Positions 1 to 40,583 of a stretch of DNA of 40,583 bases are shown here, in pieces. The stretch is from Calocera cornea HHB12733 (taxonomy: Eukaryota; Basidiomycota; Dacrymycetes; Dacrymycetales; Dacrymycetaceae). The position numbers were made by a program, and so were the translations under genes. The notes beneath the pieces are model-generated. The model had not been told where the DNA came from. It saw nothing but the letters and a program-made list of their open reading frames with translations, and made no database searches. Numbering within the stretch: the stretch's first letter is position 1; each line of letters starts with the position of its first letter. The stretch is from the NCBI GenBank assembly GCA_001632435.1, contig KV423965.1:43952-84534 (forward strand). The letters run 5' to 3'.

Positions 1-136
1 GTCTCCCTCATTGTTGAAAGCTCTTTGCCAAGATTTCAATCTACTCTTGCCCTTCATAATGTACTATTTTGAGCCAAGATATCTTTGGACTACTCTGATT
101 GTATTCTGACTGCCTTGCTCCCATCTCCCTTGATCT

Positions 137-272
137 TGTCTCCCGTCTCCCATCTCCCGTCTCCCGTCTCCCGTCTCCCGTCTCCCGTCTCCCGTCTCCC
201 GTCTCCCGTCTCCCGTCTCCCGTCTCCCGTCTCCCGTCTCCCATCTCCCGTCTCCTGTCTCTCATCTCCTAC
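137..272. repeat. (CTCCCGT)n minisatellite
   Basis: A 7-bp unit CTCCCGT is repeated about 17-19 times head to tail, with a few CTCCCAT and CTCCTGT variants at the edges. One strand is pure pyrimidine except for the G, so the complement (GGGAGAC units) is G-rich. The open frames through it simply translate the repeat and are not genes. The repeat number is likely to vary between strains. Confidence 0.95.
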
Positions 273-349
273 CCCTCATTGCCCCAATTGTTTTATTTAT
301 TTATTCTTCCCCAAATAACTATGTGGTGTGTACAGCTAATGGTGCACTC

Positions 350-381
350 AGGTTAGGGTTGGGGTGTGGGGTTAGGGGTTA
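350..381 (+). repeat. Telomere-like G-rich stretch
   Basis: This short stretch contains three TTAGGG or TTAGGGG words separated by GGGGTGTGG. It resembles degenerate TTAGGG telomere repeat, or a G-quadruplex-forming sequence. It is too short and degenerate to call a true telomere, and it lies immediately before the 14-nt TTTGCTTCC repeat block. Confidence 0.45.
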
Positions 382-387
382 GCTATA

Positions 388-504
388 TTTGCTTCCACTG
401 ATTTGCTTCCACTGATCTGCTTCCACTGATTTGCTTCCATTGGACCCCTTCCCCTGAGGTGCGACGCGGACAACGCCACGTGCGCCACGTGCTTTTCCCA
501 CGTG
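388..504 (+). repeat. 14-nt TTTGCTTCCACTGA tandem block plus three CACGTG sites
   Basis: Four head-to-tail copies of a 14-mer start at 388, 402, 416 and 430; the third has TCTGCTTCC and the last diverges after TTCC. Three CACGTG hexamers follow at 477, 486 and 499. The same combination of TTTGCTTCC words and CACGTG occurs at both ends of the unit at 35.8-39.5 kb, so this may be one end of a related element. The interval 505-1027 shows no gene. It only has a 14-nt direct duplication (GAGCAGACTCGATA) near 750-785. Confidence 0.6.
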
Positions 505-1027
505 CGCGGCCCTCACCGCCACAGCAACCCGCGATTAGTTTATGGAGGATGTGGCAGCGTTGCGTTGCGACGCACCAGCAGGGTGATTGCTCCAAAGAGC
601 GACTCGGACGCAGCGGGCGCGGGGAGCCGCTGCAGTACAGCGGTACAGTGACCTCGGAGCTGATCATGATTTGCCCAGTTGCCCTACCGTCAGTGTAGTG
701 TCCGGCGCTGCTACCACATCCACTGTCGTAGTTCGGCTGTGGAATCTGCCCGAGCAGACTCGATACTAGAGCAGACTCGATATTAACATTGCGGGGCCGC
801 GCCGACGATGTCGCCGTACGACAGTGTACTGTACTCTCCGCACAAGATAGGAAATGCGATCAATCAACCCTGTTTATCAACTTACCAAGTTACTGCCTAT
901 GCCCCGTTTCCTTCGAAAATCTTTCTATCCCTACAGAGTTCCTCTACGGTCTTCTTCCTTATCCTTCCTGTCCTGTCCTGCCCAGCAGCAGCAGCAGCAG
1001 CAGCGGCTCGGGCCCCACCCTCGCGGC

Positions 1028-2684
1028 TCACGCCCACGGATCAAAGACGACCTTGCCCCACGTCATGCTGTTGAACTTGTCGTACCCGTTGACGGCGTCG
1101 CTGAGGGGGATGACGCGCTCGACGAGCGCCTCCTCGCCGCCGACGCCGCCGAGCACGTCCCGGCGCCTGACGAGCAGGTCTACGGCGAGCGGGAACATTG
1201 CGCGGACGGGGCAGCGGCCGAAGGACGCCGCGACGTTCTTGGTGTACAGCGCGTCGCCGTTGATCGGGAACTGCGGCGAGGTGTGCACGCCCACGGAGGA
1301 GATGACGCCGAACGGCCGCATCAGGTCGTACGCCAGCAGGATCGCGCTGTCGTTCCCGACGATCTGCGCGTGGACAATCAGCGCTCCTCCTGCTCCTGCT
1401 CCTGCTCCCTCTCCCTCTCCCTCATCCTCATGCTATGCGGAAAGGGGGAGAGGGCGAGACCAGAGCGCAAGCGCACGCACCTCGAGCACCGCGTCCACCC
1501 CCTTCTCCGTCTCCGCCTTGACGGCCGCCTTGGCCGCGTCGATGTCGAGCACCTTTACGTGGCCCGCCTCGGCCGGAGTCATCTTGTTGAGGATCGCGGC
1601 TGCCTTTGCGCGGCGCGCAGGGACGGGGTCGACCGCGTAGACGGTGTACTCGGGCACAGCGTTCTGGGTGAGGATGTCGAGGAGGGAGACGAGGGCGCAC
1701 TGTCGATTGCCAAGCAGGATTCAGCGCTGTGTTAGTCCCAGTGCGGCGATGGGGGTGGAGAAAGGGGACGGGACGCACGATGCCGACGGGGCCCAGGCCG
1801 ACGATGGCCACGCTGAGCTTGCGGTCCTCCTTGAGCACCCTGGCGCCCTCGGCCTGCAGCCCGCGCACCTTGGGCACGATGCTGCCGATGACGCCCGGGT
1901 AGCTCTCGCCCTTCACGATCGGGGCGACGTTGGGATGTCCGAGCGCCTGGATGGCGGCGAAGTAGCCCGTGGGGAGGATGTCCCCGCAGAGCATGAAGCT
2001 CTCCTCTGGGAGGTCCTTGGGCAGCTCCGGGGGCAGGAGGAAGAGGGTGCCGCCGGCGTAGGGGATGCGCGCGTACTGCGCTTGGGCGCCGGCGAGGTTG
2101 GGGGAGCCGAAGAGGAGCGAGTGGACGCAGCGGGAGGGGAAGCCGATGCGGCAGAAGCTGCGGGGCGGTCAGCTGGGGGTTGGGCAGGGGTGGGGAAAGG
2201 AAGAGGACGGACTGGCACTCCTCGCACGAGCACGTGAAGGGCGAGACGACCTTGTCGCCCACCTTGAGCTTGCTGTACAGCGCCGGCCGGCCCTCTGCGC
2301 TCGCGGCGCCGAAGGAGGCGCCGAGGGCGACGACCTCGCCGACGAGCTCGTGGCCGCAGATGTAGGGCGCGTCGAACGGCTCCAGGCCGCGGTAGGCGTG
2401 CAGGTCTGAGCCGCACAGGCCGGCTTTCTGCAGCGAACGTGCAAGGTCAGTGCCGGGCCCGGTGCTGCGGGAGCGAATGGGAGAGCGAGGGACGCACGAG
2501 GACTTTGACGATCGCATCGTCGGGATGGACGATCCTGATCGGCGGGGGGTTAGAGAATGTGGTAGAAGGGAGGGATGTAGGAGGTGTGTGGGACGCACGT
2601 AGGGGTCTGCAGCTGCTCGACGCGGATGTCGGCGAGCTTGCCCGGGTGGATGCGGACGGCGGTGGACGTGGGGGGGAGGGCCAT
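1028..2684 (-). CDS. Zinc-dependent medium-chain alcohol dehydrogenase
   Basis: Predicted 423-aa NAD(P)-dependent alcohol/polyol dehydrogenase of the MDR superfamily, probably cytosolic. Exons on the complement: 2684-2599, 2534-2498, 2427-2213, 2157-1779, 1699-1481, 1363-1028; total 1272 nt, in frame. The GroES-like N-terminal half has catalytic zinc ligands Cys46 and the CGHE motif (His67, Glu68). The structural zinc knot is Cys109, Cys112, Cys115 and Cys123, with the canonical C-x2-C-x2-C-x7-C spacing. The Rossmann fold shows GLGPVG at about 233-238. The intron at 2212-2158 uses donor GTCCGT, which preserves the third and fourth Cys. All other donors are GTGCGT or similar. The gene is divergent from the sedolisin across about 1 kb. 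Substrate cannot be told; formaldehyde-dehydrogenase-like or sorbitol-dehydrogenase-like relatives are the best guess. Confidence 0.88.
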
Positions 2685-3740
2685 GCTGCTTGCGTGGGGG
2701 ATGTAGCGGTAGAAGAGATGTAGGATGGACACCGGCAGGACGGGGCGAGCGGGCACCTCCCTCCCCGCCCCGGAGAGTAGTCCGATAATATACCACTCTG
2801 ACGGCCGGCGTCGGCGGCGGGGAGGGGACAGCGCAGGGCCCGGAGCCGGAGCCGGAGCGTCCGCGGCTGCCTCACTCGGCCCGCGGTGTGATCGAGTGAT
2901 CGACGGGGGGCGATCGGAGTTGATCGGGTGGATGTGATCGGGCGCGCGGCGGCTGCCACCCACACATGTAATAACAGCAGTCCACACACGCACGCCCTTG
3001 GTCTCCGGCCGGCGTTCGTACGCTGCTGAGGGGAAGGCGGATCCCCGTGCGGGACCATGGATCCCCTCTCGAGCCCGCGGTGGGAGCGTGCCGCCACGCA
3101 GCGTCCACCGAAGTCTACAGTCTGTTCGGCCGGGACGTCCGCCGGTTGGCCCTTCGGTGCGCGGTCTGGAACGTGGAAGCCGCCCGCTGCTCTGGTTCTT
3201 CATTCTTCGTTCGGCACAACAAGCTATTGCCTTTATTGTTCTTCTTTGCTCTGCTGCGCGGTTGATCTGTTGGGCGCATTGGACAGCTGCACATGACCTG
3301 CGCTGCACTGCACGGGAGGATGACTCGGCTGCGGTGTGCAGTATCCATGCCCGCATTGCTGTACGCCGCATCGAGGACAGTCTGCTCCTCGCAGAACTGT
3401 CCAAACAAGCCAATGTGCATATCTACCGAAAGAACGCGCGCTTGCTCGCTCGCCCCCGTTGTCGGAACACACGCCTTCTCTCTCGGAGGACCCCCTCGCC
3501 CAGCCTGAGCCGTTCTTGCCTTTCCCTGCCCAGAGGATCGCCGTCCGCCGCGCATACACGACCCCGCCCGCCCGCCCCCATGCTGCACTTTACGTATCTG
3601 ACCGGGGCTGTCGGGCACCTAGGAGGGGGAAAGCGAGCAAGCAGGTCTTGGCGTGTCCTCTCCAGCCCAGTCCGTCTGCTCTCGAGAAAAGTAAATAAAA
3701 TGGGTACCTTGGTCGTTCTACCTCAGCGCAACAAGGCGCG
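2685..3740. other. Divergent intergenic region (dehydrogenase / sedolisin)
   Basis: About 1.05 kb between two divergently transcribed genes. The many open frames here are GC-driven and overlap each other on both strands; none shows a recognisable domain or intron logic. An AT-rich AAATAAAATG stretch at about 3691-3700 lies 40-50 nt before the sedolisin start and may be its core promoter. Confidence 0.5.
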
Positions 3741-6151
3741 ATGATGCTGTCCCTCACCCTCCTGCCCGTGTGGCTGCTCTCTCTAGCCCTCCCTGCTCAC
3801 ACCGTCCTGCACGAGCAGCGCGCCCTCCAGCCCTCCTCCTACTCCCCCTCTGCCGCCCCCGCCCACCCCGCAGCCGTCCTGCCAACCCCGCTCCGGTTCT
3901 TCCTCCGCCAGTCCAACCTCGCCCTGGCCGAGCAGGCGCTCCTCAACCTCTCCCTGCCCTCCTCCCCCGCCTTCCGCCACCACTGGACCCAGCAGCAGGT
4001 CGACGCCTTCTTCCGCCCGGGGGAGGACAGCGCGCGCGCGGTGGAAGCGTGGCTCGAGGCGGCTGGGGTGCCGCGCGAGCAGGTGAGGCGCAGCCGCTCG
4101 GGAGGGAGCGTCGACGTGTTTGGCCTGTCTGTCGGGACTGCCCAGGAGCTGCTCAACACCATCTACTCCCTGTACACACACGCAGCGAGCGGCACACAGC
4201 ACCTCGCCGCGCGCGCGTACCACCTCCCCGCGGCCGTGTCAGCCCACGTCGACTTTGTCTACCCCACACTGCAGTTCGATGCCCGCCCCGAGCGGCAGGG
4301 CCGGCGCGGGCCGGCCCCGGCTGTCCTAGTGCCCCCCGAGCGGCGGGGGGAGGAGGCGAAGTGGGCCAAGACGGGCGAGAAGAGGGATCGGGTGAGCCTC
4401 GGCGCGCCCGGGAGCGGGAGCCTGCCCAAGCTGGGCGGCGGCGTGCCGGGGCCAGACTGTCTAGGCTCGGAGCAGGGGATCAGTGTCTGCGGGCAGTTCA
4501 TCGTCCCCCAGTGTTTGGTGCGTTGCCGCCCCCCCCCCACGGGATTCATGGTCTTTTAATCCGGGTTGAATGTGGAGCTGACGGCGCGGCAGGAAAAACT
4601 GTACAACTACCCGGCGCCGAACACCTCCTGCCCCGCGTCCACGCCCCTCCGCCTAGGCATCGTCGAGTACACGCCGCAGTCGTACCTCCCCGCGGACCTG
4701 GACCTCTTCTTCCAGTACTACCTGCCGCCCGCGCAGGGCGCGCGCCCCCAGCTCCAGGCGATCGACGGCGGCTACGCCCAGTCCCAGTACACGGGCTTCG
4801 GCTACCAGGGGGAAAGCGACCTCGACCTGCAGTACGCGATGGCGCTGTCCTGGCCCGAGCTGCCGGCGCTGTACCAGGTCGGGGACATGACGGGCGAGGC
4901 GAGCTTTGGCAACTTCCTCGACGCCCTCGACGCACGCTTTTGCACGTACCAAGGGGGGGACGATGCCGTGTTTGACGAGAGCTTCCCCAATCCGAGTCCG
5001 GGTGAGTGCTGCGCTCAGATCCCCCGTGCTGGGCCGCCAGTGGCCGGCGTGTGGCTGAGCCGAGCATGCGTAGACGGGTACGACCACCCCGAGGACTGCG
5101 GCACCGTCCCGAAGACGACGGTCATCTCGACGTCGTACAACTACAACGAGGTGCGGTCCTCGGTCCTCGGTCCTCCCCTTGCCCTGCGGCCCGGCTGACC
5201 AACCCAGCAGCAAGACCTCACCCCGAGCTACATGCAGCGGCAGTGCACCGAGTACCTCAAGCTGGGCCTGCAGGGCATCACCGTCGTCTTCAGCTCGGGC
5301 GACTATGGCGTCGCGGGCAACACGGGCAGCTGTATCGACCCGAGCACCGGTCCGTCCGAGTCCTCCGCACACCCTCATCCTCCGTAGTACAGGACCGCGC
5401 ATGCGGGACATTCACTCATCACTCATCACTCATTGGCAGGCACCTACGACTACGCCGGCAGCATGTTCGTCCCCTCCTTCCCCTCCACCTGCCCCTGGGT
5501 CCTCTCCGTCGGCGCGACCCAGACCGCGCCGGGCGCTGCGGACCCGTTCGCCCAGCCCGAGGTCGCCTGCCAGGACGTGATCACCTCCGGCGGCGGGTTC
5601 AGCAACGTCTTCCCGCGCCCGGCGTACCAGGAGGGCGCGGTCAGGGGGTACATGGAGAGCTACCCGCCGGACGGAGACATGGGCTTCAACAAAGGGGACA
5701 TGAGGGCGTATCCGGATATAAGCGCGAACGGCGCCGCGTACTTGGTCGCCGTGGACGGCGAGTTCCAGACGGTGTACGGGACGAGCGCGAGCGCGCCCGT
5801 CGTGGCCAGCATGATCGCCAAGCTCAACTCGGCCCTCGCGAGCCAGGGCAACGCCCCGTGCGTCTCACATCATATTCCCCCGGAGCATAGGAGCGCTGAT
5901 CCTAGGCATGCGCTGCGTAGCATCGGATTCATCAACCCCGTCCTGTACACGCCCGTCCCCGGCAGGGTGAACGATATCGTGTCCGGCAGCAACCCCGGCT
6001 GCGGGACCGGAGGGTTCAACGCGGCCCCTGGCTGGGATCCTGTCACAGGTCCGTATCCTATCCCATGCCCGACGGCTGAGACTGACGGTGCCAAGGCATG
6101 GGCACGCCCAATTTCGAGAGTCTGCTGCAGCTCTACACCGCCCTGGGTTGA
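3741..6151 (+). CDS. Secreted sedolisin (tripeptidyl-peptidase, S53 family)
   Basis: Predicted 667-aa acid serine-carboxyl peptidase, secreted as a zymogen and used in extracellular protein digestion. Exons: 3741-4517, 4593-5001, 5074-5150, 5211-5349, 5440-5857, 5921-6048, 6096-6151; total 2004 nt, in frame. It starts with a signal peptide (two adjacent Met, Leu-rich core, cleavage near Ala-His-Thr), followed by a Pro-Kumamolisin-type prodomain of about 200 aa. Catalytic residues visible: Glu333 and Asp337 in GESDLDLQ (E-x3-D spacing), Asp452 in SSGDYG (oxyanion hole), and Ser583 in GTSASAP. The C-terminus DPVTGMGTPNF is the usual S53 ending. Short Cys pairs suggest disulfides. The gene lies head-to-head with the dehydrogenase. 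Every intron is 46-90 nt. The first-exon linker rich in Gly and basic residues (about 195-240) is probably the propeptide cleavage region. Confidence 0.93.
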
Positions 6152-6599
6152 AAGGCCCACCAAAACGTATCAATACGACCCGTTGACGCTCTCTTTATTA
6201 CCTTGAGATCCTCTACAGACACTTGCTTTTCCACTCGAGTTGGTTAATGAACACAATTTCACGGCCTCCGGTCCCTAGTGTGCGGTAGGCGTGAGCGACG
6301 TTGGACGGACCATCATGCTTCGCGCGAGGCCACATGCATGCGTCTTCTACCGTGCACTGGAGGACGTGCGAATAGACCGCACTAGAAGACATCCCTTCAT
6401 GCTCCTCTCCTGCAGCCCTGCTGGCGGTTCAATGCACAGCACCCAATGCCTAATCAAGTCTGGTGACCGAGCACCGTGCTCTGCTGGCTTCTCCCCTTCC
6501 GGCGGGGTCCAGATGTTCTCTGGACGAGTGTCGCTGGCGTCAGACACCTTGCTCGCTGTCCCCTCTGCCGTCCGGTCGCTCTCCAGAAGGCCTCTGAAC

Positions 6600-7631
6600 A
6601 TGTCGACAAAATGGCCGCTCGTCTTGGCCGAGCTTCGGCCCTACATGGAGCTGCCTCACCCATTGCCGACCGACGGACATCCCGCTGATCCCGACACGTC
6701 AAAAGGCGTACGCGCCGCCTTCGCCGTGCTCGGACCGCCCAACCCATTCTCACCCGGCGTGCGGACCGAATCGATCGACGTTGCCGGAGTTCGCACATTG
6801 GTTGTCCGTCCGCCTGAGGGGATCGAGGTCAAGAAGGGCGTCGTGATCTACGTGATCCATCCGGGCGGGTTCATCTTTGGCGCACCGGAGTCAGAGGCGC
6901 CGCTCCTCTCCACCTTTGCTGAGGCAGGCTACACCTCCATCTCCCCCGATTATCGACTCGCCCCAGAGCATCCGTATCCAGCGGCGCATGAAGACGTCTG
7001 GACAGTGTGGGACTGGCTGGTGGGCAACAGCGAATCGAGATCCCAATTCGAGACCAGTCAAGCCATCCTGGGTGTGGATCGCAACAACATCATCCTCTTC
7101 GGCACCAGCGCGGGGAGCGCACTCGCAACGTATCTGACCTTCCGGCTCGCCGAGAGGGAGGAAGTCGTCCGCCCGCGACTCGTCATCCTCGACTCGCCAC
7201 ATGTCGACAGTCGTGCCAGACCGTTTCCGTCCATGTCCCCCTTCTGGAAACCGGCAGTCGAGAACTACTTGTGGTGGTCTTCCGCCGGATGCCACAACAT
7301 CGCCCGATACCTCTTCGGAGAGGACTCATCGGCGGCGAAGGACGAAGGCGCGCCCGACGGCGTGTTTGTTAACGAATACCCATCGTGGAAGTTTCAGGAG
7401 CTTGCGAAAAACCTCCCGCCATTTCACCTGCTGATCTGTGAGCTCGACTGCATCAGGGATTCGGCGCTCGAGTTTGCGGGCAAGCTGTTCACGGCGGGGG
7501 TGAGGACGGACGTAGTAGTGGTTGCCGGTACCCCGCACTTCTTCGTGGGTTTCTTTCCACACACCGACGTGGCGAGGAAGACAAAACTAGGTTACTTGGA
7601 GGCGATTGACCGGGCGCTTAATGGGTATTGA
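6600..7631 (+). CDS. Alpha/beta hydrolase (HSL-type esterase), copy 1
   Basis: Intronless 343-aa serine esterase or lipase-like hydrolase of the hormone-sensitive-lipase (bacterial-type, alpha/beta hydrolase-3) group, with no obvious signal peptide. The oxyanion motif HPGG is at 87-90. The nucleophile Ser170 sits in GTSAG, the likely acid is Asp283 (ELDCIRD), and the base is His313 (TPHFF). The open frame continues upstream to 6291. I chose the Met at 6600 because it aligns exactly with the start of the tandem copy (MSTKWPL against MPTKWPL), while the upstream part has no counterpart there. The neighbouring copy 615 bp downstream on the same strand is very similar over its whole length (about three-quarters identical by eye), a recent tandem duplication. 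The substrate is unknown. Confidence 0.87.
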   Translation: MSTKWPLVLAELRPYMELPHPLPTDGHPADPDTSKGVRAAFAVLGPPNPFSPGVRTESIDVAGVRTLVVRPPEGIEVKKGVVIYVIHPGGFIFGAPESEAPLLSTFAEAGYTSISPDYRLAPEHPYPAAHEDVWTVWDWLVGNSESRSQFETSQAILGVDRNNIILFGTSAGSALATYLTFRLAEREEVVRPRLVILDSPHVDSRARPFPSMSPFWKPAVENYLWWSSAGCHNIARYLFGEDSSAAKDEGAPDGVFVNEYPSWKFQELAKNLPPFHLLICELDCIRDSALEFAGKLFTAGVRTDVVVVAGTPHFFVGFFPHTDVARKTKLGYLEAIDRALNGY

Positions 7632-8246
7632 GCATCGTTGATGAAACGTCCTGTAGCGTGGTATCAGTGACTTTCGGTGTAACGAGAAACTTTGCAATTC
7701 GTATTGCATGTTATGTGTGAAGTGGGCGATGTGGTTGGCGTCGTCGACAAGCTCGGGGGATGACGCGTCGCTGAAAAGACGGGGCCCGGCCCCGCGACCT
7801 GACCGTCGCTGTTGTCTGCAACATCGCAACCTGCTAACATCCGAGACTACACAGCAGAGCACGCGACTGAGAGTATCGACGAAGCGATGAACATCTTTGT
7901 TGCGACCATTGGACCCGATCGACCGAACATGACTAAGGTATGAATGATGACACTGTCGACCCTCAGGCTGCTTCCCGTGCCGCTGGGATCGCATCTCTCA
8001 AGATACACGTTGCAGCCTTGCGACTGAAGCGGAGGAAACGCAGTCGTCGGTATCCTGCTGGCACTCCATCGTATCGCATCGGCTTCCGTATCAGGCATGG
8101 GGCCGAAGTATGGTCAGCAACTCGCTTCGCTTTGCCCCGTTGGGAATGGGGAGTTCAGTACGTTGTGGACCGTCGCTTGCGCCTGGCACCTTTCCGCCCA
8201 ACCCTCCTTTCGCCCGGCCCCTTCCAGCTAGTAGTGCCATCCCAGT

Positions 8247-9272
8247 ATGCCCACAAAATGGCCCTTACTTCTGGCCGAGCTCAGACCGTACATGGAGCTC
8301 TCCCATCCCCTGCCGACCTCTGCACATCCGGCCGATCCGGACCCACGAAGAGGCGCCCGCGCCGCCTTCGCCGCACTGGGACCTTCCCCTTCTTTCTCAG
8401 ACGGTGTGAAGACTGAGTCGGTCCACGTTCGAGGTGTTCGCACGTTGGTTGTCCGACCGCCGGAGGGGGTCGAGATCAGGGAGGGTATCGTGATATTCGT
8501 CATCCATCCCGGGGGATTCATCTTCGGCGAACCCGAGTCGGAGGCACCGCTACTCTCGACATTTGCCGAAGAAGGCTACATCTGCATATCACCCGACTAC
8601 CGACTGGCGCCCGAGCATCCGTATCCCTCAGCATACGACGACGTCTACACTGTATGGCAGTGGCTGGTCTCCGACGAACCAGGCTACTTCTACCCGAGCC
8701 ACCTCGCCCTCGGCGTGGATCTCGACAGGATCATCCTCTTCGGCACTGGAGCGGGCAGCGCTCTGGCAACAAACTTGACTTTCAAGCTCGCGAGCGAGAA
8801 CGCCGCCGTTCGGCCCCGGCTCGTCATGCTCGACTCGCCCCATGTTGACAGCCGTGCGGCGCCCTTCCCGTCCATGTCTCCAGAATGGACGCCGGCAGTC
8901 AAGGACTACCTCTGGTGGTCGTCAGCCGGGTGCCACAACAGCAACCGGTACCTCTTCGGGGAGGATTCGCCTGCGGCCCAGGACGCCGGCGCACCCGAAG
9001 GCGTCTTCGTGAACGAGCTGCCCTTGTTGAGGTTTCGAGAGCTCGCGAGCAGCCTGCCGCCGTTCTACCTGCTTATATGCGAGCTCGACTGCTTTAGAGA
9101 TTCGGCGCTTGAGTTTGCGGGCAAGCTGTTCGCAGCGGGGGTGAAGACGGACATGGTGGTGGTTGCCGGGACGCCGCACTTCTTCGTCGGTTTCTTTCCG
9201 TACACGGATGTCGCGCGAGAGACAAAGAGAGGTCACTTGAAAGCTATCGACCGGTCGTTGTATAGCTATTGA
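8247..9272 (+). CDS. Alpha/beta hydrolase copy 2, nucleophile Ser replaced by Gly
   Basis: Intronless 341-aa tandem paralog of the gene at 6600-7631. It aligns end to end and keeps HPGG at 87-90, the acid motif ELDCFRD and the His motif TPHFF. The nucleophile elbow reads GTGAG instead of GTSAG: residue 168 is Gly, codon GGA at 8748-8750, so the catalytic serine is missing. The frame is otherwise intact with no stops, and nearby residues are conserved, which argues against a decaying pseudogene. It is either a pseudoenzyme (binding or regulatory role) or a recent null mutation. The 615-bp gap before it (7632-8246) holds no supported gene, only 3' UTR and promoter sequence. Confidence 0.86.
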   Translation: MPTKWPLLLAELRPYMELSHPLPTSAHPADPDPRRGARAAFAALGPSPSFSDGVKTESVHVRGVRTLVVRPPEGVEIREGIVIFVIHPGGFIFGEPESEAPLLSTFAEEGYICISPDYRLAPEHPYPSAYDDVYTVWQWLVSDEPGYFYPSHLALGVDLDRIILFGTGAGSALATNLTFKLASENAAVRPRLVMLDSPHVDSRAAPFPSMSPEWTPAVKDYLWWSSAGCHNSNRYLFGEDSPAAQDAGAPEGVFVNELPLLRFRELASSLPPFYLLICELDCFRDSALEFAGKLFAAGVKTDMVVVAGTPHFFVGFFPYTDVARETKRGHLKAIDRSLYSY

Positions 9273-9841
9273 GTGGCACCATTAATGGAGAATCTCAGCA
9301 CAGTATTGCCAAATGAGGGTGTGCTTGTTCTGTGAAAAGTACATGGTTGGAGTTGTTTGCCCTTAGAAACCATCTGAGCTGGGGGATATTGTGTAAACCA
9401 GGGGTGCGGCACACCTTGTGCCATGGCCAATGGGCAGACACGGGTATGACTGAAGATAGATTTACAGTAGAAGCAATCCTAGGGCACACTGATCAACTGA
9501 GCCAAGGATAAGTTGTGGGCAACCATTGCCACTGCCCAAAACCTATCTGTGGCTATTTTTCTTGAAGACTAAGCAGCTTCCAATGCTTGATCCTATGACT
9601 TGCATGGATTGCAAGTCATCTCCCTGGAGTTATGTTGTGAAGAATGAAGGATGGGATGTTTCAGGTGGGGGAATGCCGGCAGGGAAGGTGACATCCCATT
9701 TCGGGCGATGTCTTGTCTTCCGATCTCTGGGCGCTCATCGATCGTGACACCAACAATGACCTCGTCGATCCACACCTCCCTCACTGTGCTCGCCATGCCT
9801 CATAAATCGCATCATTCCCTCTCCTCTCCTCGAGCCATCCC
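9273..9841. other. Intergenic spacer with a 10-bp inverted repeat
   Basis: There is no coding sequence of merit. A perfect 10-bp inverted repeat (ATGACTTGCA) with a 5-nt loop lies at 9595-9619. The remainder is AT-richer than the flanking genes. Confidence 0.4.
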
Positions 9842-11575
9842 ATGTCCACTTCCTCCAGCACCACCATCCTCCTTTCTACCATGCCCAAGAAACGCATTCT
9901 CATCGTCGGCGCCGGCGCGGCAGGCATGTCCACCGCGCACCACCTCACCCTCGGCCCAAACGCAGCCAACTACCACGTCACCCTCGTCGAAGCCTCCGAT
10001 TACTGCGGCGGGCAGGCGTTCAGCATCCCGATCGACGAAGCTCGGCACGGCGCCTCCTGGCTGAACCAAGGCGTGCAGGGCGGCTCGCACATCTTCCACC
10101 ACACCCTGCGCCTCTTCGAGCGGTACGGCACGCCCGCGACGCCCGTCGAGCTCCAGGTCTCGTTCGGCAAAGGCGACACATTCTGGACGAACGTCTTCCC
10201 CACCAAGCTGGTCGAGCGGCACGCACGCGAGATAAGGCGGTTCAAGCGCCTGCTCTCCGTCGTCCGCTGGACAGAGCCGATGTGGGCGCTCCTCCCCTGC
10301 AGCGTCTTCCTCCGGCTGTTCTTCTTCTCATCAGAGTTCACAAACTGCATGATCCTCCCCTCGCTCGCCCTCTTCCTCGGGACGGGCAACGCCACCCCTC
10401 AAGTGCCGACAATCATCCTCGAGCGACTGTTCACCTCGCCAACGTATGGCATGTGGTACCCCGCCGATCCCAAGTCGCTCATCAGCAACCTCCCGCCTAT
10501 GGTCGTCTTCCCGAAGTTTGCGGACTTCTACGGGAAGTGGGAGGCGGATCTGCGCGCAAGAGGGGTCGATATCAGGTTGAGCACGGAGGTAACGCAGGTG
10601 CTGAGCCGGTCGGGCAAGGGCGTGCGCGTCGCGCTGAAGAAACGCACGCCCGCGCCGGACAAGCACAACCCGCAGGGGGGTGATGAGGGCGCACCGAAAG
10701 TCGAGGAGGAGTACGACGAGCTCGTCCTCTGCACACTCGCCGATACGAGCAAGTCCCTGCTCGGCCACACCGCCCGGTGGCTTGAGAACCGCGTGCTCGG
10801 CGCGGCCAAGTTCAGCGACGACCTCACTGTGACGCACTGGGATGCGGCGTACATGGAGCGGCACTACACGAACCGGTTCGATGCTGAGCAGGCTGTCTCC
10901 TCCCTTTCCGGCACGGACCAGTCCGCACGCTTCACGTTCGGGGAGACGCAGTTCCACCCCGCGTATTATATCAAGGAGTATAAGCAAGACATGCGCAAGC
11001 TCGAGATGTGCTTCGACTGCAGCAATTACCAAGCGCAGTTCCCCAAGGCGGAGGGGCCGGACGGAGAGGGCAAACAGGGCGTGCCGTTCGAGAGGCACGT
11101 CTTCCAGACGATCTTCTTGAACAAGAAGGACGACTCGATGTGGGATAGGGACGAGATTGATAGGAGCCAGATCATTAGGGAGGATTGGTGGCATCAGCGT
11201 GCGCATATATCTAGCTTTTCTGCTGCGTATACTGACGGGAGTGCAGTCTGCCACTCGTGGACCCACTACCTCTTCGTTGTGCCCTGGATCTTCCTCCTCC
11301 AGGGGCGCCACTCAACCTGGTTCGGCGGCAGCTGGACGCTCGTGAATGCGCATGAGGTGGCCATCCTCTCCGGCGCAGCGATCGCCTACCGGCTCGGCGC
11401 GGGCTATCCAGAGGAGTACGAGCATGACGCGTTCGGCCTACTGTGCTTCAGGGCGTATCTGGCGCTCGTGCATTGGTGTTGGTACTCCCCGCGCAAGGCG
11501 AGCGAGGGGAGGGGGAAGGGCAAGCAGGCGTGGGAGGCAGAGGCGCATGGGCAGGTGCAGCAGGCCGAGCTGTGA
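9842..11575 (+). CDS. FAD-dependent amine-oxidase-like oxidoreductase
   Basis: Predicted flavoprotein of the FAD/NAD(P)-binding Rossmann, flavin amine-oxidase-like class. The dinucleotide-binding motif GAGAAGMSTAHHL begins about 20 residues in and is followed by an acidic strand end (LVEASDYCGGQA). The frame from 9842 to 11575 is open throughout, but I predict one 48-nt intron at 11199-11246. Removing it restores WWHQLCHSW, a junction expected in this fungal family, and gives 561 aa. The intron is a multiple of three and stop-free, so retention would add 16 residues. The C-terminal segment GSWTLVNAHE resembles the family's second FAD-contact region (GSWT..N.HE). Start alternatives are Met at 9842 or Met at 9881; the latter would begin directly at the Rossmann strand. 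The function in the cell is unknown. Confidence 0.82.
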   Translation: MSTSSSTTILLSTMPKKRILIVGAGAAGMSTAHHLTLGPNAANYHVTLVEASDYCGGQAFSIPIDEARHGASWLNQGVQGGSHIFHHTLRLFERYGTPATPVELQVSFGKGDTFWTNVFPTKLVERHAREIRRFKRLLSVVRWTEPMWALLPCSVFLRLFFFSSEFTNCMILPSLALFLGTGNATPQVPTIILERLFTSPTYGMWYPADPKSLISNLPPMVVFPKFADFYGKWEADLRARGVDIRLSTEVTQVLSRSGKGVRVALKKRTPAPDKHNPQGGDEGAPKVEEEYDELVLCTLADTSKSLLGHTARWLENRVLGAAKFSDDLTVTHWDAAYMERHYTNRFDAEQAVSSLSGTDQSARFTFGETQFHPAYYIKEYKQDMRKLEMCFDCSNYQAQFPKAEGPDGEGKQGVPFERHVFQTIFLNKKDDSMWDRDEIDRSQIIREDWWHQRAHISSFSAAYTDGSAVCHSWTHYLFVVPWIFLLQGRHSTWFGGSWTLVNAHEVAILSGAAIAYRLGAGYPEEYEHDAFGLLCFRAYLALVHWCWYSPRKASEGRGKGKQAWEAEAHGQVQQAEL

Positions 11576-13349
11576 GTCGGCGGATTGCACGACGCGCACG
11601 GACCCGCGTCTGTGCCACAGCACACGGACAGTATGATATGACACGACAGTGCCTACCAGCATATAGCACGCTGGTGCCAGTATCCACGGCTTCCGCACCA
11701 GAACCCCGCTCAGAGCGAGGCAATGTATTACTACTTACATGCAGCACCGTACATGCAGCACAACCCTCCCAGTCCCGCTCGCACAAACAGTCGTGCCGAA
11801 CCACCTCCGGCCGGAGCCGGCCCCCCTACAAGAGGACCCATCGGTCATGGGCCCTTACATAAGATTATTACGCGCGCTAGCGCCCGCCCCCGCTGACCTC
11901 GTGCGCACAGTCCTCGCTCCCATTCACTGCAGGAGCCACGGAGGGAGGCTAGTGTCTTGCGGTTCGGCTCACTCGGCGGGGAGGGGACCAGGACCAAGAC
12001 CAGGACCAGGACGAGCGCGGGTCTCGTCTGGTCTGCTGCGATGGGTCGATAATCCGGCTGATCTGCCCGGGTTACAATAATCTATGATATGCGATATACA
12101 GTGGGCGTGGATATTGAATAATGAATATTGAATAGCGACATACTATTGAGACCTCGAGCACTGGGGCTGAGGTCTCACCACCGGTAACCTTCTTACGGAG
12201 CACTGCCGGCCGGGAATGAATATTCACTGAATCATTGGAGGCTTCTAGCTTCCCCAGAGTTGGGGGAAGGCCGGCGCTTGTTGCGAGGCGCTTTCCCGCT
12301 TTCCTTCTCGAGGTAAATAGCGCGCCTCCGCAGCATGACATGTCTCTCTACCTGGAGTATGTGTTCTACCAGCTAACGCGACCGGACGACGCACGCCCGA
12401 GGGAGGGGAGATGGGAAGCGGGAAGCGGGGGCGTCGTCCCTACTGCGCCCGAAATGGTACTGGTTCTGGTTCTTTGCCTCCGGGGCTAACAACGTCAGAG
12501 GGCATCATTGGACCCTGAGCACGAGCACGCAACTCTATTGCGCGAACGCTCGCTGGCTGCAGACCCATCGACCGTTCTGGTCCTACTAAGGTGGTCCTCG
12601 GTCGCTGATACAACCACACGGCACTTGTCCACCGATCTGGCTTCTGGCGCGTTGGAAGGCATCGATGGAAGGGCTCTTGCCTGCTGGGCACCTGGGGACG
12701 CAGGGGACAGGGCGCCACCGCCGTTTTGGGCGAGGTGAGGGCGCGTCCTCTCCCGCGTACCGCACACCCTCCGCTCGAAAAGGTCATGCGCTGCCCTCGG
12801 CCCGCATCCCATCCCCTGCCTGCTCGGCCCAACTCTGCACTCTGCCCTCCCTGTTGTGCATGACCGAGCATCGAGGGCGCACCGAATGGAAGGGGACACA
12901 TGACCCGGCGGCCGGGGTCCAGCTCCAGCTCCCAGCTCCAAGCTCCATTCCCCATCCCCATCCATCGCCATTCCTCCGCTGGTCGTCAGGCTCCGGGACC
13001 TCGAGACTAGCCCACCACGCAGGCTAGTGCCAAGTGGACCACGCAGGTGCTATGTTTAGCACGGGGGCGCAGACCCTTTCGTCCCGCCCATCCCTTGCCC
13101 GACGCGGTTCGTCGGCTACGTACACACAAGCACACGCGATCGGCCGCTCGCTCGCTCGCTCGCCCTAGCACGCACGAAGCACGTTGTCATATGTCATGCG
13201 CCCGTCATCGCTCGTTGTTCGGCATCCCTGCCCCTCCTCCATCGAAAGGGTATATATACCCCCCTCCTGCGCCCTGTCCCCGCCTCTCTTCTCCCTACCT
13301 ACCTCTTACCCCCGCATCCACCAAACTCACTCATTAACGCAAAGTAAAC
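11576..13349. other. Long intergenic region before the glycine-rich gene
   Basis: About 1.77 kb with only overlapping shadow frames. It shows a short tandem of GACCAG-like units near 11987-12016, an AT-rich patch with repeated ATATTGAATA near 12108-12135, and a (CTCG)n run near 13148-13166. No supported gene or RNA was found. The 3' end is the promoter of the next gene. Confidence 0.45.
13251..13258 (+). promoter_or_regulatory. TATA box of the glycine-rich gene
   Basis: A strong TATATATA lies 99 nt before the ATG at 13350, followed by a C/T-rich stretch of the kind found around fungal transcription starts. This suggests a strongly expressed or inducible gene. Confidence 0.65.
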
Positions 13350-14255
13350 ATGTCCGGTCTCTTCAACCAAGTCAAGGATAAGGTCGAGGGCGCGCTCAAC
13401 AAGGGCGGCAACAACAACCAGGGCGGTGACTCCGGCTACGGCGGCCAGCAGGACTCGAGCTACGGCGGCCAGCAGGGTGGCCAGGGCGGCTATGGTGCCC
13501 AGCAGGGTGCGCCTTTCCCTACTCTGCTTGTACGACAATCGCCTTGATGCGCATATATGCAGGCGGTGACTCCGGCTTCGGAGGCAACCAGGGAGGCCAG
13601 GGTGGCTTCGGCGGTGACTCCGGCAACCAGTCGTCGGGCGGCTTCGGCGGCAACCAGGGTGCGTCTTTCCCCCTCCTCATACGAGCACACGAGCGGCCAC
13701 TGACAGACAGCACATAGGCGGCGACTCCACCTACGGCGGAAACACGACCTCCGGAGGGTTCGGCGGCAACTCCGGCAACCAGTCCTCGGGCGGCTTCGGT
13801 GGCGACTCTGGCAACGCAGGCTCCGGTGGGTTCGGCGGCCAGAGCGGCGGGCGTGGCGGCCAGTCTGGCGGGTTCGGCGGTGACTCGGGCTCCGGCGCCC
13901 AGGGCGGATTCGGCGGTGACTCCGGCTCCGGTCAGGGTGGGTTCGGCGGCAACCAGGGTATGCGAGCCTCTAAGTTCCTCCCCTTATATGCTACAGGCTT
14001 GCTGACCCAGCTGCAGGCGGCGACTCCGGATTCGGCGGTAACCAGGGCGGCCAAGGGGGCTTCGGCGGCGACTCCGGCAACCAGGGAGGCTATGGCGGCC
14101 AGCAGGGCGGCCAGGGTGGCTTCGGTGGTGACTCCGGCTCCGGCCAGGGCGGCTTCGGGGGTGACTCGGGCAACCAGGGCGGCCAGGGAGGCTACGGCGG
14201 CCAGCAGGGTGGCCAGGGAGGCGAGGGCGGCCACCGCCACCACCGCGAGGAGTAG
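13350..14255 (+). CDS. Glycine-rich GGDSG/GGNQGG repeat protein
   Basis: Low-complexity protein of about 230 aa that I cannot assign to a function. Exons: 13350-13506, 13563-13658, 13718-13957, 14017-14255. The N-terminus is a short charged amphipathic segment (MSGLFNQVKDKVEGALNKGG). The rest is Gly/Gln/Asn/Ser repeat with units such as GGFGGDSGNQ and GGQQGGQGGYG, ending in a His-rich tail (GGHRHHREE). There is no signal peptide and no membrane segment. All three introns interrupt a Gly codon after its first base (G|GC), so exons 2 and 3 are symmetric phase 1-1 and could be duplicated without frame loss. Introns 1 and 2 begin almost identically (GTGCGCCTTTCCC, GTGCGTCTTTCCC), which supports such a duplication. 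A stress-related or phase-separating structural role is possible but not shown. Confidence 0.85.
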
Positions 14256-14835
14256 GTGCTGCAGACTCCCACCGCATGAAATGAGCGCTGTCGTCGTAAA
14301 CGTGTACTAAAAATTGAAACGAAATGGGTCACAAGAATTAGCATTAGCATTGTTTCTGCTCGCGATCCGCCGTGTGTTTGTCCAGCATACGGAGTGACGC
14401 TCCTGCATATATGCAGCCAGAAGGTACCCGGCGAACGACCCACACCAACCCTCGAAGTCATGTGCGTGCAGATTTTCGTGCGCACGGGACAAAGGGGTTC
14501 CGCAATGTCAGTCACGTGCCTTAGTGGAGCGTGGCACGTTCGTGGGCGCTCCCACATTAACCCGATCCGGCAGCCACACACAAGCACCTCTGCCCCAAAC
14601 AGCTCGTACGTAGTACCGAGCAGCATTCGTGCGCGACACGGGAAGACACTGTTAAACAAGACTGAGACTGTGTGATTGGAGTACATGACAATGTAATGGC
14701 TAAAGGCTGTATCGTTATCGTGCAAGGGTGGTGATACAAGAAGCAGCGTATCGTGCTCACTTCCGCAATACATAGGGAGGATGCTCATACACAGCATCAG
14801 ATACAGTAGATCGATCCCCGTGCCATTCCCGTCTA
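14256..14835. other. Convergent 3' intergenic region
   Basis: About 580 bp between the convergent 3' ends of the glycine-rich gene (+) and the first DUF6533 gene (-). I see no coding sequence and no clear repeat. Confidence 0.4.
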
Positions 14836-16207
14836 TCAGACCTCAGCAACGTCCTCCAAGTGCCGCACCTCCCCTATCCGCCCACCTCCCATAGGCCGCA
14901 TCGGCATGCTGGCGGTCGCCGCGCTCGTAGCCTGCGTCACCTCTGTGCAGTCCCAGCGGTCGAGGCTCGTGGCCGCTTCGCGGATGTTGATGATGATGCG
15001 GGCGGGGAGGTTGGACGTCAATGCGCGGTAAGTGAGGTTCAGTGTGTAGTTTGGCTCGCCCTGCGGAGAGTGAGCATGGGGCGGGGCGAGGGAGGGGCGG
15101 AGCAGACCGTTGCCCGGAGGAGGATGACGTTGAGGTAGCCGACAGCTGTACACGGGTCAACTAGGAGCTTGAGCCAGCATGAGACGGTTTACATAGTTGT
15201 GCAAGGAAGGAAAGGAACGCTGAGGGTACGGATCGGTCAATAGGCTGAGTGAGGAAAGACGACGGGCGCTCACCGTCTCGATACAGGACTGCCGTGAGGT
15301 TTTCTGGATGCCGCGTCACTATTCGTCTTTGGTCAGCTGAAGTAGATAAGCTGGTCAAGTCGAGTGCTCACAATGCTGGATCCCTTTCACAATAGTCGCC
15401 AAGAACAGCACTATGCGGAAGGTCAGGTTGCTGACGGAGTATGGCTCCCACCAATCTTACCGAGCTGGAAGCTCGTAGTGAGCAAGTACGCCTTCCACAG
15501 AACATCGTTCGTGGATGGCGGAGCAAAGCATCCTTGCAGGCCTGGAATCCGTATCGACGGCTCTCCGGACTGCAAGACCGCGAGCAGCAGGACGCAGCTC
15601 AAGTTGAATCCAATTCCTGAGAGGAGGAAGAAGACACCCAAGTACTTGTTTCGATTCCACAGCGCCCACGTTCGCAGCGCATATGCAAAGTCGGCGAAGC
15701 AACAGGCAATGACGAACGTTATAATGGTGTAGTATGTTGCGGTGCTGCAGTCCATCGACAAGTTGGCTCCCATGAATGCGTCGGCTGGGCGGCCTGTTAG
15801 AACAGAATATAGCACACTCAAAGAAATGAGCGTGCCAAAGATCCAAACCGGCATATCCACAAAGGGCATATATCGGACAACGAAGAAGAGAGCCTTTCCC
15901 GGTGTCCAACGAGAGTACCATATGTACTCTATCTCTTTCGGCAGCATGAGAAGATAGTCGTAAGCCTGTTCTTCTCGATAAGCGCACGTCTATTGACTTC
16001 CAGCCACAGTGTGCCTCACAAACAGAGTCATTCCAACAACTGCTGGGAAATGAGAATTGCCTCAATGAATGAATGAATGAGGATGCTTACGTGTATCACA
16101 CTGCCCATCAGAAGTCAATCAGCCAGCATGATCGACAAGTCACTCCAGTAACTCACGCTGGCAAAGCGGGCAGCAGCAACTGTCAGTATGAGAGTAGCTT
16201 CGTCCAT
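14836..16207 (-). CDS. DUF6533 seven-helix membrane protein A
   Basis: Predicted 305-aa multi-pass membrane protein of the fungal DUF6533 family, of unknown function. Complement exons: 16207-16157, 16100-16091, 16039-16020, 15965-15836, 15793-15461, 15410-15372, 15318-15274, 15219-15193, 15145-15108, 15060-14836; 918 nt, in frame. The N-terminus is MDEATLILTVAAARFAS, then micro-exons encoding CDT and LVGMTLF, then AYDYLLMLPKEIEYIW, RWTPGK and RYMPF, the family signature. Later helices include the ALRTWALWNR motif and LYRD. The fourth intron (15835-15794, 42 nt) starts with GC rather than GT; the exon before it is exactly 130 nt as in all paralogs. Because 42 is a multiple of three and stop-free, read-through would add 14 hydrophobic residues. 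The closest relative is the next gene. Confidence 0.85.
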
Positions 16208-16857
16208 CTCTGCCCGTATCTAGAACTCCCAATCGTGCGAGGGGGGGGAGGAGGATAGCATCGGCTGGTTGGCTGCTGCGAGCAGTCACTGTCGCCAAGC
16301 CGCAGGTTAATCAGCTCGTGATCCCCGCAGCTTGGGGCCATTCCCGCCATGTCCATCAACAGGGAGCCGATCCATCACCGTCGAAACAATTACAGTCGTG
16401 ATACCCGAGTCTTCCGAAGACATGCAGCGCGCGTCGCCAATGAGGACGTTCATCCAGGAGGTTCTATCGGAAGCGAAGACGTGCGAAGCGCACCAAAACC
16501 AAACGCACCGTTCCCGGCCCTGACCCATTAGGCTTCGCAACTACCCTCAGCGTGGACAGCTGAAGCATAGCCTGTATAGCTGAGCACGTAACGGGGGTGC
16601 TCGGAGGTGCTGTAGGTTTCATCACCATCGTGGATTATGCGAAACACGCGGTTTCCGCCGATGAGGGATTGTACGCAAGGCATGCGATGTCGGAAGGCGA
16701 TGGCACATTGATACTAGTGCACAGCATTCGTAATAAGAAAATCAGATTATATCCTTACAATGACGTATTAGGAGATAAATCATGCGGACGGTCATCCCAT
16801 GTCATCTTGTGCCTGCGGGCCGATCGACAATTTCCAATTCCACCCTACTGTCCCACC
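16208..16857. other. Intergenic between DUF6533 genes A and B
   Basis: About 650 bp. It has a G-run near 16241-16254 and no supported gene. It serves as the promoter of gene A (leftward) and the 3' flank of gene B. Confidence 0.4.
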
Positions 16858-18282
16858 CTACACTTCCTGCGGAGCCTCATCGTCCTTCTCGCCATCCTCT
16901 TCCTGGACGTCTAGGTCGGTCGTTCCACTCGGCCCTGCAACTCCAATCCCAGACATCGGCACACTCGCAGTAGCCACAGTGGTACCAAAGGTTGAAGTAT
17001 CCTCCGCGACTGTGCAGTCCCATTTATCGAGACCAGTCGCCGCTTCACGGATGTTGATAATGATGCGTGAAGGGAGGTTGGACGTGAGCGCACGATAAGT
17101 CGCGTTCAGGGCGTAGTCAGGGTCGCCCTGCAACATGTTAGCATAGTGATGAGAATGGAATAAAGAGGTGCGCACCAGAGTACGCAGTAAGATTATATTG
17201 ATGTAGCCGACGCCTTAACGGTGGTCAGCAACTATAGCGACTCCACAGGATTGTGATGCGTACATATCTGCGCCAGGAAGGAGAGGAAGGCTACAGGGAA
17301 TGAGCAACGATCCTGTTTGGACGGCGACAATGCTCACCATCTCTGTACAACACCGCTGTGAGATTTGCCGACTGTCGTCCGCGCACTGTCCATGACCCAT
17401 GAGTGAATACTCTGGGTTGAGAAATTGGAACCTCACGGTACTGGACTCCTTTCGCGATCGTAAGCAAGAACAGCACTATCGGAAGATCAGCGGGCTGCAA
17501 TCGATCATCTGCTTGCGTCACTCACTGAGTTGAAAGCCAGCCGTGAGGAGGTACGCTTTCCACATATCATCGTCTGATGTTGGCGTGTCGAAGCAGCCCT
17601 GCAGCCCGGGGATGCGAATGGCGGGTTCTCCAGACTGGAGCACGGCGAGGAGGACCAGACAAGCGGCGGTGAACCCGGAGAGGGACACGATGAGGAAGAT
17701 CCCTAACCACTTACTTCTATTCCATAGCGCCCATGTTCGCAGGCCGTATACAACGTCGGCAACGGAACATGAGATGAGGAATGTCCCGATGGTGTAGTAC
17801 GACGCGACGTTGCAGTCCAAGGGCAAGTTGGCGCCCATGAACGCGTCCGCTATTTTTCCACGCATCAGCACCCGCTGCCGGCGCCGTCGCTGGTGTCAGG
17901 GACGCACCAAACGGCCACATAGGAAGATCGACAAACGGCAGGTACCGGACAATGAAGAACAACACCTTGCCTGGCGTCCATCGGGAACACCAGACATACT
18001 CGATCTCTTTTGGCAGCATCTGGAGGTAGTCATAACCCTAGCTTCCGGTCTCAACGAACTGTCACATCGCTGTGGCACGGATGGCGTACGAATATGGTTA
18101 TGCCCACCACTGCAACCAGTGAGAACCTCGTCTAGAGGACACTAGAGTTGATTGTACTTACATGTGTCGTACTTGGGAAAAGAAGTGCATCAGTCGGGTC
18201 AGTTCCTGGAGGTTACGACGGCGGTACTCACGCTGGCGAAACGCGATGCAGCTGCAGTTAGGTCAAGCGTATCCTGGTCCAT
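16858..18282 (-). CDS. DUF6533 seven-helix membrane protein B
   Basis: Predicted 318-aa paralog of gene A in the same orientation. Complement exons: 18282-18232, 18171-18162, 18109-18090, 18037-17908, 17849-17526, 17475-17437, 17385-17338, 17290-17264, 17213-17176, 17127-16858; 957 nt, in frame. It starts MDQDTLDLTAAASRFAS, followed by YDT (10-nt exon), LVGITIF (20-nt exon) and GYDYLQMLPKEIEYVW. It shares with A the motifs SGEPAIRIPGLQGCF, LLTAGFQ, LTAVLYRD, AFLSFLAQI and SRIIINIREAATGLD. The acidic C-terminal tail (DLDVQEEDGEKDDE) is probably cytoplasmic. Intron 4 here has a normal GTGCGT donor. A and B are a tandem duplication. Ligand or partner is unknown; the topology is compatible with a receptor-like protein. 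Confidence 0.87.
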
Positions 18283-19068
18283 GTCGGCAACACCCTCCCA
18301 GCCCAGACATGGCTCTGCAGCTTCTACTTATGCCTGTGGACCCAGTTCCCCATCTTTGACGACGGGCCGGGCACTCCCGGTTCAATGAATCATCACTTGC
18401 ATTACATTCATCGAGCGCCTCTTTTACTCGTCTGCTCGTTCGCACGGCTGAATGGGAAAGTGAGTTCGCAGCGTGTATCGCCCTCCCTTGCTTCTGCTCG
18501 GGAATATGGGCCGGAGCATGTCGAGGGCAGCTGTATTTATTCCGAAATCATCCATCAATGGAAGACCCTCAGTACGGCCCCAGGGTTGCACTGCATCCCC
18601 ACATGCCGTTACCAGAAGATATCGGCCGTGATGAGGTAAATTATTTGCGCCTTCTTTCCGCGTTCTGGGCAAACATATTGTGCAGGCTGACTAAGGACAG
18701 ACGGCAAACAACTCAGAATGCAAGTAATGAATGGAGCGTTTAAACGCTCAAAGGTGACGGAGTTCGGCGCGCCGGCCGAGGTCATGACCGAACTTCATGG
18801 ACGCTGTGCTTCACCCTATATCAGATTCGTGTTCGGGTAACAGACAATAGCGCTAACTTCTACAACAATCAACGTATACTCTCATGTCAGGATACAGGGT
18901 CTCATCATAGCTATACATTGGTCGGCAGTGTCCTTCTTCATCCGCCATGCCTGTGCATCTTCTCTACTGGTATCACTATGCGCCGCAGACGCGTGTCAGC
19001 AGCCTGGGAATCATCCATATCGATGATATTGAGGTATGAGCACGTCTCGTGGTGCAATTTGAACGCCT
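18283..19068. other. Intergenic between DUF6533 gene B and the F-box gene
   Basis: About 785 bp with no supported gene. Its right part may include a real 3' exon of the F-box gene: an alternative frame on the complement ends at about 18938 with a charged tail (KAFKLHHETCSYLNI) that would need a splice near 19070-19140. Confidence 0.35.
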
Positions 19069-20838
19069 TCAAGATCGATCTTCTATTCCAGCTCGGGGCC
19101 AGAGAGAGCCCAGCCATCGGTGAGACTTGTCCCTGTTGATGTACACTGTTCCTGGCGCCAAGATTAGCCGCTCCAGACCAGTTTGCCCCTCTATTGGACA
19201 GAGGTGAGCAAAAGTCAAATTGGCTGGTACCGTTAGGTGCTTCAGACCGGGGGCGTCTCTTGCCAGCTGAGCAAGGGTGTGAGGCGTCGGCAGGTTCGGG
19301 GTCGCGATTGGCCAATCCCACGACAGAGATTGGAGCTTGTCGCAGTTGCGCGCCAATAGAAGGAGAACCGAAATATGATCATCCATGCCTTCGAATGGAA
19401 ATTCGTCCACGGCGAGGAAGATACATAACTGCATGCCCTTCAAATTCACGAGCTCGGCGAGGGGTGCGAAGTCGCTGGCGACAGGTTGGATTGGGAAGGG
19501 ACGTTTCCACCGCGCTCCGGTCCGTAGGAAGCTGTAATTCTCCAACGCTGGAGCCTTCTCCACCAAAAGGTTGTTCATCTTCGCGACGGAATCAACCGCC
19601 TCCGGTGCCGTAATCGTGATCTCGAAGCATTTGAGCCGAGGAAAATTCGAGGTTTCCAAAAGCGTCGTGACCGCGTCAGGTGAAGTGTATAAGTGCAATG
19701 TAGCGACATAGTCGAAACTCGACCAAGATAGCAACATGTTATCGTCATACAGCAGGCCGTCGTCCGACAGGACTCGTGCGCGCTCGACCAGCACCATAGC
19801 GCCTTGAAGCTCCACCGGGAGCTCGAGAATTTGAAGGGACCGCAAATGTCGAAGACCTTCCAGCAAGTTGGCGTCTGATAGGTCCTCAAAAGCGCGGCCA
19901 GAAAGGCCGAAGATGCGTAGACGAGGTGTCCATTCGCTGAGTCCATAGCAATATGCTTTGAGGTCTCGTTGCGTGCTCCATGGGAGAGTGTCGCCCCTAG
20001 GGTCCACTTCTCGCGAAAGCCGGAGGACTTCCAGAGTCGGTGACAACAACACGGCGGTCGCACCGAGACCAATTTGGTAAGGGAGCTCGATATCCAGGTG
20101 TTGCAGCCGAGGAAATGCACAGCTGAGAGCCGAGTTAGTTTCTATCTGCTCGCGCAAGTCGCGGAAGAAGTTGATGTGAAGGCCCGCTCCCATCCATCGG
20201 ACAGGAACCCGCTTAGTCCAGTTGCATTTGCGTAGTTGAAGGGTTGAGACGCATCGGGAGTACAGTGCAAAGCGATCCCAATCCTCCTGAAATAGAGTAG
20301 GAGCCTTTAATGGGATTAGAACAGCACAATTCCAATAAAATATTGGCTCACTGACAGCATCGTTATGTGAATGAGATTGCATCTGTAGCACGTGACGAAG
20401 CGTCTTGGCATCCATCGTACGATAAAGTCGTTCGATAGCGGGCCGAAACCAAATGGATGACACACGCGCCAGTCGAGCAAGTGTTTCAAGATCGACCTCG
20501 TCCTCTGAGGTAACTTGTTCCACAATGAGATCGATAATGTCCACGACACGTAGGGCTCTTGGCATGCTTCCCCCGACGGGCATCATATAGGGTGGAAGTG
20601 GCGTATTCGTGACATAGCGGTCCGACTGGCGATTGAGGGAATCGATTTGATTACTCCGATGTCGTTTTTCCGCCCAAAATGAGACAGATGCTGAAGGCGA
20701 CACCGGAGGCATGAGGAGAGTCACGAAATGCTCCATCAACCAATCGACTAGGCGCCATCGAAGCGCCTCCGCCGTACTTGTCGGCGAGACCCTACGTCCA
20801 TGCCGCCTGTGGAGGGGGTGGGATGTGAGAGCGTACAT
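19069..20838 (-). CDS. F-box / leucine-rich-repeat-like protein
   Basis: About 589-aa predicted substrate adaptor of an SCF ubiquitin ligase. The F-box-like segment (RVVDIIDLIVEQV, then LARLARVSSIWFRPA and ERLYRTM) begins near residue 92 if the start is the Met at 20838. The most conservative start is Met at 20586, just before the F-box. The remainder is a long helical, Leu-rich region with LRR-like spacing (FPRLQHLDIELP, PTLEVLRLS, LRSLQILELP, FPRLKCFEI, PALENYSF, GLKHLTVP), as in basidiomycete F-box proteins. The frame is open throughout, but a 36-nt in-frame intron may lie near 20290-20330, where VLIPLKAPTLFQ interrupts the usual 'SEPIF...EDWDRF' junction. The 3' end may also be spliced further. 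Such families evolve fast; the substrate is unknown. Confidence 0.72.
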   Translation of the reverse strand: MYALTSHPLHRRHGRRVSPTSTAEALRWRLVDWLMEHFVTLLMPPVSPSASVSFWAEKRHRSNQIDSLNRQSDRYVTNTPLPPYMMPVGGSMPRALRVVDIIDLIVEQVTSEDEVDLETLARLARVSSIWFRPAIERLYRTMDAKTLRHVLQMQSHSHNDAVSEPIFYWNCAVLIPLKAPTLFQEDWDRFALYSRCVSTLQLRKCNWTKRVPVRWMGAGLHINFFRDLREQIETNSALSCAFPRLQHLDIELPYQIGLGATAVLLSPTLEVLRLSREVDPRGDTLPWSTQRDLKAYCYGLSEWTPRLRIFGLSGRAFEDLSDANLLEGLRHLRSLQILELPVELQGAMVLVERARVLSDDGLLYDDNMLLSWSSFDYVATLHLYTSPDAVTTLLETSNFPRLKCFEITITAPEAVDSVAKMNNLLVEKAPALENYSFLRTGARWKRPFPIQPVASDFAPLAELVNLKGMQLCIFLAVDEFPFEGMDDHISVLLLLARNCDKLQSLSWDWPIATPNLPTPHTLAQLARDAPGLKHLTVPANLTFAHLCPIEGQTGLERLILAPGTVYINRDKSHRWLGSLWPRAGIEDRS

Positions 20839-20904
20839 GGCTCCAGGTAGAGTTGAATGCAAAAAGTGATCGCTCAGTGTGGCGACGTAGGACGCCAGAT
20901 TCAC

Positions 20905-21779
20905 CGGCGGATGTCAAGGAGAGGGTATAAAGCGGCTTGCAGTCGAAGGGGAATCGTGAGCGGGTGGACTGATGATTGTGATCTCGACGAGAGGTGGCGA
21001 GCTTGAGAGCCGAGGCCGCGATAGTCGTACAGTACATGCAGTGCCTTGCACGGCCGCAGACTAGAATTGGTAAGCTTTGATAGGAATACTGTACAGCAGC
21101 AGAACGTGCACACCGCAGCATCTCGTCAGCGGTGCAAGGGTCCGGTCCTCCCAGGCCCAGGGGCGGCACCGAAATACGGAACGACGGTAGTCATGACACA
21201 ACTTTTGTTCTTGGAGTCATTTGAAGTGTTGAAGAATACGACTGAGCTGAAATTTTCCATGAACCGCATACTGTATCCTTGGCACCATGTTTGTTCTACG
21301 ACCAGATAACAGCATGGCTCGGCATCGCTGTGGGTTGCTGGCGCGCTGGACCTGCCTCTCATTATCTCGTCCGCTGCAAGCAAGTGCTCAGAAGCAAGTT
21401 GGAGTGTGATTCGGCAGCAGAATCGGGTCCGAATTGGATAGGAGAGCTATCTCGGGTCCGACTGTTCGCATCATACCATACCGGTTGCGAATGGCCCGCA
21501 GTGCTGTAATGAGCCAGCGACATGAGAAACTTGCGGTCGGCAGCGAGGAGAACAGGGCTCCGAGCAGGAACACATCAGGACAAAGCGATAGTGCCTGGCT
21601 GGAGAAGCGCAGTGAGATCATCCAAGAAGAGGAATAAGTTCTCGCGTCGAACTGCGGTCCCGACTTTCGTCAATAATTAGCCAGTCACGTGTATAACCGG
21701 AAGCAATTCATTGATTTCTTTCACAGTGCGACGCGTCTCGAGACGCGTCCGACAATCTGCCTGATTATCACTGCTATTC
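20905..21779. other. Divergent promoter region (F-box / RAD51 paralog)
   Basis: About 875 bp with no supported gene. A TATA-like CTTTATACC on the complement, around 20924-20932, lies roughly 90 nt upstream of the Met at 20838 and supports that as the F-box start. A CGTCTCGAGACGCG palindrome occurs near 21734-21747, about 40 nt before the RAD51-paralog start. Confidence 0.45.
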
Positions 21780-23104
21780 ATGCCACGGTATGCACTGAGT
21801 ACTCTAAAACTCGCCCCCTCAACGCACTCCGCGCTTAAGAGGGCGGGATATACGACATCGGATGATCTGGCAGGTGTAACTGCAGAACTGTTGTGTAAAG
21901 GTGACGTCCGCTGGTGCTTGCCTAGATCCGATCTGACGATGAGTCAGAGCTGGGAATCCCCCTGGAGGAAGCCGAAGAGGTATTAAAACCGAGAGAATGT
22001 GCGCCGATGCTTTGATCGCCGATGCTGTGTCTTTGATAACAGGGCATCAGTGGTTGTCGCTGTTCTGCCGGGATCTGCGACTGCTGCTACCTTGCTCGGC
22101 AATGGCTCCACTTTCGACATTGTACCTGGCTTGCCCTTTCTGCCGTCGTCTCTAGTCGAGCTCTCTGGTACAAATTCCTCCCCTCCGCCTGGTGAGGATC
22201 CTAACCTGTCGTAGGCACTCCTGGTTCTGGGAAGACTCACCTTGCACTATCCGCAATACTTCGGGTCATCGATCACGGGGATGAAGTGCTCGTGGCGGAC
22301 TTGGATGGCAGTCTGCCATCGTGGAGATTGAAGAGAGTGATACGATCCTGGGAGGAATCGAATGGTAAGAGTATCGCTCCCTTTGATGTGAGCGGCCATA
22401 ACGGACCTCCCCATCAGATCTACCAGCCGATTCGTTATCGAAGCTCCTGCATATAACGTCTGTGCCCGACTTGACGTCCCTTCTCAGCCTCCTGTTGTCA
22501 CTCCCTTCTATGTTAACCAAGATGCCCAAGGTGAGGGACTACTTGAAAGCCGTGAATGTACGTGTTGCTTAACGGACGCAGCTGAAACTGGTGGTACTCG
22601 ATGGCTTGTCAGCACCCTTTCGTTATCCCACTCTCCTATCATTTCAAAGAAACCATGCACTGTCTGTGGTTCGCGATGCGCTGCAGCGTCTATCAGCTAT
22701 TCCTGTCGCTGTAACTGTGTGGTCATGCGATAGTCAACAATGACTGATGTCGGTGCCTAGGTTATCTTTACAACCCAAGCAGCCACAAAGCTGGTCAACT
22801 ACGGGTCAAGTCTCCCGAGTACCGCAGACGATAGCGCAGCCCAGGCTATCGTCCAACCGGCATTGGGCGATACATGGCTTTCCGGGCGATTCGCAAGAGT
22901 AATGCTGGCTAGGGAAGGTTACGATGGTCAACGGTTAGCGATATCTTTACCGCAAAGGTCGGAACTAACTGCCTTCTCATAGGGTAGCATATATTCACAG
23001 AGATGGGCGAACTGATAGGTTTGAGCTTGAGTGGGACGTGCGTGACTGTGCTTGCCGCTGAGCCGGTGCTAAACTGTACTCTCTAGACTGAGGATGCTTC
23101 GTAA
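21780..23104 (+). CDS. RAD51/RecA-family recombinase paralog
   Basis: Predicted 310-aa RAD51 paralog for homologous-recombination repair in the nucleus. Exons: 21780-21900, 21948-21998, 22051-22167, 22215-22364, 22418-22530, 22582-22716, 22761-22933, 22983-23037, 23087-23104; 933 nt, in frame. The N-terminal helix-hairpin-helix resembles RAD51C (LAPSTHSALKRAGYTTSDDL, then CKELGIPLEEAEEVL). STFDIVPGLPF is the usual pre-ATPase strand. Walker A is GTPGSGKT at 97-104. Walker B is KLVVLDG with Asp191. Later come VIFTTQAATKL and PALGDTW...RVMLAREG, matching the conserved RAD51 L2 and 'ALG..W' region. The last exon is only 18 nt (TEDAS); without that splice the protein would end about eight codons later in CACR. 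Which paralog (RAD51C, RAD51D or XRCC2-like) cannot be settled from the sequence. Confidence 0.85.
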
Positions 23105-23954
23105 CACTTGTATGGTGCAATATCAACTCATGACCGCCTTATCACTCGAAAGCGAGCATATTGTGCTCCAAACAAGCACGATTCCTTGCCAGTGTATCAG
23201 GTATCCGAGTGCCCGGTAGGGCTGGTATTACCGGACCGTGCTCGTCCACATCCGATAAGACTCCTCTGTGGTGCTGCTTCCCCCAACGCAGATCTGTTCT
23301 GTGTGCGCATGGTGATTACAGGCTCCCCCAAGGCACGGCCTGGGCTTGCAATCGGGGGAAGCGAGGATAGCCGTTTATCCATACCTATCACGTGAGGATA
23401 GGCAGTGCTGTGCGTTCCTTCGAAACTTCGCGCTTCTCCGGCGTTTAATGACTCGCTGTTTTAGCACCGCCTCCTCTCACAACGCCGCTCACCCACGCCG
23501 TCCCGCAGCGGATTTGTAACCCCATCTGTGGGAATTGATCTACAACCCGGAGCAGAACACTATATGCGGAAAGGACTTCGGTGATAAACGGGAATCATGC
23601 CTGACAAGGGTACCGTCTCGATGTGTACGCGCTTTCTCTTGTGTTGCTCCACAGGAGTTTGATCGTTTAAATAGCGCAGTGCAGAGCTGATGAATATGCT
23701 GTGTGTCAGTATGACGAGCCCCCGTGGTCAAGATGTTCCGGCCCACCGGGAGATTTGCCTGATACCTAGGTTCTCCAATTGAATATCCGGACTCGAAACA
23801 CCGCGCTCAGCTCCTGCTCGGCAGGTGTGACGCTATTCAGTGTGCGTGGTCCCATCTGCCGGGGGTTACGCAGCTCCGAGTCCGCGCATATCATATAAGC
23901 CTGGCATTATATTTGGAGAACAGGTTTTGCTCCGGCAAACAGGCCGCCAGAAAG
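23105..23954. other. Intergenic, promoter of DUF6533 gene C
   Basis: About 850 bp. No supported gene; a 95-codon frame at 23108-23395 has no recognisable feature. TATAAG at 23894-23899 lies about 60 nt before the next ATG and is the likely core promoter. Confidence 0.45.
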
Positions 23955-25424
23955 ATGGATCTCGTAGCTGAACTCGTGGCCTATGTGTCGGCTTCTCAGC
24001 TTATGGTCGTACGTGCATCTATGTATCCCACAGTTGCGAGAAGTCTGATCGTTGTTAGCGCTGGAGTGGTAAGCCAAATCCGGTTCAGCGCGGTGAGCTG
24101 GATGTCTGATGAGCGGATAGTCTCTGCTTTAGCCCTTGTCGTCTGTCATCCTGCTCCTCTGACGTTGTACCGTCTCCTAACAGCTTCTCATCAGACATAT
24201 GACTACTTCCTCACAGTTGATCAAGAACGGAAGTATGTGTGGAATACCAAGTGGACACCCGGAACGGTGCTCTTCCTCGTTATACGCTATCTGCCTTTCA
24301 TCGACCTTCCATTAATCATCTATGGTTAGTGGCCTTTCGCGCCTCCGTTGGGGAGTCTGCTGATGATGGTTGTCCAGACCAAAGTAATCTTGGTGCCTCC
24401 CAAGCTGTCTGCACTGCGATCCTTTGGTGGTATCAATGTGAGTCGCTGTAGTTGAGATTGCCGACCAATGCTCACTGCCCGCAGTCTCTTGCATTGTTGC
24501 TATAGCCTTGACAGACTCTGTGATCGCCCTTCGGACGTGGGCCATTTGGGGTCGCAGCCTCACATGCGGTGTTCTCCTTATTCTGCTGTTTCTTGGGGCA
24601 ACTGCCTCTTCCGTATACTATCAAGTGGTCGCCCTCAAGGAAGAACAATGTAAGTACATTGCTGGTCTTTCAGCTTACCAGTTCCTCATTAGCTCGTAGA
24701 CTTTCCGACACCACCAGGTTTTGATCTTCCGGGGTGCATATTCTTTTCGGTCGATGCAACATCGTTAACCAACATGTATACGATCTATGCCGTATACGAG
24801 AGCTGTGAGTTTCTTTCTGCTATTCAGCCGAATTCTCTCTGATTCGCTCCCCAGTAATATTTGCAGCTACATTGGTGCGAGGAGTAGGCCACTGTAAGCA
24901 GATACATACAATGCGCGCTCATAAGAGCCCCTCCCTGAGCGTGAACAGTGCGACACAGCCCGGCCAAGTTGATGTCAATCCTGTATCGAGATGGTAAGCC
25001 AGCTAGTCAACTTCTGTTCCGAGCACATTGCTGAACGAGATCAGCATTTCTCTCGTCGAGTTGTCTCTTCGGTGGGTGAAACGTATGACCTGCGTGCACT
25101 CAGCTCACCCCCTTCGCAGTAATCGCTATCTTGAACATTGTCATGCTAAAGGTGTCGCCTCCATGGTCGTACGGCCTCACTTCGTTGTACCGAGCAATGA
25201 ACGCGATCCTCCCTGAGCGTATCATCATCAATCTTCGCGAAACGACGATGGGGATCAATATCAACGGATGGGACGTGATGACGGACACCAGTGTGGGGTC
25301 ACACAATCCGAGCAGGCGGTCGGGCCAATCAGCAAGGGATGGCGTACGGCGTGATGGCAGAAGAAGAGGCGAGCCTGACTCTCTCAGAGTGAGCACAGAG
25401 CTTTCAGTAGTGAATGCCGCATAA
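23955..25424 (+). CDS. DUF6533 seven-helix membrane protein C
   Basis: Predicted 319-aa membrane protein. Exons: 23955-24008, 24059-24068, 24121-24140, 24195-24324, 24378-24437, 24485-24649, 24700-24804, 24855-24893, 24949-24993, 25045-25071, 25120-25424; 960 nt, in frame. The start MDLVAELVAYVSASQLMV is followed by micro-exons RWS and VSALALV, then TYDYFLTVDQERKYVW, TKWTPG and RYLPFIDL. The signature IALRTWAIWGRS is present. The tail ends GEPDSLRVSTELSVVNAA. Compared with genes A, B and E, extra introns split the central region (60- and 165-nt exons). This pattern is shared exactly with gene D, its tandem partner. The C-terminal Arg-rich tail is probably cytoplasmic. Confidence 0.87.
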
Positions 25425-26920
25425 TGCCTTCTGCATGGGCCGTACTATTAGTGATGGTATGTATGACTTATGCAATGGGAATAGAACCTCTGGGAGTCCA
25501 CTCTCACCAGTTAGATAATCACATGTGCTGCGGAAGCAATTACCCTCCCCTACCTCCTCGAGGTGTGTGAGCTTTTCGGCCGGTTCTGCTTGTCCGGCGC
25601 TTCCATCATGCTGCTCCGGCGCAACCCACTTTGATCCTTGGTATGGATGGAATGTCCCTCACCCTAGCTTACTCAGCTCATGCGGCCTGGTCTGATGATC
25701 AGTTAACTACCTGTTCCCCGCCGTAGGATCACAGACGGACAACTTGACTATATGATGGCTGGCGATGGCGGGGAGCTGCCCTGTGCAGACCATGAGACAA
25801 GCGATGCTTCTCTCTACAATAGATCGTTACGATTCTGGAAATTCTTGCAAGAATGTAGGCCACGTCACTATCAAGAAGATAGACCCGCATCGGAATGAAC
25901 GATCATCACCGCCGATATACATATCATTGTTCATTTCCGTTCTCAGCCTTGTCGTCTTTACAACTAAGATGAGAAGGCATCTATGGCTGTACGCCCTCCC
26001 CTCCATGCTTCCCTGCCGAAGAAACTGCGAAGGAAATGAAACGGTATCCGCGCTCGATTCTGATCGTTCAAATGACAAGAATGGCCTTAACCCCGTCGGG
26101 TCGGACGGTACGACTGCGTCCTGGAATACCCCGGACACTTGCCATTGTCGACTCCAGCTCTCGTGAACTCACACTTCATTGCGGAAGGAATATCCAACGG
26201 ACGGGGTGGGTATTTGAAGTATTCTGGTATTCTGATCGACATGGCTTTCGCAACCAGAGCTGACATCGGGTGCTTTAGGCAACACATATCTGGCCTCAGA
26301 TGAATCCAGTGTGCATGTCTGGTGCGGCAGTATCAATCATGCTCATCTGATCAGTGCAACCTATCCAGCTTGCTGGATATTTCCTGCGAACATCAAGTCT
26401 GCACTGCCTCCATATGCCGGTCATTAAACGCCGGCGCTGGGCGTCTATCAATCGGGGCTCGGCAGTGTACCGCCTCTCCAAGACCAGCGGGTAAGAAGAT
26501 TTTTCGCTCTCGGCTGGAATATTACAAGATTTGACGTCCTTGGATAGTGTCAGGTGTGGCGCTTTTAAGGGCGTTGGCAGCACCATGCACCCGCGATCAG
26601 TAAAAGAGCGGATCCGACGAGTACTCCGCGTCTCACCTACATCTACAAGGTCGCTCTATGTGGGAGCTGTTGCCCTGATGATCAGGGGGGATTTTCGAAT
26701 ATTCGACATCATTGTCTTTCCCTGACACCGAGATCGGTGAGGATTGCTGTCTCTGAGCCGAAGAACACCGCCGATTACACTGAAGTTCTGCGGAACTTTT
26801 CACTGCCAACTGCGCACTCCTCAACAAGGTATAAAGGGTTGGCGTGCGTATGATACGTGCGATCCTGGACGTCTGACTTCGATCTCGGCCTTCCAGAGCC
26901 CCACGTCTTCCTCCATCCCG
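25425..26920. other. Intergenic between DUF6533 genes C and D
   Basis: About 1.5 kb. The frames seen (for example 25765-26166) show no domain and no family resemblance, so I call no gene. TATAAA at 26830-26835 stands about 86 nt before the ATG of gene D. Confidence 0.45.
26830..26835 (+). promoter_or_regulatory. TATA box of DUF6533 gene D
   Basis: TATAAA in a GGTATAAAGGG context, 86 nt before the ATG at 26921. Similar TATA elements precede gene C (23894, TATAAG) and gene F (34192, TATATA) at 55-80 nt. Confidence 0.55.
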
Positions 26921-28412
26921 ATGGATACTGGAAATCTAGAAAGTCTCATAGAAGAGTTGACGGAGTACGTCTCTGCCTCGCAGCTACTTGTAGTAAGTCA
27001 TACATTGTCTTTTAAACGGTGTCAGTCTGCTCATAGACACTATACAATAGCGCTGGGCTGGTTAGTCCGCTTATCATGACTGATGACTTCGATGCTTACA
27101 TGTCTTTCACCTCAGTTTCTGCTCTGTGTCTGGTGGCACGTCTGTCTTCGTTTTGCAGACGACAATGTCTGACGTGGAGCTTTGCTGTAGACCTACGACT
27201 ATTGCCTTACTTTCGACAAGGAGAGAAAGTATATCTGGGGAACTGCGTGGACACCAGGAACTGTGCTATTTGTCGCCATTCGCTACCTTCCTTTCATTGA
27301 TCTTTCCCTAATCATCTATGGTACGTGGAATGTTTCGTCCTTTAGAGCGGGTCGACGCTAACCATAGTTTTGCAGACCAAAGCAATCTGGGCGCATCGCA
27401 AGGCATCTGCACAGCTGTCATTTGGTGGTATCAGTGTGCGTCGCTCACATGGACCAGATCGTTGTTACTCAACAGGAGACAGTCTCATGCATCATCGCAA
27501 TCGTGTTGACGGACTGGGTGATCGGTCTCCGTACCTGGGCTATCTGGGGGCGCAGCACAACCTGCGCGGTACTAGTGGCTTCTGCGTGGATCGCCGCCAC
27601 GGCTTCATCACTCTATTTCCAAGTGACCGCACTGAAGGAGGATACATGTACGCGGGTCCAGCAATCATGTTCGGACTAACGCTGAACTTACCTTAGATTA
27701 TCCAACGCCACCAGGATTCGAGCTTCCGGGCTGCATATTCTACACCAATGACACGAGCACGTTGACGAACATGTACATCATCTACGCGGTATATGAATCG
27801 AGTGAGTTGTACTTTCTACCAGAATTCTTGATTTCAGACTGAACCAATCACCGCAGTCATCTTCCTGGCGACCTTAGTCAGGGGTATTGGACATTGTATG
27901 TGAGCTAATTTGGGAGCTTGGGGCATCGTTTGATTATGAGTAGTACGGTACAGCCCAGCAAAGGTCATGTCTATTTTGTATCGGGATGGTGCGTTCTCTA
28001 GCTTTCCATTCCATCCTGATGCAGATTCTTATCATGTCTTCAGCCTTCATAACATCTTCGGCGCTGTTCTGTGCGTGTGTCCCGTTTTCGGCTTGAATAT
28101 TCGACTAATCCGTAGGAAGTCCTCGCAATTCTGAATATCATTACGCTGAAAGTCTCACCCAATTGGTCCTACGGCCTCACCTCGCTCTATCGGGCCATGA
28201 ATGCCATTCTGCCTGAGCACATCATCCTGAACCTGCGCGAGACGGCAATGGGGGGAACTATAGATGGGTGGGACGTAATGACGGAGGATCCGGTTCACAA
28301 GGCAAGCACCGGATCGGGAAGCACCGGAGATATTGGCCGTCCGGGGAGAATGAACGGCAGGCGGGGGACTGCAGGAATCGAGACGGAATTGTCCGTGATG
28401 AACGATGTATGA
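26921..28412 (+). CDS. DUF6533 seven-helix membrane protein D
   Basis: Predicted 321-aa tandem paralog of gene C. Exons: 26921-26992, 27051-27060, 27116-27135 (or 27132), 27191-27320, 27376-27435, 27483-27647, 27697-27801, 27857-27895, 27944-27988, 28044-28070, 28120-28412. Exons 4-10 have exactly the same lengths as in C (130, 60, 165, 105, 39, 45, 27). It starts MDTGNLESLIEELTEYVSAS, then RWA and VSALCLV, then TYDYCLTFDKERKYIW and TAWTPG. Exon 3 is 20 nt only if the next intron begins with GC; a GT donor three bases earlier gives 17 nt, also in frame, losing one Val. The tail ends in RGTAGIETELSVMNDV, echoing the C-terminal TELSVxN of C, a conserved motif of this pair. Confidence 0.86.
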
Positions 28413-29196
28413 CTCATGAGGACGAGGATGACCCAGCGAGGTGACACCAATGGGCCGACTTGTAAGTTATATAACTACAGTATGAGTTTTGCATCACAAT
28501 GCTCACAATACGGGCGTAATATAAGAAGACGTGCTTCGCTGCTCAAGTGCTGGTGAATCGCCGAGATGATGCCCACAGAAAACTCGTGCCGCAAGTAGGT
28601 CAGACCAAACGAGAACGCGATCGCAGCGCAATTCGAAGGACAGTTCCTGGGTAAAGCGATCAATTCGAAACCTACAACGCCGGGTTGAAGAGACACACAA
28701 ATCAAAGGAACGAAACCCCTACTAAAGAGGACAACCATTCCAAGAGCCCATGACCCGACTAGATGCCCCATGTGCCCGACGGAAGTAAAGTCGGTGTGCC
28801 ATACAGTTCCCTAGCATTGTTATCCTGTCCTGACCAACCACGTGCTCCGTCAGGGACTATAAAGAGTTGCCGGCTTGATCACCGGAGAGACTTCTCAGCA
28901 TCCGCAGAGCGGTGTCCGTCGGTATCTTACTCAATAGGCGATGAACACGAGTGATACACGCCCCCGCCTCTCATCGCTTCTCCGGTCGGAGTCTATCTCA
29001 TGGCAGCATCGGGTGAGATTTCCATGTACGGCCTGGCGAAGATATCCGGGCGATGCATGTCGTGAGGCTGAATTATATGTGGAACTCGTAAGCGCCAGGA
29101 GTCGACATTTCTCGTCAGAGGATCTAAGAGAGTACATATACCGCACGCGTAGGCTCGAGGTCCTGTTCCTGGACGTCCGGGGCCCCGAGCGATGAT
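28413..29196. other. Intergenic / leader region of DUF6533 gene E
   Basis: About 780 bp. TATAAA at 28858-28863 lies 83 nt before an ATG at 28941 that opens an 84-codon frame. That frame ends at 29195, one base before the ATG of gene E. It may be an upstream ORF in a long leader; it has no recognisable domain. A minus-strand frame at 28475-28771 is rejected as a gene. Confidence 0.4.
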
Positions 29197-30634
29197 ATGG
29201 ATCAAATTGATCAAGAGACGCTCGCTAGAACGGCGGAAGCTGGTCTCTTTTGTGCTGTGAGCCCCGCCCCTTATGGCATCGTGCCCTCCTGCTTAGAGGT
29301 CTCGTTGACGATAGTTTGACACGGGTACGCTGCATCGGAGTTCTTGCATCAGCCTGGTCAGAGATGTACTGATACTCCTAAGTGGCCGGAATAACTTTGA
29401 TCGTTCGTAGTGTCCAAGCTTTCCGCACGGTAGTCACTCTGAACGGGTCTCTCAGGCATATGACTATTTCCTCATGTTTCCGAAAGAAAGACGATACATA
29501 TGGAAAGCCAAGTGGACCCCAGGCAAGGTAATATTTTTGGTTATCCGCTATATGCCCTTGATAGACATTCCGCTCTGGCCTTTCGGTACTTCCTGCTTTC
29601 CGATACCCGGTATGGATGTTGACTTGGCTCTGAAGGAGATGCGTTCTTCGGTGGCAACCTCCCGTTGGACTGCGATACTGCCACATACATTACCTTGGTA
29701 ACGCTCATAATTGCGTGCTTTCTTGCCGACTTCGTCTATGGGCTCCGTACATGGGCACTGTGGAATCGGAATCGTACCCTCGGCTGGTTCCTCCTTGTGG
29801 CCGGCCTTGGGTTCAATATCACCTGCATCATTCTGTTGGCTGTTCTGCAGCCCAATCTACCTGGTGAGATTGACCATTTTAAGCCTTCAATGAAGTCTCA
29901 TGCAAGAATAGCACTGCGCATTGACGGCCTTCCCGGCTGTTTCCTCCTGCCGACGCCTTCGAACGAAGTATGGAAGGCGTACTTGCTCACAACGTGCTTC
30001 CAAATTGGTGCGTCCCAATTAATTTGATCTCCCATTGATACCAACTCACTGACCGTTGTCTCAGTACTGTTCCTTGCAACCCTCGTAAAGGGAGTTCAGC
30101 ATTGTGAGAGCTGGGCCCCTTGCGATTGAGCTCTGACCCCAACTCGTTGTCTCAGGGACGCTGCATCAACCGGAGAGCCTTACGACTGTTCTATATCGCG
30201 ATGGTAAGCGTATTTCAAACACTCTCAACCAAACTGTTGAGCTGAATTGTACAGCATTCCTCTGTTATCTGGCACAAATATGTATGTCTTACTTGGTAGG
30301 GCCTACGGCAAGCCAATCTCACTGTGTTCAGTGATCGGCGCGGTGAATGTAATCTTGATTCTCACAAAGGTATCTTGAGCATCTTCATCAGCCGCAGCGT
30401 CAACTCACGTCCTTATAGCAAGACATCAACTGGTCGATGGACTGTCTGTACCGAGCGTTCTTGACTGTTCTCCCTTGCCGGATCATCCTCAACATCCGCG
30501 AGGTAGCCAACACCAACAACCTCGATCGATGGGATATGACTGTAACACCGGGGAATACCGTACAGTCAGAGGACATCCCATTTCAGAGCGTGACACATAT
30601 AACTGTGGACTCGTGGGACGAAGAAGAAGAATGA
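29197..30634 (+). CDS. DUF6533 seven-helix membrane protein E
   Basis: Predicted 303-aa membrane protein. Exons: 29197-29256, 29315-29324, 29383-29402, 29456-29585, 29636-29863, 29912-30007, 30065-30103, 30156-30203, 30255-30281, 30332-30369, 30419-30634; 912 nt, in frame. It starts MDQIDQETLARTAEAGLFCA, then FDT and VAGITLI from the two micro-exons, then AYDYFLMFPKERRYIW, KWTPGK and RYMPLIDIPLWPFG. By protein sequence it belongs with genes A and B (GLRTWALWNRNRTLG, LPGCF, WKAYLLTTCFQ) although it is on the other strand. The 48-nt intron at 29864-29911 is in frame and stop-free, so retention is possible. The tail is acidic (DSWDEEEE). Confidence 0.86.
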
Positions 30635-30951
30635 GGAAGAGAGAGCGATACGGCTTGGATGAAGACACAACTGTCACGTAACGACATGACTGATATCAGT
30701 GGTCGAACCTAGCGATTCACATGGATGGATCCGGCCCCAGCTATTCTTTCTCGGAAATGATGAGGATCCCCGCCTCAGTGGGCTCAAGCCTATCAGCCAG
30801 CACCATCGGGCCATAACCTTATTGCAGTAACACTGTACATTATCCATTGTTTGTACGTCACTCAAAATGGACAATACGGAGTATCTTGACCACCATCTTA
30901 CATATGCCGCGAGAAGAACGACTGCATGATGATATCCATCCCGCAATAACT
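30635..30951. other. Convergent spacer
   Basis: About 317 bp between convergent genes. No feature seen. Confidence 0.4.
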
Positions 30952-32089
30952 TTACACGAGCAGACAACAACATGGGTCCTCAGGGCTGCAGACTTCGACG
31001 CAGTCAACCTTCGCCATATCCCGATGATAGACGGACGACGACGTGAGGTCGCAGCATGCCCCAAACCATCTACAGAGGAGGATATAATAAATCAGCCAGC
31101 GGACGGCCCCCGTTATGGCCAGCAGGGGGAAGAGGACGATCCCGCCGCAGCACCCGCCGATATCGGCGCAGCACGACTCGGCGGGGTGCGTCAACCGCGG
31201 GTCCTCAAACCGGTCCCAAGCATCGTCAGAGGGCGTGCAGCACCTCTCGCGCATGCAAAACACACACGAGGAGAGGCACACGTCGAGCGGCTCTGCGCAC
31301 GCGAGGTAGCTCTTCCTGAAGCACCTGCCCGTGGCGAGCCCGCACGCCCGGCACCCGGCGTCCCACCCCTCGCAGCACTCCTCGCACCCCTGCCCCACCC
31401 TGTCCCCCAAGCCCGCAGCATGCCGCAGGTCGTGCAGGTCCTCCCCGTCGTGCATCTTCACCTCGACCTTGAACGCCCAGTTCTCGTCGTTCCCCCTGTT
31501 GATCGGCAGCGGGTCGCGCCATCGGGCTGCGCGGTCGAGGTCGGGCTTGGAGGAGGATATCGCGTGCGGGATGAAGATGCGCACTCGGGAGGGGTGGATG
31601 CTCTCTCGCCGGCAGATGTAGTGCCGGAGGGAGGAGACGGAGCCGGGTGGGGCGAGGTGCTCGAAGGCGAACTCGGCTAGGGAGGGGTCGTCGGCGTGGA
31701 TGCGCTCGCGGGAGTGCAGCGGCTCGCCATTTCTCTCTAATCATGCAGATCAGCCCACACGCATCTGTCAGACAAGGCATTGCTGCCCACGGTGTAGTCG
31801 ATAGTATCCTAATCCTCGTTGAATCAGTTTCAGCAGTAGCGATCGGTTCAGAAGGCGCACCCATTGTCAACCGCTGATAATTCTGATGGTTGTGCCTTCT
31901 CATCGGAAACGTCTCCAAGCTCGTCACACCATCCCCAGTTATTGCCATTGCAGGCCCCAATTGTCGCTGCTGAACCATAGGTTGCACTGCTGCAGGCGGT
32001 CGTGTGATCAGCTCGCCGCCTTCAGGCCGTCGACGGCCCCATTGCTCCGGTGTCGCCTCTGCGCCCCTTTGCTGGGCAGGTTGTGCCAT
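30952..32089 (-). CDS. Cysteine-rich membrane-associated protein, unknown family
   Basis: Predicted 337-aa protein I do not recognise. Complement exons: 32089-31861 and 31736-30952; 1014 nt, in frame. The first exon is Gln/Pro/Arg-rich and probably disordered. After the splice, MERNGEPLHSRERIHADDPS leads into a folded segment (LAEFAFEHLAPPG, RVRIFIPHA). Then comes a cluster of roughly 20 Cys residues (CEECCEGWDAGCRACG, CLSSCVFCMRERCC, CCADIGGCCGG). A hydrophobic segment follows (GIVLFPLLAITGAVRWLIYYILLC), flanked by more Cys, and the C-terminus is PCCCLLV. The Cys spacing and the terminal CCC suggest metal binding or S-palmitoylation at a membrane. Exon 1 coding potential is weaker than exon 2. 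The gene is divergent from the J-protein, with a 456-bp shared promoter. Confidence 0.68.
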
Positions 32090-32545
32090 TGCTGCAGAAC
32101 AGAGGAGGACGTCGAGAGGAGTGCAGGTCGATGCATTGTCGGGGGTTGATATGAAGGGGTGAATCGGCCATGCGCTTCTGCAGCTGAAGTGCCGCACCGC
32201 CGCTCTGTGCGTCTAAGTAGGAAAACACGAGGCGCCAGCGCGGCAGGCCGGGAAACCGATGGCCTTAGCGCTGATATTCCGGGAAATGATGTTGACAAAC
32301 ATGGGTATCGCAGATAAAGGGGTGGGTGGGGCGGTTCAACGTGAATGACAGTATAGGGCGGTACACAGGACGTGGGCCCATTTTAGAGCCTACTTTGCAG
32401 GTCCGAGGACTCTTCAAAGGACGCATCACGTGCCATGCCCGATTTGTTATTGTCGGTGGCTGTGCCCAATGCCCGGCGCGTCGCGACCCACAGCGCGTCC
32501 GCCATTCCAGTCGCACCCACCGCCGCCCCTTGCACCACAGCGACC
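32090..32545. promoter_or_regulatory. Bidirectional promoter region (Cys-rich / J-protein)
   Basis: A 456-bp divergent interval with no gene. A CACGTG E-box lies at about 32428-32433, within 120 bp of the J-protein ATG. Confidence 0.45.
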
Positions 32546-33684
32546 ATGTCCTCCTCAGTAGACGCTATTTTCCCGGAGGGCGCTCCAGATTCGCTCTATA
32601 CTATCTTAAGACTCGAGAGTACTGCTTCGACAGCCCAGATACGCGGTGCCTACCGCACGCTGGCGCTCGTCCATCACCCGGATAAGCACACCACAAAGTC
32701 TGACGACGAGAAAGCCGAGCATGCGGCCAAGTTCCAGCAGGTGCGTTCTCCAGTCTTGCTCGCATCGTCATAGTGACTCATATCTGTATAGGTGGGATTC
32801 GCGTACGCTGTGCTGAGCGACGAGAAGAAGCGGGCGAAGTACGATCGGACAGGATCACTCGAGGATGGGCTGGATATGGACATGGGCGATGAGGAGGGCG
32901 GGTGGGAGGCGTACTTCGAGCAGCTGTTCGAGGAGGTCACGAAAACGCGGCTGGATGAGGATAAGAAGCTGTATCAAGGTGCGTTGTCTCTGATTTTTAT
33001 GCAGTGAGATGCTGATTGCCTCCAGATGGTGATGAGGAGCTAGACGACCTAAAGGAGGCATATGTAAAACACGAAGGCAACCTGCCCGACATCCTCGACT
33101 CCATCCCGCACTCCAACTATACCGACGAGCCCCGCCTAATAGCGCGCCTCAAGCCGCTCATCGCCTCTGGTGACCTGCCCAAGTTCCCCAAGTGGGACAA
33201 GACCGTCGGCGATAAGGCGGCGGCGAAGGAGCGGAAGAAACAGGGCAAGGCGGAGGAGACGGAGGCGGAGGAGATGGCAAAGGAGCTGGGTGTGTGGGAC
33301 GAGTTTTACGGGAGCGGGAAGAAGGGGAAGAGGCAGGGGAAGAGCAAGAAGGGGGACGCGAAGGAGAATGAGGAGGAGGACACGAGCGCGCTCCAGGCGC
33401 TTATCCTCAAGAAGCGCCAAAAAACTGGCAGCTTCCTCGACAACCTCGCGGCCAAGTACGCCGAGCCGGAGAAGAAGAGCAAGGGGAAAGGGAAGAAACG
33501 CGCTGCTGCTGAGCCGGAAGAGGAGAGCGAGAGCCCGACGAAGAAGGTCAAGAAGGACGTGCATGACGAGCTCGACGAGCTCGACGAGGACGCGTTCAGG
33601 AAGCTGCAGGAGGGTATGTTTGGGAAACGGAAAGAGGGGGAGGCTGCTGGCGGCAAGGCGGGAAAGAAGAAGGCGCGCAAGTGA
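32546..33684 (+). CDS. DNAJC9-like J-domain protein
   Basis: Predicted 346-aa Hsp70 co-chaperone. Exons: 32546-32740, 32792-32978, 33026-33684; 1041 nt, in frame. The J domain occupies residues 15-85 with HPD at 44-46 and the usual AYAVLSDEKKRAKYDRTG end. Next is a D/E-rich region (EELDDLKEAYVKHEGNLPDILDS) typical of DNAJC9, where it couples Hsp70 to histone H3-H4. The C-terminal half is very rich in Lys/Glu with basic KKGKRQGKSKK-type patches that could serve as nuclear signals or for nucleic-acid or histone contact. I infer a nuclear chaperone role from family resemblance only. The start at 32546 was chosen because the J domain begins shortly after it; an in-frame upstream ATG at 32435 would add an unconserved tail. 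Confidence 0.87.
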
Positions 33685-34269
33685 GAGGGCTGTTGCGCAG
33701 AGCTTGCTGCATCCTCACTGTACACTACGATATATCGGAACATCACATATCCGTTATCGATCGCAGCAGGTCTCGCCGACGCTGGCGGGTAACAGTCTCC
33801 CGATGTTGACTGCAGAAGGGCCTCTCGCCGCAGAGCGCTAGTTCCCCCGCATGCACATCACCAACAAGCGCCGGCGGGTTTTCGCCCTTTCCAGCGGTGA
33901 CGCACTTTCCGTCACAAGTTTCAGTGCCGGGATTTCCCACCACTATGCTGCCATAGGCGCTCCACCTGATGTTATGCTTTATTTAGAAGAGCTTCGCATC
34001 CTTTAAACGACCGTATTAGTGCGCACTTCGTTGCTCGTATGTTGTGCCCGCCACATTCTGGTGAACAGCTCCATGCTCCAAGAGCGGAAAAGGACTCGCA
34101 TTCGAAATAACACAAACGCGGATGAAATGGGCCAAACCCGCTCCTGATTCACTGCAGGCAAGTATTCCCGTCTGAGGCTAGGTAGAGGTAGTATATAGCG
34201 CGATCGACTGTGTCGGTTTGTGTCGCCTCTATCAACCGTCTCTTCGTCCACTCATACAGAAGCGAAGCA
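33685..34269. other. Intergenic, promoter of DUF6533 gene F
   Basis: About 585 bp with no gene. TATATA at 34192-34197 is 73 nt before the ATG of gene F. Confidence 0.45.
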
Positions 34270-35639
34270 ATGAACTTGCCGACTCTAGACAGCTCGGTTC
34301 CGCTATTACGGTTCTCCCCAGTCAGTAGGCGGTCACCCGTTGCTTGTAGCTGCTAACTTGGTCCATCACAGTCCGAAACATGTGAGCCTCACTCGCTGTT
34401 TGGAAGTACGACTGTTTAACAAGTTGGAAAGTCGCGGGAATGACCCTACTGGTCCGCACCGAATCTACTCTTCCTAGCTCTCTTCCTTAATGTTGAGTCC
34501 AACTCCAGATCTACGACTACGTTCTTACCTTTGAGAAAGAGCGAAAATCTGTTTGGAATTCTCAGTGGACATGCGGCAAAGCTCTATTTCTCGTCTGTCG
34601 ATATCTTCCCTTTGTCGACTTTCCTATGTGGCTATTCGGTAAGGGAGAAGCAACCATGGTCTATCAAGACTGATCAGCTGGTCTGATAGGCGCCAGCGAT
34701 TCCATGTGTACTTTTGGGATGTACTGGACTCTGTATAGCTTTCTATTTTCCACACTGCTGGCGGATGCTATCTACGCACTAAGGACCTGGGCTCTCTGGG
34801 ACAAATCAAGGCTGGTGGGCTCTGTTCTGATGTCCGTATGGCTGGCGATGGCAATAGGCTTAGGTTTTGCGCTTGGGGTGATGTCTCCGAGCACCATTTG
34901 TGGGTGCGCATTTGTCGCTATACTATCGCAAGTTGACCTTAAGACAGATGAGGATGGCTGCGCATATCCGAGAACTATCGACATGGACGCTTGGAAGCCG
35001 TTCCTCGCTCTGGTCCTGTACCAAGCCGGTGAGCCCGCGCATAATATATCCAACAAACACAACAAACATTGAATGCGTTATGCAGTTATCCTTTTAGCAA
35101 CGGCAGTGAGCGGTTACAAATGGCGTTGAGTCAACTTCCACCTTATCTGCTCGACTTGGGGGCTGAAACGGTGGATCGTCCAGTTCGCCTCTGTGCGGGG
35201 CAACCAGCAAGTGTGGCCAGTGTCTTGTACAGGGATGGTGCGCAGGTATATCATTCATTCCGATGGCATATTCTGATCGGGATACAAAGCCTTTGCAGCA
35301 TGTAGCCTTCAGCTAGGTACGAGACACCTTCAGCGCACCCTCCAGATTGAACTGAAAAAATCAAAGCGGTCGGAGTGGCGAACGTCATAATTCTTAAGAC
35401 ACTGGTCAGAGCTGTCCTGTTTCGAGCGAGCCTTATACTCATAAGACATGTTCATTCAGTATGAGGATAGCCTTCTGTTGAAGGCTACGTGGAGAGCACT
35501 GGCGTCTATCCTCCCATGTCGCATAATGATGGATGCCAGAGAAGCTGTGATGACACTACAAGCTTTTGGGGACGAGTTCTCACTCGAAGATAGAAGTGCG
35601 ACACGGCAGGAGTTGGAGAGGCTGCGAAAGTTTAGCTGA
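34270..35639 (+). CDS. DUF6533 seven-helix membrane protein F (divergent)
   Basis: Predicted 276-aa, the most divergent and shortest of the six. Exons: 34270-34320, 34372-34381, 34432-34451, 34509-34638, 34690-34899, 34948-35028, 35086-35124, 35184-35237, 35299-35316, 35367-35404, 35460-35639; 831 nt, in frame. It starts MNLPTLDSSVPLLRFSP, with micro-exons SET and FAGMTLL, then IYDYVLTFEKERKSVW, CGKALFL and RYLPFVDFP. It keeps ALRTWALWDKS and VLYRD. The 10-, 20-, 130-, 39- and 38-nt exons match the other paralogs, whereas the penultimate helix exon is 18 nt instead of 27. The loss of three residues there, plus scattered substitutions, could mean relaxed constraint; splice models after 35086 are less certain. 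Confidence 0.75.
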
Positions 35640-35992
35640 ACATGCGGAACTGGAAAGCCGAGAGACAATCTGAGTAGTCACTCATTGATAGCAGCGATCG
35701 TAGCGAAGTCGGCGGAGGCGAAGAGGACACGACATTTATGGAAGCCTCCTACGGACAGCTGTTTAGGGGTCCATGACCGCGGCGTTAAGAGCCGGGAGAG
35801 ACTATTTGCCTCCGCGGGAGCACTTCGGGGCGTGAGACCCCAGTATAGGGTGACCAGAGGGGTGTAAGGGGCGGAAGGAGCCGAAATTTGCCTCCGCTCA
35901 CCTATTTTCGAGGCGCGCTTCCCGCGCGCCAGTGAATGTCATTTCGTGGCTGTGCAGGAAGCTTCTAAGGAGACCATCCAGGGTTCCCGACA

Positions 35993-36022
35993 CGGAATCC
36001 GGAAATCGAATTCCGGATTCCG
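35993..36022. repeat. 12-bp perfect inverted repeat (CGGAATCCGGAA)
   Basis: The arms CGGAATCCGGAA and TTCCGGATTCCG are separated by six bases, and a further GGATTCCGG unit follows immediately on the right. The repeat lies between the left-end motifs of the putative element. Confidence 0.8.
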
Positions 36023-36367
36023 GATTCCGGCCGGGGCTGTGCTAATTTGCTCCCGCTTTTTGCTTCCGGGTTAAGTATTTGCTTCCGTTTAGAATCACGT
36101 GATGTCACGTGACATCTGTTCACGCGTATGTGGTAGAATAATTAATGAAAAGCAATTAAACTCCACTTGACTATGCTTGCTCTCCAGGCAGTCAAGCTAC
36201 CACAGGGATATTCAAAGGGCTTTTCTGCACACAGCTTTTATTGCAAATTACTAACTATGTAGGAGCCTCTTTCCGTACTATGCGTTACCTAAGTAGCTAG
36301 TTTTTTTTTGGGGGGGTTTTCGGGGTTATCAACGACAGAACAATAGAAGTAATTTGAAAGAAATCTT

Positions 36368-39173
36368 CTACACATCACCAGGGACAGAAAGCCATTTGGG
36401 GTCAACTGGGCGCAGGGGGGGACAAATGTCATACGGGCCGCTTGCAGGAATGTTGAGGCCAATCTTGAGGATCCGGTAGTTGGCATCCACGGGATTGGGG
36501 TGCAACTCATACACCGAGTTCTCGCCATCCGTAAACCTGAAGACCGCCCTTCCCTTGCACTTGTGGCGGCAGGTAAAGTGCCAAGCGCCCTCCAGTGTCT
36601 TCTTCTTGTACTGCATCAGCATTCCACACTTCGGGCAGTTCAGGTCGTTCTCGTTGCCGGTCAAGTTCTTCGACGGGGCACCCCATGTGTACCGGAACCC
36701 AGCCCCGCGTGCACCAAAAACAAAGATGTCGAGACCAAAAGTGGGCGTTGACACCTCATTGGTATACCCCTTCAGGACAGCTTTCTCCTGGGGCAAGTGG
36801 TCCCGATAGAATGCACGCAGGAAGGGGGCCAGCCAGATCTCTGCCACACGCTGGGAGTTGAAGACCTTCGCCGTGAAGCTGATGACCGTATTGAAACCAA
36901 CACTAGAAGTAGTCAATATAGGTACAGATACAGAATGTAAAGATACATACGTGCATGCCATAACCGAGGGCAACGCCTTCAACACCATACCACTGCACGT
37001 CAGCAGAATAAGGGTCGACTCTTTGCAGGCAGTCTTTGGGACAACTTCTCCAGCAATGGCAGTGCAAATCTGTCAGAAAGAATTAGACTACTTTCAGAGT
37101 GCTATGGATGAGTACTTACTTGAAGGGGGGTCCCATATTTGTGGTATGTATCGCCCTTATTGTACAGGAGCTTGCCGTCGTGGTCATTAGAGTGAACGTC
37201 GACGACCATGAGGAAATGAAATTTCTTCTTGTAGCTGTCAGGTAGTGTTAGTATACCAAGATAGTCCAGGAGCAAGAACACTTACTGGTAAGTCATCTTG
37301 CGCACCAGTTCGGCTATATGAACTTGGATGTTTTGGGTTCCTTTGGCCTGTACCGGGTTGCTCTGGTCCGACGACCACATTGCGCGGTCGTCCTCGAGCA
37401 CCACATCCACCCAATGGGCATGATGAGCCTATTTAGATGTCAGCAATTGTTCCCAAGCAGAGAGGGACACTTACCACTTTACGAGACCTGTACGTCTCAC
37501 CCAGATACCCCTTCACGATCCTTGAAGAGAGGTCCGACATGCTGTGCATATCTTTCTCCTGCCAGTGCACCATCACGACGATGATCGGTTCAGCATGGAC
37601 TGGACCTTGAGACCATTGGGTGAGGTTCCCAAGATAATTGTACTATTAAAAATCAGTGCAATGCCTTCTTCATGTCAGGAACTACTCACGGGCGGCTTCG
37701 ACATCTTGTCATCCTTACAGCATTTGATGCATTTGATGCCCTCTGGAGTATCCGCAGTTGCCCTCGTGACATCAGCACATCCACGTCCACCTGCAGTCGT
37801 GATGCAAAAGGCGCAGCCACAGGTGTTGCAGTCAGCCAGAGCGCTGGACTCAAAGCTACTACGGCAGACAGAACAATGCTACATTGAAGTTAGCATCTAC
37901 CAAGAGCAATGTGTGAGAAGACTTACTGTCAGCTTCCTGTACCGCGCATGAGGGGCTCCCAGCGCCGCCATTAAGTTGCAGGCAGTTTCAGCCTTTGTGG
38001 TCCCCTTGGACACCCCATTCCCAACCTTCCCATCCACCCAGAGATAGTCCCTGTCCATCTGCATGACACGCTTGGCTTGCTCCGGGCGATCTCTGGGGGC
38101 CACCTCCCTGTTTCTCTGCCAATACTTGTAGATGAGGGCAGGAGCACTTCCCCTAATGAAGAGTAAGTGAAGAACATGAATTTATTTCTGCAAACGCTTA
38201 CTCCATGGATTCGTGCGTCTGCACCCAATAACGCCACAGACCAGAAGCCGATTCAGGAGAGCCCGCCTCCCAAGCCTTAATCCAGACGTCCCGCTCGTTG
38301 TCCTCCCGGTACTCGTCCTCATCCTCAGGAATAGCCGCGTTGCCGTCGTCGTCTCCCCAGACAACGGTGTAGCAAAGCTCTTGAGACTAAAAAGAAAAAT
38401 CTATCAGACACTATAGAATGAAGAAAGGAAAACACATACATTAGGAGTGGCACCAGGGCGCCAGAAGTGGCCGGTGATATCGACCACCTCGTACTCTTCC
38501 TCGTCTTCCGCATAGTACTCCTCCCATTCAGGGTTCTGACTGACGTTCCCACGACGAGCATGACAGAATATGTCAAAGAACTTCTTCAGAATGTGCCTGG
38601 AGTAACCAGGTTGACGGCAACTGAGAGTCTTTAGCCTAGTAAGCAGCAAGTGTGGTAAGAAGACTTACGCTTCTGCCCAACCATACTCGCGGATGTGGCG
38701 ATCGTGGCACATGAACTGGTAAAGGCAGTTCTCCTTTTCCCATGTCTGTTCAAATATCAGTAATGAAAAGTAACATTGAAAAAGGGAATACTTACCCCAA
38801 TTGGGGGAATCTCGTCGGGGTCTTCTGCGTTGAAGCGAAGGTCGACAAGGACAGGGTTCTTGAGACGACCCTCGCGCCGTTCCAAGTAGAGCTGCCAGTA
38901 GCCGAGGTTGACATCGTTGTCATTGTGCTCCCAGATAAACCAACAGACAGCAGAAATGGGGGGTGAATCCTCCCTATCGGTGTACCGGGGCACACCATAC
39001 TCCTTCCAGACCCTGGTCACGTCTGCCTTCTTGGTGTACTCCTCCGGGGTTGAGATATCGTCCGACTTGGACAGATCCCTCGGGGGGAGGGGGATGGCAG
39101 TATTGTCGGCCGCACGTCCCCTGAGGCCTCGAGTGCCGTGCTGACCACGTTGACCACGAGTTCTGGGAGGCAT
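36368..39173 (-). CDS. Zinc-finger protein with possible caspase-like core, element-borne
   Basis: Predicted 776-aa protein of unknown function. Complement exons: 39173-38796, 38745-38669, 38635-38440, 38386-38202, 38152-37927, 37878-37690, 37642-37475, 37428-37286, 37234-37120, 37069-36951, 36902-36368; 2331 nt, in frame. The Arg/Gly-rich start (MPPRTRGQRGQHGTRGLRG) is followed by a W/Y-rich N-terminal half. A PHD/RING-like Cys cluster spans 355-408 (Cys356, 359, 371, 374, 376, 379, 388, 404, 407, 408). Then come two hydrophobic strands ending in His and Cys: FLMVVDVHSN (His535) and TLILLTCSG (Cys584), an arrangement seen in clan CD (caspase/CHAT) peptidases. A C-terminal zinc ribbon (CPKCGM...FTCRHKC) covers about 687-713. 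I recall similar multicopy genes in Agaricomycetes but cannot name the family. It may be a transposon-associated or chromatin protein. The whole frame is intact, so the copy may be active. Confidence 0.75.
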
Positions 39174-39569
39174 ATTTGAGTTCAGAAGAGTACAGTGAAA
39201 GTCGATTGTTGAAGTCTTGATAATGGTCGTTTGCTGGCAAAGGTATTGCTGCCTCGAGGCACGGACCAGGGGCTATGTGAAACGGAAGCAGATCCTCGTC
39301 ACGGAAGCAGATGATCCAATGAACGGAAGTAAATCTTGCACTCGGATGCAACTTACCTTTTGAGCGGAAGCATATTTTGGGTGGCGCGGCAGTAAACATT
39401 TTGGTGGGCGGAAGCAGATTGGTAATCTAGCGGAAGCAGAATTGAGTGGACGGAAGTAAATATCACGTGCACGGAAGCAACTAGTCACGTGCACGGAAGC
39501 AAAATTGCTCCCTGAACGCGGCGCGCGACGCGCGCCGGAAGCAAACAACTCTCTCTCTCTGTCCCACCA

Positions 39570-39601
39570 CCATCCCTGTTGCGAGCGCGCAACAGGGATG
39601 G
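39570..39601 (+). repeat. Perfect 14-bp stem-loop
   Basis: The arms CCATCCCTGTTGCG and CGCAACAGGGATGG are separated by AGCG, a perfect hairpin. It lies just outside the right edge of the putative element. An intron-like GTAAGT begins at 39603, right after the 3' arm. Confidence 0.9.
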
Positions 39602-39602
39602 A

Positions 39603-39634
39603 GTAAGTTTCTTTTTACTGATTAATTTTTTTAG
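39603..39634 (+). other. Intron-like segment upstream of the hairpin array
   Basis: It begins GTAAGT, contains TTTACTGATTAAT as a plausible branch region, and ends TTTTTTTAG. At 32 nt it is shorter than the other introns here (42 nt and longer). If genuine, it shows plus-strand transcription through 39.6 kb, with the hairpin array in the downstream exon. Confidence 0.35.
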
Positions 39635-39651
39635 ATATTTGGACACTTCGG

Positions 39652-40100
39652 GCCCCTCCTCAGGGCGAGCATGGCTTGTCCATCTCGTCTGCGAGGTGGG
39701 GCTGGAGGATGTGGAAGAGCGCATGGCTTGTCCGTCGCTCTTCCACTCCTCCTACTGTATGGGACTCGGTGGGACGCGCATGGCTTGTCCGTCGCGTCCC
39801 TTTCTGGCATCGTATATGCGTGCAGGGCTTGTCCCTTGTGCATATATGTGCTTCTAGCAGCAACAATGGGCAGTGGGGGGATGGTGCGGTGGCAAGACAT
39901 GCATGGCGTGTCCGTCATGTCTTCGCCAACCACCGCATGAATGGGGAGCGCAGGGCTTGTCCCTTGCTCCTCTGCAATGCATCCCCTCGCCCATCTCAGT
40001 ACCCCCGCCGCTCCTGCACATGGCGTGTCCGTTGCAGGTAGTGAGTGGGGGTTTGGACCACGACTTGGTGCAGGGTGTGTCCCTCGTCAAGTGGTGGTCT
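39652..40100 (+). ncRNA. Array of eight conserved bulged-C stem-loops (putative structured RNA)
   Basis: Eight hairpins share a 14-nt apical sequence, consensus CA(T/G)GG(C/T)(T/G)TGTCC(G/A/C)T, at 39670, 39722, 39779, 39823, 39902, 39951, 40019 and 40071. Outer stems differ in sequence but are self-complementary. Examples: GTGGAAGAGCG at 39711-39721 (11 bp, extended by GGAGGA/TCCTCC past one bulged T); GGGACGCG at 39771-39778; 12 pairs with wobbles at 39811-39848; GACATG with extension near 39891-39927; 15 pairs with one mismatch at 40055-40100. In each, the apical part folds as a bulged C, a 4-bp stem A-N-G-G/C-C-N'-T and a 5-nt loop CTTGT, CGTGT or TGTGT. Wobbles are G-T in the plus sense, so the RNA would be the plus strand. 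No coding frame explains the pattern. I do not know this family. Confidence 0.75.
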
Positions 40101-40159
40101 TACTGAGATCGCGCCCTTCCCGAGCCCTGGCCAGCAGTGGCGTCTGAGGGCACCAGGAC

Positions 40160-40194
40160 GGCCAGGAGGGGCATTGAGCTAGTCCCTCCTGGCC
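40160..40194 (+). repeat. Ninth hairpin with a different loop
   Basis: The arms GGCCAGGAGGG and CCCTCCTGGCC (11 bp, perfect) enclose a 13-nt loop that lacks the GGCTTGTCC core of the eight hairpins before it. It lies about 60 nt after the array and may be a diverged member or a terminal structure. Confidence 0.8.
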
Positions 40195-40483
40195 TTGTAG
40201 ATACATTTTAGTTACAATGAAAAATGGGACGCGGCCCCCTCCGTGCCAAAAAAATAATAATAAAATACATTTTGATTTATTTTGATCAGGTGACGTCGTC
40301 GTCACCCAGAGAGAATCCCAAGTATTGCCTGTTTAGGCAATTTTGATTGATCGGTCCCGACATTGAGGAACCGGATCTCATCAATCGAGTTTTTTGGAAA
40401 ATTAAAGTAATCCTCGTCGCCGGTCTGCACCTAACTTCACTCTTTCACCTCCAGTTCTATTTCCCTCATCTTCCAACCCTACA
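40195..40483. promoter_or_regulatory. Region upstream of the terminal partial gene
   Basis: An AT-rich stretch (40240-40285) with A-runs is followed by GTGACGTCGTCGTCAC at 40291-40306, a CRE/ATF-like TGACGTCG with an inverted partner. A pyrimidine-rich segment (TTTCACCTCCAG) precedes the ATG at 40484. This could be a promoter or an intron plus leader. Confidence 0.4.
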
Positions 40484-40583
40484 ATGGCACCTCAGCACAT
40501 TGACTTTGACTTTGTCCTTGGCTTATACCCAGCAAATGCCCGACCTGCTCTTCAGCCCGCCCAGTGTGGCGTGTGTGAGAAGG
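40484..40583 (+). CDS. 5' end of an unidentified gene (truncated by window)
   Basis: An ATG in a good context (CTACAATGGCA) opens a frame that stays open for the last 33 codons. It begins MAPQHIDFDFVLGLYPANA and reaches CGVCEK, so a Cys-x2-Cys zinc-binding motif may follow. It is too short to identify. Its position next to the hairpin array and the putative element makes a mobile-element protein possible, but that is a guess. Confidence 0.5.
   Translation, partial: MAPQHIDFDFVLGLYPANARPALQPAQCGVCEK

Follow-up and report, generated by a model that had tools for sequence, protein, structure and literature searches.

A tandem array of eight hairpins with a near-constant apex in a KDZ-superfamily DNA transposon of Calocera cornea: a candidate structured RNA

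The usual picture of a eukaryotic cut-and-paste DNA transposon is of protein genes flanked by inverted ends. In the KDZ superfamily (Kyakuja, Dileera, Zisupton) the Zisupton elements have inverted ends and 8-bp target duplications, one Dileera element shares the 8-bp target duplication, and two Laccaria Kyakuja elements display a 7-bp duplication and CA..TG ends with no inverted ends (PMC12730594). The parts of that article consulted mention no hairpin array or RNA for such elements, and the word 'hairpin' does not occur in it. Literature titles and the opening lines of abstracts likewise gave no description of such an array in DNA transposons, KDZ or other.

The closest parallels come from RNAs. 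The roX RNAs of Drosophila carry repeated stem-loops with a common short motif on one noncoding RNA and, in the part of the literature consulted, their activity is described as rising with the number of stem-loops (PMC4719309). They are host chromosome RNAs from another kingdom, with no transposon involved. The bacterial CsrB and RsmZ RNAs present many hairpins with one recognition motif, a GGA in the loop, and sequester a protein (PMC5027483, in part). In the dispersed packaging signals of RNA viruses and the coat-protein operators of phages, according to the accounts drawn on here, a single protein recognises a loop motif that several stem-loops share. One screen for RNA structures in fungi, as far as the section consulted describes it, dealt with Ascomycota only and avoided transposons, so RNAs like the one considered below would have been missed there (PMC8216456).

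The window, that is the whole stretch of DNA analysed, comprises 40,583 nucleotides of contig KV423965.1 of Calocera cornea HHB12733. A sequence-only reading had placed a tandem array of eight hairpins at 39652..40100, with a spacing of 45-80 nt. Eight hairpins are indeed present on the plus strand at 39663-40092 (Table 1). Their regular tandem order stands, with neighbours 44-79 nt apart when measured, and all eight fall inside the interval proposed, but the structured region extends beyond it to about 40195.

Table 1. Positions of the features discussed (window coordinates unless another locus is named)
Feature	Position	Strand	Details
Left part of KDZ transposon	35970..40583	+	Left end GAGACCATCC at 35970, from alignment with C80 and C200; continues past the window
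Left terminal inverted repeat zone	35970..36050	+	Aligned with left and reversed right ends of other copies
Two subterminal CGGAAGCA sites	36061..36087	-	36061-36068 and 36080-36087
Gene A, predicted	36435 (about)..39173	-	Many introns; transcribed away from the array; splice model, uncertain short last exon left out
Ten CGGAAGYA sites	39283..39543	+	19-22 or 41-44 bp apart
Perfect 14-bp hairpin upstream of array	39570..39601	+
Splice-like GTAAGT..CTGAT..TTTAG	39603..39634	+	32 nt; read by eye
Hairpin 1	39663..39690	+	Bulged C 39670
Hairpin 2	39711..39746	+	Bulged C 39722
Hairpin 3	39771..39800	+	Bulged C 39779
Hairpin 4	39811..39848	+	Bulged C 39823
Three-way junction with hairpins 5 and 6	39868..39992	+	Predicted fold; closing stem 39868-39883 with 39980-39992
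Hairpin 5	39894..39923	+	Bulged C 39902
Hairpin 6	39943..39972	+	Bulged C 39951
Three-way junction with hairpins 7 and 8	39993..40109	+	Predicted fold; closing stem 39993-40000 with 40102-40109
Hairpin 7	40013..40038	+	Bulged C 40019
Hairpin 8	40063..40092	+	Bulged C 40071
Long hairpin downstream of array	40160..40194	+	11 bp perfect
Polyadenylation-like signals	40196..40266	+	UGUA (40196) and A-rich AATAATAATAAAAT (40253); similar in other copies; role inferred
Gene B start	40484..40583	+	ATG 40484; splice models in C80 and C95; continues past the window
HSP70 fragment	C80: L014 4951-5063; C95: L015 2115-2205		Source: host gene L078, C18:49887-49977

Twenty-four hairpins were compared, eight each from the window's copy (C52) and from two further copies of the array in the same genome (C80 and C95); the eight of a fourth copy, C200, were left out as nearly identical to those of C95. 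All follow one plan: an arm, a bulged C, A-K-G-G, a loop of five nucleotides, C-C-N-U and the second arm. The bulged C, the 4-bp apical stem and the 5-nt loop make up the apex, and all four pairs are present in 24/24 hairpins. Pairs 1, 2 and 4 of the apical stem never vary (G-C, G-C and A-T), and pair 3 is T.G in 12 hairpins, G-C in 10 and T-A in two. The loop is CNUGU (CNTGT) in 23 hairpins and TGTGT in the remaining one; CTTGT is the loop of 15, and nine loops are not CTTG. Mean identity of the 14-nt apex among the hairpins of one array is 0.86-0.88, which bears out the near constancy noticed at the outset. The arms, said to differ entirely yet remain complementary, are complementary and nearly, not wholly, unrelated, with mean identities within an array of 0.34-0.39 against 0.27-0.29 for shuffled arms.

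The apex does not follow those sequence rules of similar systems against which it was tested. In the iron-responsive element, as in the array hairpins, just a few pairs separate a bulged C from a small loop; there the pairs above the bulge number five and the loop is CAGUGN, and here there are four pairs and a CNUGU or UGUGU loop in all 24. In phage operators, too, a base bulges out beneath a short apical stem, but the bulged base and the loop are different ones, and no capsid gene was identified at the array element. The motif of the roX RNAs is probably a different one, in part located elsewhere in the stem. The GGA of the CsrB and RsmZ loops is absent from the loops of all 24 hairpins. Scanning the whole window with 4,227 Rfam models gave no match at gathering score, the sub-threshold matches being to mir-343, mir-207, mir-4433 and mir-1976. 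Nor did the other copies give one; in C95 and C200 the only sub-threshold match is ar14 (32.3 and 30.9 bits, cut-off 58.8). The remark that no described family with this apex was known agrees with the Rfam result.

The view that no known repeat explains the array was not supported. It lies inside a DNA transposon of the KDZ superfamily, between two divergent genes. In the C80 copy Pfam finds two cysteine clusters known from KDZ transposases, CxC6 (PF18721, E 7.1e-27) and CxC5 (PF18718, E 2.7e-25), both over cut-off, together with a weak match to the KDZ transposase domain PF18758 in one exon (E 0.0013, 18.9 bits, cut-off 26.6). The C80 element has inverted ends and an 8-bp target duplication, TATTCACG, on both sides, and is 8,857 bp long (L014 769-9625). 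The outer flanks of the C95 and C200 elements differ and share no common duplication. Given the inverted ends and the 8-bp duplication of C80, the element looks like Zisupton or Dileera rather than Kyakuja. The transposase gene runs on the minus strand from the right end of the element in C80 and C95, and the CxC6 of the window's copy is located at C52:88577-88771. By sequence comparison the element belongs to a known type of transposon, and the putative array RNA is without an Rfam family and apart from the tested rules of known systems.

The array is found at four places in the genome. C80 is 84% identical to the window, C95 and C200 80%. The last two are 99.9% identical over 3,814 bp and lie at contig ends; they represent one locus or two recent copies, and their differing outer flanks favour two. 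We count three sequence-distinct arrays, C52, C80 and C95, and all keep eight hairpins. The apex pattern CANGGCNTGTCCNT occurs with no mismatch at 49 places in the 32-Mb genome: 31 are in the four arrays (seven in C52, eight in each of the others) and the other 18 are single, on 18 further contigs. Genome-wide, the exact pattern clusters only in the known arrays. Allowing one mismatch gives 733 places, against 587 for the reversed control.

The copies may have exchanged sequence, to judge from their alignments. Identity between C52 and C80 is 96.1% in the left part (2,219 bp), 90.0% in the stretch with the array (1,090 bp) and 75.4% on the right side; between C80 and C95 it is 85.1% over the 5,390 bp that begin at the array and run rightwards. 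The C80 element (L014) looks like a mosaic, with a left part like C52 (L013), a right part like C95 (L015) and an exchange within the array or close to it. Partial copies that lie at contig ends and are nearly identical to C80 (C179) and to C52 (C222) point to recent movement or unresolved assembly.

Several results bear on the base pairing itself. The plus strand of 39640-40200 folds with -311.7 kcal/mol (z -11.1), a value equalled by none of 100 shuffles. In the alignment of the 24 hairpins (23 distinct rows), 96.4% of 276 cells pair as opposed to 70.2% in shuffles. The covariation score of 0.753 compares with 0.231 for shuffles and 0.11-0.26 for slid controls, and changes on both sides affect 74 cells, where shuffles have 20.9. 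These counts are not independent, as they derive from one genome and three distinct arrays of shared ancestry, with hairpins related within and between copies. One of the five measures was unexceptional: nine pairs are changed on both sides as against 7.7, a value reached by 107 of 500 shuffles.

A second test compared the copies with one another, for which 161 predicted pairs were taken from a consensus fold of C52, C80 and C95, the same three sequences under test, so that there is a bias towards kept pairs. Of the changed pairs, 24 of 34 still pair between C52 and C80 (null mean 41%, null maximum 56%), 32 of 44 between C52 and C95 (37%, 56%) and 17 of 25 between C80 and C95 (40%, 59%), with 2,000 draws in each case. 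Double compensations number 8, 12 and 5 in the same order, against null means of 1.5, 2.5 and 0.7; changed pairs that are now broken number 10, 12 and 8. Between C52 and C95 the array stretch (79.3% of 632 positions identical) is better conserved than the transposase side (75.7% of 2,164), the gene B piece (74.1% of 174) and the gene A side (69.1% of 301). As judged from these comparisons, selection holds both the apex and the base pairing, as had been proposed, and the further genomic copies with compensated stems that such a proposal calls for are there in C80 and C95.

On which strand does this selection act? An A.C pair on one strand is a G.U pair on the other. Over the first 10 arm pairs of the 24 hairpins the plus strand shows 30 G.U and 3 A.C, a ratio of about 10:1, and for the inner eight pairs the ratio is 9:1, 7:1 and 9:0 in the individual copies. 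Pair 3 of the apex is itself a wobble in half of the hairpins. The excess of G.U marks the plus strand as the one that folds, and argues for selection mainly on plus-strand RNA. The sequence-only reading had allowed for RNA or single-stranded DNA; RNA of the plus strand is favoured, and single-stranded DNA of the same strand is a less favoured form.

The order of the hairpins carries a further pattern. In C95 apical pair 3 alternates between T.G (type A) and G-C (type B) four times over. In C52 and C80 hairpin 1 has T-A and hairpin 2 is of type A, and the remaining hairpins agree with the C95 order. Spacing within the A-B pairs is 52, 44, 49 and 52, identical in all three copies, and between pairs it is 57-58, 75-79 and 68. 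The alternating orders are two of the 70 possible arrangements of four and four (approximately 0.03), and the pattern was noticed after the fact; alternation alone is modest evidence for a repeat unit. Combined with the constant within-pair spacing, the alternation in C95 suggests four copies of an old two-hairpin unit, the stems of which diverged afterwards. To exclude duplication on the ground that it would have conserved the stems, as had been argued earlier, went too far.

Two predicted genes flank the array. Neither model has a Pfam match at E <= 10, which led us to drop the idea that gene B encodes a zinc-finger protein, and the gene B protein (C95 model) has no homolog at E <= 0.001 among 7,993 scored candidates. 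A predicted structure for part of gene A, at a mean pLDDT of 38, was unusable. The hairpins themselves occupy different reading frames, which rules out a coding repeat and agrees with the statement that no ORF accounts for them. CGGAAGYA sites, with a phase of about 21 or 42 bp, occur next to the array and again near the left end (36061-36087), and are perhaps protein-binding DNA sites. The splice-like signals just upstream of the array have counterparts in the other copies, though the intervening sequence differs, and may delimit an ultra-short intron.

Starting from what is observed, namely the element, eight hairpins in three diverged copies, their covariation and the plus-strand G.U bias, we consider that the array is probably, though far from certainly, the core of a structured RNA of the KDZ transposon, made from the plus strand and displaying eight protein-binding sites. 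A discrete noncoding RNA of roughly 0.6-0.7 kb would be transcribed from the plus strand between the divergent genes A and B. Each apex, with its bulged C, 4-bp stem and CNUGU loop, would form one binding site for one protein, with the stems serving only to hold the sites up and apart, and the sites may function as A-B pairs. An RNA with eight such sites could titrate or gather the bound protein, most likely the element's own regulator, a product of gene A or gene B as guessed from position, which perhaps acts next to the phased CGGAAGYA sites. Such an RNA would work like the roX or CsrB RNAs and be unrelated to them. The good folding of the minus strand (z -9.1) is an observation that counts against this reading.

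A more elaborate version is possible but improbable as a whole. It supposes a roX-like RNA in a DNA transposon, built of four A-B units of which at least two would be Y-shaped, to which eight copies of a protein encoded by the element would bind, perhaps in A-B pairs. The same protein would also read the CGGAAGYA sites, so that RNA and DNA sites would act jointly in concentrating it at the element, where it would control transposition or keep host silencing away. The hairpins would have arisen by duplication and template switching, the latter still visible in the two copies that bear a fragment of HSP70 (see below).

Should the array prove to be a structured RNA with eight equal, selected sites, it would mean that a DNA transposon uses an RNA part of its own. 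The same apex on eight stems in three diverged copies amounts to a natural experiment, from which the recognition rule can be read.

The array might instead be part of the 5' leader, or of a 5' intron, of the gene B mRNA, with the hairpins controlling splicing, export or translation in cis. It lies on the same strand as gene B, the ATG of which is approximately 390 nt downstream of hairpin 8; the consensus fold predicts further small hairpins between array and gene B, with some pairs compensated; and the splice-like donor stands just ahead of the array. However, the three copies have 19, 23 and 24 ATGs ahead of that of gene B (17, 17 and 18 within the array part), and unless these were removed by splicing, scanning would be blocked. 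All three copies also have polyadenylation-like motifs in the stretch that separates the array from gene B. Since so many ATGs fall in the array part, with polyadenylation-like motifs behind it, a discrete RNA appears favoured and we judge the leader rather unlikely.

The origin of the stems raises another alternative, that template switching at replication builds and repairs them; the array would then have arisen by mutation and have no function as RNA, and the apex would be just the loop at which switching occurs. Directly behind the array in C80 and C95, and absent from C52, is a sense fragment of the host HSP70 gene (PF00012, E 3e-49), with 77/91 bases identical to that gene in C95 and 84/114, gaps included, in C80. 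The host locus, at C18:49886, had come up as another structured copy of the array and was rejected as such, being the HSP70 gene. As part of the transposon this fragment folds into a hairpin of a form that the corresponding stretch of the host gene lacks; in C80 an extra 10-nt insertion makes another hairpin perfect. These HSP70-derived hairpins are what template switching would leave, and a captured host fragment turned into hairpins beside the array makes the origin of RNA hairpins testable.

Template switching can, according to the part of the source drawn on, create, maintain and repair hairpin stems, and CUUG loops are enriched among hairpins with instantaneous compensations (PMC8794818), which fits the CTTGT loops here. 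It yields Watson-Crick stems with no strand preference, however, whereas G.U exceeds A.C by 30:3 and pair 3 is so often T.G; nor would it keep the bulged C, the apex and the within-pair spacing in 24/24 hairpins, and the loops that are not CTTG do not fit. Mutation may supply the stems, but it leaves the constant apex, the bulged C and the G.U excess unexplained, which we attribute to selection. As a full account, template switching strikes us as quite improbable.

It is very doubtful that the hairpins act as DNA, that is as cruciforms or single-stranded hairpins that the transposase reads or that are recognised while the element replicates. Their place in a DNA transposon, beside phased DNA repeats, and the folding of the minus strand would suit such a role. 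To our knowledge, no single-stranded stage of KDZ elements has been described, and the G.U excess is specific to one strand, which a double-stranded or two-strand function would not favour. The least probable reading is that the hairpins are clustered precursors of microRNA-like or small interfering RNAs, as their tandem order, the sub-threshold Rfam microRNA matches at hairpin 2 and the host HSP70 fragment behind two of the arrays might suggest. The conserved part is the apex and not an arm, and in the window the inner stems measure 6-12 bp. None of the Rfam matches exceeds 19 bits, where the cut-offs are 70 or higher, and DNA searches with the array gave no host match to the stems, although very short matches would escape these.

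Finally we turn to possible relatives of the array. The CxC6 protein has no relative in the viral contigs searched. The apex pattern has one match there, at L077 299-338 on the minus strand, which the covariance model R1 scores at 25.3 bits (E 8.3e-6 in a 6.6-kb record); it is a single hairpin, antisense in a 195-codon open frame, and we took it for chance. Over 36 further loci R1 recovered the C80 array again (L017, eight matches) and gave eight weak matches, the best with 19 bits (E 0.0099), six in loci chosen for their apex and two in CxC6 genes.

The genome holds 24 CxC6 matches, of which 23 are over cut-off. Beside six other KDZ loci, sampled over 6 kb each and in one case 1.4 kb, R1 found no match; the lack of such an array in these partly sampled loci is an observation against the reading of the array as a structured RNA of the transposon. 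A fold scan revealed strong structure in two of the six stretches, L071 (z -7.0) and L076 (z -6.6). At L076 490-690 (C5) there is a self-complementary tandem repeat with a 41-nt period (z -8.0) and at L071 840-1035 (C17) one with a 16-nt period (z -5.7). In both, each repeat unit takes in the stem as well as the loop, which is what simple duplication predicts, and we do not regard them as arrays of the same kind. They provide a useful contrast, and hairpin zones of other make may be common in the KDZ superfamily.
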